From positions 319,580 to 383,579 of the forward strand of contig JAAHGF010000004.1 of NCBI GenBank assembly GCA_010672585.1: a stretch of DNA of 64,000 bases, given 5' to 3'. Made by a program: the position numbers and the translations under genes. Within the stretch, counting starts at the first letter, position 1. Every line of letters starts with the position of its first letter. The notes beneath the pieces were generated by a model, which ran no database searches, had not been told where the DNA came from, and worked only from the letters and a program-made list of their open reading frames with translations. The DNA is from Okeania sp. SIO1I7. GTDB lineage: Bacteria > Cyanobacteriota > Cyanobacteriia > Cyanobacteriales > Microcoleaceae. Shown here piece after piece: positions 1 through 64,000 of this stretch.

Positions 1-734
1 TCAGCTTGCAAATAAGAAGTTTCTTTAATTTTAAGGGCGATTTCAGAAGCTGTGATCGCATTTGGGCCACCACCAACCAACCAGATGCGTCGCCGATTGA
101 CTTGTTCGTGGGCGAAGCGTACCATCTCATTCTCCGTTTCTAGTGCTACAGACAGTAGTTCAGAAAGTTCATGCTCCAGAAAACTTTTTGATAGAAAACT
201 TGTCCCGGTACGATGAAAACCAATACGATCCGCAAGAGTAGATAAGACTGAAATTGTACCAGTATAACTAATGGTATGGGCTGCTGACTTATCCTGTGGA
301 ACTGTAGGTAAGATGATATCGCTTTGTACAACCTCAGTAGTTACACCTTCGCCGGTAATTAAAACCGTGTAACAACCTACTTCGCGAGCATATTTGAGAG
401 ATTCAACTGTATAAAGTTTATTCCCGCGATGACTAATACCAATGACACAATCTCTTGGTGTTATTCGGGGCCCATAAAGCGCAAAATCAAATGAATGAAA
501 TGTTCGTGTGAAAAGGTCTCCCCCATACAAATGCATTAAGTGTTCACCCACCAGAGCTGCATGATATGAAGTTCCAATACCAACTAAAAATAGCCGCTCA
601 CAGGAAGCTATACGGGTAGCACAATTATCAATTAAGACTTCATTGCGTTGAGCTACATAAGTAAATGCTTGAGGTTGTGCGAAAATCGCCTCGTACATAT
701 GAAAGGGATGTTTCGATCTTTGTTCACTAGACAT
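1..734 (-). CDS. SIS-domain protein (GlmS C-terminal-like sugar isomerase), partial
   Basis: The reading frame is open from an ATG at 734 to the window edge, about 244 residues, so the 3' end is missing. Residues near 50-55 read LVGIGTSYHAAL and later VIGISHRGNK and TVLITGEG, the pattern of a SIS (sugar isomerase) domain. A second SIS-like start, IWLVGGGPNAITASEIALKI, appears near residue 225. This two-SIS layout matches the isomerase half of GlmS and related proteins that bind phosphosugars; no glutaminase domain precedes it, so it is not a full GlmS. A good ribosome site, AAGGAG, lies about 11 bases before the ATG. It is divergent from the ABC1 kinase gene. The exact substrate cannot be told from this part. 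Confidence 0.85.
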   Translation of the reverse strand, partial: MSSEQRSKHPFHMYEAIFAQPQAFTYVAQRNEVLIDNCATRIASCERLFLVGIGTSYHAALVGEHLMHLYGGDLFTRTFHSFDFALYGPRITPRDCVIGISHRGNKLYTVESLKYAREVGCYTVLITGEGVTTEVVQSDIILPTVPQDKSAAHTISYTGTISVLSTLADRIGFHRTGTSFLSKSFLEHELSELLSVALETENEMVRFAHEQVNRRRIWLVGGGPNAITASEIALKIKETSYLQA

Positions 735-848
735 AATAAGACTTCTCCTTGTTTTTATACCATTAACATAATTCGCTAGTTCAAGCCGGAATTTTCTTTT
801 CCCAGTTACAATCAATGGACGGTGGATAGATTTACATAACTTTATAGT

Positions 849-2528
849 ATGCTCACTCAAGATGCCTCTAAGTCCCTTCGTTGGCAACGCACTCAATATT
901 CTCCTCTGACCAGAAAAATAGATGTTTTTAGTGCCGTCGGAAAATTTTTTTTCTTTTTATGGTGGGACAATTTATTTCAAAATAAGTCCGCCTCTGTGAG
1001 AAGGCTTCGTGCTCAGTGGTTGGTCAAAACTATGCTAGATTTAGGCCCAACTTTTATCAAAATAGGTCAGTCTTTATCCACGCGGGCTGACATATTACCG
1101 AAGGAATATGTGGAGGAGTTAGAAAAATTACAAGATCGAGTGCCTCCTTTTGAAACTACAGAAGCGATCGCTATTATTGAGTCTGAACTTGGCAACTCTC
1201 TTTATTCTCTCTATCGAGATTTTCAAGAACGTCCCATTGCTGCGGCTAGTCTTGGACAAGTACATAAAGCCCAATTACAAACAGGTGAGGAAGTTGTAGT
1301 TAAGGTACAGCGCCCTGGATTAAAATCTTTATTTGACTTGGACGTAAAGGTGGTCAAAAATGTTATCCGTTTTTGTCAAAAGTATTTTGCCTGGGCTAAA
1401 AGGTATGAATTAGATGCTATTTATTATGATTTTTTTAAAATTCTCTATCAAGAAATTGATTATGTAAATGAGGGTAAAAATGCTGACCGTTTTCGGGAAA
1501 ATTTTAAAGATTATCCGGAAATAATTGTACCTTTTGTTTATTGGACTTATACTACGGAAAAAGTTATCACTCTTGAGTATTTACCGGGAATTAAAATTAA
1601 CGACAAAGTACGATTAGAAGCTTGTAATATTAATCCTAAACGGATTAATCAAATAGGAGTTTGTTGTTATTTAAGGCAATTATTATTAGATGGTTTTTTT
1701 CAAGCAGATCCTCATCCAGGAAATTTAGCTGTTAGTTTAAATGGTGGTGTGATTTTTTATGATTTTGGCATGATGGCTGAGGTAAAGTCATTGACTAAAG
1801 ACCAGATGATTAAAACGTTTTTTGCTATTCTCAGAAAAGATGTTGACCAGGTGCTTAATACTTTGATTACTATTGGTTTAATTGAACCAATGCCGGATAT
1901 TATGCCTGTGAGAAGATTAGTTAATTTTTTATTAGAAAATTTTACAGATAAACCTGTCGATTTTTATAATTTTGATGAAATAAAGGAAGAACTTTATGTT
2001 TTATTTGAGCAGCAACCATTTAGATTACCTTCTCAAATGATTTTTATTCTGAAGTCTATATCTACTTTAGATGGTATTGCCAGAGAACTCGATCCTGACT
2101 ATAGTTTGGTTACTTGCGCTCAACCTTTTGTTAAAAGTATTACTGTTGCTCAAGGTAGAGGTAGAGTTGTAGGGGAATTGGCAAAACAGACAAGAGATTT
2201 TATTAAGTATAAGTTACAGCAGCCAAGTAAAAGTGAAATTTTAATCCGTCAATTAGAAACGAAAATTGAAGATGGGGAAATTCAATTTAGAGTCCGCTCT
2301 ATTGAAAATGATAGATTATTAAAACGGATTAATTTAGCGTTAAAACTTTTGATTTATACTTGTTTTTCTGGTTTTACTTTTCTCTCAGCTTCAGTTTTAT
2401 TGATAGGAGGATTTATGAAACCAGCAATAGTAGTTTGTATATTATCAGGATTAGGATTTATCTTTGTTTTAAAGTCAGGATTTCAGTTATCTGTAAGAGA
2501 AAAATTAGACAAAATTGCAGAGAAGTAA
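849..2528 (+). CDS. ABC1/AarF/UbiB-family atypical kinase, membrane-anchored
   Basis: The 559-residue protein has the ABC1 (ADCK/UbiB) hallmarks: KIGQ at residues 71-74 (the KxGQ motif), the Ala-rich loop AAASLGQV at 131-138 replacing the usual glycine-rich loop, lysine in VVVKVQRPG near 152, QEIDY at 201-205, the catalytic-loop equivalent DPHPGN at 287-292 and the metal-binding DFG at 305-307. The C-terminus (about 500-550) has two hydrophobic segments that should anchor it in a membrane. Family members are linked to quinone and lipid metabolism, and cyanobacteria carry several paralogues. It stands alone, divergent from the SIS-domain gene, with no obvious operon partner. The family assignment is firm; the substrate is unknown. 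Confidence 0.95.
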   Translation: MLTQDASKSLRWQRTQYSPLTRKIDVFSAVGKFFFFLWWDNLFQNKSASVRRLRAQWLVKTMLDLGPTFIKIGQSLSTRADILPKEYVEELEKLQDRVPPFETTEAIAIIESELGNSLYSLYRDFQERPIAAASLGQVHKAQLQTGEEVVVKVQRPGLKSLFDLDVKVVKNVIRFCQKYFAWAKRYELDAIYYDFFKILYQEIDYVNEGKNADRFRENFKDYPEIIVPFVYWTYTTEKVITLEYLPGIKINDKVRLEACNINPKRINQIGVCCYLRQLLLDGFFQADPHPGNLAVSLNGGVIFYDFGMMAEVKSLTKDQMIKTFFAILRKDVDQVLNTLITIGLIEPMPDIMPVRRLVNFLLENFTDKPVDFYNFDEIKEELYVLFEQQPFRLPSQMIFILKSISTLDGIARELDPDYSLVTCAQPFVKSITVAQGRGRVVGELAKQTRDFIKYKLQQPSKSEILIRQLETKIEDGEIQFRVRSIENDRLLKRINLALKLLIYTCFSGFTFLSASVLLIGGFMKPAIVVCILSGLGFIFVLKSGFQLSVREKLDKIAEK

Positions 2529-2640
2529 ATATTTATATATCCGCATCAATTATCTTCATTGACTTTTCTCAAATTAAAATTCTCAGGAAAATATTAAGCA
2601 TAAGGACTTAATTATTTTCTCCGTTTTTTATATTACGTTT

Positions 2641-2881
2641 TAGAGTGGGGGTAAGCATTTCCTCCGGAATGCTGCGCAAACAGCCGTCAGCTATCAGCTA
2701 TGAGTTATTAGCTCATTATCAGTTCAAAAGAGGAATTAGTCTCCAAGGAGAATTAAAACTTATAAAAAAAATGTCTTCAGCTAACCTTAGTAAGTTATTA
2801 AATTCAAAAGCTGTTTGCGGAGCATTTCGTACGAAATGCTAATAGCTGTTTGCCCAGCATTCCGCAGGAAATGCTTACGAG
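2641..2881. repeat. Long dispersed repeat, copy 1 (with 21-bp element insertions)
   Basis: The stretch that begins with GTAAGCATT and runs through TCAGCTATCAGCTATGAG to AATGCTTACG recurs nearly unchanged at about 62005-62210. Copy 1 has a 21-bp block beginning TCCTCCGGAATG between GTAAGCATT and CAGCCGTCAG that copy 2 lacks. Near the other end, the inverse block beginning TTTGCCCAGC sits inside GCTGAATGC-type sequence. No coding function is seen. Confidence 0.85.
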
Positions 2882-3000
2882 TGGGGAATGTAGATTTAAG
2901 CTTTTTATGGAGACTAATTAGCTAATGAGCAATTATAGCAGTCTCAAGAAAGGTTAGGGCAGTTAAAAAGTTTAAAACTAAGACAACGTAATACTTTTCC

Positions 3001-3176
3001 TTCTTCCTTCTTACTTCTTACTTCTTACTTCTTACTTCTTACTTCTTACTTCTTACTTCTTACTTTTACTTCTTACTTCTTACTTTTACTTCTTACTTCT
3101 TACTTCTTACTTCTTACTTTTACTTCTTACTTCTTACTTTTACTTCTTACTTTTACTTCTTACTTCTTACTTTTAC
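3001..3176. repeat. Heptamer tandem repeat (TTACTTC)n
   Basis: About 25 near-perfect copies of a 7-base unit, TTACTTC, with occasional TTACTTTT variants. It is a short tandemly repeated repetitive (STRR) tract of the kind known in filamentous cyanobacteria. The purine/pyrimidine strand bias is complete. A shorter tract of TTCCTTC/TTACTTC units follows at about 3330-3390. Confidence 0.9.
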
Positions 3177-3295
3177 CGAAGAATTAACTAATTAATAATT
3201 AAATAATTCTGGTTTAAAGCCTCCCCTTTTAAGGGGAAAAAAAAGAAATAATATTTCCTTATATTCAATCCTCTCGGTTTTAACCAGAGGTAATT
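3173..3295 (+). repeat. MITE-like element, TACCGAA/GAGGTAATT family
   Basis: Starts TACCGAAGAATT, contains the palindrome CCCCTTTTAAGGGG, then an A-rich tract, and ends CCAGAGGTAATT. The same order recurs more than ten times in the window in both orientations (for example 10563-10653, 24494-24606, 25421-25520 inverted, 56138-56234). The ends form a short inverted repeat (TTACC...GGTAA). No transposase is encoded, so any movement would need one in trans. Confidence 0.75.
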
Positions 3296-3447
3296 ATCAA
3301 TTATCCATTATCAATTATCCATTAATGAATTCTTCCTTCTTACTTCTTCCTTCTTACTTCTTCCTTCTTCCTTCTTCCTTCTTACTTCTGCATAGATAAT
3401 GATAATATCAAGACGTTCATATAGTTTTCTTGATTTATTCAGTAAAA

Positions 3448-4038
3448 ATGTCTCCAGAAAAATTTTTGTCATCCTCTGTTTGGCGCGCCAGAATGAAGAC
3501 TTACTTCAAACTTATGGATGTCGATAAAAATGGGGTTTTAACCCTCTCCGACTTTGAAGAAATTGCAAATCGTTTAATTCAACTTCAAAATGATTCATCA
3601 AAGAATGAAGAAATTCGCGAGATGTGTCATTCTCTGTTTCAATATTTTATGGCTGGAGGAGGACCAGTTGATAGTAACACTCGAATTAGTGAAGAAGATT
3701 TAATCGCTAATGTTGCAAAGACCGTATCATTATCATTAGCTGAATCACCAGATAAAATATATGAAGTAGGCAGACATAAAAACGAGCTTTTCTTCGATAT
3801 AATTGACACCGATCATTCTGGGGAAATATCTCGCGAAGAGTACCGAAAGTACCTTGCAGTATACACTGGAGAAGAAAAATCTGACAATGCTGACCAAGCT
3901 TTCGACAGTATCGACTCAGATGGCTCAGGTTCCATCAGTCGTGAAGAGTTTGTCGAAGCTCACATACGCTACTGGTTTGAAATTGGCGGTGAAAAAGATA
4001 ATTCTCCCCTTCCCTATGGAAAATTAGTCGATTCTTGA
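3448..4038 (+). CDS. EF-hand calcium-binding protein
   Basis: The ATG at 3448 (MSPEKF) is preferred; a TTG 18 bases upstream would add six residues and has no better ribosome site. The 196-residue protein has three clear EF-hand loops: DVDKNGVLTLSD (from residue 24), DTDHSGEISREE and DSDGSGSISREE; a fourth site between the first two is degenerate. This layout resembles sarcoplasmic calcium-binding protein/calexcitin-like proteins, which act as soluble Ca2+ buffers or sensors. There is no signal peptide. The TGA stop lies inside the TTGAC that begins a solitary IS200/IS605 right end, so the last residues (KLVDS) may have been changed by an insertion. Heptamer repeats fill the upstream region, and no promoter is evident. 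Confidence 0.9.
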   Translation: MSPEKFLSSSVWRARMKTYFKLMDVDKNGVLTLSDFEEIANRLIQLQNDSSKNEEIREMCHSLFQYFMAGGGPVDSNTRISEEDLIANVAKTVSLSLAESPDKIYEVGRHKNELFFDIIDTDHSGEISREEYRKYLAVYTGEEKSDNADQAFDSIDSDGSGSISREEFVEAHIRYWFEIGGEKDNSPLPYGKLVDS

Positions 4039-4115
4039 CATCCTCTCCCGTTAAATCTCGCGATTATAACGGGAGATTCCTAAACCTCACGATTTAGGTT
4101 TACTGCTTGAATGGC
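4034..4115 (-). mobile_element. Solitary IS200/IS605-type right end (remnant)
   Basis: Read on the minus strand this ends GGGAGAGGATGTCAA, preceded by two hairpins (AAACCTAAAT...AGGTTT-like and CTCCCGTTA...TAACGGGAG). The two tnpB elements here end with the same layout, a hairpin and then GTCGGGAGGATGTC. No transposase is attached, so it looks like a leftover end or a stand-alone omega-RNA-like scaffold. Confidence 0.55.
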
Positions 4116-4699
4116 ACTTTTGTAATACATTTTGAAGTGCAGAATATTGGTTAATCTATTGACAAAGTTCAATAAAGTTTGACAGGCCGTAATAGTTGTC
4201 AATTTGATTAATTTTGACTAAAGGCACATCACTATGAAGTATTTTTTCCTATTCCTACGCAGGGCATTTATTGTGTCCTTGGTGGGCATATTTTTGTCTG
4301 TAAGCACATTTATCTCAACGTTGGCCCTTGACCCGCGCTCTCCCGCAGGGGAGCTAGGGCATGAAAACCAATCAATGTTGCGCTTTCACACATAATCTGT
4401 TAAACTGTAAAAGCTCAAGTAAGTAAACAGTAGATGGTTGAAAAAGCATACAAATTTAGATTTTACCCAACTCCAGAACAGGAAAATCTGTTGCGGAGGA
4501 CGTTGGGTTGTGTGCGCCTAATCTACAATAAGGCTTTAGCTGCGAGAACTCAAGCTTGGTATGAAAACAAAGAGCGAGTAGGGTATAAGCAAACTTCTGC
4601 TATGCTGACGAACTGGAAAAAGCAGGAGGATTTAGATTTCCTAAAAGAAGTCAGTAGCGTCCCATTACAGCAAGGCTTAAGACATCTACAAACTGCTTT

Positions 4700-4720
4700 T
4701 CCTGCGGAATGCTGCGCAAA
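4700..4720 (+). repeat. 21-bp insertion element inside tnpB
   Basis: The block begins TCCTGCGGAAT and ends GCGCAAA. Removing it restores the expected TnpB residues TAFTNFFSGRAKYP. The same 21-mer, or its inverse, is found at about 2660, 2848, 10405, 10849, 48404 and 62164. Confidence 0.75.
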
Positions 4721-5292
4721 CACTAACTTTTTCAGTGGACGTGCCAAATATCCCAACTTTAAGAAAAAGCGCGCCGGGTGGTAGTGCAGAATTTACCCTC
4801 GTCCGCATTCAAGTGGAAAGATGGTCAAATATATTTGGCTAAGTGTGCTGAACCATTACCTATTAGATGGAGTAGGCAACTGCCACAAGATTGTGTCCCT
4901 AGCACAATTACAGTCAAGGCTGACCCCTGTGGTAGATGGTCTGTTTCTTTAAGAGTCAATGATACCAGGAATTTATTGCTCTTGCCAGTTAACAAACAGA
5001 TAGGCATTGACTTAGGAATCACCAGCCTCTTAACTACCAGTGATGGTGAAAAAATAGCTAACCCAAAGAATTTCAACAAGTTATACAAAAAATTAAGGCT
5101 AGCTCAAAAATCACTTTCTCGTAAAACCAAAGGTTCTAATAACTACCATAAAGCTAGACTGAAAGTAGCTAGGATACACGCAAAAATTAAAGATTCGAGG
5201 CTTGACTATACTCACAAGGTAACGACTCAACTGATTAGAGAAAATCAAACTATTGTAGTCGAGGACTTGGGAGTAAAAAACATGGTAAAAAA

Positions 5293-5343
5293 GCGGTGCG
5301 ACCCCGCGACGACGTCAGTCGCAAGGGAACGCGCACCAAGAGA
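5293..5343 (+). repeat. 51-bp GCGGT...ACCAAGAGA element, inside tnpB (copy A)
   Basis: Begins GCGGTGCG and ends CGCACCAAGAGA, so GGTGCG pairs with CGCACC. The other tnpB copy reads straight from VKN to HK at this point, so the 51 bases (17 codons, no stop) are an insertion. Confidence 0.8.
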
Positions 5344-5583
5344 CCACAAATTAGCAAGAGCTATAAGTGATGCTAACTGGTCCGAATTAGTCAGGCAATT
5401 AGAGTACAAAGCTCAATGGTATGGTCGTCAATTAATCAAGATTGATAGATATTTTCCCAGTTCTAAACGTTGCTGTAGTTGTGGGCATATAGTAGAAAAA
5501 TTACCTCTAAACATTAGAGAGTGGGATTGTCCAGAATGTGGTAGTCACCATGACAGGGACATAAACGCTTCGATCAACATTTT

Positions 5584-5634
5584 GCGGATGGGAACCCGCG
5601 TCGGCGTCAGACGCAAGGGAACGCCCACCAAGAA
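5584..5634 (+). repeat. 51-bp GCGG...ACCAAGAA element, inside tnpB (copy B)
   Basis: Begins GCGGATGGGAACCCGCG and ends GCCCACCAAGAA. It shares the core GTCAGxCGCAAGGGAA with copy A. The second tnpB lacks it (NIL followed by AAG), again giving a precise 17-codon insertion without stops. Confidence 0.8.
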
Positions 5635-5639
5635 GGCTG

Positions 5640-5786
5640 CGGGAGGAGCAGTGTCAGTCTGTGGAGCGCGCTTTTAGACCCGAAGAGAGTAAATCTCGGA
5701 AGGCGGGTGCATTGAAGCAGAAAGTTCCTAACAGTGATGCTAGGGAATCCCGCGCTGTCTCGTGAGAGCAGCGTCGGGAGGATGTC
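5640..5786 (+). ncRNA. Predicted omega-RNA / right-end scaffold of the tnpB element
   Basis: About 110 bases after the tnpB stop are highly similar to the right end of the copy at 16730-16838 (reverse strand), although they do not code. They can fold: CCCGCGCTG pairs with CAGCGTCGGG around a short loop, with a smaller hairpin before it. In characterised TnpB systems the omega-RNA is made from the 3' end of tnpB plus the right end, and the guide starts at the element border. Its presence here is inferred by analogy. Confidence 0.5.
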
Positions 5787-6449
5787 AAAGGAGAAGCAGT
5801 TGCTGATTATACACCCCTCCTAAAATGTAGTCCAAATATTCGCTATGGAGCAAGTACCGACTGTGGGAAAAAGAATCTCGAATCTCTTAAGATTGGCCTC
5901 AAAAAAATGAGAGAAATGGGATGTAAAGACCCGCGTAGCTGGTATTATCAGGGAGCCATTCATTGGATACCTACCAAACCTGCTGATATATTAGCAATCT
6001 GGGAAGAGAATCCATTGTGTCCTTATTATTCTGAATTTCCTATAAAAGATGATTCTCTTACTTCCGGTAGTGATAAATTGCTTGCCTCCTGGGATAACTG
6101 TGCCCATGGCACTAATCAAGCTGGTCAGAGTGCACACATTCACTTTTTGCCCTGGCATCGACTGTATTTGGATAGTTTTGAAGAAATTGTGCGGAAATTG
6201 TCCGATGATAAGAACTTCAGCCTTCCCTATTGGGACTATATCAGTTTATTTGATATAAAACTCCCAGATAAAAAACGGCTAACTATGCCCGAAGAGTTTT
6301 ACAATCAACCAGATGAGTGCAACCCCTCGTTTAATAATTGCAACTCCCTCTATGAGTCAGGAAGAGGCTGGAGATTGGTGGACCTGTGGATGAAACTATA
6401 ACTGTTAATAGGTTAGACATCTACACTCGTGAATAGCAGGCTATTTAAG

Positions 6450-6540
6450 CAGTGAAGAGCCATAATATTAATCTCTTGACAAAATGCAATAAGGTCAAAA
6501 AGACTCTCATAATTGTCAATTTGATTAATTTTGACAGGAC
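6450..6540 (+). repeat. Second copy of the tyrosinase-gene upstream region
   Basis: TTGACAAAATGCAATAAGG followed by AATTGTCAATTTGATTAATT closely matches 4160-4217, directly upstream of the tyrosinase start. The repeated stretch contains TTGACA and TTGTCAA motifs that could be promoter or operator sequence. The tyrosinase gene was probably once part of a tandem pair, with the second gene lost; no start codon with coding sequence follows. Confidence 0.6.
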
Positions 6541-6577
6541 TTAAGCAAAGAGACTATACATAGCACATACTAATTTA

Positions 6578-6610
6578 GGCGATCGCTAAACCCATAGAGC
6601 GATCGCCTTT
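6578..6610 (+). terminator. Hairpin made of two HIP1 sites followed by TTT
   Basis: GGCGATCGCT and AGCGATCGCC form a perfect 10-bp stem with a 10-base loop and are followed by TTT. It could end transcripts from the tyrosinase remnant. It may also be a chance pairing of two HIP1 palindromes. Confidence 0.45.
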
Positions 6611-6739
6611 CCCATCAAAACCCCCTTAACCCCAGGAACAACATTTTCATTCTATGAAGCTCCAAAAAAAGAAGTGGGGTCGGAAAGAAAATAGGCTTGC
6701 ATCCTCAAACAAACTCTGATAGTATAATGTTATTGGGGT

Positions 6740-7120
6740 GTGTTCGCTAGTACGCTAGACTTTTTATTCAACTGCAAAAACATGAAAGTTGAAAGTAAAA
6801 AAATCAAGCGATCGCCTCCCAGACAACTCCCAGGCAATCTCAAGTTAAGGCATTCTCTGAAGCACTCCCGAAAAAAGAGGCACCAAAAGTAGAATTAGGA
6901 TTGCCATAAAAAGGATAACTGATAACTGAAAAAAGGTGATCGCCTCCCAGACAACTCCCAGGCAATCTCAAGCCAAGGCATTCTCTGAAGCACTCCCGAA
7001 AAAAGCGACACCGAAAGTAGAATTAGGATTGCGATTTCAAACCAAATGTGATTGAATTAAATTCAACAGGGGTAACTCGCCCATACGTTAGACTTTTTAT
7101 TCAACACAAAACATATCCGA
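6740..7120 (+). repeat. Direct duplication of about 95-125 bp, possibly of a gene 3' end
   Basis: The block from CGCCTCCCAGACAACTCCC to GAATTAGGATTGC occurs at 6819-6905 and again at 6941-7033. Each copy can be read as ASQTTPRQSQ(V/A)KAFSEALPKK before a stop, so it may derive from a lost gene's C-terminus. GCTAGACTTTTTATTCAAC also occurs on both sides (about 6752 and 7088). Between 7120 and 7560 I see only AT-rich sequence without a gene. Confidence 0.6.
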
Positions 7121-7699
7121 AAACTGAAAAAAACTCCCTTTAGATATCACACAAACAACCTTTTGTCAAAACAGCAAAAAACGACCAAAGAAAAATTAGT
7201 CATTTTGAGCAAAGAAAATTTAGACAAAGATCGGGCAAGACAACAGCATAATAGGAATTAACAGCCTTAAAACTCAATCAAGATATAGAATGCTCCAACT
7301 ATATCACAAGTATAGAATATCACAAAATTGAAAAAAACCCCTAAAAATATTGAAACCTCGTTAACCAACTCAGAAAAATTTCTCCATTTAACAATCAGAC
7401 AAAAACGTTAAAGTTTAAAATATTAAAACCAAAAACAGAAACCTATAACTACATATAATTTAAACCTCCAAAAAAAAATATGATCAACCAAATCAAAAAT
7501 GAAAAAACAAACATTTATTCAAATAAATATTATTAGGCACATTCGCAGCTCATCAATGGAACATTATTCACCGAAAAATTGGGTTTGAAGCCTCCCCCTT
7601 TTAGGGGGACTTTGTGCTATACATAAAAAAGCGGAAAGGTATTCAACCGTTCTAAAAACCTATAGCTACGTAAATTGTAGTGTTTGCACCTTGAAAACT

Positions 7700-7750
7700 G
7701 CGGTCAGACCCCGCGTCGCGGTCAGGCGCAAGGGAATGCTGACCAACAGA
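7700..7750 (+). repeat. 51-bp GCGGT...ACCAACAGA element (copy C, intergenic)
   Basis: Begins GCGGTCAGACCCCGCG and ends GCTGACCAACAGA, so GGTCAG pairs with CTGACC. The core matches copies A and B, and the length is again 51 bp. The surrounding 7560-7990 holds a partial MITE (7565-7612) and no convincing gene. Confidence 0.75.
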
Positions 7751-7990
7751 AGAGTTATGGAGTTTTGTACAGTAATGCCTGTACATGGAAAAGCTCTAAG
7801 CAACAAGTACCAGAGAACCAAAGTTTTTTTTAGGTTTAAACTGTACCGTAGGGCATACAGTAACAGGCTCTTGAAATAGAGCAAACGCGCAGGCGTGAGA
7901 ACCATCTCTGGATTAGATTCCGTAAGGTATTTGATTTAAGTGGACTCTTTGTTGGCGTAGCCTTGCGTCAGCAAACCAAGAATCCTGGTT

Positions 7991-9058
7991 TCAGGAGAAT
8001 CTCCGCGCCTTTAGGTTGGAGAGTATGTCAACCAACTCAGACTGAATTTTTTCTAGTTGCAAATCACGACCAATCAATACTAACTTAGTCTGTTTAACTT
8101 CCTCTTTTTGCCACTGACGGTCATAGAAATAATCAAAGCGCGAACCAACTCCCTGTAAAACTAAACGCATTGGTTTATTTGGCACCGCAACAAAACCTTT
8201 AATTCGATAAATTTCATCATTTATCGCTAACCTTTTCAACTTTTCTACTAACTCTTTCGGTTCAAATTCTTGCTCTAAAATTAAATGAACAGAATTAATT
8301 TCATCATCATGTTCGTGGTCTTCCTCCGTATCATGGTGACTAGGGCGAGCATCTAAATCATCTTCAACTGCCGCATTAAATCCTAACAATACATCCGGAC
8401 TAATTTCTCCCCCTATAGAAGGAACTATTTTTACAGTTTCAGGCAACTGTTTCTTTAACCAATTTTGTACTTTATTTAAAGTAGCTTCATCAACTATATC
8501 AACCTTAGTTAATAATACTAAATCGGCACAAGCTAACTGGTCTTCAAATAATTCCTCTATAGGTGTTTCATGGTCTAAATTCGGGTCTGCTTGGCGTTGA
8601 GCTTCTAAAGCATCAATATCTCCTACTAAAGTACCATTTGCCACTGCTTCACAGTCAACAACAGTAACAACTCCATCTACAGTTGCAGAAGTCTTAATTT
8701 CCGGCCAACGAAATGCTTGTATCAACGGTTTTGGTAATGCTAACCCAGAGGTTTCTATTAAGATACTATCGATTTTTTCTCGGCGTTTTAATAGTTGCTG
8801 GATAGTCGGAAAAAATTCTTCTTGCACTGTACAGCAAAGACAACCATTTGTTAGTTCAACAATGTTATTAGTGGCATCTTCTTCATCACAAACTTGACAG
8901 GAACGTAGAAGTTCTCCATCTATGCCAACTTCTCCAAATTCATTAACTAAAACTGCAATACGACGACCTTGATTATTTTGTAATAAATGGCGAATTGTGG
9001 TAGTTTTTCCACTGCCGAGAAAGCCTGTAATTACAGTAACAGGAATTTTTGCACTCAT
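7991..9058 (-). CDS. CobW/COG0523-family GTP-binding metallochaperone
   Basis: The 355-residue protein has the family order: P-loop GFLGSGKTT at residues 12-20, the metal-binding GCLCC at 72-76 (CxCC), the TKVD GTP-specificity motif at 184-187, a His/Asp-rich stretch HHDTEEDHEHDDE at 241-253, then a CobW C-terminal domain. A second cysteine pair (CQVC, residues 54-57) is present. Members use GTP to load metals such as Zn or Co onto target proteins. The start ATG at 9058 is the natural N-terminus (MSAKIPVTVITG). It lies 1.8 kb downstream of, and on the same strand as, the cobalamin-riboswitch-controlled hupE pair, which would fit cobalt, but no riboswitch or Zur-like site was seen directly upstream. 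The metal is unknown. Confidence 0.93.
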   Translation of the reverse strand: MSAKIPVTVITGFLGSGKTTTIRHLLQNNQGRRIAVLVNEFGEVGIDGELLRSCQVCDEEDATNNIVELTNGCLCCTVQEEFFPTIQQLLKRREKIDSILIETSGLALPKPLIQAFRWPEIKTSATVDGVVTVVDCEAVANGTLVGDIDALEAQRQADPNLDHETPIEELFEDQLACADLVLLTKVDIVDEATLNKVQNWLKKQLPETVKIVPSIGGEISPDVLLGFNAAVEDDLDARPSHHDTEEDHEHDDEINSVHLILEQEFEPKELVEKLKRLAINDEIYRIKGFVAVPNKPMRLVLQGVGSRFDYFYDRQWQKEEVKQTKLVLIGRDLQLEKIQSELVDILSNLKARRFS

Positions 9059-9342
9059 AAATTTTAATACTGTTTATTGATTATTTTTTTGACAAATAGA
9101 AAATTTGAGAATAAGGAACAAGCTAGAAAGAAAAAGCACTAAATTTCCTAGATTTATCAGGAACAAGGAAAAATATTGTATTGTCTGAGTTTTAATCTTT
9201 TGATATGTCCTTAACCTTTCCTTCAATTCCTATAAATAGAGCATATTTCATCAGGCGTGAGGTACATCCTTCATGGCTACAATGCCCGCAATAGACACAT
9301 CTTAACGTTAATATTTGTAGCTCATATACTTGGAATCTGGAG

Positions 9343-9470
9343 GTTGCACATTATGGAATGATATTGCCAAAAATTAGTTTAGATTTTGACTAAAAAACCT
9401 CATATTAATCATTCTAGCAATTGATTAATCCAAAATCCAATTCAATCAAAAATCTAAAATCATTCGTCAC
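9343..9470 (+). repeat. Dispersed repeat of about 130 bp (inverse copy at 59131-59264)
   Basis: The stretch from GGTTGCACATTATGGAATG to CATTCGTC reappears, reverse-complemented and nearly unchanged, upstream of the glycosyltransferase gene. It is AT-rich and has no reading frame. It may be a MITE or the end of a larger element. Confidence 0.8.
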
Positions 9471-10872
9471 TGTCCAACGCCAGAATCTGCTGTATTTTAT
9501 GAATTATAGCAATATGATTTGAGTTGTGAGATATTGAAAACTTTTAGGGAACACCGGATCTGGGAACAGGGAACAGAGAAGAAGAAAAAAACATATCATA
9601 TGAATATAATAATTGCTATATTCTATGCTTTTAAGGAACATCTCAATTCTCGCAACTTATTCCTGATTGCTATATGAAATTTCATCTTTTCCTTCCTTTG
9701 TATTTTTTCCTTTATCTATAAATTGAATTGCTAAGGAAATAGAGTGATAGTGAATAAAATAAGGAGAAATGTTTTTCCCATTGTTGTTTTCTGGAGCTGT
9801 TGTCTGCTCTCTTCTTTCTATAGAGTTTAGAAATGATTTTAAAAGTAAGCATTCAGCGGTCAGCTATCAGCTTTATTACTTAAAGCAAGCTAGTCGTTCT
9901 ATGCTTCAATGTTATGGGTTGAAAATGTAGTAGAAGTTAAAAAAATCTTTGCTTCATTCATTAATAAAGCTGTTAGCTCCGCATTCCGCAGGAAGAGCTG
10001 AACGCTAATAGTTGTTAGCTCCGCATTCCGGAGGAAATGCTTACCTTTAAAACTATAGAACTACAAAAATAGGCCACGGACATTCCTCTATTTCTTATTC
10101 TCTATTCCCTACTCCCTTTCCACTCAAATTTCTTGTAAAATGCCAAATTAAAGTACTGCTATAAGATTCTAAACTTTTTTGCCAGCCAAAAAAAATTACT
10201 AAAATTTTCCCCTATTTTCTAGAGAATTAAATTTCTTAATTTACATTTTCAATGTAAATCCTATAGCTACATTTAACTAACAAAAATAGGAGTGACTACA
10301 GTCATAGTAAAGGTTGCTAAAATAAACATAATTAACATTGAAAAATGTCCGTATTTCTTCAAGCATTAATTTTGCTTAAATCTCTCCATAAATTAAGTAA
10401 ACATTTCCTGCGTAATCCTGCACAAACAGCTATTAGCAGTTAGCTAGACTTCTAAGTCGGAACTACGTTAACAGCAATTAGTAATGAATAATTACTTCTC
10501 AGATTTAGTCTGGGGACTTTAGCAGTAACTTTTTATTCAAACTCAATTTCAAAGGTTGCTTTTACCGAAAAAATCCTGGTTGAAAGCTTCCCACTTTAAG
10601 GAGATAAAAAAAAGAGAATTGCGTATTTTATTGCCTCCTTATTGCAGAGGTACTGATAACTGATAACTGGTAACTGATAACTGAAATGACCTTCTCTAAA
10701 ATTAATGGCTAATAGCTAATAGACATCTCCAAAAATCAAAAATAAAATCAATTATTATCCATAAATTATCAATTATTTTTCCCTGTTGCCTTCCGGAGCT
10801 GTTGCCTGTTGCCTCTTTTCTGGAGATGTCTAATAGCTGACATCTATTTGCGAAGCATTCCGCAGGAAATGC
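9471..10872. other. Gene-free stretch rich in small repeats
   Basis: No coding region is supported. It holds copies or inverses of the 21-bp element (about 9985, 10030, 10405, 10849), an empty-type GTAAGCATTCAGCGGTCAGC at about 9844, and a MITE of the TACCGAA family at 10563-10653. Confidence 0.6.
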
Positions 10873-11268
10873 TTATGAAATTAATGGTGGAATTCTTGCT
10901 AAAACACCTTTTTTTAACTGCTCAGGTCTTTCCGACCAAGATAATAATCCATCAGATTTAGCATCATAGAGACTCGCACATTCTAATACTGCTGCTGATA
11001 CTTCTGACAACATTTCTGTTTGAGATGGTAAATCTCCAAATACATAAGTATGCTTACCAGGAGCAGCAAAAGAAATAGCACAAGAGTGACTACAAGCACT
11101 CATACATTCTATTGGTTTGATAGAAAACCTATCCCGTAAATGCCAATTTTTATATTCTTGGGAAAGTCGATCTAGTAGTTTTTCTCCTCCACTAATACCT
11201 TGTCGTTTCCCATCTTTCCAAACACTCGCACAAGTCGTACAAACAAATAGTATTTGTGGCGTAGACAT
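10873..11268 (-). CDS. DUF1636 metal-binding protein
   Basis: The 131-residue protein starts MSTPQILFVCTTC and has the cysteine pattern of DUF1636: CTTC near residues 10-13 and CMSACSHSC near 55-63, which resembles a thioredoxin-like 2Fe-2S ferredoxin. DUF1636 genes commonly accompany cobalt and cobalamin genes, though a biochemical role is not established. It is the second gene of a two-gene unit: hupE ends 47 bases upstream on the same strand, and the pair follows a cobalamin riboswitch. It is therefore probably shut off when cobalamin is plentiful. The family call is good; the job in cobalt handling is inference from context. Confidence 0.85.
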   Translation of the reverse strand: MSTPQILFVCTTCASVWKDGKRQGISGGEKLLDRLSQEYKNWHLRDRFSIKPIECMSACSHSCAISFAAPGKHTYVFGDLPSQTEMLSEVSAAVLECASLYDAKSDGLLSWSERPEQLKKGVLARIPPLIS

Positions 11269-11315
11269 TCTGTTTTTTTTGATAATTTGCAGGAATTTAA
11301 TTTTGCTATTAACTA

Positions 11316-11990
11316 TTAACTAAATATGGCGCTGGTGAAAAATACCATTCCAATGGCACCTATTACTAAACCCAGGAAGCGCATTACAAGAAAGAATTTA
11401 TTTTCCCAAAAATTACTTACTAATTCAGCAGATTTCATTACTAATAATGCTATTAATAACTGAACCAACGTAAAGCCTAACAAATATGCAAATAAAGGTG
11501 TCATTTCTGCACCAATAATTGCCTCTCCATAAGCATAACCGTGGAATATACCAGCAATAGCTGCAAGAATACTTAATAATTGGACACTTAGCTTCTGTTT
11601 GAGAGCTAGCATAGTACCAAAAACAACTACTGATAGAGCGATCGCTATTTCTGTTAAAGGTAAATCAATACTTAGAAGATGGATACCTGTTCCTAATATT
11701 ACTGTAGCGAGAAAAGATGCTATTATTGATATACCATTGGGGATTCCTACTGCAATTAATCCAATTGCAACTACAAAAGCCAGATGATCTATTCCAATGA
11801 CTGGATGTCCGACACCAGATAGGAAACCTTCCCACAAATTACTTGGTGTTTTTCCACCCATTGGATGATGAGCTATTGCCGATTCTATTGTGCTAAAAAA
11901 AATTAAAATTGCCAGTGCTACAATTTCTCTTACTCTATGCAATTGATAACTAACCCTACTTTTTGTGGGTTTGTCATGTTTGTCTTTCAT
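11316..11990 (-). CDS. hupE: HupE/UreJ-family transporter, probably cobalt uptake
   Basis: The 224-residue membrane protein has a signal-like N-terminus (to AIA at about residue 40), then HHPMGG and GVGHPVIGIDHLAFV, the His-containing signature of HupE/UreJ metal permeases (HPxxGxDH). About six further hydrophobic segments follow. HupE/UreJ proteins carry Ni2+ or Co2+. Here a cobalamin riboswitch directly upstream (12032-12158) points to cobalt as the cargo, because cobalt transporters are the usual non-biosynthetic targets of that riboswitch. The DUF1636 gene follows at once and is probably co-transcribed. Confidence 0.9.
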   Translation of the reverse strand: MKDKHDKPTKSRVSYQLHRVREIVALAILIFFSTIESAIAHHPMGGKTPSNLWEGFLSGVGHPVIGIDHLAFVVAIGLIAVGIPNGISIIASFLATVILGTGIHLLSIDLPLTEIAIALSVVVFGTMLALKQKLSVQLLSILAAIAGIFHGYAYGEAIIGAEMTPLFAYLLGFTLVQLLIALLVMKSAELVSNFWENKFFLVMRFLGLVIGAIGMVFFTSAIFS

Positions 11991-12031
11991 CCGTACCTCG
12001 CAGATGTATTGATTATTCTTCTTAATTAATG

Positions 12032-12158
12032 TTGGTGGGCATTCTGGCTGAATGAAATTTTAGATTTTACTAAACTCATTTCACAGTTGCGGGACAGCGT
12101 TGGATTTACACCAAACTTTCCCCATTACTTCTAACGACTGACCCTCGCTAGAACCAAC
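12032..12158 (-). promoter_or_regulatory. Cobalamin (B12) riboswitch upstream of hupE
   Basis: Read on the minus strand, the leader has GGGTCAG, then GGGAAAGTTTGGTGT, AAATCCAACGCTGTCCCGC, the B12-box-like AACTGTGA, and finally CAGCCAGAATGCCCACC. These are the conserved blocks of a cobalamin riboswitch in the right order. It lies about 40-170 bases before the hupE start, where B12 binding would lower expression. I cannot tell the adenosyl- from the aquo/methyl-class. Confidence 0.93.
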
Positions 12159-12627
12159 ATAGTTCACAGAGTATATCACAATATTTCTCTTCTCGATCAA
12201 AATATTTTTTATTTTTATAAATTTTTCAACATTTTCTGCTTAATACATCTTTTCAAAATAGTTAGTCAGTATCTAAATCTAGATTATGCAAAAAGCTAAT
12301 AAATTGTGGATATAATATAACTATAATCCCAACCTACAATTGTAATGATTCAGATTGAGCTTATTTTTATTTTTTGAGTTTAAAATAATCAGGCCAGATA
12401 CTTATACTTGTTAAATGTTCTGAATATATAAATCTAATAGTAAATTATTTCAATTATCTTATTTAAAAATCAAAATGCTTAAAAATATATATAATTATAG
12501 TTGAGAAGTTGTAAAATTCAGACTCAAATATGACTAATATCTGGATTTGTCAATCATCAATATCAAATAACAGCTTTTGAACTCCTCAGAAAAACAAAGA
12601 TCCTCATCATCAAGGAATAAAACAAAT
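12159..12627. other. AT-rich spacer between the hupE leader and clpX
   Basis: No gene seen. It must hold the divergent promoters of hupE and clpX, but no convincing -35/-10 pair stands out in this very AT-rich stretch. Confidence 0.5.
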
Positions 12628-13989
12628 ATGTCCAGATACGACTCCCATCTTAAATGCTCATTTTGTGGCAAGTCCCAAGATCAAGTCCGTAAGTTAATAG
12701 CAGGTCCTGGGGTCTATATTTGCGATGAATGTGTAGATCTCTGTAACGAAATATTAGAAGAAGAAATTTTTAACTCTAGAAAAGATGATACTTCAGCTAG
12801 CAGAATGGAACCTCAATTAGCAAATAATCGCCATTCAGGTAAGAGCAAAGCTACCTTAGAAGCAGTTCCGAAACCTACAGAAATTAATCAATACTTGGAT
12901 CATCATGTAATTGGACAACAGCAGGCAAAAAAAGTACTGTCAGTAGCAGTATACAATCACTACAAACGTCTGAGTTGTCAAACAAAGAATAATTCCGACA
13001 ACAACGTTGACCCCGATGTGGAATTACAAAAATCTAATATCCTATTAATTGGCCCAACTGGTTGTGGAAAGACTCTATTAGCCCAAACTCTAGCAGAATT
13101 ACTAGATGTGCCATTTGCAGTAGCAGATGCAACAACCCTTACCGAAGCTGGTTATGTAGGGGATGATGTAGAAAATGTTTTATTAAGGTTATTGCAAGTA
13201 GCAGACTTTGATATAGAAGCTGCTCAGAGAGGAATCATATATATAGACGAAATAGATAAAATTGCTCGTAAAGGTGAAAATACTTCCATTACAAGAGATG
13301 TATCTGGAGAAGGAGTACAACAAGCTCTATTAAAAATATTGGAGGGGACAATAGTTAATGTCCCACCACAAGGGGGCCGTAAACATCCCTATCAAGATTT
13401 TATTCAGCTTGATACCAATTCAATTTTGTTTATTTGTGGTGGTGCTTTTGTCGGGTTAGAGAAAATAGTTGAACAACGACAGGGGAAAAAATCATTGGGC
13501 TTTATTCAGGCCGAAAATATTAATCAAGATAATATAGCTTTACAATCAAAAGAAAAACGTAATATTAATGTACTAAAAAGTGCAGAACCAGATGACTTAG
13601 TTAAGTTTGGTTTGATTCCAGAATTTATCGGACGAATGCCAGTATTAACAGTAATTGACCCATTAGATGAAACGGCATTAATGAAAATATTAACTGAACC
13701 ACAAAATGCTTTAGTTAAACAGTATCAAAAATTATTAAAGATGGATAATGTTAAGCTGGAATTCCAGAAAGAAGCTCTCAGGGCGATCGCTAAAGAAGCA
13801 TATAGACGCAAAACAGGAGCTAGAGCATTGCGAGGTATTTTAGAAGAGTTAATGTTAGAGGTAATGTATGAGTTACCATCCCGTAAAGATGTCACCCGTT
13901 GCATTATCACTGAAGAAATGGTAGAAAAACGATCTACTGCTGAATTGTTATGGCATCCAACTTGGCATAAACACCATGAGTCTGCTTAA
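12628..13989 (+). CDS. clpX: ClpX, ATP-dependent unfoldase subunit of Clp protease
   Basis: ATG at 12628 ([15 protein letters not shown]) is the family start; a TTG 51 bases upstream only adds a Ser/Lys-rich tail. The 453-residue protein has the zinc-binding domain (Cys 10, 13, 32, 35), Walker A GPTGCGKT at 142-149, the pore motif GYVG at 175-178 and Walker [11 protein letters not shown] at 202-211. KKSLGF near residue 290 corresponds to the IGF loop that docks on ClpP. ClpX hexamers unfold proteins and feed them to ClpP. No tig or clpP gene precedes it, although these are often neighbours of clpX, so here it stands alone. Confidence 0.96.
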
Positions 13990-14221
13990 AAATTATCAAA
14001 TTTTGATTTGACTTTTAGATGTAATATCTTTGATTTGTAGTAAGGCGAAAAAAGTATAATAGAAAAACCTGCTTGATTCTCAGCTATTAAGAATACAAAT
14101 CTATTTTGAGTAAAAATTTACTTTTTTTTGCTACTGCTAAATTGAGCTTGTGATATAATAGAATATGTTATCGGTTTCGAGGATCTGTTTAAGTTCGATG
14201 GGCGTTTTCCAGTTTTTCTTT

Positions 14222-14282
14222 ACAGACTTGTCTCCGAGTTCTATTTTTTTAAATTTTTAACTGATTTGGGAGACAGTCTATG
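14222..14282 (+). promoter_or_regulatory. Leader hairpin that can hide the rbp ribosome site
   Basis: AGACTTGTCTCC (14224-14235) is complementary to GGAGACAGTCT (14269-14279) except for one bulged base. The 3' arm contains the Shine-Dalgarno-like GGGAG and ends one base before the rbp ATG at 14280. The loop is AU-rich and about 33 bases long. Cyanobacterial rbp genes are commonly cold-regulated, so a temperature- or protein-sensitive switch is plausible; this is inference. Confidence 0.6.
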
Positions 14283-14582
14283 TCAATATATGTGGGTAAT
14301 TTATCCTACGATGTCACATCAGATGACTTAAATAATGTATTTACTGAATATGGAGAGGTGAAAAGAGTTCACTTACCTGTAGACCGTGAAACAGGTCGGA
14401 TGCGTGGCTTTGGCTTTGTGGAAATGGAAAAAGAGGAGGATGAAGAAAAAGCAATTGAAGCTTTGGATGGTGCAACTTGGATGGGTCGTGACATGAGAGT
14501 CAATAAGGCCAAGCCACGAGAAAATAAGAGTAGTGGTCGCTATGGTGGTGATAATCGTAAGTTCTCTGGCAGCAGATACTAA
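14280..14582 (+). CDS. RRM-type RNA-binding protein (cyanobacterial Rbp)
   Basis: The 100-residue protein is a single RNA-recognition motif: RNP2 IYVGNL at residues 3-8 and RNP1 RGFGFVEM near 42-49, followed by a short basic, Gly/Ser-rich tail (SSGRYGGDNRKFSGSRY). This matches the cyanobacterial Rbp family, which is related to plant chloroplast glycine-rich proteins and often induced by cold. It probably binds U-rich mRNA or acts as an RNA chaperone. The ATG at 14280 follows GGGAGACAGTCT. A long 5' leader with a strong hairpin precedes it. It is monocistronic. Confidence 0.95.
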   Translation: MSIYVGNLSYDVTSDDLNNVFTEYGEVKRVHLPVDRETGRMRGFGFVEMEKEEDEEKAIEALDGATWMGRDMRVNKAKPRENKSSGRYGGDNRKFSGSRY

Positions 14583-14639
14583 CTCATCAAAAATTTTGCG
14601 AGAATGCCCGCATCAAATAGACATAGGCGTGAAAAAGAA

Positions 14640-14795
14640 TCAGGACTTACGCAGGGACTCTACTTATGGCCAGTACGCCATTCGGAGCTTTGCGGAACGC
14701 AAATGGCATTCGCCCCTAAAGAGTAAAGGTAAAGAGTGCGAATGCCATTAGCCCCTACAGATGGTGCTTTCAAGGCCAATTTGCGTAACTCCTGA
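14640..14795. mobile_element. MITE-like element with 14-bp inverted ends (TCAGGACTTACGCA)
   Basis: Left end TCAGGACTTACGCA and right end TGCGTAACTCCTGA are inverse copies with one mismatch. The 156 bp between them hold internal copies of GAATGCCATT/AATGGCATTCG and encode nothing. It lies just after the rbp gene. Confidence 0.75.
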
Positions 14796-15071
14796 GAATG
14801 TAGAAACGTTGAGGACTAGAACAGGGGGCAAGAATCGGGGAGAATAGGAAAACTCGATCTAGAGCGATAGCAGAGGTTATTTGAATGGTAATTAATTAAA
14901 CGGACTGTATATAACCTCTCTACAAGGGTTGCTCGAATAGGAATATTTAATTTCTGTAGATGTCTAATGTATTTGGTGTAGGCATAAATGTGTTATACAA
15001 AACAGACCATACCAAAGGAATATCTGAAAGCAGATTCTAAAGTTGAAGTAAAAAATCTGTAGACTCGTAAT

Positions 15072-15202
15072 AATATCATGTCCGGTTGAATACTTACACT
15101 TTGGAAAAAGGAAGGCAGAGGGAAGAAGGCAACTATGCTGAAGGGAAAGAAAGGTACCCAGGGTAATGGTTTTTTGATCACTAATTATCCGGACATGATA
15201 TA
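15072..15202. mobile_element. MITE-like element, ATATCATGTCCGG family
   Basis: Begins ATATCATGTCCGG and ends CCGGACATGATAT, a perfect 13-bp terminal inverted repeat about 130 bp apart. Inner flank TTGAATACTTACACTTTGG is shared, inverted, with the element at 32681-32807. The rest of 14796-15359 shows no gene. Confidence 0.8.
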
Positions 15203-15359
15203 AAACTAAATACCTTCATTGAAGTAGAAAGCATAGTGGCAAAGTTTTGATCTGCACTTGCTTGTAAGTATTCAGAAATCCAGAGAAAATAGTAATAAAG
15301 AAAGATCGAAGACTCAGCTAATGATGCTAGAGTCTTTCTTCATATAGAATTTGGCTACT

Positions 15360-16538
15360 TCAATGATAGGAAATTCCTGCCTGCTGAAACCGACTTAATA
15401 CTTCACCCAAACGCTCACATTCCGCAATTAAACTAACCCTCACATAGCCCTCTCCTCCACTACCAAAAGCATTTCCTGGAGTCAGCACAACCCCGGTTTT
15501 TTGTAATACAGACAAAGCAAAATCAGTAGATCCTTCTCCTGGTGGACAAGGCACCCATAAATACATAGTTGCCAGAGTTTTCCGCACATTCCAACCCAAC
15601 TTTCCTAAACCTTGAATCAGAAAATCTCGACGTTGCCGATAACGCTCTTGAACCTGATGTAAAAATTCATCCGGTAACTGTAAAGCAGTTTCAGCAGCGG
15701 ATTGTAGAGCAGCAAACAACCCATAATCTAAATTAGTTTTCAGAGTACGTAACCCTTGAATAATCCGAGAATTACCAACCACAAAACCTACTCGCCAACC
15801 AGCCATATTATAAGTCTTAGACATAGTGTGAAACTCAACACCAATATCTTTTCCCCCAGGAATCTCCAATAAACTTGTAGGCTGATAACCATCAAAAGCT
15901 AACTCAGCATAACATAAATCGTGAACCAGCATAATTTCATACTTTTTAGCAAAAGCGACAATATCCTGGAAAAATTCTCGTGGGGCAGTAGCACCAGTAG
16001 GATTACTAGGATAATTAAAATAGAGAATCTTCGCTTGCTCTGCAACACTATCGGGAATATCCCCTAAATCAATAATCCAATCATTTTCTGGTTTCAGTAA
16101 AATGCTATGAATCTTACCTCCAGCAATTAAAGGGCCACGAAAATGGGCCGGATATGCAGGATTAGGTGCTAAAACTAAATCTCCTGGATTCACATAAGCC
16201 AAAGCTAAGTGAGTCAAACCTTCCTTAGAACCCAACAGTGGTAAAGCTTCACCCTCTGGGTCAAGTTTCACATTATAACGACGGAAATACCAATTAGTAA
16301 TTGCTTTCCTGAAACTAGCAGTACCTTCAAAAGGCGGGTAACCATGGTTAGTTACTTTTTGTAAAGCGGCGATGGCGGCCTCCACCACAGGTTGAGGAGT
16401 CGCCCCATCAGGGTTCCCCATTCCCAAGTCAATTAAATCTAGCCCTTGTTCGCGGGCACGAGCTTTTAGTTCATCTAAACGGGCAAAAACATAAGGAGGT
16501 AGTGCTTGTACCCTGTTTGCGGGATTAATCCAATCCAT
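15360..16538 (-). CDS. Class I/II PLP-dependent aminotransferase (aspartate / LL-diaminopimelate type)
   Basis: The 392-residue protein has a fold-type I aminotransferase pattern: DLGMGNPDG near 38-46, the substrate-loop NYPSNPTGA near 175-183, the PLP-binding lysine in MSKTYNMAGWRVGF near residue 241, and a C-terminal arginine in GYVRVSLI. The sequence resembles the cyanobacterial group annotated as aspartate aminotransferase or LL-diaminopimelate aminotransferase, which make aspartate-family amino acids and lysine or cell-wall precursors. I cannot separate these from sequence alone. It starts at ATG 16538 (MDWINPANRVQ) and stands alone between repeats. Confidence 0.9.
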   Translation of the reverse strand: MDWINPANRVQALPPYVFARLDELKARAREQGLDLIDLGMGNPDGATPQPVVEAAIAALQKVTNHGYPPFEGTASFRKAITNWYFRRYNVKLDPEGEALPLLGSKEGLTHLALAYVNPGDLVLAPNPAYPAHFRGPLIAGGKIHSILLKPENDWIIDLGDIPDSVAEQAKILYFNYPSNPTGATAPREFFQDIVAFAKKYEIMLVHDLCYAELAFDGYQPTSLLEIPGGKDIGVEFHTMSKTYNMAGWRVGFVVGNSRIIQGLRTLKTNLDYGLFAALQSAAETALQLPDEFLHQVQERYRQRRDFLIQGLGKLGWNVRKTLATMYLWVPCPPGEGSTDFALSVLQKTGVVLTPGNAFGSGGEGYVRVSLIAECERLGEVLSRFQQAGISYH

Positions 16539-16612
16539 ATTTGTTACAAGTTGAGGCTGGAAATTAGGTAGTTCAACAATTAATAATTAATAATTAATAA
16601 TTAATAATTAAC

Positions 16613-16712
16613 AATTATCTCTCCTTGAAAAGAAGAGGATTGACTAATAATGAAAATTTTGTCTTTTTTCTCCTTTAAAGGAGATGCTTTAAACCTTAAT
16701 TATTCGGTAAAA
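16613..16712 (-). repeat. MITE of the TACCGAA/GAGGTAATT family (inverted), next to an ATTAATA heptamer tract
   Basis: TTATCTCTCCTTGAAAAGAAGAGG at one end and CTTAATTATTCGGTAA at the other match other copies. CTCCTTTAAAGGAG is the internal palindrome. The tract 16577-16612 is ATTAATA repeated with a 7-base period. Confidence 0.7.
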
Positions 16713-16729
16713 GTGAGACTACTTAAATT

Positions 16730-17610
16730 GACATCCTCCCGACGCTGCTATACGCGAGACAGCGCGGGATTCCCTAGCATCACTGCTAGAGACTTTCTGT
16801 TTCAATGCACCTGCCTTCCAAGATTTACTCCCTTCTGGTCTAAAGGCGCGCTCCACAGACTGACACTGCGAGTCCCGCAGCCAAAATATTTACCGAAGCG
16901 TTTATGTCCCTGTCATGGTGAGCTGCACATTCAGGACAATCCCACTCTCTAATATTTAGAGGCAATTTTTCCACTACATAACCACAATTAGAACAACGCT
17001 TAGAACTAGGAAAATATCTATCAATCTTGATTAATTCCCGTCCATACCATTTAGCCTTATCATCTAATTGCCTGACTAATTCTCCCCAATTGGCATCTGA
17101 TATTGCTCTCGCTAATTTGTGGTTTTTGACCATGTTTTTTACTGCCAAGTCCTCAACTACAACAGTTTGATTTTCTCTGATTAATTGAGTAGGCGCGCTT
17201 ATGGGTATAGTCAAGTCTTGAATCTTTAATTCGGGCCTGTATCCTGGCTACTTTTAACCTCGCCTTTTGATAGTTATTAGAACCCTTGGTTTTTCTAGAT
17301 AGAGACTTCCCCGCTAATCTAAGTTTCTTGTGTAATTTGTTCAAATTCTTAGGGTTAGCAAATGTTTCTCCATCGCTGGTAGTAACTAAACTGGTAATCC
17401 CTAAGTCACTATTTTTGATATTTATCGCCGCATTTAAGTCGCGGTCTATTACTATGCCACAATGGGAACAAGAATGAGTTCGTATGTTTAATTCTTTAGG
17501 GACTTTTTCTTCACAATTTGAGCAATCTTGGCTAGTATTTTTGGGGTTCACAGCTATAGTCTTTTGTCCAGCATTTCCGGCTTTGACACTAAATTTTGTT
17601 TCTCTGGATC
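16730..17610 (-). pseudogene. tnpB: Scrambled tnpB element (IS200/IS605), chimera of two tnpB genes
   Basis: On the minus strand the right end (16730-16838, GTCGGGAGGATGTC) and TnpB C-terminal half (16840-17214: TQLIRENQTVVVEDLAVKN, CSNCGY, CPECAAHHDRDINASVNIL) match the 4.4-5.7 kb copy but without its two 51-bp insertions. A one-base shift near 17200 separates this from the RuvC-I part (DLGITSLVTTSDGE...). Upstream of that, in frame, is the zinc-ribbon tail of a different TnpB (AGQKTIAVNPKNTSQDCSNC...DRDLNAAINI). So the C-terminal tail of one tnpB has been joined to the middle of another. Both are dead. The junction runs into the 3' end of the alcohol dehydrogenase gene. Confidence 0.8.
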
Positions 17611-18729
17611 TAGTGGGACTGTTGTTGAAACCATTGCTGCTACTAATTGCTCAGGAATTACCCTAAATGGTAAGCGATGAATATCAGAATTGCCATGACA
17701 AGCAACTTCAGCAGCACGCCATAATTCAGATAAACTGATTTCTCCTAACCCTAAGTCACCCAAGGTTTTTGGTAAACCAATCTCATCATAGAATTTTAAC
17801 AGTTGCTGTCTGGCAGTCATAGCTAGTTGGTTGCCTTGTAGCATTTCTTCCAACCTTAGTTGGACTAATATACCATAAGCAACTTTTTCTCCATGTAATG
17901 TACCATGACTTGCTGACAAATGAGTTAGGCCATTATGAACAGCATGAGCAGCCACAGTCCGACATTGAGCACCACCAATACCTCCAATTAAACCTGCTAA
18001 TAAGACTGTAGCATCGACAACTTCTTGCCACGTTTCTCCACCAGGTTCTTGTAAGGCTACAGTTGATTTTTGGAAGAGAATATCTCGCAACACTCTTGCT
18101 TGTTGGACAGCAGCAACGGTCATTGTTTGTTCTGAATGGCCACTACTAACTGAGGCTTCATACCATTTGGCGATCGCATCCCCAATACCAGATACTAATA
18201 TACGGGAAGGCCCAGTTTTGATGAGACCATAATCCAGAATTAGCAGGTCTGGACATTTAGCTAGACTAACATCATACAGGAAAGCGCCTTGGTCTGAGTA
18301 GACATTTGATAATGCAGTCCAAGCTGCACAAGTGCCTGCTGAGGTAGGAATAGTGACTATGGGTAAATGACATTGGTGGGCTAATAGTTTGGCTATGTCA
18401 AGAGCTTTGCCACCACCAATGCCAATTATCAGGTCTGCTTTTTGAGTTGTGACGATTTGGCAAAGATTAGCTAGACTGGCCTCACTACAGTCTGAGCCAT
18501 AGTTGGCCTGAGTAAATTTTAAATGATGATTTTGTAGTAAAGGCCCAAGGTATGGTTGAATGATATCCAAGGAGCGATCGCCTCCTACAACCAAGGGATT
18601 AGTACCAAGGTGGGCGATCGCCTCTCCTGATTTGGCCATAGCCTTTTTCCCCCGAATAATTTGAGTTGGAGCAATATTTAGGGATAATATGGTTGTGTCT
18701 GCTTGGGAGGTGTTAGTCTGTTTAATCAT
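17554..18729 (-). CDS. Iron-type alcohol/glycerol dehydrogenase family protein with IS-derived C-terminus
   Basis: The ATG at 18729 (MIKQTNTSQAD) is preferred over an upstream TTG at 18774. The about 391-residue protein has the NAD-binding GIGGGKALDIAK and TIPTSAGTCAAWTALSNVYSD of the glycerol-dehydrogenase branch of iron-containing dehydrogenases, then metal-site histidines (AAHAVHNGL, SHGTLHGEKVAYG). Its last residues (roughly after VPLDPEKQ) read, in another frame, sequence that codes for the TnpB residues KFSVKAGNAGQKTIA, so the natural end was replaced by a transposon fragment. The catalytic core is complete, so activity may remain. The substrate is unknown. Confidence 0.88.
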   Translation of the reverse strand: MIKQTNTSQADTTILSLNIAPTQIIRGKKAMAKSGEAIAHLGTNPLVVGGDRSLDIIQPYLGPLLQNHHLKFTQANYGSDCSEASLANLCQIVTTQKADLIIGIGGGKALDIAKLLAHQCHLPIVTIPTSAGTCAAWTALSNVYSDQGAFLYDVSLAKCPDLLILDYGLIKTGPSRILVSGIGDAIAKWYEASVSSGHSEQTMTVAAVQQARVLRDILFQKSTVALQEPGGETWQEVVDATVLLAGLIGGIGGAQCRTVAAHAVHNGLTHLSASHGTLHGEKVAYGILVQLRLEEMLQGNQLAMTARQQLLKFYDEIGLPKTLGDLGLGEISLSELWRAAEVACHGNSDIHRLPFRVIPEQLVAAMVSTTVPLDPEKQNLVSKPEMLDKRL

Positions 18730-19160
18730 GGCGACTAAGGCTAGATTAGAGTCAATTTTATTGAGTATAGGCAAATGTTGTTATACTTGTCAGGCTTTCC
18801 TAAAAATTTTTAATGTTTTTTTTTATTCTATAAATTTTATACTTAAAAAGTATTAACTTTTTTACTGGCTACTATGAGAGGAATATAATTGAGTATATTA
18901 TGAAATATATGGTGTTTACAAATTAATTGTGAAACTAAAAAGTTTTCTCTACTGTTTTATACTCCATCAAGTATTTAATTATCTATATCAAAGTATCAAT
19001 CCCAGAATTAATTTTTAACTATTAAATAAAAAGCGTTAATGCTAAAAGCTAATAGCTAGTTAAGTGAGGAGTCGGTAGAGTTAAATTTATGAAAATCTTT
19101 AATAGTCATAGTCTCAACGAAAACTAAGTCTTTACACAATTAAATTGAGGAACAAAAACA
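18730..19160. other. AT-rich spacer, no gene seen
   Basis: No reading frame, known repeat or terminator was recognised. GCTAAAAGCTAATAGCTAG near 19040 resembles tails of the 21-bp-element repeats. Confidence 0.4.
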
Positions 19161-19460
19161 ATGAAAGGTTCATTTGCACAATATGCTCAAGAAAGCAGTA
19201 CAGAGATAATACTTTATTATATCAATGGTCATTCAGAAACCTTTAGTTTACCAATAAATTCGCAACAGTTTCAAGCTATATTACCACAGTTACTCCAACA
19301 ACCTTGGATAACTTTTCACTTAATAGATCAAACAGTTTGTATTTCTACAGAAAAAGTGGTAAAAATTGAAATCAAACCACCAATAAATCAAATGCAAGGA
19401 GAAGGCATCTTTGCCAACTCTCAGAGAATAACTCCTTTACAACGTAATGCTACCAGATAA
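19161..19460 (+). CDS. Conserved-looking hypothetical protein
   Basis: A 99-residue soluble protein (MKGSFAQYAQESSTEIILYYING...) with a ribosome site GAGGAAC about 8 bases before the ATG. The composition is mixed alpha/beta with hydrophobic strands (EIILYYI, WITFHLI, VVKIEI), no signal peptide and no cysteine motif. I do not recognise a family. It is followed by a decayed sugar-transferase gene on the same strand, but there is no evidence of a shared function. Confidence 0.65.
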   Translation: MKGSFAQYAQESSTEIILYYINGHSETFSLPINSQQFQAILPQLLQQPWITFHLIDQTVCISTEKVVKIEIKPPINQMQGEGIFANSQRITPLQRNATR

Positions 19461-19544
19461 CAAATAATTTATAGTTTTTTTATAGTAATCAAAATCAAGC
19501 AGGAATGAAAACTGAGCAAATAAAATAAAAATTGACTGGTTAGG

Positions 19545-20080
19545 TATCATTGGATTTGTACTTCTATTGGAAAAATGCTTACTCAGTTAGCTCAGATTTA
19601 GTTGGAACTTATGCTCATCAACCAACATTTTTTTTATTGCCAATTTTATTAATTAATCTAAGTAGTATAACTGCTGCTAGTTTGTATGGTAATAGGGAAA
19701 ATAGTTATTTCCAGACAAAGTACCCTCACTCGCAAAATTTTTTTAGTTGGTACTTCCAAAGATACTTTAGTAGCCAAAATTGCTCTAAAATTAGTCAGTA
19801 ATCAAGAATATGAAATCTTAGGAGAAATAGATTTATCTAATAAAGAAAATTGCGACCGCTGACCAGAGATTTTAGAATATATATCTGAGCAATAAGTGGG
19901 AGAAATTTTTGTCTGTTCTTGGAGGTCAATACCAGACCACATGGAATTTTATTGGAGTCTAAAAACAGCCGATATTCATCTGCGGATTTTGCCAGTTAGT
20001 TTAAGCATTGCTACTCAAATACCAAAAATAGAAATGATTGGTGGGATGCCAACAATTCATTACCGGAATGCCCCGCAAAC
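19545..20080 (+). pseudogene. Exopolysaccharide sugar (glycosylphospho-) transferase, decayed
   Basis: Fragments in more than one frame spell parts of a polyprenyl glycosylphosphotransferase: membrane-like FFLLPILLINLSSITAASLYGN (about 19615-19690), then the Rossmann-like TRKIFLVGTSKDTLVAKIALKL and EILGEIDLS (19710-19850), then two in-frame stops, then GEIFVCSWRSIPDHMEFYWSLK and LRILPVSLSIATQIPKIEMIGG (19898-20050). These match the N-terminal half of the family in order. The catalytic C-terminal half is missing. A divergent 21-bp-element-like sequence (about 20063) lies at the break. Confidence 0.7.
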
Positions 20081-20196
20081 AGCTTTCAGCACGCTAAAAA
20101 CTTGGGTTTAAATCCCCGACTCTTAGATTGTCGTTTAATTTTAGGAGGAGTCGTGTATCCTCCTCTCAAAAGCTGACTGGTAAAAGTCGCCAAATT

Positions 20197-20357
20197 TTAT
20201 CGAAGAATTAAGATAAAAAGCTTCTCCTTTAAAGGAGAAAAAAGAAAAAATTTTCACGCTCCGCGTCAATCCTCTTCTTTTCAAGGAGAGATAATAATTA
20301 ATAATTAATAATTAATAATTAATAATTAATAATTAATAATTAATAATTAATAATTAA
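20197..20357. repeat. MITE (TACCGAA family) followed by a TAATTAA heptamer tract
   Basis: TATCGAAGAATTAAG, the palindrome CTCCTTTAAAGGAG, and AAGGAGAGATAAT mark the MITE (20197-20296). From about 20294 to 20357 a 7-base unit, TAATTAA, is repeated about nine times. Confidence 0.75.
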
Positions 20358-20374
20358 TTGTTGAATCTATGTCC

Positions 20375-21046
20375 CTATAGATTATTAGTAGGATTTAGTG
20401 GTTTTGGTATATTTCCATCTCCTTCTAATTGTTGACGACCATTGCGAATGACCTTGAGCATATCAGTTAACTGCTGTTCAATACTATCCAGAACACGATC
20501 AGCATAGTCATCTGCACCATTTTGAATTTCATCACACTCTGCGATCGCTCTAGCCTTCATTTCCTCTAACTCCTGTTGAGCTTGATAGCGAATTTGTTCA
20601 ATTTCAGCAATAGTAGCTTGCTGAATAGCTTCACAGTCAAGTTGAACTTGATTTCTGAGCTGATCTGCTTCTACCTTTGCCTGCTGCACAAGACCCATTT
20701 CATTTAAAATTTGGGAAGCTCGTTGTTCAGCATTTTCAATAATCTCTTCAGCATAAAGTTCAGCTTCTTGAAGAATCTCATCTTTATGTCTAACAATCAT
20801 TTCTGCTTCCTGAAAAGCAACTGGTAAATTCAGACGTACTATATCTAACTGGTCTAGTAACTGTTCTTCATCGATCAGAGTACGTCCGACAAAGGGGATT
20901 CTGGGACTATCGAGAATAATCTCCTCCAGGCGATTTAGTTCTCGCTGGATATCAACTCCAGGGGAACTACTAGCGGGTTCACCCTCGATATTTTGTCCAC
21001 TTACTTCTGGTTCAATATTGGCTTTGGCTGAGTTTTGTCCTAACAT
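20375..21046 (-). CDS. Coiled-coil protein, DivIVA-like, conserved beside coaD in cyanobacteria
   Basis: The 223-residue protein has a short ordered N-terminal part (IQRELNRLEEIILDSPRIPFVGRTLIDEEQLLDQLDIVRLNLP, about 34-76), then a long charged coiled coil (about 77-200) rich in Glu, Gln and Ala. It has no membrane segment. The region IPFVGRTLIDEEQL is typical of a cyanobacterial family found next to pantetheine-phosphate adenylyltransferase, sometimes annotated as DivIVA-like or ATP-synthase-b-like. Its role is unknown. A broken duplicate of its 5' end lies directly upstream, overlapping coaD. The ATG at 21046 matches the first codon of the duplicate. Confidence 0.8.
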   Translation of the reverse strand: MLGQNSAKANIEPEVSGQNIEGEPASSSPGVDIQRELNRLEEIILDSPRIPFVGRTLIDEEQLLDQLDIVRLNLPVAFQEAEMIVRHKDEILQEAELYAEEIIENAEQRASQILNEMGLVQQAKVEADQLRNQVQLDCEAIQQATIAEIEQIRYQAQQELEEMKARAIAECDEIQNGADDYADRVLDSIEQQLTDMLKVIRNGRQQLEGDGNIPKPLNPTNNL

Positions 21047-21059
21047 TATCTAACTGATG

Positions 21060-21235
21060 TTTATTTATTAAAGTTTGTCCTATAAAGGGAATTCTAGGAC
21101 TATCAAGAATAATCTCCTCCAATCAATCGATTTAGTTCCTGCTGGATATCGACTCCAGAGGAGTTACTGGCAGGTTTTCTCGACATTTTGTCCACTTACT
21201 TCTGATTTAATATTGGCTGAATTTTGTCGTAACAT
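21060..21235 (-). pseudogene. Truncated duplicate of the coiled-coil gene's 5' end, overlapping coaD
   Basis: From ATG 21235 the minus strand reads [20 protein letters not shown] and then a stop, paralleling the intact gene's MLGQNSAKANIEPEVSGQN. Homology continues out of frame (ATATCGACTCC, GAATTCTAGGACTATC) to about 21075. The copy starts inside the last 40 bases of coaD, which suggests the ancestral gene overlapped coaD and a partial tandem duplication then created a new intact copy downstream. Confidence 0.75.
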
Positions 21236-21696
21236 TTATAAATATCAATAGCAATGTGCTGAGGAACTAGATGATCTACCGATCCACCAAAAATGGCGAT
21301 TTCCTTAACTACACTACTACTTAAAAAGCTATATTCGTTAGAGGTAGCCAAAAAAACTGTCTCTATTTCAGATGATAAGGTTTTATTTGTATGGGCCATT
21401 TGAAGTTCTTTTTCAAAATCTGAAAGAACTCGTAGACCTCGAATCAGGACTTTAGCCTGTCGCATTTTTGCATAGTTTACCGCTAAACCATCGAAACTGG
21501 CTACCTCCACATTAGATAGATGTTGTGTGGAATAGTGAATTTGATTTAAACGTTTCTCAATGGCAAATAGAGGAGTTTTACTGGGGTTTTGCAGTACGGC
21601 CACAATAACTTTTTCAAACAGCTTACATCCCCGTTCAATAATATCTATATGACCAAGGGTAATAGGGTCAAAACTGCCTGGATAGATTGCAATCAC
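21196..21696 (-). CDS. coaD: Pantetheine-phosphate adenylyltransferase (phosphopantetheine adenylyltransferase)
   Basis: The 166-residue protein starts with GTG at 21696 (read [20 protein letters not shown]), which contains the nucleotidyltransferase TLGH (HxGH-like) motif, and near the C-terminus has [18 protein letters not shown], matching the ISSTxVR-type motif. It transfers AMP from ATP to 4'-phosphopantetheine, the penultimate step of coenzyme A synthesis. The length matches the family. Its 3' end overlaps by about 40 bases the start of a broken duplicate of the downstream coiled-coil gene. No earlier or nearby ATG would keep the first strand of the fold, so the GTG start is likely right. 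Confidence 0.95.
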
Positions 21697-21925
21697 AATA
21701 TAGCTATATTAATAAGATGAAAATATTTTAGCAAGGTTTTTAATAGTTTGGTAAATCTACTCAAAAGTTCAGGGGATAAGGATTTGATTGTTAAAATTAT
21801 AGCAGAAGGCAGAAGGCAGAAGGAAAAATCTGGCGTTGTCTAAGTTTTAAGCTTTTGATATGTCCGCACCCTTTCCTTCGACTGCTACATACCCAAATAA
21901 TTATCAAATAGTCAAACCAATAAAG

Positions 21926-23080
21926 ATGAAAATTTACTACAAAATTTCCGACTGGTTAGAAACTAACTGGGTAACACCAAGCTATGCAGGTGGGTTACTC
22001 GGAATGTTATCAATATTCTTCTTTGGTGCCGCCACTAATACTATGGCAGGATGGTTATATGTAATTAGTGGGATGAGTTTTGCATTATTAGGAATGGGTG
22101 CTGTTTTGCCTGGGCGATCGCTACGTCAAATACGAGTACGTCGTCATCCCATTCAACCTGTAACGGTGAACGACTATTTAACTATCGCTCTCACAATTGA
22201 AAATTCTACTAATCAACCAATAGCATTAGTACAACTCAAAGATGAAATTCCTTTTGTGCTAGGAAAATCACCTCAAGAAGCAATAGAAGTCATTCCTGGC
22301 AAAGAAGTTTACCATTGGACTTACCATTTACCTACCAAAAGAAGAGGAATATATCGTTGGCACGATCTTCAACTGAGAAGTGCAGCACCTCTAGGTTTAT
22401 TTTGGTGTCGCCGTAGTCGGAATGCTAAAGCTACTGCTATTGTGTATCCTACAGTTTTACCCCTGAGTAATTGTCCGATAATAGATGAACTTGGTCAAGA
22501 AAATAGTCGTCAACTCAACGAGGATAGTCGTTATCTGATGGCTTCGGAAGGATTAACTCGGACATTACGACCATATCGATTTGGTGACCCTAGTCGTTTG
22601 ATTCATTGGCGGAGTAGCGCTCGTTATGGAGAGTTACGGGTTCGAGAATTAGAGGTTTCTAAGGGAGGGGAAGAAGTTATTATTTGTCTTGATAGTGCTG
22701 CTCATTGGCAAACGGATCATTTTGAAGCGGCGGTAACAGCAGCAGCTTCTTTGTATTTTTATGCTAACCGCTCTCTGAAAAATGTCCAGCTTTGGACTGC
22801 TGCTACTGGGTTGGTACAGGGGAATAGGGTGGTGTTGCAAACTTTGGCTGGAGTTAACTTTGGGGAGGAGGTTTTGTCAGGAAACCCACCAAATAAGTCT
22901 TTGCTCTGGTTGACTCAAGACCGAGTTAGTTTATCTTCTCTCCCTTCTGGAAGTAGGTGGTTGTTGTGGTTAGATGAGTCTATTTCTCCACGAACAGAAG
23001 CAGGAAAGGTTTCGCATTCTTCTGGTTTAGAAATTAGTTCTACTCAGCCATTAGAGTTTCAACTTCAGTCTCAAGTTTGA
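21926..23080 (+). CDS. DUF58 domain protein with N-terminal membrane anchor
   Basis: I prefer ATG 21926 (MKIYYKISDWLETNW) over ATG 21860, because the 20 codons between lie in a dispersed repeat (CTTTTGATATGTCC...CCTTTCCTTCGACTGC, similar to about 9200 and 60650). The 384-residue protein has two membrane segments near its start (GGLLGMLSIFFFGAA, GWLYVISGMSFALLGMG) and the DUF58 signature RPYRFGDPSRLIHWRSSARYGELRVRELE near residues 220-250. DUF58 proteins often partner MoxR ATPases and have a vWA-like fold; no MoxR gene is adjacent here. The last 40 bases are repeated twice downstream. Confidence 0.88.
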   Translation: MKIYYKISDWLETNWVTPSYAGGLLGMLSIFFFGAATNTMAGWLYVISGMSFALLGMGAVLPGRSLRQIRVRRHPIQPVTVNDYLTIALTIENSTNQPIALVQLKDEIPFVLGKSPQEAIEVIPGKEVYHWTYHLPTKRRGIYRWHDLQLRSAAPLGLFWCRRSRNAKATAIVYPTVLPLSNCPIIDELGQENSRQLNEDSRYLMASEGLTRTLRPYRFGDPSRLIHWRSSARYGELRVRELEVSKGGEEVIICLDSAAHWQTDHFEAAVTAAASLYFYANRSLKNVQLWTAATGLVQGNRVVLQTLAGVNFGEEVLSGNPPNKSLLWLTQDRVSLSSLPSGSRWLLWLDESISPRTEAGKVSHSSGLEISSTQPLEFQLQSQV

Positions 23081-23320
23081 AGGAAGAAGGAAGAAGGAAG
23101 AAGGAAGAAGAGAAAATTGCTTGTGGATAGTCTTCGACTCAGCCATTAAAGTTTCAACTTTAGTCTCAACTTTGAAGGAAGAAGGAAGAAGGAAGAAGGA
23201 AGAAGGAAGAAGGGAAAATTACTTGTGGATAGTCTTCGACTCAGCCATTAAAGTTTCATACTTTAGTCTCAACTTTGAAGGAAGAAGGAAGAAGGGAAAA
23301 TTGCATGAGGATGTCTTCTA
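23042..23320 (+). repeat. Tandem repeat made from the DUF58 gene 3' end plus a GAAGGAA heptamer tract
   Basis: The final coding block (ACTCAGCCATTAGAGTTTC... to the stop) followed by GAAGGAA repeats occurs at 23042, 23137 and 23239, giving units of about 95 and 102 bp. The downstream copies are non-coding. The number of GAAGGAA heptamers differs between units. Confidence 0.85.
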
Positions 23321-23825
23321 CACGCCACTTCATGTCTTATAGAACCCATTTGAGATCTATATAATTATGGTAGTCAAGTCTTTTCGTGCATCAATTTTGA
23401 GGAAAAATTATCTGAAGGAGTGTTGAATTTTTTTGATTATTTCTCCCCACATCTTCCCTCTTCCCTTCCACTCCAGGGAGGGGGAGGGGCGAGGGGTGGG
23501 TTGTCTCCTGTCTCCTGTCTCCTGACTCCTAGCTAACGCGCATATTTATGAAGATACCACTCAGGGGTTCTATAACCCCAACCAATTTTAAGCACCCCCG
23601 TTGACGGTGGGTTATTAAACCAATGAGAGAAAAGATAAAATTGGTATAACATCCAATACTTAAGACCTAACACCTCTGTTTGTATTGACAAATGTAACTT
23701 TTTATTGTATGCGTGTAAAAAATGTGAAAGATTGAGAATTTTTCACCATATTTTCCCCCGAAAATGGCTTTGTGCTGTAAGATTGAGAGAATTATCTAAT
23801 ATCAACAGCATAACAAACATATATT
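23321..23825. other. Spacer before ftrC with a recurring hairpin motif
   Basis: Around 23570-23640 the sequence AACCCCAA...ATTTTAAGCACC...GACGGTGGGTTATTAAACC recurs at about 36107-36172 with a different loop. CACC and GGTG can pair. No gene is seen. A purine-rich GGAGGGGGAGGGGCGAGGGG tract lies near 23470. Confidence 0.45.
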
Positions 23826-24188
23826 ATGAACCCAACTACAGAAAGCAAACTATCCAGTGAAAAATCGTTGAAGGCGATGAAAAGTTTCTCTGAAAAGTAT
23901 GCTAAGAATACAAATACTTATTTTTGTGTAGATCCTTCAGTTACGGCAGTAGTAATTGAAGGGTTGGCTAAACATAAGGATGAATTGGGCGCTCCTTTAT
24001 GTCCATGTCGTCATTATGAAGATAAAGAAGCAGAAGTAAAAGCTACATATTGGAATTGTCCTTGTGTACCGATGCGAGAGCGTAAAGAATGTCATTGTAT
24101 GTTGTTTTTAACTCCGGATAATGATTTTGCGGGTGAAGAGCAAACAATTACTCAAGAAGTTTTAGAAGCTACTAGAGCGACTATGTAG
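23826..24188 (+). CDS. ftrC: Ferredoxin-thioredoxin reductase, catalytic subunit
   Basis: The 120-residue protein has the exact FTR spacing CPC-x16-CPC-x8-CHC (LCPCRHY, NCPCVPM, CHCMLF), which supplies the 4Fe-4S cluster and the redox-active disulfide. It passes electrons from photosystem-I-reduced ferredoxin to thioredoxin. The variable subunit (ftrV) is not adjacent, as is usual in cyanobacteria. The start ATG at 23826 fits the family, with an Asn/Ser-rich beginning. The leader contains AT-rich sequence and, about 190 bases upstream, the recurring hairpin motif. Confidence 0.96.
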   Translation: MNPTTESKLSSEKSLKAMKSFSEKYAKNTNTYFCVDPSVTAVVIEGLAKHKDELGAPLCPCRHYEDKEAEVKATYWNCPCVPMRERKECHCMLFLTPDNDFAGEEQTITQEVLEATRATM

Positions 24189-24704
24189 GTTGAAAAAACG
24201 AAGTCAGAAGTCAGAAGTCAAAAGTCAGAAGTAAAAGTTGATAGACTTAAAGTATTGACCCTTACAATAATTTCAGCCTATTATTCCACATCATCAGTTG
24301 CTGACTATTTGTGACATTCTTAGAGACTAGGAACGGGAGCAAGATGCTCCCACTGTTCTTGTAACAAACATTGCCGGACAATTTTTTCCAGTTTAGTCCT
24401 TCTTCCTTCTTTAATTTAGTTATAGCATTTTCAAATGAGATGCCAAATAAGAGTTGGTTATTTACTAACGGTAAAAAGTCCGGCAAACCTTCTCACCGAA
24501 GAATTAATAATTCAATAATTCAGGTAAAAATCCTCCCCTTGAAAGGGGAAAAAAATAAATTTTTTCCTTTTATTCAATCCTATCCGTTTTAGGGAGAGGT
24601 AATTATCAATTATCCATTATCAATTATCAATTATTGAACTGTTGCCTGTTGCCTAAAAGCGATCGGGTTTTTTACGCAACTCAAATGAAATTACTATAGA
24701 AATA
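24189..24704. other. Repeat-rich spacer
   Basis: AGTCAGA repeated with a 7-base period (about 24207-24236), and a TACCGAA-family MITE at 24494-24606 with the palindrome CCCCTTGAAAGGGG. No gene is supported. Confidence 0.6.
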
Positions 24705-25103
24705 ATGACTTCTGAACAAGAACAAATTCCCCAAGAGTTTTGGCAAGGAATAGCTGAGTTTAATCAACAAGAGTTCTATAAATGCCATGATACTCTGGAG
24801 GCTTTATGGATGGAAGCTGGAGAACCAGAACGTACTTTTTATCAAGGGGTTTTACAAATAGCAGTTGGACTTTATCATGCGGGTAATGAAAATTGGCGTG
24901 GTGCTGTTATGTTGTTAGGGGAAGGTATTAAGAAATTGAATTATTATTTACCTAGTTATTTTGAGATTGATGTCGATAAGTTACTGACAGAAAGTACCGA
25001 ATTATTGAAAAATTTACAAGAGTCTGGTCCGGAAAATATTGCTGATTTTGTGCGCTCTTCTGATCATACAAAATACCCGAAAATTTTAAAATTAGAATCT
25101 TAA
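24705..25103 (+). CDS. DUF309 family protein
   Basis: The 132-residue protein carries the DUF309 signature: FYKCHDTLEALWMEA near residues 23-37 and RTFYQGVLQIAVGLYHAGNENWRGA near 44-68, a helical bundle with conserved His, Asp and Glu that suggests metal binding. The family is widespread in cyanobacteria and plants; its biochemical role is unknown. It starts at ATG 24705 (MTSEQEQIPQEFW). It is monocistronic, with repeats on both sides. Confidence 0.9.
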   Translation: MTSEQEQIPQEFWQGIAEFNQQEFYKCHDTLEALWMEAGEPERTFYQGVLQIAVGLYHAGNENWRGAVMLLGEGIKKLNYYLPSYFEIDVDKLLTESTELLKNLQESGPENIADFVRSSDHTKYPKILKLES

Positions 25104-25530
25104 ATAGGCGTTGCTGATTCTGGGTATGATTTTGCCCCCCGAGCAAGCCAAAATTGGGGGGAATAAAACTCTAAAAGTCCCCCAAAATTGGGGGATTTAG
25201 GGGGCTTTACCAGTCAGTCTAGTAGGGTGTGTTAGCGGTAGCGTAACGCACCCTAACAGTCTCAAGCATCCCTTGTTCCTTGTATACCATTACTATGCAG
25301 GACTACCCATTTTTCTACCTTTTTTCCCTTATTCCTTCTTAGTTATTCAATATTATAGCAGTCGTCACTATAGTTAGGACATCGGTTCAAGAATTTAGAA
25401 TTTAGAATGCGCGAATTTAGAATTACCTCTCCTTGAAAAGAAGAGGATTGATTCAAAGGACAATTTTTATTTATTATCCCCTTAAAAGGGGAGGCTTTAA
25501 ACCACAATTTTTCGGTAATTATGATGATTT
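25104..25530. repeat. Repeat cluster: CCCCCAAAATTGGGGG palindromes and an inverted MITE
   Basis: AAAGTCCCCCAAAATTGGGGG followed by ATTTAGGGGGC (about 25160-25210) recurs at 31025, 41.6-42.2 kb and 42.8-43.0 kb. GGTGTGTTAGCGGTAGCG...CACCCTAAC forms another hairpin. A TACCGAA-family MITE lies inverted at 25421-25520. Confidence 0.65.
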
Positions 25531-25682
25531 ATATCATGTCCGTTGGTATCGGAGCGTGTATAAAATTGGGGAAATATTTAGCGCCATTAATGGTTTTTCC
25601 TTCTCTTAAAGCTTCTTCCTTCTTCCTTCTTCCTTCTTTCTTACCTTCTCTATACAATACCGATGCTACCGGACATGATATT
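25531..25682 (-). mobile_element. MITE-like element, ATATCATGTCCG family (inverted partner of 26358-26507)
   Basis: Ends ATATCATGTCCG and CGGACATGATA; the body is nearly the exact reverse complement of the element at 26358-26507, including the GAAGGAA heptamers and the block TAATGGCGCTAAATATTTCC. Together they form a 150-bp inverted repeat pair about 675 bp apart. A further TACCGAA-type MITE follows at 25683-25780. Confidence 0.85.
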
Positions 25683-25837
25683 ATGACCAAAAAATAAGGT
25701 CTCAACCCTCCAATTTCAAGGGGATAAAAAAAATAAAGTTCAATATTTAAAGCCTCTGACTTTAACTAGAGGTACTGATAACTGAAATGACGCGAGCAAG
25801 ATGCTCGCACTAATTTTCCTAATCAATCTGGCGGTTG

Positions 25838-26092
25838 CTATAATTCATCATTAGTGTAATCTATTTGCTCGATAATTCTTCCTACTTGATTTCTCGGAAT
25901 ACTGTTATTGTCAGAATCTAAGGTACAACGCCAACAAATATTAATATTAATTGTGGGTTGACAAATAGTTAAGGCAAAAGTTGTGGTTAAACCAAGAATG
26001 ATTGTTCGAGTTGTCGTTAATGCTCTTTCTACTCCTTTTTTTGGGTTTATTGACATAGTGATTTTGGTGCGATAGTTATTAGAATTTGTCAT
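25838..26092 (-). CDS. Small hypothetical protein with one membrane segment (uncertain)
   Basis: An 84-residue frame from ATG 26092 with a hydrophobic stretch RTIILGLTTTFALTIC near residues 29-44 and an acidic tail. It sits between the two inverted MITEs, with no recognisable family, and its upstream region is T-rich without a clear ribosome site. It could be a real small membrane protein or chance. Confidence 0.3.
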   Translation of the reverse strand: MTNSNNYRTKITMSINPKKGVERALTTTRTIILGLTTTFALTICQPTININICWRCTLDSDNNSIPRNQVGRIIEQIDYTNDEL

Positions 26093-26357
26093 TTTTTTTT
26101 GATTGACTAGGATATTTTCGTTAAAACTTAGTTGTGCTGAAGTCGATATTTTTACAAAATAAACTGTGATATTGGACTAAAAAAATATAGCAAAATTTAT
26201 TGGTTTTTGTGAATAAAAATCGCTTTGCTTGATATTTATAATGTAGCTTTTTCCTACTCTTCAATGGTTAGAAAATGTTCTGAGATAAAGTAATTTTTTG
26301 TGATATGGCAGTCGAAGGAAAGGTGAGGAAAAATTAAAAGCTTATATAGTATTTCTC

Positions 26358-26507
26358 ATATCATGTCCGGTAGCATCGGTATTGTATAGAGAAGGTAAGG
26401 AAGAAGGAAGAAGGAAGAAGGAAGAAGCTTTAAGAGAAGGAAAAACCATTAATGGCGCTAAATATTTCCCCAATTTTATACACAAACGATACCAACGGAC
26501 ATGATAT
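26358..26507 (+). mobile_element. MITE-like element, ATATCATGTCCGG family
   Basis: Begins ATATCATGTCCGGTAGCATC and ends CCAACGGACATGATAT, with GAAGGAA heptamers inside. It is the inverse of 25531-25682. The following 26520-26760 contain GGGGG-rich palindromes and a TTCCTTC tract but no gene. Confidence 0.85.
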
Positions 26508-26809
26508 CAGTCAGCGTAAGTGGAGATCCCCCCTAACCCCCCTTGAGAAGGGGGGAAATCGGAAGTCTCCCTTTTTAAGGGGGATTTAGGGGGATCATTG
26601 GTGTACTTCACGCCTTGTGAAAACCGCTATAAAACTCAGACAATCTAAACTTCTTTCTTCTTTCTTCCTTCTTCCTTCTTCCTTCTTCCTTCAATTATTT
26701 TGAAAAAGTTAGAAAAAGTTAGGAGTTTGAGAGAAAGGCGACATTTGATTTTTTCCATAATTTATAATGAACAATAGTTGAAAAATTCAGATACTATTTT
26801 CAAAATATT

Positions 26810-29800
26810 ATGAATCCAGAACCAGCTTTTGATTTTGTCAATAATCAATATTTTAATCAGAAAGGAAAAAGTTTAAGCGATTTACAAAAGAAGATTTTTT
26901 GCCTAGCTTGGGAGAATGAAAAATATGGAGAAATTGCGATAAAAACTAATTTTGTTGAGGGATATATTCGACAGGAAGCAGCTAATTTATGGAAAATATT
27001 GGGAGATTTATTCGGGCAAAAAATTACCAGCAAAAATTTTCGTGGAGTGGTAGAACAAAAACAGAGCGATCGCGACAAATTTCCCCTACCTCAACAGATG
27101 AAGGAATGGTTTAAAATTCTGGGTTATCAATTTGCAGAAAACTATAACGTTGTAGATAAAATTCACGGCAAAAGATTTTTTGAATGGATAATTAAGGTTA
27201 AGACGCGTCGGGGGTATGACCGCATTCTTGTCAGAGGTGTTGAAGGGGAGGTGGCAACTTGCGACCTCAATGCTTTGCGTCGGTCGGTGGCAAAGGAAAA
27301 AACTGATGAGGGTTGGTTGGTGGCAGTACGTCGTATTAGTAATGCGGCTCGCCATGGGGTTGAAAAGGAGGAAAATCAAAATCTGTTCTGCTACACTTTT
27401 GACGAACTTTTAGACCAGGAAGCTGACTTTGAACGTTATTTTCAATGGCTGGAAAAACAAGTGAAACAGCGGGGTATTGATAAAAAATATGTACCTCTTG
27501 CTTGTCGGAAGGAGGAAGTTGACCCCGATACGAAACAAAAAATAGGGGTGAGTGACTACGAGGAAGCAGACGGTTGGATAGATGGTTACATTGATAAATG
27601 GCTCGATGACCCCGTGAAAAAGCATCTCTCGGTTTTGGGGGAGTTTGGTACTGGCAAGACTTGGTTTGTTTTTCACTATGCTTGGCAGCAGTTACAAAAA
27701 TATTTGGATGCTAAAAAACGAGGTGTGGAACGTCCGCGTTTGCCGATAATTATTTTGCTGCGCGACTATGCTAAGGCGGTTAATATGGAGTCTCTATTTT
27801 CCGAGTTCTTTTTCCGACAACATGAAATTCCTCTACCCGGTTATTCTGCTTTTGAATTACTCAACCGTATGGGTAAATTGTTGGTAATTTTTGATGGTTT
27901 TGACGAGATGGCAGCGAGGGTTGACCGACAAAAGATGATTAATAATTTTTGGGAGTTAGCTCAAACGGTGGTACCGGGGGCGAAGGTTATTCTCACTTGT
28001 CGCACCGAACATTTTCCCGAAGCACAGGAAGGTCGCGCTCTGTTGAATGCTGAGTTACAAGCTTCTGTTGCTAACCTGACTGGGGAACCGCCACAATTTG
28101 AAGTTTTGGAATTGAAAAAATTTAACGATGAGCAAATTCGTCAGGTACTTTCTTTCAATACCGAACCTTCTACGGTGGAAAAGGTGATGAATAATTCCCA
28201 ACTTTTAGACTTAGCGCGACGCCCGGTGATGAGTGAATTAATTTTGGCAGCGTTGCCAGAGATAGAGAAAGGGAAGGCGATCGACTTGGCGCGGATATAT
28301 TTGTATGCGGTTACACATAAAATGCAAGGGGATATTAAGGAAGAGCGGACTTTCACTTCTCTTGCAGATAAGCTTTATTTTCTCTGCGAACTTTCCTGGG
28401 AAATGTTATCTAATGACCGGATGAGTCTGAATTATCGGGAATTTTCAGACCGCATTCGGCGTTTGTTTGAGTCAAGGGTGCAGCAACAAAGAGATTTGGA
28501 TCATTGGCATTATGACATGATGGGTCAGACAATATTGATTAGAAATGAGGATGGCGACTATTCTCCTGCTCATCGTTCTATGTTGGAATTTTTTGTTGCT
28601 TATAAGTTTGCTGCGGAGTTGGGAGTATTGGTTGATGATTTTGTGGAGGTGGCGCGGATGCAGTCTCATGTTAATTTGGAGGCAATGGGTGAAAATTGTA
28701 CTTGGTCTGAATATTTCCGTCGGGAGGTGGATGCTAAGGGAGGGGTTATTTCTATTCCTCCTCTGAAGACTTTTTCTCGCGAATGTCTGGAAAATTTACG
28801 TTCGACTTTGGGAAAAATGCCATTGACAAAGGCGGTTTTGGATTTGTTATTGCCGATGTTGCGTCTAGGGGAAGGGAAGGAGGAAAAGCAGAATGTTTGT
28901 GGTAGGTTGCGGGAAGTTGTGGAGGAGACTAGGGGAAAAACTGTGGCAAAAGTTGGTTATGTTGGTGGGAATGCGGCGACTTTGTTGGTGATGACTGATA
29001 AGTTTGGTTTGGAGGGTTGTCATCTCAGTGAGTCTATTATTTTGGGTGCTGACTTTTCTGGCGCTAGTTTGCAGGGTGTTAATTTTGCTGAGGCAAATTT
29101 GGCTGATTGTATTTTTATGGAATATATGAATATAGTCAGGTCTTTTGCTTTTACCCCTGATAGTAAACTTTTAGCAACAGGTGATGAGTCTGGAAAAATT
29201 CATCTGTGGCAAGTTGCTGATGGTAAAAAACTTTTGACTTGGGAAGGTCATACCCATATAGTCAGAAGCATAAAATTTGCTGCTGACGGTCAAACTCTAG
29301 TTAGCGCTAGCTCTGACAAAACAGTAAAATTTTGGGATATGACAAGCAGTAAATGTTTGAAAAGCTTATCCATAGATCCTAATTTTGTCTTTTATACTGC
29401 CTTGAGTCCGAATCTGAAAATCTTAGCTACTGGTAGCATCGACGGTACAACTCAATTATGGGATATTGGCAATGGTAAATGTCTGGCGACCCTAGAAGGA
29501 CACACAAGTTGGATAAATAGAATAGTTTTCAGTCCAGATGGGGAAATTCTGGCAACTGCTAGCAAAGATACAAATATTAAGCTATGGAATATTACTAATG
29601 GCGAATGTCTAGCCAGTTTGTCAGATCATGAAGAAGAAGTCTGGGGTATTGTTTTTAGCCCGGATGGTCAAGTTTTGGCAAGTGGCAGTGCTGACTTTAC
29701 CATCAAACTTTGGAATATTGGAGATATCAATAACATTTCTGTCTCTGCTACTATACCTGCACACAATAATGATGTAAGAGGAATGGCATTTTCCCCAGAT

Positions 29801-31012
29801 GGAAAAATACTTGCTAGTGGAAGTGGCGATCTAACTACCAAATTGTGGGATGTCAGCTTTGGCGATCGTCCGCAACTCCTGGAGACTTTACGAGGACATA
29901 CTTCTTGGTTGGAGGAAGTAGCTTTTAGTCCTAATGGAAAAATTTTAGCCAGTGGTGCTGCTGATAAAAAAGTTAATTTGTGGAATGTTGACAATATTCA
30001 TAATGTCACTCTCCAAAACAATTTGGGAGGTTGGGATAATTGGATACGTTCAATCGTCTTTAGCCCTGATGGCAAGACTTTAGCTAGTGGAGGTGATGAC
30101 TATTGTGTAAGACTTTGGAATGTAGAAACAGGAGAAGTAGTGGCAGCTTGGTGGGAACATAGAGAGCGCGTTCAATCAGTTGCTTTTAGTCCTGACGGCC
30201 AAACTATTGCCAGTGGTAGTAGGGATTTTAAAGTTAAGTTATGGAGTGTTAATACCAGTGAATGTTTAGCAACTTTGGGCGGACATACAGATCATTTGTA
30301 TATAGTTACTTTTAGTTCTGATGATCGCTTCTTAGTCAGTGCTGGAGACGATCGCTCTGTCAGATTTTGGGATGCTAAGAGCAACCGACATTTGAAAACT
30401 GCACCGAAACACTATACATCAAAAGTTTTTGCACTTGCCCTAAGTCCAGATAATCAGAAAATAGCTGTTGGTGGAATTGAACCTATCATTCAGTTGTGGG
30501 ATATTGAGACAGACGACAATTTAATCAGTTTCCGAGGACATCAAGGAGAAATAATGTCAGTTGCTTTCAGTCCTAATGGTAAGTTGTTAGCAACTAGCAG
30601 CTATGATAAAACCATACGTTTGTGGGATGTCACCACCCAGGAATGTCTCGCTATTTTTGAAGGGCAACAAATCTGGACTTATAAGACTGCCTTCAGTCCA
30701 GATGGTCAACTATTAGCAAGTGGATCAGAAAACTACACCGTCCGCTTGTGGGATGTCAACACCCACGAACCTTATGCCACCTTTAGCGGACATCAGAGTT
30801 GGGTATTAGCAGTAGCATTCCACCCCGACGGTCAAATTATTGCCAGTAGTAGCGCCGACGAAACAATAAAACTGTGGAACATCAAAACAGGAGAGTGCAT
30901 CAAAACCCTGAGAGTACCCAGACCTTATGAAAACGCCAACATTAGGGGAGTCAAAGGATTAAGCGACATTCAAAAAGCAAGCCTCACAGCATTAGGAGCA
31001 GTAGAACTATAG
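26810..31012 (+). CDS. NACHT NTPase with N-terminal HTH and nuclease-like region, and 14 WD40 repeats
   Basis: A 1400-residue STAND/NLR-type protein. Residues about 18-85 resemble the helix-turn-helix domain at the start of many cyanobacterial STAND proteins (EGYIRQEAANLWKILG). Residues about 110-205 (YDRILVRGVEGEVATCDLNAL...GWLVAVRRIS...LFCYTFDELL) look like a restriction-endonuclease (Mrr-type) fold, with R where a catalytic K would be expected. Walker A GEFGTGKT is at 277-284 and Walker B LLVIFDGFDEMA at 357-368. A short pentapeptide-like linker (ADFSGASLQGVNFAEANL) near 745-765 precedes 14 WD40 repeats, enough for two seven-blade propellers. Such proteins are sensors in bacterial antiphage defence or signalling; the ligand is unknown. 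It is monocistronic in a repeat-rich region. Confidence 0.92.
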   Translation: MNPEPAFDFVNNQYFNQKGKSLSDLQKKIFCLAWENEKYGEIAIKTNFVEGYIRQEAANLWKILGDLFGQKITSKNFRGVVEQKQSDRDKFPLPQQMKEWFKILGYQFAENYNVVDKIHGKRFFEWIIKVKTRRGYDRILVRGVEGEVATCDLNALRRSVAKEKTDEGWLVAVRRISNAARHGVEKEENQNLFCYTFDELLDQEADFERYFQWLEKQVKQRGIDKKYVPLACRKEEVDPDTKQKIGVSDYEEADGWIDGYIDKWLDDPVKKHLSVLGEFGTGKTWFVFHYAWQQLQKYLDAKKRGVERPRLPIIILLRDYAKAVNMESLFSEFFFRQHEIPLPGYSAFELLNRMGKLLVIFDGFDEMAARVDRQKMINNFWELAQTVVPGAKVILTCRTEHFPEAQEGRALLNAELQASVANLTGEPPQFEVLELKKFNDEQIRQVLSFNTEPSTVEKVMNNSQLLDLARRPVMSELILAALPEIEKGKAIDLARIYLYAVTHKMQGDIKEERTFTSLADKLYFLCELSWEMLSNDRMSLNYREFSDRIRRLFESRVQQQRDLDHWHYDMMGQTILIRNEDGDYSPAHRSMLEFFVAYKFAAELGVLVDDFVEVARMQSHVNLEAMGENCTWSEYFRREVDAKGGVISIPPLKTFSRECLENLRSTLGKMPLTKAVLDLLLPMLRLGEGKEEKQNVCGRLREVVEETRGKTVAKVGYVGGNAATLLVMTDKFGLEGCHLSESIILGADFSGASLQGVNFAEANLADCIFMEYMNIVRSFAFTPDSKLLATGDESGKIHLWQVADGKKLLTWEGHTHIVRSIKFAADGQTLVSASSDKTVKFWDMTSSKCLKSLSIDPNFVFYTALSPNLKILATGSIDGTTQLWDIGNGKCLATLEGHTSWINRIVFSPDGEILATASKDTNIKLWNITNGECLASLSDHEEEVWGIVFSPDGQVLASGSADFTIKLWNIGDINNISVSATIPAHNNDVRGMAFSPDGKILASGSGDLTTKLWDVSFGDRPQLLETLRGHTSWLEEVAFSPNGKILASGAADKKVNLWNVDNIHNVTLQNNLGGWDNWIRSIVFSPDGKTLASGGDDYCVRLWNVETGEVVAAWWEHRERVQSVAFSPDGQTIASGSRDFKVKLWSVNTSECLATLGGHTDHLYIVTFSSDDRFLVSAGDDRSVRFWDAKSNRHLKTAPKHYTSKVFALALSPDNQKIAVGGIEPIIQLWDIETDDNLISFRGHQGEIMSVAFSPNGKLLATSSYDKTIRLWDVTTQECLAIFEGQQIWTYKTAFSPDGQLLASGSENYTVRLWDVNTHEPYATFSGHQSWVLAVAFHPDGQIIASSSADETIKLWNIKTGECIKTLRVPRPYENANIRGVKGLSDIQKASLTALGAVEL

Positions 31013-31079
31013 CGCTGTGTGCAGCCCCCTAAATCCCCCAATTCTGGGGGACTTCTAGAAGTAGAACATTAAATTAATA

Positions 31080-31435
31080 CCGTAGGTTGGGTTAAGCGGT
31101 AGCGCAACCCAACAGATACAAACTTCATTGTTGAGTACACAAACTTATTGTTGGGTTTCGTTCCTCAACTAATCACTTATAATACCGTAGTAGGTTGGGT
31201 TAAGCGGTAGCGCAACCCAACAGATACAAACTTCATTGTTGGGTATACAAACTTATTGTTGGGTATACAAACTTATTGTTGGGTATACAAACTTATTGTT
31301 GGGTATACAAACTTATTGTTGGGTATACAAACTTATTGTTGGGTATACAAACTTCATTGTTGGGTATACAAACTTATTGTTGGGTATACAAACTTATTGT
31401 TGGGTATACAAAATTATTGTTGGGTTTCGTTCCTC
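31080..31435 (+). repeat. 20-bp tandem repeat (GTATACAAACTTATTGTTGG)n with duplicated flank
   Basis: About ten copies of the 20-mer run from about 31221 to 31430, some reading CTTCATTG instead of CTTATTG. A flanking block, GTAGGTTGGGTTAAGCGGTAGCGC..., occurs at 31083 and 31191, so a longer unit was duplicated first. The three overlapping open frames here all repeat the same short peptide and are not genes. Confidence 0.9.
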
Positions 31436-31571
31436 AACCCAACCTACAAAGTGTTCTACTCCATACAGATATCAACTTATTGTGTTGTTATCGAAAAGTG
31501 ATCGCTTATGCTAAACTACTGAAATACAAGCCATTTCAAGCATCAATTAATGAAAACAGACAAACAATACA

Positions 31572-32324
31572 ATGCTAACATCAGATTCTCAAACCCAAAA
31601 GCGTCTTCCCACCATGGAAGAATTACCATATCAAGACGGTAAACCAGTGGATAGCGAAATACAAGACTTAATTGCTCACTTATTAAAATCAATTCTGGCA
31701 TACATTTGGGCAAACCGTAACGATTGGTTTTTTGGTATTGATATGGGATGGTATTATTCTCCCGACGAAAAAGCTATTGCACCAGATGGTTTTTTATGTC
31801 TGGGAGTAGAGCGCGTTAAACATGAAAACTTGCGCTTAAGTTATGTCACCTGGGAAGAAAATGGGGTAATTCCTTCCTTTGCATTAGAAGTAGTATCGAA
31901 AACTCCAGGGGGTGAATATAAGCACAAAAAAAGGAAATATGCTCAATACGGAGTGTTGTACTATGTAATTTACGCTCCCCTACGGATACGAAAACCTAAA
32001 TTGACTTTTTACCGTCTCAATGGAGAAGGGAAATATGAACTGCAAGAAGACAACCCAATGTGGATGCCAGAAATAGGTCTGGGTATTGGTACAGAAGTAG
32101 GAACATTTCAAGGAATTACCAGAGAATGGTTGTATTGGTATGACGAACAAGGAAATCGATATTTAACTTCCGAAGAAGCACGACAGGAAGCCGAATTTGA
32201 GCTACAGCAAGAGCGACAAGGGCGACTGGAGGCGGAAGTTCAGCGACAGCAAGCGGAACAAAGAGCTGAAAATTTAGCGACGCGTTTGCGAGAGTTGGGT
32301 ATCGATCCAGACCAGTTGAATTAG
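31572..32324 (+). CDS. Uma2-family (DUF820) PD-(D/E)XK endonuclease-like protein
   Basis: The 250-residue protein has the DUF820/Uma2 core: the acidic APDGFLCLG near 75-83, FALEVVSKTPGGEYKHKKRKYAQYGVLYYVIY near 100-131 with the E-x-V-S-K-T and conserved K residues of a PD-(D/E)XK nuclease fold, and a Gln/Glu/Arg-rich coiled coil from about 200 to the end (EARQEAEFELQQERQGRLEAEVQ). The family is hugely expanded in cyanobacteria; its function is unproven. A truncated paralogue with similar promoter sequence follows at 32370-32524. Confidence 0.9.
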   Translation: MLTSDSQTQKRLPTMEELPYQDGKPVDSEIQDLIAHLLKSILAYIWANRNDWFFGIDMGWYYSPDEKAIAPDGFLCLGVERVKHENLRLSYVTWEENGVIPSFALEVVSKTPGGEYKHKKRKYAQYGVLYYVIYAPLRIRKPKLTFYRLNGEGKYELQEDNPMWMPEIGLGIGTEVGTFQGITREWLYWYDEQGNRYLTSEEARQEAEFELQQERQGRLEAEVQRQQAEQRAENLATRLRELGIDPDQLN

Positions 32325-32369
32325 AAATACAGTAGAGGCGATCGCTCTACCAGCAGTAGTTGTTGTTCA

Positions 32370-32524
32370 AGAGCGATCGCTTATGCTAAATTACCGAAAT
32401 ACAAGCCATTTCAAACATCAATTGATCGATAAAAATAGCAAAAATTATGCCAAAATCAGATGATTCAACTCAGGAACGTCTTCCTACACTCGGTCTTCCT
32501 GACTCCTCCGTCGTTTATTTATAA
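32370..32524 (+). pseudogene. Truncated second Uma2 gene (5' end only)
   Basis: The upstream region (GATCGCTTATGCTAAA...AATACAAGCCATTTCAA) copies 31500-31545. ATG 32447 then reads MPKSDDSTQERLPTLGLPDSS, parallel to MLTSDSQTQKRLPTMEELP, before a stop at 32524. The break coincides with the start of a MITE (AATATCATGTCCGG), which explains the loss of the rest. Confidence 0.75.
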
Positions 32525-32835
32525 TATCATGTCCGGATAATAGCGTGATAAAAAAACTTTTTCCTTCAACTCCAGTCCTTCTTCCTTCTTCCTTCTTCCT
32601 TCTTCCTTCTTCCTTCTTCTTTCTTCCCTCCTAACTCCTGACTTCCCCTCCTGGGAGGGGGAGGGGCGAGGGGTGGGTTGATATCATGTCCGGTAGCATC
32701 GTTTGTGTATAGAATTAGGTTGAAATTGCGGGAAACCCTTCTGCCTCCTGCCTCCTGCCTCCTGCCTTACCTCCTCCAAAGTGTAAGTATTCAGCCGGAC
32801 ATGATATGACTCCTGACTCCTCCATCGTTTATTTA
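32525..32835. mobile_element. Nested ATATCATGTCCGG elements with a 20-plus-bp direct repeat on both sides
   Basis: One end, ATATCATGTCCGG, lies at about 32525, and a full element with both ends lies at 32681-32807. Between them are TTCCTTC heptamers and GGGAGGGGGAGGGGCG. CTGACTCCTCC(G/A)TCG followed by TTTATTTA stands at 32500-32523 and again at 32815-32835, flanking the whole insertion like a long target duplication or a recombination scar. Confidence 0.65.
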
Positions 32836-32877
32836 GTTGTTTTTGATGATGTGCATTTAACCAGACACGAATATTCA

Positions 32878-32906
32878 CAAAAAAAGTTGGGGAATACTCC
32901 CCAACT
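32878..32906 (-). terminator. Rho-independent terminator, minus strand
   Basis: Read on the minus strand, GTTGGGGA and TCCCCAAC form an 8-bp stem with a 4-base loop, followed by a run of seven T. It lies about 190 bases after the flavodoxin stop and probably ends that transcript. Confidence 0.7.
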
Positions 32907-33099
32907 CCAAAAGGAGATGAACTTAGATGCAAACAAAACAATTTTTCACAGGATGCGATAGATGTTACTATTTCCGGCTAAACAGTTGCCATTACTGAAG
33001 TCGAAAAATACCTCAAATTTAGGAATTTATTCAAACAACTCGTAATGACTTTAGCGTAAAAGGTTAGCCAGATTTAATATAATCTCAAACTTTCAATAT

Positions 33100-33648
33100 C
33101 TAAGCAGGTATCAACACAGCACTTTCCGTGCCTACAAAAATGGGGCGTAATGCTTCAACCCACTGTGTAATTCTCTCTTCAGTTAACTCACTTTGGTTAA
33201 CCTCATCAATAGGCAAACCCACAAATTTACCATTACGCACTGCTGAAGAATGTTCAAAACTGTAACCCTCAATAGGAAAATCTCCCACTATAGTTGCACC
33301 AAGTTTCTCGAATTGGTCACACATAAGTTGCAATGCGCCAGCAAAGTGCTTTCCATGACCGACTTGATCTGCTGCACCAAACAAAGCAATAGTTTTTCCT
33401 GTAAAATCAGGCTTTTCGATATCCATGTCAAAAAGTGGTTCGCGCCAGTCATTTTGTACTTCCCCAGCACCCCAGGTGGAACAACCCAATAATAAATAAT
33501 CATAATCAAGAAGTTGACTATATTCGTCGTAATCTTCTTCCATACTATAGATATCACAAAGTTCTTCGCCAAATTTTTCGCGCACTGCTTCAGCGATTTC
33601 TTCAGTTACACCTGATGTGCTACCATAAAAGATGCCAATTTTTGCCAT
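33100..33648 (-). CDS. isiB: Long-chain flavodoxin
   Basis: ATG 33648 (MAKIGIFYGSTSG) is chosen because GGAG lies 9-12 bases upstream; the GTG at 33657 would overlap it. The 182-residue protein has the FMN phosphate loop GSTSGVTEE at 9-17 and aromatic FMN-stacking residues in the GCSTWGAGE and FGAADQVGHG loops, plus the about 20-residue insert of long-chain flavodoxins. Flavodoxin replaces ferredoxin as photosystem I electron carrier when iron is short. Gene symbol isiB is used by analogy; cyanobacteria of this type can have more than one flavodoxin. No convincing Fur box was found by eye. A terminator lies downstream. Confidence 0.93.
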   Translation of the reverse strand: MAKIGIFYGSTSGVTEEIAEAVREKFGEELCDIYSMEEDYDEYSQLLDYDYLLLGCSTWGAGEVQNDWREPLFDMDIEKPDFTGKTIALFGAADQVGHGKHFAGALQLMCDQFEKLGATIVGDFPIEGYSFEHSSAVRNGKFVGLPIDEVNQSELTEERITQWVEALRPIFVGTESAVLIPA

Positions 33649-34581
33649 AATCAACACTCCTGATTAGTTTTGATAAAATTCATTAAATCTGGTGAGTCAA
33701 ACAATTTCACTAGCTCGACCCAGATTTTTGAGAGTTTTCGGTGATTTTTACCAGTTATTTGCAGAATTTTCTTGCTTCAAATTCTTCTTAATAGATTAGT
33801 CTCTTTTTTTTACTAAATAAGAAGTAATTGCAATAAAATTAGAAATTATTTCTTTAACTGTAGGGTCGAATGGTATTCGCCCTATTCAGTCAGATAACAA
33901 AGACCAATTAGAGACTACTCTTCAAATAACCTGGGAATAGACAGGTATTTTTGTATTAACCCTATCTACTTCTGAATATATCGGGTAAATTAATTGAAAT
34001 CTGTATCAATTGTAGTTGAGAATTCTTTTGAGTAAGTTTATAATTGATCGAAAATTTATTGATTGATTTGGGCTAGGTAAATCTTTGCCCTGATGGTTCT
34101 TTTTGTCAGAGCCACAATTAATAAAACATCTCATTAAGCCTCAAATACACCTTTTTGAAAGCAGTTGTAGGAACGTTCCATGGAACGTCCCTACATTTTT
34201 TTGGGAATTTTTCCTCAGCCCCCTTAACAAAGTCAGAAGTCAGAAGTCAACCCACCCCTAACCCCCAGGGTCTATTTATTGTCACGCGAGCGAAAAATTG
34301 ATGGGGGGATGGGAACCCACCCCTAGCCCCTCCCAGGAGGGGAATTTGGGGGGATGGGGGGATGGGGGGATGGGAGATGGAGATATTTGTATATTTGCAC
34401 AATTAAATGTACTTCATATTAATATTCTCCCCAGGCAATGAATTAGCCCTGCCCGCAGGCCCCTCCGGTGGAGGGGAAGTAGGGGATTTAAGCCTCGCTC
34501 CAAAAACCCGATCGCCAATCAAGGCGGAGTTGCGCGACCCATATTATTTTGATAATTTTTTGATTTTTGAATTATCTAAAA
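33649..34581. other. Gene-free stretch between two converging/diverging units
   Basis: It must hold the flavodoxin promoter in its first part. Later there are GGGATGGGGGGATGGG repeats (about 34340-34375), TCCCAGGAGGGGAATT and CCTCCGGTGGAGG palindromes. No coding region is supported. Confidence 0.5.
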
Positions 34582-35586
34582 CTACCGGACAAACTGTGGC
34601 ATAACTTCCGCAGCAGTAAATAAACCATAAATACCTCTTTGATGTAGAGCAACTCCAGCTTTCAAATAACCAAACGCCGGACCACAAACATTAGCCGCCA
34701 TGCTTGTCTCATCTCCCAATGTAAAAGTATGTGTAGATATTTTGCCCTCAAAAGTACGGCCTGTAACTTGAACATTCGTACTCAAAGGCTTTTTCGGGTT
34801 GCGAGTATCAACAATACCTCCTACACTTACCCGGTCGCGATCGCAAATTCCGGCCAACTCCAACATAATATCGTCAGCGTGTTCCATATTCTCCAATTTC
34901 AACAGACCATTGGTCTCCTCCAACAAGGCTTCAACTTCAGCATCAGTCATCGCCTTTGCCCGTTCTACATCATATCCAGGCAAATGGCCAATATCCTCAC
35001 GAATTGTTGCGCGGTAAGCTTCCCAATTCGCAATTCCCACTCCAAAAGTAATATTCACACTATGAATTTCAGCATAACTCTGAGCTGCAATGGCCGCTGC
35101 TGCAGTTAATAAACCAGGAGTTGCCCCACAACCAGTCATATAAGTAATACCCGCAGCTTGTAACTCATCTTTGAGGGCTAATAATTGTTCGACGGCACTG
35201 GTACGCTTAATGGCATCCACTAATACACCCCGCCAACCAGCAGCAATAAATTGTTTTGCCACATTTGCCATAAAAGTATTAGGCAAGTTTGGTAAGGCCA
35301 GAAAATAACCATCTACAGTATTCGCAACTTTGATTAGTTCTTCAATACTGTGACTACTTAAAACGCCACCAGATTCTAAATGGCCTAAAGAACCCTGAGT
35401 ATTGTACATGGTCATACATTGGTCGGGATTTAATCCTTGAGTGTTGTAGGCATAACCTTTTTGGTCAGCAGCAGCAACCAAGAGCATTTCTTGTTTGGGA
35501 GTGAGTACCCTAGCTGCAGCTTGACCCAGGCCACCGAAACCTAAAACACCTATATGAATTGGATTATTGGAAGTTGTGATTTGCAT
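34582..35586 (-). CDS. Saccharopine dehydrogenase-like NAD(P)-binding oxidoreductase
   Basis: The 334-residue protein opens with a Rossmann glycine motif, [16 protein letters not shown] (residues 12-27), then [11 protein letters not shown]-like strand ends, and has the [16 protein letters not shown] segment that is typical of a cyanobacterial family annotated as saccharopine dehydrogenase-like. The natural substrate is not known, and lysine catabolism through saccharopine is not expected here. It starts at ATG 35586 and stands alone, with no clear ribosome site in the AT-rich leader. Confidence 0.82.
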
Positions 35587-35771
35587 AGCACTTATAGCAC
35601 TTAATTTAAGTGGACAGACTTTTATTATCTGCTAAGGTGCATCACTGCGGAAGTCATATCATTTGACGGAAGTTAAAAGTCAAAAGTCTAAACAATTGGT
35701 ATCAAAAGTTAAAAAAGTCATTGAAGAAGGCAGAAGGCAGAAGGCAAAAGGCAGAAGGCAGAGGGGAAAAT

Positions 35772-36055
35772 TACCGAATAATTAATAATTAATAATTAAT
35801 AATTAATAATTAAATAATTCGCCCTTTGAAGCCTCCCCTTTTAAGGGGAAAAAAGCGGTCGTTTGCTTTTGCTTCGCAAAACTGGCGTAACGCAACGCTG
35901 ACGCGAAACGCGACAGCGGAACGGAGTTCTCTCTTCGGAGCGCACCCGTTGGGTGGGATGGCGAGGTCTTTTCGCTGTCCGACCATCGACCAAGAGAAGA
36001 AATAATATTTCCTTATATTCAATTCCGTAACGGTTTTAACCTTCTTGTAATTATC
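35772..36055 (+). mobile_element. TACCGAA-family MITE interrupted by a 143-bp GCGGT...ACCAAGAGA element
   Basis: TACCGAATAATT and TAATTAT mark MITE ends; the inner palindrome CCCCTTTTAAGGGG is followed by AAAA and then GCGGTCG (35855) to CGACCAAGAGA (35997), after which the MITE body resumes (AGAAATAATATTTCC as at 3243). The insert starts and ends like the 51-bp element but is longer, so it may itself be composite. Confidence 0.7.
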
Positions 36056-36910
36056 AATTGTCAATTAATGAAATGGGGATAGTCAACGACTGGCCACTCT
36101 GTGTCTACAAACCCCAAGGGATTTTAAGCACCGCAAGTGACGGTGGGGTATTAAACCCACAAAAGAAAAGATCAAGACGAGGGAATTTAACCTAAAGTTC
36201 CTAGTTCATTAGTGACTTAATTAATTGTCTAAAAAATCTCTTTGCAATTATTAGAAATTAACGAAAATGAAATAATTTAAAACCTAATCTTCACTAAGAA
36301 AACATAAAAATTATTTCAGATCATATAATGAACCTTTATTCTAAAGGAAGAGAGAAGAACAAAGAAGGCTTTAGTTATCTAGGAGATAAGATTGATTACT
36401 AATCTTATGTTAGTTCTCCTAGGTTCTGCTACACAAACAGCTATTCGATCAGTTCTAACGGTTATGAAAACTGATATATATCAGCTTAACCTAGAAAATC
36501 ATTTGTATTTTCAAGAGATACTTGACCGACAAATTCCAAAATACTTATTGGACAAGAAATATCAAAGAAGAATATTTTCTTTAACAGCATGAGTGATATT
36601 TGTCAAGCACTTTTAGCTTGAAGTTTTATTATATTACTCACCTGCCTATTTTCTTGATCCCTTATTTCCTCGTGCCTGAGTCCATTGTCTTGACGGTTTC
36701 CAAAATATACGCCAAACTTAACAAATAACTGATGTAATGCTTCAGATTATATTAACTTTTGTTAAGTAATGACTCGTTATCTATCAATTAGTAAAAATTG
36801 ATTTAGATTAAAAGCAAGTCATTGAAATAATCAAGAAGCAATTTCAGCAGATATTCAGTTTCAAAAAATTGGTATCTGTACATAGTCCTACAACTGTTCA
36901 TCATTCATCT
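36056..36910. other. Gene-free stretch upstream of DUF2997-ycf35
   Basis: Holds the second copy of the hairpin motif (TTTTAAGCACC...GACGGTGGGG, 36125-36150). A 66-codon frame at 36392-36592 (TTG start after AGGAGATAAG) has no similarity I recognise and may be chance. The promoter of the downstream trio is probably in 36600-36900 but is not obvious. Confidence 0.45.
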
Positions 36911-37129
36911 ATGAACATGGAAACTTTAGAGTTCATAATTCATCCGGATGGTCGCGTACAGGAAAAAGTTACTGGCATTGTTGGTGCATCCTGTACAGAA
37001 GTAACTGCTGCAATTGAATCTGAGTTAGGTATTGTCTTAACTCAAGAATCAACTTCTGAATACTTTGCTCAACAGCAGCATCAGTCTGATACTGCTAGGA
37101 CGCAAGTTTCTTCTTTTAGCAGTTACTAA
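36911..37129 (+). CDS. DUF2997 family protein
   Basis: ATG 36911 (MNMETLEFIIHPDGRVQEKV) is chosen; METLEF is the usual family beginning and the TTG at 36869 gives only a His/Thr-rich extension. The about 72-residue protein has the conserved pattern IIHPDGRVQEKVTGIVGASCTEVTAAIE with a single cysteine, then a disordered Gln/Ser tail. In cyanobacteria DUF2997 genes stand next to ycf35 and a ferredoxin gene, exactly as here. The function is unknown; context suggests a redox or Fe-S role. Confidence 0.85.
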   Translation: MNMETLEFIIHPDGRVQEKVTGIVGASCTEVTAAIESELGIVLTQESTSEYFAQQQHQSDTARTQVSSFSSY

Positions 37130-37174
37130 AATTTTTTTTCTTGTTGAGTTCAGTTTATTTCTCTTAGAATTACT

Positions 37175-37561
37175 ATGTCACACTTTAGTCAAATCAAAAC
37201 TCAAATTCGTAATCTGAAGTCTTTGCAGTCTGCTCTCACAGATTTAGGTATTGACTGGAAATCAGGTCCAACCCAAGTTCGTGGTTATCGCGGACAAACT
37301 AGCACTGCTGAAGTAGTTGTAGAACAAAATAATGGGTATGACTTAGGGTTTACCTGGAATGGTAATCAATATGAACTGGTCGCCGATCTACAATTTTGGC
37401 AACAAGCATGGTCTGTAGATAGGTTCCTTAATATGGTGACTCAGCGCTATGCTTTCCATACTGTAGTTAATGAAACTGCTAAACAAGGATTTCAGGTTAC
37501 TGAACAGCAAAAAAATCAGGATGGATCTGTACGTCTAGTTGTTCAACGTTGGAGTGCTTAA
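37175..37561 (+). CDS. ycf35: Ycf35 (DUF1257) conserved protein
   Basis: The 128-residue protein (MSHFSQIKTQIRNLKSLQSALTDLG) matches the Ycf35 family of cyanobacteria and red-algal plastids, with the conserved VRGYRGQT and YDLGFTWNG, and WSVDRFLNMVTQRYA. No catalytic motif is evident; the function is unknown. It follows the DUF2997 gene by 45 bases and precedes a ferredoxin gene by 229 bases on the same strand, a conserved trio, so a common role is likely. Confidence 0.93.
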   Translation: MSHFSQIKTQIRNLKSLQSALTDLGIDWKSGPTQVRGYRGQTSTAEVVVEQNNGYDLGFTWNGNQYELVADLQFWQQAWSVDRFLNMVTQRYAFHTVVNETAKQGFQVTEQQKNQDGSVRLVVQRWSA

Positions 37562-37790
37562 ATAGCAGTCAGCAGTTAGCGATCAGCACTCAGCTTTCCA
37601 AATTATGGAAAAGTGATTTCAAGTTTAGGTTGGGTTTTGCTGTGCAAGCGGAGCATTTCGTAAGAAAAAGCATTAGCAAAACCCAATAACTCTAATACAA
37701 CTACAACATTAGTAGCGTATTTTGGGTCTATCAACGAAGGCCAACTTACTAAAGTTTATACACATAAGATAATATTATTACTTTTACAAA

Positions 37791-38246
37791 ATGTTAGATT
37801 TTTCTTCATCCTCCCTAGAAGGTGAGACAGAACGCTCCGGTTTTGAACCCGAACTTGGTGGAATATTACGGGATGCTCCCGAACGTTCAGGTTTTGAACC
37901 CGAACTTGGTGGAATGTTGCGACAAAAGGGAGTTTACGTTGATGAAATTACCTGTATTGGTTGTAAACACTGCGCTCATGTTGCCCATAATACTTTTTAT
38001 ATAGAACCAGATCATGGGCGATCGCGCGTTTTTCAGCAAGATGGTGACTCAGAAGAATTAATCCAAGAAGCGATCGACACTTGTCCTGTAGATTGTATTC
38101 ACTGGGTTGATTATACTAAACTAAAAAATTTAGAAGAAGAGCGCAAGTATCAGGTGATTCCTATTGCTGGTGGTCCTGTGGATAGCGGAGCAGCTCGTAT
38201 TGCTAGTCACAGAAATAAGCAAAATGCGGATAAAAAGAAGATTTGA
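37791..38246 (+). CDS. 4Fe-4S ferredoxin with an internally duplicated N-terminus
   Basis: The 151-residue protein has the Fe-S cysteines CIGCKHC near residues 55-61 and CPVDC near 98-102, that is CxxCxxC...CxxxC for one 4Fe-4S cluster; a second cluster is absent. It is the ferredoxin that accompanies ycf35 in cyanobacteria. Near the N-terminus ERSGFEPELGGxLR occurs twice (about 15-28 and 32-45), because a 51-base coding block has been duplicated in tandem with small differences. Most relatives should have one. The C-terminus is basic. Soluble electron carrier; the partner is unknown. Confidence 0.9.
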   Translation: MLDFSSSSLEGETERSGFEPELGGILRDAPERSGFEPELGGMLRQKGVYVDEITCIGCKHCAHVAHNTFYIEPDHGRSRVFQQDGDSEELIQEAIDTCPVDCIHWVDYTKLKNLEEERKYQVIPIAGGPVDSGAARIASHRNKQNADKKKI

Positions 38247-38890
38247 TTCTTGTAATTAGGGTTTGCGCTCAAAAGTCTTATGGGTGAGGGTAGGAGACAA
38301 CCCACCCCTAACCCCTCCCAGGAGGGGAGAAAAGGGTCGGGAGCGAGGAGGTAGGAGTAACAATTGTCAATATTTTGGAAAGAGCGATCGCTCTGAGCTT
38401 GTTCGATGTCTACTCTTCCCTGAATAGCTGTCATCGCCTTTTCTAGTAATGTTGCTCCATGCTGAAAGTAGCCTAAGTCCGATTGGAGTTGTTCTCTGAA
38501 CAAGCGATAGTTTTGGTCAAAAAATTGAGACAAGAAACTGAGATTTTCCCCTGGAAGTTGGCTTTGAATATCGTTGAGTTCTCGTTTATAGTTTTGGGCG
38601 TTGATGTCAATAGTTAGGCGATAGTGGTCTAGGTCACGAGTTAATTGAGTATATGATAAATATTTTTGGGGAATCTCTTTTAAGTATTTTTTGAATTGAT
38701 TTAATTCTTCTTGAGTTAGATTTTTATCGACTGGTATTCCCTGGAAATTTTTTTCAATATAGGGTTCAATATTGTAGATTGTTAATTGATAAGGATCGTG
38801 GAAAACAGTTGATGCCAAACGAAAATTTAATTTATGTTTGTGAATATTTTGTTTTTCTTTGGCCGGATTCCAATCAAAGTTATAATCCAA
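38207..38890 (-). pseudogene. Chimera: N-terminal BrnT-type toxin fragment fused to part of an unknown protein
   Basis: From TTG 38890 the frame reads DYNFDWNPAKEKQNIHKHKLNFRLASTVFHDP, the start of BrnT-like RNase toxins, but BrnT would need about 50 more residues. Instead, after about residue 42 an unrelated Gln/Leu-rich helical sequence follows (KKYLKEIPQKYLSYTQLTRDLDHYRL...). The last about 50 residues read through dispersed repeat sequence (GGGAGGGGTTAGGGGTGGG) and end inside the 3' end of the ferredoxin gene on the opposite strand. No BrnA antitoxin was found. It is a fusion of fragments, probably not functional. Confidence 0.6.
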
Positions 38891-39065
38891 AGCAATGTAT
38901 CATCATAAATTAAGTACAAGTATATTCTAATAGAAAATCTGGCTTTATTGACTACTGTCATTTTCTAAGAGCTTGTAGTTAGATAAATATAGTAAAATTT
39001 TCTTTTTAGTCAACTATTTCATTAAAAACTAGAAGTCATTGTTAATTCTTGAATCTACCAAAATA

Positions 39066-40415
39066 ATGAAATATAGTAAATTTTTCAACCCTACTCTAGA
39101 AAAACTAATACCAAAAATTCATGCCTGGTTAAAATCACTAAGAATTAGACTGAAAAAAAAATTCCAAATAAGCATCTTAATTTTAGCCACTTTCCTGGGT
39201 ATTTTATATTGCTCAATTTCACCAGTACTTACCCAGGAAAAACCTGTAACTATCCAAGTATTAATGTCAGCTATCACAGCTACTCAATTAGAACCAATTC
39301 AAACAGACTTTAATAAAACTCACCCAAATATTAACTTAGAAATTGTCAAAGCTCCTAACGATACTAATTTAGTAGAAGACCTTTATACATCATCTTTTTT
39401 ACTAGGAGATTCACCCTATGACCTAGCTTATATGGACACAGTTTGGGTGCCAAAATTTGCTGCTGCTAACTGGTTACAAGACCTTTCAGAAAAAATTGAT
39501 AAAGAACAATTAAAAGAAACTTATTTGTCAGGAGATATAGAAGGAGGAACTTACAAAAATAAACTTTATTGGATGCCATTAATCTCCAATGGAGGTATGC
39601 TTTATTATCGCAGTGACTTATTAAAAAAAGGTGGATTTGAACCTCCTAATACCTTTGAAGAGCTAATCAAAATATCACAAGAATTACAACAGCAAGGATT
39701 AGTTGAATGGGGATATATTTGGCAAGGTAAACAATATGAAGGTTTATCGGCAATGTTTATCGAAATTCTCAAAGGTTATGGAGGTTTTTGGGTTAATCCA
39801 GAAACAAATGAAGTAGGTTTAGATCGACCAGAAGCTATAGAAGCAGTAGACTTTTTACGCACAACTATTACCGCCGGAATTTCTCCTCCTGGAGTAACTA
39901 CTTATGGAGAAGAAGAAACTCGTCGTTTATTCCAAAGTGGTAAGACAGTTTTTCTGCGCAATTGGCCTTATGTATATCCATTAGCATCAAAATCAGAAAT
40001 AGCTGGAAATTTTGCTATTAAACCAATGGTTCATGCTTCAGGAAAAGAAAGTGGAGCTTGTTCAGGTGGATGGGGGTTAGGAATAGTTAAAAGTACAAAA
40101 CATCCAGAGGAAGCATGGGAAGTTATTCAATACTTCAACAAACCAGAAGTTCAACGTAAGTTTATTTTAGAAACAGGTCTTGTTCCTGCCAGAAAATCAC
40201 TTTTTAATGACAAGATTCTAGTAGCAGAATTTCCTTACTTACCAAACTTATTTCCAGTAGTTGAAAATTCTGTATTACGTCCTCCCATTGCTCAATATGC
40301 TCAAGCTTCAGATATTTTACAACGTTATCTTAGCGCTGCTTTAACTGGTTCCCGCACTCCAGAATTAGCAATGAAAGCTGCTGCGGGAGAAACTCGTGCT
40401 TTGTTGGGAAATTGA
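39066..40415 (+). CDS. ABC transporter substrate-binding protein, sugar type (family 1)
   Basis: ATG 39066 (MKYSKFFNPTLEKL) is preferred over TTG 39039. The about 449-residue protein has a basic cytoplasmic start, one membrane/signal segment (ISILILATFLGILYCSIS, about 38-55), then an extracytoplasmic solute-binding family 1 domain (VLMSAITATQLEPIQTDFNKTHP, YDLAYMDTVWVPKFAAANWLQDL, GGWGLGIVKSTKHPEEAWEVI). Such proteins bind oligosaccharides such as maltose, trehalose or glucosylglycerol. The two permease genes follow on the same strand. Which sugar is bound cannot be read from the sequence. The long stretch before the hydrophobic segment is unusual for a signal peptide. Confidence 0.92.
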   Translation: MKYSKFFNPTLEKLIPKIHAWLKSLRIRLKKKFQISILILATFLGILYCSISPVLTQEKPVTIQVLMSAITATQLEPIQTDFNKTHPNINLEIVKAPNDTNLVEDLYTSSFLLGDSPYDLAYMDTVWVPKFAAANWLQDLSEKIDKEQLKETYLSGDIEGGTYKNKLYWMPLISNGGMLYYRSDLLKKGGFEPPNTFEELIKISQELQQQGLVEWGYIWQGKQYEGLSAMFIEILKGYGGFWVNPETNEVGLDRPEAIEAVDFLRTTITAGISPPGVTTYGEEETRRLFQSGKTVFLRNWPYVYPLASKSEIAGNFAIKPMVHASGKESGACSGGWGLGIVKSTKHPEEAWEVIQYFNKPEVQRKFILETGLVPARKSLFNDKILVAEFPYLPNLFPVVENSVLRPPIAQYAQASDILQRYLSAALTGSRTPELAMKAAAGETRALLGN

Positions 40416-40510
40416 CTCCGGGAGTAGGGGAGTAGGGGAGTGGGGGAGTAGGGGAGTAGGGGAGTGGGGGAGTGGGGAAGTAGGGGAGATGGGGAGATGG
40501 GGAGATGGCG
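40413..40510 (+). repeat. 8-base tandem repeat (AGTAGGGG/AGTGGGGG)n
   Basis: Directly after the binding-protein stop, about eleven octamers AGTAGGGG, AGTGGGGG and AGATGGGG in a row. This interrupts the transporter operon. A TACCGAA-MITE end (CTTAATTATTCGGTAAT) lies at 40605-40627. Confidence 0.85.
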
Positions 40511-40684
40511 CTCAGATAGAACATTTTTTTATACAATAAGCGGATTTGATATTAAACCTAATAATGGCAAAGATAATTATAATTTTAGAGCTAAGGAAAG
40601 GTTTTAAACCTTAATTATTCGGTAATGTGACTACAAAAGACTATTATTTATTCCAAACCTATTGCTCAACAACAGTAGAAATTA

Positions 40685-41581
40685 ATGACAATAAACACAA
40701 TTGAAAAAAGAGAAAAATTAACAGGATGGCTCTTGATTTTACCAGCTATTCTAATATTACTATTCGTATTTGTTTATCCCATCGGTCGAGCTTTTTGGCT
40801 AAGTCTATTTACAGAAAATTTAGGTACTGAATTAAAACCTATTTTTTCCGGCTTAACAAACTACAGTCGAATGTTAACTGATGGTCGTTTTTGGCAAAGT
40901 TTATGGAACACTACTATATTTACCACCATCTCTATTTTTCTAGAATTAATATTAGGAATGAGTATTGCTCTTATCTTAGATAAATCATTCCGAGGACGAG
41001 GTTTTGTTCGTACTGTTAGTCTCATTCCTTGGTCATTACCAACTGCAGTTATGGGATTAGCTTGGGCATGGATTTTTAATGACCAATTTGGCATAGTTAA
41101 TGACCTACTTTTCCGTTTAGGATTAATTCAAACTAATATTACTTGGTTAGGCGATCCATTCAGAGCAATGTTAGCAATAATTATTGCTGATGTTTGGAAA
41201 ACAACGCCATTTATAGCCATCATTTTATTAGCAGGATTACAATCTATTTCTTCTGATTTATACGAAGCTCATGCTATTGATGGTGCTAACTCTATTCAAA
41301 GTTTTCGACAAATTACAATCCCATTATTAATCCCACAAATAGTAATTGCTTTGTTATTCAGATTTGCTCAAGCATTTGGTACTTTTGACTTGGTACAAGT
41401 AATGACTGGAGGTGGACCTGCTGGAAAAACAGAAACTGTTTCTATCTATATATATGCCACTATTAGACGTTATTTAGACTTTGGTTATGGAGCTTCTTTG
41501 GTAGTAGTAACATTTCTGTTGTTAATTTTTACCGTGGCGATCGCTAGTACCGCTACGGGGAAGTTAAAAGTTAAAAGTTAA
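40685..41581 (+). CDS. Sugar ABC transporter permease (MalF/UgpA type)
   Basis: The 298-residue protein has about six membrane segments, starting with LLILPAILILLFVFVYP (residues 16-32). The permease EAA motif is YEAHAIDGANSIQSFRQITIPLL near residues 199-221, which contacts the ATPase. It pairs with the MalG-type permease at 43006. No ATPase gene is nearby, so a shared MalK/UgpC-type ATPase elsewhere is expected. The last residues (TATGKLKVKS) coincide with the start of a 265-bp tandem duplication, so the C-terminus may be altered. Confidence 0.93.
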   Translation: MTINTIEKREKLTGWLLILPAILILLFVFVYPIGRAFWLSLFTENLGTELKPIFSGLTNYSRMLTDGRFWQSLWNTTIFTTISIFLELILGMSIALILDKSFRGRGFVRTVSLIPWSLPTAVMGLAWAWIFNDQFGIVNDLLFRLGLIQTNITWLGDPFRAMLAIIIADVWKTTPFIAIILLAGLQSISSDLYEAHAIDGANSIQSFRQITIPLLIPQIVIALLFRFAQAFGTFDLVQVMTGGGPAGKTETVSIYIYATIRRYLDFGYGASLVVVTFLLLIFTVAIASTATGKLKVKS

Positions 41582-42030
41582 AAGCAAGTGCGTAATTCTG
41601 AGGTTTCCTCAAATGCTGGATTTTGCCCCCCTAACCCCCCAAGTTTGGGGGGAATGAAGATTTGGAAAGTCCGCCAGACTACCTGCAACTCCCCCAACTT
41701 TGGGCTTTCGTGAACTCAAAGTCCCCCAGAATTGGGGGATTTAGGGGGCTTTCCTAAACTCATTTGGTAGTAGTAACATTTCTGTTGTTAATTTTTACCG
41801 TGGCGATCGCTAGTACCGCTACGGCAAAGTTAAAAGTTAAAAGTTAAAAGCAAGTGCGTAATTCTGAGGTTTCCTCAAATGCTGGATTTTGCCCCCCTAA
41901 CCCCCCAAGTTTGGGGGGAATGAAGATTTGGAAAGTCCGCCAGACTACCTCCTACTCCCGCAACTTTGGGCTTTCGGGAACTCAAAGTCCCCCAGAATTG
42001 GGGGATTTAGGGGGCTTTCCTAAACTCAAA
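41498..42030 (+). repeat. 265-bp tandem duplication spanning the permease 3' end
   Basis: TTTGGTAGTAGTAACATTTC occurs at 41498 inside the permease gene and again at 41763, and what follows matches for about 260 bases (TTTTACCGTGGCGATCGC, AAAGTTAAAAGTTAAAAG, CCCCAAGTTTGGGGGGAAT). The second unit is non-coding. Further copies of AAAGTCCCCCAGAATTGGGGG continue to about 42200. Confidence 0.9.
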
Positions 42031-42314
42031 GTCCCCCAGAATTGGGGGATTTAGAATGCTGGATTTTGCCCCCCTAACCCCCCAAGTTTGGGGGGAACGA
42101 AGAGTTGGAAAGTCTGCCAGACTACCTCCAACTCCCCCAACTTTGGGGGAGTCTAAACTCAAAGTCCCCCAGAATTGGGGGATTTAGGGGGCTTTCTGGA
42201 GTCTCGCTATATTACGAAATAACTCGCCAGCAGTATCCTGTGAGGGGAGGCTTTCTGGTATAGTCTTTTAGAGAAATCACCTTATCTATACAATGTAGCC
42301 TCAGAATTGAGAGA

Positions 42315-42692
42315 CTAGGGAGGCCAAAAAGCAACACGCCTAATTTCTGCTAAAACTTTCGGCAAATCATCGATCACCTGTTCATTTCTGAATCTCAGCA
42401 CTTTATAGCCATATTCCACTAATTTAGCAGTTCTATCATCGTCATAATCAGTCTGGTGAGTGTGAATTTCTCCATCAAGTTCTACAACTAACTTACAAGA
42501 AGGACAATAAAAATCTAAAATAAAATTTCCTACGGGATGCTGACAGCGAAAACGTAATCCTTCCAGTTGCTTATTTCGTAGTGCTTCCCACAAAAGAGTT
42601 TCTGCTGGAGTCAAATTTTTTCTTAAATTCCGTGCAGCTTGTTCTATTTCTGGAGTTGTACCGCGAATTCTATTTCTATGGTTATTTTTCAC
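42315..42692 (-). CDS. DUF559 (Vsr-like) endonuclease-domain protein
   Basis: The 125-residue protein begins with GTG at 42692 (KNNHRNRIRGTTPEI) and has the DUF559 pattern: LRKNLTPAETLLWEALRNKQLEGLRFRCQHPVGNFILDFYCP, then LVVELDGEIH (the E-x-D-G of this PD-(D/E)XK/Vsr-related fold) and YKVLRFRNEQV. These small proteins are common in cyanobacteria and mobile regions; the target is not known. It lies between the two permease genes of the ABC transporter but on the opposite strand, which suggests it arrived by insertion along with the surrounding repeats. Confidence 0.88.
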   Translation of the reverse strand: MKNNHRNRIRGTTPEIEQAARNLRKNLTPAETLLWEALRNKQLEGLRFRCQHPVGNFILDFYCPSCKLVVELDGEIHTHQTDYDDDRTAKLVEYGYKVLRFRNEQVIDDLPKVLAEIRRVAFWPP

Positions 42693-42779
42693 TTCCTGAA
42701 ATTTTCTTTCTTAAACTTATCTGTTTGCTTTTGAACTTAATCTACAATACTTTAAAATAGCCCTGCCCAACTTTGGACT

Positions 42780-42985
42780 TTCCTGAACTCAAAGTCCCCC
42801 AGGATTGGGGGATTTAGGGGGCTTTTAGAGTTTGCTGGTGAGGTCAATTCAGGGGAACTATTTTCATCAAAGTCCCCCAGGATTGGGGGATTTAGGGGGC
42901 TTTTAAAGTTTGCTGGTGAGGTCAAAGTCCCTCAGAATTGGGGGATTTAGGGAGCTTTTAGAGTTTGTTGGTGAGGTCAATTCAT
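42780..42985 (+). repeat. Threefold repeat of an AAAGTCCCCC...GTTTGCTGGTGAGGTC unit
   Basis: CAAAGTCCCCCAGGATTGGGGG, ATTTAGGGGGCTTTT and GAGTTTGCTGGTGAGGTC occur at about 42791, 42871 and 42924. Each holds the CCCCCxxxATTGGGGG palindrome. It lies just before the second permease gene. Confidence 0.85.
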
Positions 42986-43005
42986 CTGTAAATAAGGAAT
43001 AAAAA

Positions 43006-43875
43006 ATGTCTATAGCTGAAAAATCATCATCAAAAAATCAATCATCAATCAAAATAGGCAGAATAATTCTATGGGTAAGTGTGGTGTTAATTGTCATATT
43101 TTTCCTAGCTCCTGTTTTATGGCAATTACTCACTTCTTTCAAAACTAATGAAGCAATATCAGCAGTTCCTAATATCTATTTCCCCACTCCCAACCAACTA
43201 ACTTTTGACCACTATTTTAGTTTGGGTTTGGGTTTTCTCCGCTATGTTTTTAATAGTGCTTTTGTGTCTATTATTTCCACAGTTATTTGTTTAGGAATAG
43301 GAGCGCCTGCTGCTTATACTTTGGCACGGTTAAAACTCCCTGGAGAAAATATCATTATTGCCTGCATTTTAATAGTTAGTCTGTTTCCCTATGTATTATT
43401 ATTTTTGGGTCTATTAGAAATTATAAAATCTCTTGGTTTAGGTAATAACTATATATCCCTAATTATTCCTTACACTGGGATAAATTTACCACTGACAATT
43501 CTGGTCTTAAGAAGCTTTTTTCAACAGTTACCAAAAGATTTAGAAGACTCAGCCAAAATAGATGGTTACAGTACAATTTCTATGTTGTGGAATATCATCT
43601 TACCTTTAACAATTCCAGCATTAGTAACCACAGGAATTTTAACCTTTATTTTTTCCTGGAATGAGTTTATTTTTGCTCTGACTTTTATTACTCGTTCCGA
43701 AATGTATACTATTCCCGTTGCAGTTGCTCAAATAGGAGGTACTTCTGTATTTGAAATTCCCTACGGACCAATTGCTGCTGCAACAGTAATAGGCACATTT
43801 CCTTTGTTAATTTTGGTATTGATAGCTCAACGTCGAATTGTTCAAGGTATTACTGCAGGAGCTGTCAAAGGATAA
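43006..43875 (+). CDS. Sugar ABC transporter permease (MalG/UgpE type)
   Basis: The 289-residue protein has about six membrane segments and the permease EAA motif LEDSAKIDGYSTISMLWNIILPLTIPAL near residues 183-210. An AAGGA ribosome site lies about 7 bases before the ATG at 43006. It is the second inner-membrane subunit of the sugar importer formed with the binding protein (39066) and the MalF-type permease (40685). The genes are now separated by 1.4 kb of duplications and an opposite-strand DUF559 gene, so co-transcription is doubtful. Confidence 0.93.
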   Translation: MSIAEKSSSKNQSSIKIGRIILWVSVVLIVIFFLAPVLWQLLTSFKTNEAISAVPNIYFPTPNQLTFDHYFSLGLGFLRYVFNSAFVSIISTVICLGIGAPAAYTLARLKLPGENIIIACILIVSLFPYVLLFLGLLEIIKSLGLGNNYISLIIPYTGINLPLTILVLRSFFQQLPKDLEDSAKIDGYSTISMLWNIILPLTIPALVTTGILTFIFSWNEFIFALTFITRSEMYTIPVAVAQIGGTSVFEIPYGPIAAATVIGTFPLLILVLIAQRRIVQGITAGAVKG

Positions 43876-43996
43876 GTCTTTTCAACAATTAATAATTAAT
43901 AATTAGGGTTTGCTGAAAAAGTTTTTTAGCAGGGGTAGAAGATAGGAGATAGGAAGAACGGGGAATGAGGGAGGAGGTAGGAGTCATTTCAGTTAT

Positions 43997-44092
43997 CAGT
44001 ACCTCTGCAATAAGGAGGCTTCAAATATGGAATATGTTCTTTTTTTATCCCCTTAAAAGGGGAGGTTTTAGACCACATTTTTTCGGTAAGAA
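43997..44092 (-). repeat. TACCGAA-family MITE, inverted; partial copy follows
   Basis: CAGTACCTCTGCAATAAGGAGG at one end, the palindrome CCCCTTAAAAGGGG, and TTTTTTCGGTAAG at the other. A partial copy lies at 44278-44350. Confidence 0.7.
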
Positions 44093-44371
44093 TTGTAAGA
44101 ATCATTTTTCTGCCCAACTATTGCCTAAAATAGGCTCCTTTTTGAGCGTGAACAGCGGAAAATCCTCAAAAAGAAAAGTTAGTATAAAAGGCATAATAAT
44201 TACAGAAAAATCAAGGGATAAATATATCCGACTACCTCTTCTATAAATTCTATTCTCCCCTACTCCTCTACTCCCCAAAGAAGGGGATTGACTAAAAGGA
44301 AAATTTTTGATTTTATCCCCTTAAAAAGGGAAGCTTTAAACCTGAATTGTTGAATTATTAATTATTAGAAA

Positions 44372-44617
44372 GTATCTGTAAAATAAATCTTAAGAGATGC
44401 TCCAAAGTTTACGTTTTACTGGGTTACGGTGAATCACAAAGCTATAGCAATGAGCCCTCAGGTATTTACAATGTCCAGCTCAAAGTCCAGCAAGGGAAAA
44501 GGTGTACAAAAAATAATGTGTAAATATGCCAGCGCACATTGCTATAACTATTAACTTTTATCATGTAATCTGCACAACCCAACCTACACCAGGATTTAAT
44601 ATTTTATTTACAGATAC
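44372..44617. mobile_element. MITE-like element with GTATCTGTAAA inverted ends, inserted in a TTAATAA tract
   Basis: GTATCTGTAAAATAAAT at the left is the near-inverse of ATTTTATTTACAGATAC at the right, 246 bp apart. AATTATTAATTATT heptamer repeats stand on both sides, consistent with insertion into such a tract. No coding content. Confidence 0.65.
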
Positions 44618-44649
44618 CCTCTTAATTATTAATTATTAATTATTAATTA

Positions 44650-46635
44650 TTAATTATGATAACTGGCTTCTGCTTGATAATCTTCTGCTGATAATACTCG
44701 CCAATTAGCACCACCTGTTAATTCTAAAACTTGTTGATGATATTTCAACAAACTTAAACGATGTCCTACACTTACAAATGTTGTTTGAGTTGCTTGTAAT
44801 TTTTGATAAAGTTCTGCTTCATTTTGTAGGTCTAAAGCGCTGGTAGCTTCATCTAAAATTGCATAATTAGGCTTAATTAATAATAGTCTTGCAAAGGCTA
44901 AACGTTGTTGCTCTCCCAAAGATAAAACATTTTCCCATGGTAACTCCACATCAAAACCATCTAATCTATCTGGTAAATCTTCTAAGTTAACCAGTTTCAA
45001 AATTTTTCTTAATTCATACTCATTAAACTCTTGGTTAATTTGAGGGTATAACAACTGTTCTCGTAAACTTCCTAAAATCATATAAGGGCGCTGAGGTAGA
45101 AATAACATTTTCTCCAAATTAGGGCGTACTAAGCGACCCGTACCCGATTTCCATAGACCTGCTATTGCTCTTAATAAAGAACTTTTACCTGCTCCACTTT
45201 TTCCAACAATTAATAATCCTTGACCTGAATTTACTGCTACTGATAAATTTTTCACCAGAGTCTTTTGACTTTCATTAATTTCTTCGTGGTTTAAAGGAGT
45301 ATTTAAAGTAATCTTTTCTAACGCTAATTTAGAACTTTCTGTGATGTCAATTTCCCTATTTCCTTCTTCTGATACTTTTGTGGTCTCTTCTAATGTTTCT
45401 CTAAATTTATCCAAACGATTAATACCAGCCGCAAAATTACTTAAGTTGTCGATTTGACTAACTACTAAAGAAAAAGCTCCTAAAACCTGACTAAAAGCAA
45501 AACCTGCCTGACTAATATCTCCAAATTTAATTTCACCTGCAAAGTAAATAGGAGCCATAATTAAGGAAGGCAAAATAATTACTGCATATCGATAACCTGT
45601 AGTAAAGTAATCTACATTTCTTTGCCAACCAATCAGCAAATTAAAATTATTAAAAACCTGAGTAAATCTTTGTCGAATTTGAGATAATTCTTGCTCTTCT
45701 CCTCGGTAAAAAGCAATTGATTCAGCATGGTCGCGGATATGAACTAATCCATAACGAAAGTCTGCTTCTCGTTTTAGTTGATAGAAATTTAAAGGAATTA
45801 ATTTTCTGCCAAAAATTACTGCTACTAATGTTCCTGCCACAGCATAAATTATCAGAAAAATTGAGAGTGGTATTGATATTGACCACAGAATTCCTGTGAA
45901 AGAAATAACGTCAATTACTGAGTTGAGAATTGTCAGGAGAAAAAATAAACTTTGGTTTGTGAAAGATTTAATATCCTCCGCAATTCTTTGGTCTGGATTA
46001 TCAATTGTGCCTTTTGAATCTATTTCATAATATGACCTATTTTCTAAGTAATTATCTAGAAACTTATTTGTCATCCACTCTCGCCAGTACAGTCCTAGTT
46101 TTTGCCTTGTATATGTGTAAATAACAACTATCGGAGTACCAATAATAAAAACTCCGGCATAAACAAATAAGAACCGCCAAAACGTAGGCTGGTCTTTTTC
46201 AGATAATGCAGTTGTAAAAAAGTTACCTACATAGCTAATAATTACATTTAAACCACTAACTGATAGAGATAATAATAATAACAAACTTAATAATGCCCAA
46301 GGTTGCCAACGTGGGATAAGTTGTCTTTTATAGTACCAAAAACCAATGGCAGGAACTACAATCATTAAAGCAATAACAAATATCCAGTGCGAATTAATAA
46401 TATTGTGAATTGTATCGACTAAACCAGGAGCAATATTATTAAATGACTCACCAAATATAGCTTCACTAACTATGCAAACTAAACTCACAACTAAAAAAAC
46501 AGCAGCAAATAAAAACATCAAAAGCAGAAATAATAATCCCAAAAATACTTTGTTTCCTCCTGGTTCTAATGGATAAAAATATGGTTGAGCAATCTGCAAA
46601 AAACTATTCCAAAGTTTACTGTTAAATTTATTCAT
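44650..46635 (-). CDS. ABC transporter, SbmA/BacA (ABCD-like) family, permease-ATPase fusion
   Basis: The 661-residue protein has an N-terminal region with about six to eight membrane segments (first near 29-60), then an ABC ATPase: Walker A VGKSGAGKSS near 474-483, signature LSLGEQQR near 570, Walker B NYAILDEATSALD near 585-597, and GHRLSLLKYH with the switch His. The domain order and motif (QKLGLYWREWMTNKFLDNYL) match the BacA/SbmA-like half-transporters linked to vitamin B12, peptide or long-chain fatty acid transport. It probably works as a homodimer. The substrate is unknown. It is monocistronic; the ATG at 46635 is clear. Confidence 0.92.
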   Translation of the reverse strand: MNKFNSKLWNSFLQIAQPYFYPLEPGGNKVFLGLLFLLLMFLFAAVFLVVSLVCIVSEAIFGESFNNIAPGLVDTIHNIINSHWIFVIALMIVVPAIGFWYYKRQLIPRWQPWALLSLLLLLSLSVSGLNVIISYVGNFFTTALSEKDQPTFWRFLFVYAGVFIIGTPIVVIYTYTRQKLGLYWREWMTNKFLDNYLENRSYYEIDSKGTIDNPDQRIAEDIKSFTNQSLFFLLTILNSVIDVISFTGILWSISIPLSIFLIIYAVAGTLVAVIFGRKLIPLNFYQLKREADFRYGLVHIRDHAESIAFYRGEEQELSQIRQRFTQVFNNFNLLIGWQRNVDYFTTGYRYAVIILPSLIMAPIYFAGEIKFGDISQAGFAFSQVLGAFSLVVSQIDNLSNFAAGINRLDKFRETLEETTKVSEEGNREIDITESSKLALEKITLNTPLNHEEINESQKTLVKNLSVAVNSGQGLLIVGKSGAGKSSLLRAIAGLWKSGTGRLVRPNLEKMLFLPQRPYMILGSLREQLLYPQINQEFNEYELRKILKLVNLEDLPDRLDGFDVELPWENVLSLGEQQRLAFARLLLIKPNYAILDEATSALDLQNEAELYQKLQATQTTFVSVGHRLSLLKYHQQVLELTGGANWRVLSAEDYQAEASYHN

Positions 46636-46846
46636 TCTTGGTTGTATACGAACTAACTAATATCAATCATAACCTATGATTTTTCATCTGTAAATATACG
46701 GAATTATGCATATAAAAAAAACATGGCAATCGATAATTTTAACTATGTCCATCTATAGCTAATTCAAGCTACCGATATTTACTAAATAAGTAATGAAGTT
46801 TCCTAAAAGCTGATCGATATTTTTAAGTAGGGCAAGCTCAAAAAAA

Positions 46847-46988
46847 GGGTGCATCTCCATTTTGAATAAAGCCAAAAATTTATCGCTTTTAGGCAACGGG
46901 CAACAGGCAAGAGGCAACAGGCAACAGGGAATAGGAAATAGGGAATATATAGGAAAAAAAGTATTTTTACTTGCTATGAGATGCACCC
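46847..46988. mobile_element. MITE-like element with GGGTGCATCTC inverted ends
   Basis: GGGTGCATCTC at 46847 and GAGATGCACCC at 46978 form a perfect 11-bp inverted repeat, 142 bp apart. Inside are CAGGCAAC/CAACAGG repeats. No coding content. Confidence 0.7.
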
Positions 46989-47123
46989 AAAAAAAAGACG
47001 TTGTATTTTTAATCAAAAAAAACCTAAAAACAATCAATATAAACTTATGAGCTAATTTACAATTTGATACATAGTTCCCAAAATTGACTAATTAATAATT
47101 AATAATTAATTATTAACTGGAGA

Positions 47124-47273
47124 GTACAAAGTTCTTCCAAAAAACTATTTGCTTTAAAGGCTGAAAGTATTACTGGAAAAAGCTTACAGTACTTACAGCT
47201 TTGAATAAAGAGTTTTTAACCCTTAGATCGCTAAAAGCCTTAGCTAGCAATAGTTATTCCAAGAACTTTGCAC
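47124..47273. mobile_element. MITE-like element with GTACAAAGTTCTT inverted ends
   Basis: GTACAAAGTTCTT and AAGAACTTTGCAC are inverse with one mismatch, 150 bp apart, and heptamer tracts of ATTAATT/TTATTAA lie on both sides (47085-47115 and 47279-47325). Confidence 0.65.
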
Positions 47274-47338
47274 TGTCTAGTTATTAATTATTAATTATTA
47301 ATTATTAATTATTAATTATTAATTGTTTAAATGCCTGA

Positions 47339-48166
47339 CTAAAATTTTGGTGAAGCTCTAGAAATTTTTTCTGACTCTTCTTGATTTATTTGATATTGTT
47401 GCAGTAGAGCTAAAGTTACTAATTTCATTAGCCAATATAAACCAAAAATAACTATAAAAGTAATAAATATTACTAAAATAGGACCTAGATCAAACATATC
47501 ATTGTAAACACTTTTTACCAAAGCATCAGGGTTAGTAACTACATCCCAACTATTAAAACGTTTGAACCTTCCCAGATAAATACCAATAGCAGAAAGACAA
47601 TGAATAATTAACTCTATTCCCAGAATAAAATTACTCCAACCTTGTCGATGTAAATAGTAGCCCAAATTAATTAAAGAAAGAACATAAGCTTCAAACCCAA
47701 TAAACATAAATAACAAATATTGGGGAACTACTGCTAAAGTCAAAACCCATACAGAATTACTTTGACGAATATCTTGATAGAGATGAATAATATCAGTTAA
47801 TACATAAGGAGCATTAGGTAAAAAAGCGATAAAAATTAATAAACCAAACCACCACAGTAAAGAAAAATATTGGGGACGACGTAATAAACATATACCTAAA
47901 ATTATTAATACTAAAGTAATAGCGATCGCCACCTCAATATTCAATTTATTGCCATAGGCCACAACTCTGTTTATATTTGGTAATAAAGTAGCGCCCAATA
48001 GTAATAAAACTCCCCATCGTATAAAAATGGAGCGAGGTTTGGAAAACAACCAAAAACTCATGGCCAAAGGAAATAAAGCTAAAAATAGATTCCAAGACAT
48101 GAATCTGCTATTACCTTCTAGAAATTGCCAAGCTGTGTTTATTGCATTGATTATTTCAGCTTTCAT
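47339..48166 (-). CDS. DUF1361 membrane protein
   Basis: The 275-residue protein has seven to eight membrane segments. It carries the DUF1361 signature: FLPNAPYVLTDIIHL near 113-127 and YLGRFKRFNSWDVV near 196-209, both containing conserved polar residues at the membrane surface. The family is widespread in bacteria; no function is established. The ATG at 48166 is supported by sequence, and heptamer tracts lie just downstream. Confidence 0.88.
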   Translation of the reverse strand: MKAEIINAINTAWQFLEGNSRFMSWNLFLALFPLAMSFWLFSKPRSIFIRWGVLLLLGATLLPNINRVVAYGNKLNIEVAIAITLVLIILGICLLRRPQYFSLLWWFGLLIFIAFLPNAPYVLTDIIHLYQDIRQSNSVWVLTLAVVPQYLLFMFIGFEAYVLSLINLGYYLHRQGWSNFILGIELIIHCLSAIGIYLGRFKRFNSWDVVTNPDALVKSVYNDMFDLGPILVIFITFIVIFGLYWLMKLVTLALLQQYQINQEESEKISRASPKF

Positions 48167-48614
48167 TCATAATTCAAAAATGTATGTACAAGTATTCTAC
48201 AATCCTAACTAAGATGAAATTAAGATTTTAAGATATTCTCTAATTAGCTTCCACTGGTGTTCTATACAAATATTTATTATTATAAATAATAACCGAACGA
48301 GCGACTATAAGCCAGAAGTAACATTTTCAAGTAAGAAAGTAAATAAGAACTACAAATTTTCATAAAAATTATTTGATTCTAGAACAACTAATATATAAGC
48401 ATTTCCTGCGGACTGCTGCGCAAACAGCTACTAGCAGTCAGCTCTAAGTTTTTTAATGAATGAAGCAAGCACTTGCTTAACTTCTACTACATTTTTAAAC
48501 AAGGAATTGAAGCACAAGAATAACGCAGCTCTAATTGTCCACTAAAAGTAATAAAGCTGACTGCTGAATGCTGACTGCTGAATGCTTAAAATAATATCAG
48601 CATAAAAATAGATA
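48167..48614. other. Spacer with a filled 21-bp element site
   Basis: GCATT, then TCCTGCGGACTG...CGCAAA, then CAGCTACTAGCAGTCAGC at 48400-48442 is the 21-bp element in its usual repeat context. The divergent DUF1361 and tldD promoters must lie here; none is evident. Confidence 0.5.
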
Positions 48615-50012
48615 ATGGCTACAAAACTAACAAAAAATAATTCTCTTCTAGAGCAATTACAAAATAAAATTTATAACTACCGTAATCATGTCGATTATCT
48701 AGAAATTCGCCTAGAACAAAGTGAATCAACTACTATTTCATTTTATGGTCTACAATTAAATACAATTAACTCTCATTTTTCCCTTGCCGGAAGTATTCGC
48801 GCTTGCCACAAAGGAGGTTGGAGTTTCGTTACTTTCAACAATATTTCAGAACTATCAAATAGAATCGAAGAAGCAATTTCTCACGCTTATTTAGTAGGAA
48901 AAAAAACTACTCAATTAGCTCCCATTCAACCTATTCAAGACTATGTAGCAGTCAAATTTGGTCGCGACCCCCGTGGCATATCTTTAGAAGAAAAACGACA
49001 ATTAATTGAAGGTTATAATCAGTTATTACTAGATTTTGACCCTCAAATTCAGGCCACAAATGTGAACTATCGCGATCGCTTTGCCATTACTTATTTTGTG
49101 AATTCTATCGGCAGTTGCATAGCACAGGAACGCCTAGATGTCCATGGCAAATTTAGAGCCATTGCTTGTGGAGAAGGCAGTTTAGTTAAACAGGGCATCA
49201 AGTCTATCAGTTCTCGTACGAATTATAACACTCTCTGCAACATTGACAAACAAGTTATCGGAGTAGCAGAACAGGCCATCCGTCAACTAGAAGCAAAACC
49301 CGTTAAAGGTGGACAATATACTGTATTGTTAGATCCTCATCTAGCAGGTGTATTTATTCACGAAGCTTTTGGCCACCTTTCTGAGGCAGACTCTATTTAT
49401 GAGAACCCCCAGATGGAAGAGTTACTGAAATTAGGTAAACCAATAGGTACAGAAAAGTTGAATGTAGTAGATGATGCCACTATTAATGGTTTAAGTGGTT
49501 CTATAAAATATGATGATGAAGGTGTTTCTGGACAGCGTAAATATTTAGTTAAAAATGGAGTACTAACAGCTCATCTGCATAATCGAGAAACTTCTAGAAA
49601 AATGAGAGAAGCACCTACAGGAAATGCTAGAGCTATAAATGCAATGTATCCACCTATTGTCAGAATGACTAATACAGCTATTGAAGCAGGCGATCTTCCT
49701 GTTGAGGAAATGATTAAAGATATAGATCTAGGGGTTTATGCCATAGGCAGTCTAGGTGGCCAAACCAACGGAGAAATGTTTACATTTGCTGCGGCAGAAG
49801 GTTATATGATTCGTAATGGAAAAATTGCTGAATCTGTCAGTGATGTGACTTTGACAGGGAATGTATTTCAAACTCTCAAAGATATTGAAGCCATCGGTAA
49901 TGACTTTACTTACAGTAGTGGTAGTTGTGGTAAAGCAGGTCAAGCACCTTTACCTGTCAGTATTGGCAGTCCCCACTTGATGATTAAAAATGTAGTAGTT
50001 GGAGGACATTAA
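48615..50012 (+). CDS. tldD: TldD/PmbA-family metalloprotease, TldD type
   Basis: The 465-residue protein has the TldD zinc site HEAFGH near residues 250-255 (HExxxH), with GGQTNGEMFTFAAAEGYMIRNGKI and SGSCGKAGQAPLPVSIGSPHLMI near the C-terminus as in the family. TldD pairs with TldE (PmbA) to cleave unfolded peptides and mature modified peptides. No tldE gene follows directly, so the partner must be elsewhere. The ATG at 48615 fits the family's Lys/Asn-rich start. Confidence 0.93.
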   Translation: MATKLTKNNSLLEQLQNKIYNYRNHVDYLEIRLEQSESTTISFYGLQLNTINSHFSLAGSIRACHKGGWSFVTFNNISELSNRIEEAISHAYLVGKKTTQLAPIQPIQDYVAVKFGRDPRGISLEEKRQLIEGYNQLLLDFDPQIQATNVNYRDRFAITYFVNSIGSCIAQERLDVHGKFRAIACGEGSLVKQGIKSISSRTNYNTLCNIDKQVIGVAEQAIRQLEAKPVKGGQYTVLLDPHLAGVFIHEAFGHLSEADSIYENPQMEELLKLGKPIGTEKLNVVDDATINGLSGSIKYDDEGVSGQRKYLVKNGVLTAHLHNRETSRKMREAPTGNARAINAMYPPIVRMTNTAIEAGDLPVEEMIKDIDLGVYAIGSLGGQTNGEMFTFAAAEGYMIRNGKIAESVSDVTLTGNVFQTLKDIEAIGNDFTYSSGSCGKAGQAPLPVSIGSPHLMIKNVVVGGH

Positions 50013-50567
50013 GTAGCTCGACAGTCTTTATTAGATATCTCCGGAAATTATATGTGGATAGCATTTTAGCGTTGCATAAATGCAGGATGATTTTAATAGT
50101 TTTGTGGAATAGGCATTTTGCCCATTCCTTATATTTTCGGGCCGGCCGGATGTCCACCTACTTATATTCATTCCATCCCTCAGCAATGCCTCATTTTTCG
50201 TATTTTTATCTCATCAAAATTTCTTTCCCTTTGCCTTCTGGAGCAGATGAGCTGTTGCCTAATTCTACAAAAAGTCTATTTTTTTTCGCCAGATGTTTAA
50301 TAAAAATATAGTCAAATATGACATATCCTTCTGGGAAAAGACTTGTAATTTCTAAGTTCCAGACCTATTCTCTAGAGAGCGATCATGTCAGCGGAACGGA
50401 GTTCTATCGCTACTTTATTGTCGTATTAGAATATAAAATATGTCCAAATTTCTCAAATGTCTACCCTGTAACAGATGTAAATATCGCCCTCTCCGAAAGT
50501 GACAAAACAGAGATAAAAGCAAAAACCAGAAGTTATGTACTTCACTGAATCAAAAAACTGTTTAGCT
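50013..50567. other. Spacer between converging genes, with palindromes
   Basis: It holds GGGCCGGCCGG at about 50143 and a hairpin-flanked block GAGCGAT...CAGCGGAACGGAGTTCT...ATCGCT at 50376-50412, whose inner part also occurs in the 143-bp element at 35930. The short open frames here have no family resemblance. Confidence 0.45.
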
Positions 50568-50996
50568 TTATACAGCAGGAGTAAATTCACCTTGAATGTA
50601 CTGCAATACAAAATCAATTGTTTCTTGCTTCAGCCATCCTTTTTGCACTGCGACCTCTCCAAAACGTAAATTTGTTTGACTCTGTTCTACCAAGATAGAA
50701 TATATTTGTTTCTCATTCAATAATTTTGCTAATTTCAGATACTCACCAACTGTTTTTTTGGGATTATCCGTAATTAGTTCAGGAAATAAGTATACAAAGA
50801 AATCTACAGTTTCCTGATTAGTTATTCTCCACATTACAGCGATTTCTCCAAATCTTAGGTGGCAGTTACTACGTTGATATTGTAAAATTTCTTCTACTTG
50901 GTTTCCCGTAATTAAACCAGCTTGTTGTAATAACTTTCCTATGGGTTTTGAAAGTTCTTTTTTTTGAAAATCTTTATTGACATTCTGCTCTTCCAT
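50568..50996 (-). CDS. Hypothetical protein made of two related about 60-residue repeats
   Basis: The 142-residue protein has an N-terminal half with IGKLLQQAGLITGNQVEEILQYQRSNCHLRFGEIAV and a C-terminal half with VGEYLKLAKLLNEKQIYSILVEQSQTNLRFGEVAV, each followed by a (N/K)QETVDF-type helix. Repeats of this kind resemble the N-terminal domain of GspE/MshE (MshEN) ATPases, which can bind nucleotides or c-di-GMP. No ATPase domain is present here. It is soluble and alone. The name and role are unknown; the repeat is certain, the MshEN link is a guess. Confidence 0.75.
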   Translation of the reverse strand: MEEQNVNKDFQKKELSKPIGKLLQQAGLITGNQVEEILQYQRSNCHLRFGEIAVMWRITNQETVDFFVYLFPELITDNPKKTVGEYLKLAKLLNEKQIYSILVEQSQTNLRFGEVAVQKGWLKQETIDFVLQYIQGEFTPAV

Positions 50997-52256
50997 ATAA
51001 CTTTATGAAATGAATTTTTCAATTGTAATAATTGCTAAATTTGCATATTTTTAACTATTTTATTTTCTCATCAATATGAAAGAAATTATGACATATAGCA
51101 ATTTCCAAGAGGCGTGAGGTACGCGCATTCGTTGGTTTTAGGGAACAGGGAACACCGGATCTAGGATCTGAAGACAAATTAATTTAAAGATAGGTGTACC
51201 TCATTAGGCTGAGAAACGCTATACCCAATTATAAAATATAATTATGAGATTATTTATTACTTAACCCACCACACCATATATATGGAACTAAATAATTTTC
51301 AGGATATCAACTATCAAGTTCACGTTTATTCTTCACAAAAGCTCTTAATCTAAGACTTTTCAAAATCCATCATAACTTTGCATTGTTTTTTGAAAAAAAA
51401 TTTAAAGATAAAAAACTTCAGGAAAAAGGGGTTATATAGCAATACTAAATCATTTGTGAAATTATTGGACTTCTGAAAAACTTCCTGCTTCTCTCTTCCC
51501 TTCTAGCATCCGCTTTCTGCCTCCTGGCTTAAAGTAGCCCATTTTTTTCACGAATCATTTCATATTGCTATAAATGCTTTAATTGACCATAAAGTAATAT
51601 ACTTATACTATTCTTCACCCTCCTTATCTGTGCTATATTATCTGAAGAATAATTTATGTAACCTGATGGACAGTAGCTAACTGTAAACTCCTATTGATTG
51701 AACATCAATCTAGAAAAGCTATAGAGACTATCAATAGAAGTTAAGATATTTCTATTTTTGTGAAAAATCATTCTATAGACTCCGCTAATTTACTGAATTT
51801 ATTTCTAGAAAGTGGCAAAAAACTTAAGGTGGGATTATTATTAATTTATAGATGAAGTCTTGATTAGTAGCACAAACTTATAGGCGGGTTAAAAATAGCT
51901 ATAATTCGGGGGGTGATGAACAAAGAAAATCAAACTACACCTACTAAAGGATAAATACAACAAAAGTTCAGTAGACAAAAAAATTGACCATAAGAGTCAT
52001 AACTTAAACTTATCAACTTCTAGACATAGACAATGAAAAAAATAAATCAATTTGTGTTGATTTATTAATGACAAATGGGGTGCAGTCAGACAAAATAATC
52101 TAGCCGTAGCTAGACAGATAAAAAGTCAAATAAAATGTTCTAAAAAAACATACATACTGGGTACTGGCCTCAAATGTTTTGCATTCCACTCTCTTCTCTA
52201 GATAAACAAGGGAGAATAATAACTTTATTGAATAATGTAGAAAGAAGGCCGAAAAA
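50997..52256. other. Large gene-free stretch, with one possible MITE
   Basis: 51094-51223 has ends TATAGCAATTTCC and GAAACGCTATA and an inner GTGAGGTAC/GTACCTCA pair, weakly like a MITE. AAATAAATCAA/TTGATTTATT at 52037-52062 is a hairpin. No gene is seen, but the AP2-HNH promoter should be near the end. Confidence 0.4.
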
Positions 52257-52757
52257 ATGTCAAAAGAAATCTTGATTACCAGAGGGCAAGTAGTAATAGT
52301 TGATGAACAAGACTATGAGGAATTATCAAAATATAAATGGTACTTGATAGACGGGTTTGCGGCCAGAACAATCAAGAAAGATGGCAAAAGAACCACAGTT
52401 TATATGCACAGAGTGATTATGGATGCTCCCATAGGCGTATCCGTGTATCATATTAACCACAACAAACTAGATAATCGACGAGAGAACTTACGTCTAGTCA
52501 AAGGAAGTGCACGAATGCACAGGAGACCTAGCGTCAAACATTCATCTAAATATCGGGGAGTGTACTGGTGTAAAGATAAACGAAAATGGATTGCTGAAAT
52601 CAAAGTGTACAAAAAACAAATACGTTTAGGTCGCTTTGATGTAGAAAAAGATGCTGCAGTAGCTTATGACGAAGCAGCAAGAAAATATTACGGTTCCTTA
52701 GCCAGAACTAATTTTACTATGAATAATATAGAAGTAGTAGAAGATCCCTTGATGTAA
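52257..52757 (+). CDS. HNH endonuclease with AP2/ERF DNA-binding domain (homing-type)
   Basis: The 166-residue protein has an HNH core (YMHRVIM near 59-65, then HINHNKLDNRRENLRLV near 79-95) followed by an AP2 domain, SKYRGVYWCKDKRKWIAEIKVYKKQIRLGRFDVEKDAAVAYDEAARKYYG (about 105-154), with the usual YRGVxW and WxAxI and the AAxAYD helix. Such HNH-AP2 proteins are known in cyanobacteria, and their AP2 domain is regarded as the likely source of the plant ERF family. No intron surrounds it, so it is free-standing. Ribosome site AGAAGG lies about 10 bases before the ATG. Confidence 0.93.
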   Translation: MSKEILITRGQVVIVDEQDYEELSKYKWYLIDGFAARTIKKDGKRTTVYMHRVIMDAPIGVSVYHINHNKLDNRRENLRLVKGSARMHRRPSVKHSSKYRGVYWCKDKRKWIAEIKVYKKQIRLGRFDVEKDAAVAYDEAARKYYGSLARTNFTMNNIEVVEDPLM

Positions 52758-52777
52758 GTTCAGAAAGATTATTCATA

Positions 52778-53962
52778 ATGATGCAGTATCGACGCTTTGG
52801 GCGAACAGAATTACCAATGCCAATATTTTCCTGCGGTGGAATGAGGTTTATCTATAAATGGCAAGATGTTCCAAAAAATCAAATCCCACTAAATAATCAA
52901 CAAAACTTAGAAAATACAATTCGTCGCTCCCTAGAATGCGGAATTAACCACATAGAAACCGCTCGTGGTTATGGTACATCCGAGATGCAGCTTGGAGAAC
53001 TTTTACCCAAGCTGCTAAGGGAAAAACTTATTGTCCAGACAAAAGTAAGCCCAAGCGCCGATCCTCAAGAATTCCAAAGTAAGTTTCAGCAGTCCCTCGA
53101 ATTTTTACAACTAGAATATGTTGATTTGCTAGGCATACATGGGATTAACACATTAGAAATACTCCATCAGTCAATTAGGCCAGGAGGTTGTCTAGATGTG
53201 GCGAGAAAATTACAAAGGAAAGGCCAAGTAAGATTTGTTGGTTTTTCCACTCACGGGCCCACTGATGTCATAGTTAAAACTATAGAAACAAATGAATTTG
53301 ACTATGTTAACTTACACTGGTACTACATTAATCAAAATAATTGGCCAGCAATAGAAGCTGCTAATCGCTTTGATATGGGAGTATTTATTATTAGTCCCTC
53401 TGATAAAGGAGGTAAACTGTATCAACCACCACAGAAATTAGTCGATTTATGCTATCCACTCAGCCCGATGGTATTTAACGATTTATTTTGTTTGAGCCAC
53501 CCTCAAGTCCATACGTTAAGTTTGGGTGCATCACAACCAAAAGATTTTGATGAACATCTCAAAACAATTGAATTGTTAGATCAAGCTGATAAGATATTAC
53601 CATCAATATTGGCAAAACTAGAGCAAGAAGCGATCGCTCAACTAGGAGAAAATTGGTTCAAAACCTGGGACATTGGTTTGCCCTCTCTAGAAGAAACTCC
53701 TGGAAATATCAATATCCCTGTGATTTTATGGTTAAGAAATCTAGCGATCGCCTACGATATGGTCGAATACAGTAAAATGCGCTATAACCTATTAGGTAAT
53801 GGCAGCCACTGGTTTCCTGGTGCAAATGCGGAACAATTAGAAAAATATGACCTGAGTAAATGTCTTGCGAATAGTCCCCATGCCGAAAAAATTCCAGATA
53901 TTCTTCAAGATGCTCATAAACTATTAGGAGGAAAGCCAGTGGAACGTTTGTCCAAAAGCTAA
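52778..53962 (+). CDS. Aldo/keto reductase family oxidoreductase
   Basis: The 394-residue protein has an AKR barrel: MQYRRFGRTELPMPIFSCGGMRF near the start, the catalytic Tyr and Asp-like region (HIETARGYGTSEMQLGELL near 59-77), a lysine (IVQTKVSP) and His in DLLGIHGINTL, with NAD(P)-binding RFVGFSTHG and SLGASQPKDFDEHL. The usual D before the tyrosine is E-T-A-R-G-Y. A C-terminal extension of about 100 residues is typical of a cyanobacterial subgroup. Ferredoxin-type cysteines are absent, although some relatives have them. It starts with two ATG codons in a row. It is 20 bases after the AP2-HNH gene, so read-through is possible. Confidence 0.9.
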   Translation: MMQYRRFGRTELPMPIFSCGGMRFIYKWQDVPKNQIPLNNQQNLENTIRRSLECGINHIETARGYGTSEMQLGELLPKLLREKLIVQTKVSPSADPQEFQSKFQQSLEFLQLEYVDLLGIHGINTLEILHQSIRPGGCLDVARKLQRKGQVRFVGFSTHGPTDVIVKTIETNEFDYVNLHWYYINQNNWPAIEAANRFDMGVFIISPSDKGGKLYQPPQKLVDLCYPLSPMVFNDLFCLSHPQVHTLSLGASQPKDFDEHLKTIELLDQADKILPSILAKLEQEAIAQLGENWFKTWDIGLPSLEETPGNINIPVILWLRNLAIAYDMVEYSKMRYNLLGNGSHWFPGANAEQLEKYDLSKCLANSPHAEKIPDILQDAHKLLGGKPVERLSKS

Positions 53963-54144
53963 AAGTTAGTTTATTTATAGCAGTCTATTTAGGCTGTGGG
54001 TGAAAATATATTGGAATTAACACCGGAGTAGGAAAAAGTGCTAATAGTTTTAAACTTTATTAGTTATCTATAATTTTAATTTTTTGACAAATCCTGTACT
54101 GATTGCTATATATATAATTAAAATTTGATAGTCTCAAAAAATCT

Positions 54145-54792
54145 ATGTCATATGAACATATTTTTAACAGTCAAGTAAAATGTTCAGAAGAATTAACCTC
54201 TAATGAAGCCATCTTTGCTATTGGTTTAATGGTCATGGCAGTTGATGGTGATATTGATATGAATGAAGTAGAAACTTTAGAGGGTTTTTTACTAAAAAAA
54301 GGATTTAACGCTAAAGAAGTTGATGCAGCTAGAGAAAAAGTTTTAAGAATTATTCGTATAGAAAAAAACGAAGCATTATTTTCTGCCGCGAAACAGGCAC
54401 TTCAAGATGAAAAAGAAATAGAAAATGCTTTTGATTTAGCAGTAAAAATTGCAATAGCAGATGATAAAGTAACAGAAGAAGAAAATAGTTTTGTATTAGA
54501 GTTAGCCAGGACTCTAAAAATTAGTCAAGAAAAGGTCAATAAAATAGTTGCAGATGCAACAAAGTATTATCGTAATTCTGAAAAATTAATTGAAAAAATT
54601 GAGGAAATTTTATCAGAATTACCTATAGGATCTAAATACGAAGGCTATATTAATTCAACTACAGGTTTAAGATCGCTAAATATAAAAATCCGCACCCCAG
54701 ATAACGAATTAGTAATACTGAATATTGATGAAACTCGAGATGAAGCTCAAATAGAAATGGAATTGGAAGAAGCTCCACCTTGGATGCTCTAA
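54145..54792 (+). CDS. TerB-like (tellurite-resistance/DjlA-type) domain protein
   Basis: The 215-residue protein has a helical TerB domain (about 15-145): EAIFAIGLMVMAVDGDIDMNEVETLEGFL and later AVKIAIADDKVTEEENSFVLELARTL, a repeated acid pair DGD and DDK typical of metal-binding helical bundles. The C-terminal 70 residues are distinct (beta-strand-rich: LRSLNIKIRTPDNELVILNI). TerB-domain proteins are linked to stress responses and membrane complexes; no exact role is known. It has no signal peptide. A second TerB-like gene is at 61015-61515. Monocistronic. Confidence 0.8.
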   Translation: MSYEHIFNSQVKCSEELTSNEAIFAIGLMVMAVDGDIDMNEVETLEGFLLKKGFNAKEVDAAREKVLRIIRIEKNEALFSAAKQALQDEKEIENAFDLAVKIAIADDKVTEEENSFVLELARTLKISQEKVNKIVADATKYYRNSEKLIEKIEEILSELPIGSKYEGYINSTTGLRSLNIKIRTPDNELVILNIDETRDEAQIEMELEEAPPWML

Positions 54793-55358
54793 ATATAGCT
54801 TTCCAGAAATTACTTTAAAATTTTCTCATCAGTTACGATTAGACTTAGGAATCATGTAAAAATTAAGTTGTACAAATTTTATCTGGGATAAATTGTGAAA
54901 TATAGCTTCCATCAAAAAAAAACTGTAGGTTGGGTTAAGCGGTAGCGCAACCCAAAATATACAATTGAATTTGCACCTAAAACCTAAAACCTACCACCTA
55001 AGAACTTTATGATCGCGCTACCCGAGCGGACATGATATTATTCCCTATTCATTAATTGCGAGCAAGATGCTGGCACTATTTATCATACCGATCTACCGAA
55101 CTTGAAATAATATCATGTCCGCTGGTATCATTTGTGTAAACCCAAGGGTGAATATCTACAGGAAATTTAGGTTTTTTCAAGCTTTTAAGCCTTCTTCCTT
55201 CTTCTGTCTTCCTCTCTTGGTACGCATTCCCTCTGTTGGTCGGCATTCCCATGGCGAGGAAACCAGCTCTTGACAGAGCCGCTCCGCTAACGCCTGGTTC
55301 CGACCGCTTGCGTCTGTCGCCAACGCGGGTTCGCACCGCTTCTTCCTTACCTCCGCGC
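54793..55358. other. Repeat-rich spacer between terB-like gene and rph
   Basis: GTAGGTTGGGTTAAGCGGTAGC recurs at 31083 and 31191; ATATCATGTCCG MITE ends lie at 55027-55038 and 55109-55120. A nested 51-bp element is at 55213-55339. No gene is supported, although an 87-codon frame on the minus strand runs through the repeats. Confidence 0.6.
55213..55339 (-). repeat. 51-bp GCGGT...ACCAAGAGA element containing a second, nested element (copy D)
   Basis: Minus strand: GCGGTGCGAACCCGCG...GACGCAA (32 bases) and then, after an insert of 76 bases, GGGAATGCGTACCAAGAGA (19 bases); 32+19 is 51, and they join as in copies A-C (CGCAA then GGGAA). The insert begins GCGGTCGG and ends CCGACCAACAGA, so it is a member of the same family placed inside the first. 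Confidence 0.8.
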
Positions 55359-56096
55359 TTACAATACCGATACTACCGAACTTGAAATAACTTGACGTTG
55401 AGCTACAAATAACTCTTGAATTCCTGCTTCTGCTAAATCTAAAATTTGATTAAGTTGAGTACGACTAAAGCTACCTGCTTCTGCCGTTCCCTGAACTTCA
55501 ATTAAAGCAGGTCGAGCATTCATCACCACATTAAAATCAATTTCTGCAGCTACATCTTCAGTGTAATTCAAATCCAAAAATTCTTTCCCCTCCAATAACC
55601 CCACTGACACAGCAGCAACCTGATGCACAATAGGCGATCGCTCCAATTCTCCCTGCTGCATCAACTTGTTAATAGCATTCGCCACTGCCACAAACCCCCC
55701 AGTAATAGAAGTAGTACGAGTACCCGCATCTGCTTGCAAAACATCAGCATCTACTATAATAGTGCGTTCCCCTAATAAATTCATATCCAGAGAAGCTCTC
55801 AAACTACGTCCGATCAACCTTTGAATTTCTTGAGTGCGTCCAGAAAGTTTCATAAATTCTCGTTGTTGGCGTTGGGGAGTTGCACCAGGTAACATTCTAT
55901 ATTCTGCAGTTAACCAACCTTGTCCCGTATCTGCCAAAAACTTAGGTACTCCTGGTTGGATAGTGACAGTGCAAAGTACTTTGGTCTCACCACACCTAGT
56001 TAAAACAGAACTGGTGGCAAATTTAGTATAATCTAACTCAAAACTGATAGGACGTAATTGCTCTGGTTGTCTACCATCAGGACGTTGCCAAGTCAT
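55359..56096 (-). CDS. rph: RNase PH
   Basis: The 245-residue protein ([17 protein letters not shown]) has the RNase PH hallmarks: [14 protein letters not shown] near 68-81 and [21 protein letters not shown] near 86-106 (phosphate-binding arginines), and [19 protein letters not shown] near 116-134. It trims tRNA 3' ends by phosphorolysis. Its last residues (ISSSVVSVL) are coded by ATTTCAAGTTCGGTAGTATCGG, which resembles an ATATCATGTCCGGTAGCATCGG MITE end; a similar TTATTTCAAGTTCGGTAG follows beyond the insert at about 55090. So the natural 3' end seems to have been replaced or copied by a MITE insertion. Confidence 0.95.
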
Positions 56097-56137
56097 AGAT
56101 ATCTTAAAAATTGATTAATTAATAAACTATTGAGAAT

Positions 56138-56234
56138 TACCGAAAAATTCTGGTATAAAGCCTCTCCATTCATAGAGAAAAAAGAAAAAAAATCCTTTGA
56201 TCCAATCCTCTTATTTATAAGAAGAGGTAATTCT
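56138..56234 (+). repeat. TACCGAA/GAGGTAATT-family MITE between adk and rph
   Basis: ATTACCGAAAAATTCTGG at the left, the palindrome-like CCTCTCCATTCATAGAGA, and AAGAAGAGGTAATT at the right. It is the clearest example of the inverted ends AATTACC/GGTAATT. Confidence 0.75.
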
Positions 56235-56247
56235 AAATTCGCGCATT

Positions 56248-56808
56248 CTAAATTATAAATTCTCGAAATTGCTGTAATATTTGTTGTTGGACTTGGGTAA
56301 CTTGTTGTTCCCCATCAATAGTAAGTAATCTTTGACGATATTCATAATATTCCAAAATAGGAATAGTACGCTCATAGAATAATTCTACCCGACGTCGCAC
56401 AATTTCTGGGTCATCATCAGCACGCGATCGCTGTAGACATCGATTCATAAGTATCCCCTCAGATACCTGTAAATAAATTGCCCAATTGAGCTTTTGCCCT
56501 AAATCATCTAGCAAAAAATCTAGTTCTTCCGCCTGAAAAGCAGTTCTCGGATAACCATCAATTAACCAACCCTGGCTAACATCAGACTCTAAAAGTCGTT
56601 GACGAACAAACTGGATCATTGTTTGGTCTGGTACTAACTCCCCCTTTTCTACATAAAGCTGCGCCATCTGGCCTAATGTTGTTTGAGTGGCGATCGCTTC
56701 TCTGAGTAAATCGCCAATAGAAATTAAAGGAATCTGTAAATGATTACATAACCATTGTGCTTGAGTTCCTTTCCCAGCACCTGGACCACCTAAAATTATT
56801 AGTCTCAC
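56248..56808 (-). CDS. adk: Adenylate kinase (short form)
   Basis: The 186-residue protein has the P-loop GGPGAGKGTQAQ near 7-18, the AMP-binding ISIGDLLREA near 30-39 and LIDGYPRTAFQAEEL near 82-96, and RSRADDDPEIVRRRVELFYERT near 128-149, where a short loop replaces the long LID domain. It makes 2 ADP from ATP and AMP. It starts with GTG at 56808 after a GAGGGA ribosome site. It is upstream of rph on the same strand, about 150 bases away, with a MITE in between. Cyanobacteria often have a second, longer adk near ribosomal protein genes. Confidence 0.94.
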   Translation of the reverse strand: MRLIILGGPGAGKGTQAQWLCNHLQIPLISIGDLLREAIATQTTLGQMAQLYVEKGELVPDQTMIQFVRQRLLESDVSQGWLIDGYPRTAFQAEELDFLLDDLGQKLNWAIYLQVSEGILMNRCLQRSRADDDPEIVRRRVELFYERTIPILEYYEYRQRLLTIDGEQQVTQVQQQILQQFREFII

Positions 56809-56967
56809 AGTCCCTCAACTTAATTAGTCAAAATATAATGCTATAGTGTGGGCTTCTCGTTTCGTAGCCCCGGTATTCCGTCGGGCTCCACGAGCTTTAA
56901 GGACGAAATGCCCTACCGCCCTATTTTTGATGAGGATATCAGAACTGTTCCGTAACTCTTGTGTTCC

Positions 56968-57125
56968 CTATTACCGAATAATTAAGGTTTAAAGCCTCTC
57001 CTTTAAAGGAGAAACAAGCGGTCGAGGGATGGCGAGGTCTCGGAGCCATATCCAATCGACCAAGAGAGAAAAAATTTTCATTATTAGTCAATCCTATCCG
57101 TTTTCACTCTCGAGGTAATTATTAA
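56968..57125 (+). mobile_element. TACCGAA-family MITE carrying a 51-bp-type element
   Basis: TTACCGAATAATTAAGG begins it and CTCGAGGTAATT ends it. After CTCCTTTAAAGGAGAAACAA comes the 50-base element at 57018-57067, then AAAAAATTTTCATT of the MITE resumes. It is followed by an ATTAATT heptamer tract. Confidence 0.7.
57018..57067 (+). repeat. 50-bp GCGGT...ACCAAGAGA element (copy E)
   Basis: Begins GCGGTCGAGGGATGGCG and ends CAATCGACCAAGAGA, so GGTCGA pairs with TCGACC. The core differs from copies A-C, but shares GGGATGGCGAGGTCT with the element at 35855-35997, which sits at the same site of another MITE copy. Confidence 0.7.
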
Positions 57126-57331
57126 TTATTAATTATTAATTATTAATAATTAATTGTTAAACCATTTCTTTAAATTGGACATATATATAGTGTAAAATTT
57201 GTAGTAGAATCACAAAAAGCACTATATATTGTAAAACAAGTATTGTCCTTGGGCAATGTTTCAGTCCAGCTTACAAACTGGAAAAATTCAGTATATTACC
57301 AAAAATAGATTTCTCAATTTTAATTTTCATA

Positions 57332-57868
57332 ATGGTTGCACAACTACAAACCCCTTCTCTAAATATTCCTAGCGATTTACCATACACTGTTCCTGGTCTG
57401 GTGCAAGTATTCACAAGTGGTCAGCGCAATTTCTTTACTGATGTTATGGCTCAAGCTTTGAGGATAGCTGGCCAAGGAACTCCTGTGTTGATTGTACAGT
57501 TTCTCAAAGGAGGAATTCACCAGGGACATGAGCATCCAATGCAACTAGGACAAAATCTGGATTGGGTTCGTTGTGGTCTTCGTGGTTGTATTGATACGCC
57601 GGATATAGATGAAAGTCAGAAAAATTCACTACTGGATTTGTGGGACTATACTCAAAGGGTTGTAGATGAAGGAAAGTATGAGTTAGTAGTTCTTGATGAA
57701 TTAAGCGTAGCAATTAATTTTGGCTTAATTCCAGACATTGAAGTAATAGAGTTTCTCGAAAAACGTCCTGGTCATGTAGATGTAATTTTGACAGGCCCAG
57801 ATATGCCAGAGGCAATTTTGGACATGGCAGACCAAATTACTAAAATTCGTCGCAGTCACAGGCCATAA
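57332..57868 (+). CDS. BtuR/CobO-like cob(I)yrinate adenosyltransferase homologue with altered P-loop
   Basis: The 178-residue protein follows the BtuR/CobO fold: GLVQVFTSGQRNFFTDVMAQALRIAGQG near 22-49, VLIVQFLKGG near 52-61, a Walker B-like YELVVLDELSVAINFGLI near 118-135, and HVDVILTGPDMPEAILDMADQITKI near 148-172. The family's P-loop (GxGxGKT) reads TSGQRNFFT here and lacks the Gly-Lys-Thr, so ATP use in the usual way is doubtful. Relatives with this feature are common in cyanobacteria. It may be a pseudo-enzyme or have a different role. Monocistronic. Confidence 0.8.
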   Translation: MVAQLQTPSLNIPSDLPYTVPGLVQVFTSGQRNFFTDVMAQALRIAGQGTPVLIVQFLKGGIHQGHEHPMQLGQNLDWVRCGLRGCIDTPDIDESQKNSLLDLWDYTQRVVDEGKYELVVLDELSVAINFGLIPDIEVIEFLEKRPGHVDVILTGPDMPEAILDMADQITKIRRSHRP

Positions 57869-58609
57869 GAAAGAAAGTTTTAATTAGGGTCTGCTGAAAA
57901 AATTGGTTAGTGGGGGTAGGACACGGGGACGCGGAGACACGGGGACGCGGAGACGGGGGAACAGGTAATGGTTTGGGTCATTCATTTTATGTTAAGAAAT
58001 TTTCTTGAATTTCAGCAGAAAATTTCAGTAAATTGATGCCCATAAGAGCCAATAACTAGGAGATAAATTAAATATAAAAAGCTCCATTACCGTAAGCTAT
58101 CCTGACTTTTAGCAATATTGCAGCAAGCTCTAATTATCTAGGAGATAGGGAAAAAGGAAGAGGTTTTGCTTTCCCAATTCTCTCTTTACCAAGATTAAAA
58201 TATTAGAATTACTGCCTAATCCTTTATTAAACCATTTATCGTACATTTTTCCTACATTTTCTTGAGAGTAGGCAGTAGGGAGTAGGGTTTCTCGGAATAA
58301 TATATCTTCACGGTTGTGCCTAGAATTGTTAAAAATATTATTGAAGTTTACTTATTAGTTAATCACTGAAATTTTGAGGGATTACAGCATTAATGTTTAT
58401 GAATTAGTATAAGTTGATGCTTGTAGAGAAATAATTTTTGTTGTTGTAGAAAATTATCTTTGTGAAAAAATCTTGCAGCTATGATTTTCTTCTAAATTCT
58501 GTCTCCTGATTCCTGACTTCTTCTTCAGAGAAGATCAATCCATACTTCGCTTAGAATAATATTTCTGTTACTATCGTTACAGTAAATTCAGAATGTTTAG
58601 TTATTGAGC
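57869..58609. other. Gene-free spacer with a G-rich tandem tract
   Basis: GGACACGGGGACGCGGAGACACGGGG repeats at 57918-57960. AACTAGGAGATAAAT and TATCTAGGAGATAGGG occur near 58055 and 58137. No gene is supported; the promoter of the secreted Cys-rich gene is expected near 58560. Confidence 0.4.
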
Positions 58610-59023
58610 ATGAAACAGATATTTTTGGCAGTGCTAACTGTCGCTACGGTCTTATCCATACCATCACCTGCAAGGTCAAATCAACTTAACAATCTTTACG
58701 AAAGTTGCTACAAAGATGGAAATAGTCAGAGTTGTGGAAGATTAGGTAGCCTGTGCGGACAAGGAAATGCGCGAGCTTGTAACTTAGTTAATACTGCCAG
58801 TAGAGCTGGTATTGGTCAGATTAACTATTATTGCCGACAGCTAAATAATAACCGAGCCTGCAATTTTTTACGACAGGTTAATCAAGCTGGCGGTCCTAGC
58901 AACTTAGCTCGTTTGTGCAGTCAGGGTAGTGGCGGAGCTTGCAATGCTCTGAGTGTTATTGCTTGCTATGCGGCAGAGAATTCCAGAGCTGGTAGACCTC
59001 CAAAGTGTCGCCTCCTCAATTAG
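58610..59023 (+). CDS. Secreted cysteine-rich hypothetical protein
   Basis: ATG 58610 (MKQIFLAVLTVATV) is chosen over the TTG two codons upstream. Residues 1-23 are a clear signal peptide (cleavage likely after ARS). The 114-residue mature protein has ten cysteines in repeated patterns (CYKDGNSQSCGRLGSLCGQGNARACNL...CSQGSGGACNAL), with a loosely repeated unit of about 18 residues ending (A/S)C, as in Sel1-like or small disulfide-rich secreted proteins. I do not recognise a family. It stands alone. Confidence 0.75.
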   Translation: MKQIFLAVLTVATVLSIPSPARSNQLNNLYESCYKDGNSQSCGRLGSLCGQGNARACNLVNTASRAGIGQINYYCRQLNNNRACNFLRQVNQAGGPSNLARLCSQGSGGACNALSVIACYAAENSRAGRPPKCRLLN

Positions 59024-59130
59024 CGGGGACTTTCGATTTGTCTGTTTGGCCTGGTTAATTTTCATGCAACGAGAAAAATGTCAGGCGATCGCTAATTTTT
59101 GATTTTTTAAGGCTTAACAAGGGGTTGCAC

Positions 59131-59264
59131 AGCGACGAATGATTTGAGATTTTTGATTGAATTGGATTGTGGATTAATCAATTGCTAGAATCATTAATAT
59201 TAGGTTTTTTTTAGTCAAAGTCTAAACTAATTTTTGGCAATATCATTCCATAATGTGCAACCCC
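59131..59264 (-). repeat. Inverse copy of the repeat at 9343-9470
   Basis: Runs from GACGAATGATTT to CCATAATGTGCAACC and is nearly identical, reverse-complemented, to the earlier copy. It ends about 20 bases before the glycosyltransferase start, so it may supply or disrupt the promoter. Confidence 0.8.
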
Positions 59265-59283
59265 AATATAGTTAAATAAAATT

Positions 59284-60462
59284 ATGCGAATATTACAGAT
59301 AGTACCATCTATTTCTCTTGTTTATGGGGGTCCTAGTCAAATGGTTCTAGGACTTTCTACTGCTCTTGCTGCTCAAAATATTGATGTTACTATTATCACT
59401 ACAGATTCTAATGGAGATATAGGTCAACCACCTTTGGATGTTCCCCTTGATAAACCTGTTAGACAAAATGGATATCAAATTCGTTATTTTCGTTGTTCTC
59501 CATTCCGTCGTTATAAATTTTCTCTGAAGTTATTACAATGGTTAAATCAACACGCTTCTGAATTTGATTTAGCTCATATTCATGCTCTTTTTTCACCAGT
59601 AACTACTATGGCTGCAACTGTGGCTAAAGTTAACAATTTACCTTATATTTTAAGACCTTTAGGTACTTTAGACCCGGCTGATTTACGGAAAAAAAAATTA
59701 CTCAAAAAAGTTTATGTTTCTGTGTTAGAAAAGCGGAATATTGCTCATGCAGCAGCACTTCATTTTACCAGTTTAGAAGAGGCAAAAGTTTCTGAAAGAT
59801 TTGGTGTATCGACACAAGATTTAGTAATTCCTTTGGGTGTTAATCCTCCAGATAATATTCAGGATGAAAAGTTAGTTAATTATCTTCAATCTCAAGCTAT
59901 AGAAATTAAACATCCTGTAATTTTATTTATGTCTAGAATTGAACCTAAAAAAGGGCTAGATTTATTATTACCAGCTTTAGAAAAGTTATTAGCAGAAGGG
60001 ATAAATTTTCAATTTATTTTAGCAGGTGCTAATCCTCAAGACCCTAATTATGAAGCAAAAATTCGGTCACAAATAGAAACTTCACCTCTTGCTAAATGTA
60101 CAAAAATAACGGGGTTTGTCACAGGGGAAATTAAGGCAAGTTTATTACAGGTTGCTGATGTATTTGTTTTGCCTTCTTATTATGAAAATTTTGGTATTGC
60201 AGTAGCAGAGGCAATGGTGGCAGGTACACCAGTAGTTATTTCCGATGGAGTTCATATTTGTCAAGATGTGGCAGATGCAAAAGCAGGTTGGGTTGGTAGT
60301 TGTAAAATAGAGGATATCGCTATTTTAATTAAGTCAGCCTTGCAAAATGAAATAGAAAGAGAACAACGAGGTTTGAATGCTAAAGAGTTAGCTAGAAAAA
60401 ATTATAGTTGGGAAGCGATCGCTACACAAACTATTCAGGCTTATCAAAAAATTATTACCTAA
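59284..60462 (+). CDS. Glycosyltransferase family 4 (GT-B fold)
   Basis: The 392-residue protein has the GT4 pattern: N-terminal MRILQIVPSISLVYGGPSQMVLGLSTAL, HIHALFSPVTTMAA near 98-111, then the C-terminal donor-binding half with VILFMSRIEPKKGLDLLLPAL near 220-240, the E-x7-E element YYENFGIAVAEAMVAGTPVV near 300-319 (E in NFGIAVAEA). It should transfer a sugar from a nucleotide-sugar donor onto an exopolysaccharide or glycolipid acceptor. No other polysaccharide genes adjoin it except the distant sugar-transferase pseudogene at 19.5 kb. Which sugar is unknown. Confidence 0.93.
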   Translation: MRILQIVPSISLVYGGPSQMVLGLSTALAAQNIDVTIITTDSNGDIGQPPLDVPLDKPVRQNGYQIRYFRCSPFRRYKFSLKLLQWLNQHASEFDLAHIHALFSPVTTMAATVAKVNNLPYILRPLGTLDPADLRKKKLLKKVYVSVLEKRNIAHAAALHFTSLEEAKVSERFGVSTQDLVIPLGVNPPDNIQDEKLVNYLQSQAIEIKHPVILFMSRIEPKKGLDLLLPALEKLLAEGINFQFILAGANPQDPNYEAKIRSQIETSPLAKCTKITGFVTGEIKASLLQVADVFVLPSYYENFGIAVAEAMVAGTPVVISDGVHICQDVADAKAGWVGSCKIEDIAILIKSALQNEIEREQRGLNAKELARKNYSWEAIATQTIQAYQKIIT

Positions 60463-61014
60463 TTTACCCCATTATTTAATTAACAGTTATCAGTTCACTT
60501 TTTCCAACTCCAATAGACGATTTTTTTTGCTAATTAAATGGATTCGATATTAAGTTTTTGGGTGGGATTAGTATAGGTAATATCGGCTAAAGGGGATGAC
60601 TTCTTTTAGCCCAATTTTGGAAGATATAGAAGTCGAAGAAAAGGGCGTGGACATATCAAAAGCTTAAAATTTAGACTACACAAGATTTTTGCTTCTTGCT
60701 TGTTACTTCTGCTATACAGTTTCAATACTGAAACACTTGTTTAGTGCTAATAAATAACTGTTTAAACCCTCGGTAATACACCTGATATAGCAGTCGAAGC
60801 AAAGATTAGGACAGGTAAAAGCTTAAAACTCAGACAACGCAAGATTTCTCCTTCTTCCTTTTTCCTTCTTCCTTCTTCCTTCTTCCTTCTGCTATAACTG
60901 ATAACTGTTCGCTATTAATTGATTTAAGTCTAAATCGTGAGCATCAAAAATTTTTATCTATTAATAAACTTTTGATTTTTTACAAATAGTAAATAACCAG
61001 ATTTTATTTACTTT
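60463..61014. other. Gene-free spacer with dispersed repeats
   Basis: GACATATCAAAAGCTTAAAA (about 60652) and AGGTAAAAGCTTAAAACTCAGACAACGCAAGA (about 60808) belong to the repeat that forms the doubtful N-terminus of the DUF58 protein. A TTCCTTC heptamer tract is at 60850-60890. No gene. Confidence 0.5.
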
Positions 61015-61515
61015 TCATAATTTTGATTCATAATTTTGATTATTTCTATACTTTCTAGACTTTTTTTTATTCTCCTGATAGTTTTCTGACTGAGCTTGAA
61101 AAATTGCTGAAGCGGTCTCTACAGGCACTTCCAATATCTGACACAAACGAGTTAAAAATGTTTGTTCTTTACCAGAAAAAACTCCATCTATTAAGATTAG
61201 ATCGATAGCTAATGTAAATGCTGTTTCTTTATATTCTGGATGTAGCACATCGTTGGCTATAGCAACTAAATTATTAATACCTTTTTCACTGAGTAAATTG
61301 AGCAGTCTATCTAGCATACTTGTAATCTGTTTTTCTGAATAGCCTTTAAACATTTCCATTTGCGTCAAAAGTACTATAACTCTTTCGGTTTCTTGATCTA
61401 AAAGATAACCATCTGAGGCAATGGCAGATATTGCAATAGCAGCTATTGCTTCTTGTTGTGAGAATGCCATTCGATTTGGATTGTAAACTCCAAGAACCTT
61501 ATTTAATAAACTCAT
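61015..61515 (-). CDS. TerB-like domain protein
   Basis: The 166-residue helical protein has a TerB-type core (about 15-135): QEAIAAIAISAIASDGYLLDQETERVIVLL and ETAFTLAIDLILIDGVFSGKEQTFLTRLCQIL, with the acidic pairs SDG and IDG as in metal-binding TerB bundles. The tail is basic and Asn-rich (KKSRKYRNNQNYESKL). Length and layout fit single-domain TerB proteins of cyanobacteria. It is related to the gene at 54145 only by fold. Starts at ATG 61515. No partner gene is adjacent. Its function is unknown beyond stress links of the family. Confidence 0.82.
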   Translation of the reverse strand: MSLLNKVLGVYNPNRMAFSQQEAIAAIAISAIASDGYLLDQETERVIVLLTQMEMFKGYSEKQITSMLDRLLNLLSEKGINNLVAIANDVLHPEYKETAFTLAIDLILIDGVFSGKEQTFLTRLCQILEVPVETASAIFQAQSENYQENKKKSRKYRNNQNYESKL

Positions 61516-62415
61516 GTTAGGCTTTGCCTCCCAATTTATTGTTTGTTTATTTGCGTACTATTTTATCTTATATAACAGCTTTTAAGAGTTTATTGTTTAT
61601 ATCACAGTATTTTTTTTTTGTCAACTAGACTTGTTTGAAAAATTAATAATTAATTAATTAATTAAGAATATTAAAGTTGTGTTGAAAGTCTGAATAAAAA
61701 ACCGAGTTTATTTATTATGTATAATACCAAGCGTGAAAAAAGAATGCTTAATTTAAGTGACACTTCAATTATTAAGTAATTAACACAGACTGAATATTTT
61801 TTGTGATAATTAGCACGCCAGTTATTCTGAATTATTCTTATTTTTACCTCTCCCTGTACGGACGTTGCATAAGGGCGTCCCTACTCACTCCCCTATTTCC
61901 CCTCCTGGGAGGGGTTAGGGGTGGGTCCCCCGCAATGCGAAAATGTAGCAAACATTTATCAAATTGGTATAAGAACAATTTTCTGAATCAAGCTAGCTTT
62001 TTTGTAAGCATTCAGCCGTCAGCTATCAGCTATCAGCTATGAGTTATTAGCTCATTATCAGCTCAAAAGAGGATTAGTCTCCAAGGATAATTAAAACTTA
62101 TAAAAAAAATGTCTTCAGCTAACCTTAGTAATTTCTTGAATATGTTCAAAAGCTGATAGCTGTTTGCGCAGCATTCCGTAGGAAATGCTAATAGCTGAAT
62201 GCTTACGCTTTTTTTATTATATTCAACACTGATATAACTCCTTTTTGTTATCTTGAATTTTGAGGTAGGATTAATATCATGTCCGGATAATTAGCCTTCA
62301 AAAACTGTCTCCTATTCTTCCATCTTCCATCTTCCACCTTCCATCTTTATTCCCTCCTGACTCCTGACTCCTGACTCCTAACTCCCTCATAATATTTCTT
62401 GATTTATTCCTACAT
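61516..62415. other. Spacer with copy 2 of the long dispersed repeat
   Basis: 62005-62210 repeats 2652-2877: GTAAGCATTCAGCCGTCAGC and later TAATAGCTGAATGCTTACG lack the 21-bp blocks present in copy 1, while one inverse block (about 62164-62184) remains. A lone ATATCATGTCCGG MITE end lies near 62274 and CTGACTCCTGACTCC repeats at 62357. No gene. Confidence 0.7.
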
Positions 62416-63606
62416 TTAATCATTTTCTAATGGAGTTAAAAACAAACTTCCCGTTTCTGGAAATCCCAACTTATTAGACTTATCAAATCGCCAATGTTGT
62501 TGATAACGATTAAGAAAATTCTGACCTACAATCCCATCAATACCTATTAAATCAAGAATTTGATTATTAATAATAATCCCATCTAATTGAGATACTTCAT
62601 ACTTTTGTAAACTCACAGTATCCAACTTTGTTTTCTGAGCAATTTCAGTACCACAAAATCCTAAGACATCTATTTTTTCTGCATTAGCAATATCAACTCC
62701 TAATTCATTTGCTAAATTCTGAGATAAAACCATCAAATCTGCTCCTGTATCTAATAGAAACAGAAAAGGTCCTTTACCATTAATTTTTACCTCAGCTAAC
62801 ATAACTCCCATTCTACCTATCAAAGGAATAGCATTATTAACAGAAGAAGAAGGAGGTAGTAACTCCAACTGAGAAGTTTGAGGATTAATAATTACATCAA
62901 AACCTTTGAGAAAATCTAAACCTAAAACACCCGATAAATTACCAGGAATAGCTGTTTTAGATAAACCCATTCCTTGCAAACCTTTTACTGTAGCTGCATC
63001 AACTTTTATCGTAGGTAAAGTATGTATATTAGCATTAACATTTGAACAATCATCACCGACAACAAAATAAGATAATAAATCATTAGGAATAGGAGTACTT
63101 GCTAAACCCAAATTTTGAGCTATTTTGCTCTCTATAATTGTATTAGAAGCACCTGTATCTAATAAAAAACTTTTAGTTTTCCCTGCCACTATTACTGGAA
63201 GAGTAAATACCTGACTATTAGTAAGTTTTTGAAGTTTTACAGTAGCTTTTCCTTGACTCAGAATTTCTGGTAAACTAGCTCCACTTATTTCTAATAACGC
63301 CTCCATTCTTTGATTAGCATCTGGGCGAAATTTACCATCTGGAGCTAACATTATTACTCTCATTGTGCATTGCATAGAAGCTACTTGTATCGTTTCTAAA
63401 GATGCTTCTGTGGGTTTAACTATTTCTCTTACACATTGAGTTAGTTCTTGTAGAACTTCTTGGGATAGTCTACTAGGTTTTGATGATGGTATTTGAGCAA
63501 GGGTAGTAGGATAATTTTGTTCAGTAAAATTGGGCTGAGGTACAAAAATAAAACCAATAATCCCTATAGCTGAAATAATTAATTTAATGGAGGTAGTTTT
63601 TGGCAT
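62416..63606 (-). CDS. Secreted retropepsin-like aspartic protease, two-domain
   Basis: The 396-residue protein has a signal-like N-terminus (about 1-22, KLIISAIGIIGFIFV) and two retropepsin-type catalytic motifs: LLDTGASNTIIESKIAQNLGL near 146-166 and FLLDTGADLMVLSQNLANELG near 280-300, each a D-T-G active site. The arrangement resembles a fused pair of single-domain retroviral-type proteases, as in clan AA proteins of cyanobacteria. Both domains have hydrophobic strands around a GMGL or VGQNFL region. It is probably exported. The start ATG at 63606 is supported by the signal peptide. The target is unknown. Confidence 0.88.
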   Translation of the reverse strand: MPKTTSIKLIISAIGIIGFIFVPQPNFTEQNYPTTLAQIPSSKPSRLSQEVLQELTQCVREIVKPTEASLETIQVASMQCTMRVIMLAPDGKFRPDANQRMEALLEISGASLPEILSQGKATVKLQKLTNSQVFTLPVIVAGKTKSFLLDTGASNTIIESKIAQNLGLASTPIPNDLLSYFVVGDDCSNVNANIHTLPTIKVDAATVKGLQGMGLSKTAIPGNLSGVLGLDFLKGFDVIINPQTSQLELLPPSSSVNNAIPLIGRMGVMLAEVKINGKGPFLFLLDTGADLMVLSQNLANELGVDIANAEKIDVLGFCGTEIAQKTKLDTVSLQKYEVSQLDGIIINNQILDLIGIDGIVGQNFLNRYQQHWRFDKSNKLGFPETGSLFLTPLEND

Positions 63607-63741
63607 AATACTAAATCTGCTTTAGCTAGTACCTTGATTATGAGGATAAGTTTAACAATTAACTATTAACTATTAATAATTACCTTCTAGCAACTACCAA
63701 CTAATTCTGTGCCACCTGACATAAAATTGGTCTAAAACCTG

Positions 63742-64000
63742 CTACCTACTACCTACCACCTTTAATTGATTAATAAACTTATTAACTCGATCTAAATACT
63801 CATCACCAGCAATAGCAGCAACATTATTATGATTTGCACCTGGAACCATATATAAATCTTTAATCTTAGCAGGAGTAACTGCAAATAATTTTTCGCTCAT
63901 AGAAGCAGGAACTGACAAATCTTCCATACCATGAATTAACATAATAGGAATATCTAATTTCCGTAATTTTGTAATAGAGTCAAATTTTTGATGTAGAAGT
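63742..64000 (-). CDS. Alpha/beta hydrolase, C-terminal part (partial)
   Basis: The reading frame is open from the window edge and stops at 63742. It contains KLRKLDIPIMLIHGMEDLSVPASMSEKLF, with the D of the catalytic acid turn (GMEDLSVP), and a catalytic histidine in VPGANHNNV, the last two members of an alpha/beta hydrolase triad; the serine would be upstream of the window. The likely family is the COG1073/BAAT-like hydrolases of cyanobacteria. The ATG at 63942 is inside the frame and is not the start. The substrate is unknown. Confidence 0.8.
   Translation of the reverse strand, partial: LLHQKFDSITKLRKLDIPIMLIHGMEDLSVPASMSEKLFAVTPAKIKDLYMVPGANHNNVAAIAGDEYLDRVNKFINQLKVVGSR

Follow-up and report, generated by a model that had tools for sequence, protein, structure and literature searches.

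The window analysed here is a 64,000-nt stretch of the genome of Okeania sp. SIO1I7 (assembly GCA_010672585.1, contig JAAHGF010000004.1, positions 319,580 to 383,579, forward strand). It contains a tnpB gene that carries two different copies of a 51-nt element, together with the other features listed below (window coordinates).

4434..4784, + strand: N-terminal part of the host tnpB, in a frame that differs from the remainder
4778..5677, + strand: C-terminal part of the host tnpB, a 299-aa ORF bearing copies A and B
5293..5343, + strand: copy A of the 51-nt element, stem GGTGCG/CGCACC, in-frame in tnpB and 3' of the VKNMVK motif
5584..5634, + strand: copy B of the 51-nt element, stem with TGGG/CCCA, in-frame in tnpB and 13 codons short of the ORF end
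7700..7750, + strand: third full-length copy of the element, stem GGTCAG/CTGACC, with no long ORF there
16840..17214, - strand: degenerate tnpB relative without either insert
55290..55339, - strand: weak, partly degenerate relative of the element (covariance-model match, 26 bits, E 3.2e-4)

Copies A and B share 87% identity over 45 nt, and neither contains a stop in the open tnpB frame. An earlier note, made from the sequence alone, had given the coordinates, ends and core of both blocks, had described them as stop-free over 17 codons and had reported that the relative at 16.8-17.2 kb lacks them; all of this held, and most other paralogues compared likewise lack both blocks. Its placing of the blocks within one tnpB gene was corrected in two respects. 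Inserts at the positions of copies A and B (sites A and B) recur in other tnpBs, and the window gene is itself broken, being divided into two ORFs (4434-4784 and 4778-5677) by a frameshift near 4780 that is distinct from the inserts. The window also holds the third full copy and the weak match listed above.

An intact 406-aa sister tnpB carrying both inserts was found on contig C25 (G000:C25, locus L032). Solved relatives exist for this protein, and comparison with two PDB TnpB chains leaves a 17-residue gap. Its structure model (mean pLDDT 81.4) kept a confident core. Residues 274-295, which take in most of insert A, fell under 50, with a confident strand (ending at E269) on the N-terminal side of the insert and a confident helix after it; insert B begins by prolonging the last helix and then enters the low-confidence end. 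Residues D185, E269 and D368, which we take to be the RuvC residues of TnpB, occupy conserved positions in an alignment of 37 rows; E269 and D368 do not vary, and D185 is present in ≥ 90%. Insert A may be a tolerated loop on this model prediction, which does not address activity.

Abundance, structure and length of the element

The 16-nt core matched the 9.48-Mb genome of the window strain 41 times at ≤ 1 mismatch, compared with 0 matches for a reversed control, and the repeat is therefore not due to chance. At least 103 matches at E ≤ 0.01 were obtained in the same genome with a covariance model (R1), a lower bound with 150 of 2315 candidates scored; 92 of the 103 were examined and 11 were left out. 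Contig C44 (751 kb), which contains the window, held 12 matches under 1e-5, of which 11 were covered by the ORF list. Five of these lie in-frame in a longer ORF (two being the blocks of the broken tnpB), one lies in a tnpB whose frame is broken, and for five no ORF ≥ 120 codons spans the copy, bar one 146-codon reverse-strand frame of uncertain standing. The twelfth copy (L139) is outside this tally.

The unit runs from a GC left end through a six-pair stem, ACCCC, an inner stem with a 7-nt loop, AAGGGAA and the other stem arm to the right end. Most copies start with GCGG on the left, and most have AAGAGA or AAGACA as the right end. Covariation was assessed on 20 copies hand-picked for diversity out of 92 distinct ones: 98.6% of cells were paired, compared with 20-42% when slid structures were used as a control on the same copies. 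Compensatory cells (changed on both sides) numbered 36 versus 8.4 after shuffling, a score that was reached in 0 of 500 shuffles. One stem pair takes the forms T-A, C-G, G-C and A-T across all 92 distinct 51-mers; its neighbour is mainly G-C and C-G, and a third pair is A-T, C-G or G-C. The unit is an imperfect hairpin, backed by compensatory changes.

Such strong covariation would also be expected of a functional structured RNA or regulatory hairpin maintained by selection in place. This explanation is very unlikely, given that no Rfam match falls on the element up to E 1 (region 4300-8000), that its presence and absence are scattered at one site, and that its hosts are diverse. We prefer to read the hairpin as a mobile element.

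The 221 examined copies (92 from the own genome and 129 from relatives) include 158 of exactly 51 nt, 14 of 52 nt and 19 of 53 nt; the 53-nt variants have an altered segment 3' of the inner loop. The copies from relatives represent 129 of 131 matches (two further copies on L115, which are also on L226, were dropped), and their search covered 80 of at least 99 stretches. Because most sequences behind the search model were 51-mers, it is biased towards 51 nt. In six distant genomes (G035, G106, G175, G215, G229 and G254), 30 of 31 copies measured 51 nt; these are 31 of 32 matches, and three from G035 overlap with the set of 221. The 51-nt length was rejected as proof of selection, since copies outside genes are likewise 51 nt.

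Flanks were compared for 134 de-duplicated 51-nt copies. The base 5' of the insert is A in 120 and the base 3' is G in 104. Flanking heptamers are identical in 26 of the 134, versus 1.9 expected by shuffling, and flank equality at 4, 5, 6 or 8 to 11 nt was seen in none of them. The equal flanks are heptamer arrays (e.g., GGCAACA, GGGAACA, GTCAGAA and GGAAGAA). The 26 heptamer-flanked copies could be taken for a 7-bp target duplication, but the tnpB sites show neither a duplication nor heptamer equality, and the flanks are therefore read here as insertion into pre-existing heptamer arrays. One inverted pair of elements was seen (L220). Head-to-tail tandem arrays of two or three 51-nt units were also observed in distant cyanobacteria (L391, G254:C14; L399, G175:C1).

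Empty and filled sites in tnpB

The empty form of site A reads GTCAAGAA followed directly by TCACAAA in L035 and L038, and exactly 51 nt are inserted between the two in L219 and L333. Copies A and B are both exact 51-nt inserts, with empty A and B sites present in paralogues and relatives, and none of the sites compared in genes shows a target duplication.

A tree of tnpB flanks was built from 93 rows, which remained of 113 site rows from 103 loci once duplicate loci and short-flank rows had been dropped. Site A is empty in 57 rows, holds the element in 13, holds another block in 22 and is in some other state in 1. The filled rows comprise 8 at +51, 2 at +53, 1 at +70, 1 at +153 and one distant tnpB (L054), also with 51 nt as judged by eye. 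These 13 rows correspond to 12 changes on the tree, at least 10 of which are forced by starred branches. A single tnpB nucleotide has been filled or emptied repeatedly; the tree was a quick build with some long branches, and gain cannot be distinguished from loss.

Three pairs match almost completely on either side of the site. Within 150 nt 5' and 3', respectively, L353 and L219 (+51) match at 149 and 148 positions, L359 and L050 (+70) at 148 and 149, and L044 and L365 (+153) at 149 and 150. For the last pair, identity between the empty locus of the own genome (L044) and the filled locus of G002 (L365) is 99.8% over 1209 nt 5' and 98.5% over 743 nt 3'. The 153 nt of L365 consist of three whole units, each within the next, with stems GTGCG/CGCAC, GTCAG/CTGAC and GTCGG/CCGAC.

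The frame is shifted in 3 of 12 filled A-site rows (53, 53 and 70 nt). At a second tnpB site, 53-nt copies on C61 and C66 shift the frame, and L272 holds 51 nt there in-frame. Many tnpB hosts are decayed. All six copies read in G215 are in-frame at a single tnpB site (in ORFs of 439-446 aa for three copies and of 298 aa for the other three), and the element-bearing insertion sequence has therefore multiplied.

Short-tract gene conversion among tnpB paralogues, with an old insert copied via a conserved motif and no repeated insertion, could also produce a scattered pattern. In its favor, insert labels are scattered over the tree, the site lies within a conserved coding motif, and an unrelated block (CCCACCCC...GGGTGGG), located in adjacent codons, shows just as much scatter (20 changes for 22 rows). 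Against it, the three near-identical pairs differ at 0-2 positions per 150-nt flank and the nearest other filled copies at ≥ 14, so that conversion tracts would need ends close to the insert; site-A inserts also vary in core sequence and length, and the element is present in unrelated genes too. We regard conversion without repeated insertion as unlikely, and a partial contribution of short-tract conversion to the tnpB pattern as possible. Repeated movement of the element itself remains the preferred reading.

Nesting and length ladders

Some copies of the element contain another, seated at or near one constant position, CGCAA^GGGAA. Under a strict rule, 19 distinct nests were counted among 154 51-nt copies with full flanks. 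Outer stems are fully paired (six positions) in 15 of the 19, compared with a mean of 10.6 when outer halves were shuffled among nests, which is a weak control because most outer stems are alike. Full pairing of the outer-left arm with the inner right arm was found in 0 of 19 nests, and inner and outer stems differ.

Nested units were traced in large proteins. A kinase of 1818 aa (Pkinase, AAA, GAF and histidine-kinase domains) has its insert between the motifs LMLxL and ISTIT. Relative to 27-nt empty paralogues (L300 in G004, L301 in the own genome), the inserts measure +51 (G001, L298), +96 (own genome, L297), +153 (Okeania sp. SIO2F4, L270) and +204 (G004, L299), all in-frame; the +96 represents two units, each three bases short. 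Four of the kinase ORFs are ~1782-1869 aa long, and that of L270 reaches only 423 aa, where its stretch stops. No kinase match at 1e-100 was found in G002 or G003. A second protein (1836 aa), with glycosyltransferase, sulfotransferase and methyltransferase domains, carries +102, and its counterpart in G001 carries +51 at the same site. The TnpB of C47 (529-aa ORF) has 68 extra codons at site A, which by hand count equal four units.

Conceivably, removal of the hairpin from the RNA or skipping by the ribosome keeps the block out of proteins. Mitochondrial bypass elements are a precedent for skipping. The stable hairpin in a reading frame, the A-rich junctions and the frame-shifting 53-nt copies in still recognisable tnpBs speak for this explanation. 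Against it, all six lengths in the kinase and the glycosyltransferase-domain protein are divisible by three, including the two 3-nt losses in the own-genome kinase, which would be immaterial if the block were skipped, and the used frames are stop-free. Skipping is accordingly rated as very unlikely, and the block is taken to be translated. This in-frame growth of proteins is itself inferred from sequence, with no transcript or protein data.

The element could also be a large member or composite of the small dispersed repeats (SDRs) of Nostoc (Elhai et al. 2008), its coding insertions being incidental. Self-nesting, a compensatory hairpin and seats in heptamer arrays are generally recognised as SDR features, and heptamer flanks were observed for the 51-nt element. 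The generally known SDR size of 21-27 nt, versus 51 nt here, counts against this possibility, which cannot be dismissed and is compatible with the mobile-element reading preferred here.

Other in-frame protein hosts

Several hosts unrelated to tnpB were identified. In a P450 of a Hyellaceae genome (L210), the element lies reversed just upstream of the PFGGG..RRC stretch (51-nt match, compared with PDB-chain relatives). In a polyketide synthase (G008, L102) it lies in the KS-AT linker (51-nt match, without comparison to relatives). A protein kinase of a Xenococcaceae genome (L261) is a further host, and in a ChlH/CobN-family protein (L239) the insert falls between two stretches matched to solved ChlH. 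The model match spans only 37-47 nt in L261, L239 and L246, and their insert lengths rest on this match without comparison to an empty relative. Other in-frame hosts are a PAS histidine kinase, a TPR protein, an O-antigen ligase (near its end) and an IS1 transposase (L400). The PAS kinase orthologue of G002 (L304) has neighbouring repeat blocks without the 51-nt unit, and that of G006 has none of them. As a separate observation, a block reading approximately KWMGTQTPTNCKHPVDGGVLNPKEKDK, beside GGAAGAA heptamers (EEGRRKK), occurs in L075, L086, L089, L019, L172 and L307; in several proteins it is in-frame, whether or not the 51-nt unit is present.

The frames used include RCDPATT, GATPRRRQ and AVRPRDD, plus reverse frames. 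All six frames are open in 30 of 92 distinct copies, versus 20% in shuffles, and for two of the six the open fraction falls below that of shuffles (0.58 and 0.59 versus 0.74 and 0.80). A special open-frame design is not claimed: relative to shuffles, some frames were open somewhat more often and these two were open less often.

The earlier note had suggested that insertions of such a family come in multiples of three, leave the used frame open and would alter proteins much as Rickettsia palindromic elements do. This reading is supported, and in-frame hosts other than tnpB were found; the 53-nt and 70-nt variants are frame-shifting. Two tests had been set beforehand by the same note, under which the claim would fall if all relatives of this tnpB carried the block or if copies showed no enrichment for 51 bp. 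Neither outcome was met: site A was empty in 57 of the 93 rows in the tree, and 158 of the 221 copies measured exactly 51 nt.

Distribution among cyanobacteria

Of 39 genomes searched as relatives, counting the own genome, 13 have an element match, among them all five of the genus; class-wide, 10 of 242 genomes do so under stricter filters. Carriers identified by name include at least Okeania, Hydrocoleum, relatives of Xenococcus and Pleurocapsa, ESFC-1, Spirulina CCY15215, Calothrix MO_167 and Richelia UBA3308, among others. The distribution is patchy across distant cyanobacteria.

Relation to known repeat families

Rickettsia palindromic elements (RPEs) are small palindromic repeats of 105-150 bp found in-frame in unrelated protein genes of Rickettsia (PMC10969869, PMC2229807). 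The RPE-4 and RPE-6 families consist of short CGTC repeats (PMC3733652). Like RPEs, the 51-nt element lies in-frame in unrelated protein genes and has relatives without the insert; unlike RPEs (~105-150 bp), it is exactly 51 nt in the majority of copies given above, is cyanobacterial and nests in itself in-frame. Some REPs (GTAG and CGTC superfamilies) lie within ORFs, where dimers or groups encode 20-30 residues and clusters 43-82 (PMC3733652). The 51-nt element is likewise a short palindrome with some copies inside ORFs, but it lacks an unpaired GTAG or CGTC end tag and has a longer two-part stem.

The SDRs of Nostoc and its relatives are hairpins of 21-27 nt with compensatory changes, self-nesting and heptamer-array seats. 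The present element resembles them in self-nesting and in sitting in heptamer arrays and differs in its 51-nt unit; to our knowledge, in-frame protein growth has not been part of SDR work. IS200/IS605 elements and RAYT transposases are known for insertion without target duplication, one strand sense and a hairpin substrate. Absence of target duplication (at the sites compared in genes), a single strand sense and a hairpin are shared by the 51-nt element, for which, in contrast, neither a partner transposase nor matching ends were identified. As to MITE-type duplication, tnpB site A has none, yet 26 of 134 copies sit between equal heptamers.

No published description of the 51-nt element was found in the literature searched, with subscription papers mostly outside its scope. 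By analogy, the element acts like RPEs and nests as SDRs are generally known to do, with a size and ends of its own.

Rickettsia offers the best-documented examples of palindromic repeats that invade proteins in-frame; outside it, cases involving REPs and MITEs are known. The present case is widespread in cyanobacteria and combines a 17-codon unit with empty and filled alleles in close genomes and nested ladders in orthologues. This system permits direct questions about the origin of protein segments, the sites at which proteins tolerate them and the movement of such small DNA. A number of hosts resemble ordinary enzymes, and their activity could be measured with and without the insert.

Proposed mechanism and its limits

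Exact presence or absence of the block, a target in one sense, targeting of the element itself, a covarying hairpin and in-frame hosts are all shown. It is likely that they reflect a cyanobacterial family of mobile hairpins that are non-autonomous and favour a 51-nt unit. Movement is inferred to occur at the DNA level without target duplication, most like that of single-strand IS200/IS605 and REP-type transposases acting in trans. No Y1 transposase was found beside the element in 8 examined loci of 10 Y1_Tnp matches (own genome only).

A unit of 17 codons, often stop-free, would add 17 residues in whichever frame it enters, and each nested unit would add 17 more while the gene remains open. 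Hosts are presumed to tolerate inserts in loops and linkers, and selection is presumed to purge frame-shifting copies from needed genes. On this inference, the 51-nt unit length and the loss of broken hosts would together preserve the frame. The recognised frame-breaking versions are all in tnpB copies; disruption of other genes is harder to spot. The element is probably neutral or slightly harmful and not a purpose-made regulator.

A bolder reading, which could as readily prove wrong as right, holds that a 17-codon unit containing its own preferred target would build a protein ladder of 17, 34, 51 and 68 residues. Spread among cyanobacteria would have occurred partly by hitch-hiking on tnpB insertion sequences, and the element would serve as a standing source of protein segments.

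Additional observations in tnpB

An insert of ~21 nt, unrelated to the element and seen by eye, is present in the tnpBs of the window (4701-4721) and of L033. It reads PAECCAN or PSECCAN and is missing from the other full-length paralogues compared; it may represent another small in-frame repeat, similar in size to SDRs.

A sub-threshold Rfam match to RAGATH-18 (29.8 bits, E 0.0085) lies over the tnpB 3' end at window 5658-5723, with copy B directly upstream, and this region is possibly a guide-RNA region. On another contig, the tnpB of L168 (G000:C66:123800-129800) has a collagen-like proline-glycine repeat upstream of its frame-shifting 53-nt copy.

The region of tnpB site A also holds a CCC-rich palindromic block (CCCACCCCCATCCCC...GGGTGGG, read NPPPSPPGRGARGVG) in L033, L039, L042, L051-L053 and others. 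It takes the place of KLARAIS in-frame, with 8 codons added as judged by eye, and is scattered over 22 of the 93 tree rows with 20 changes.
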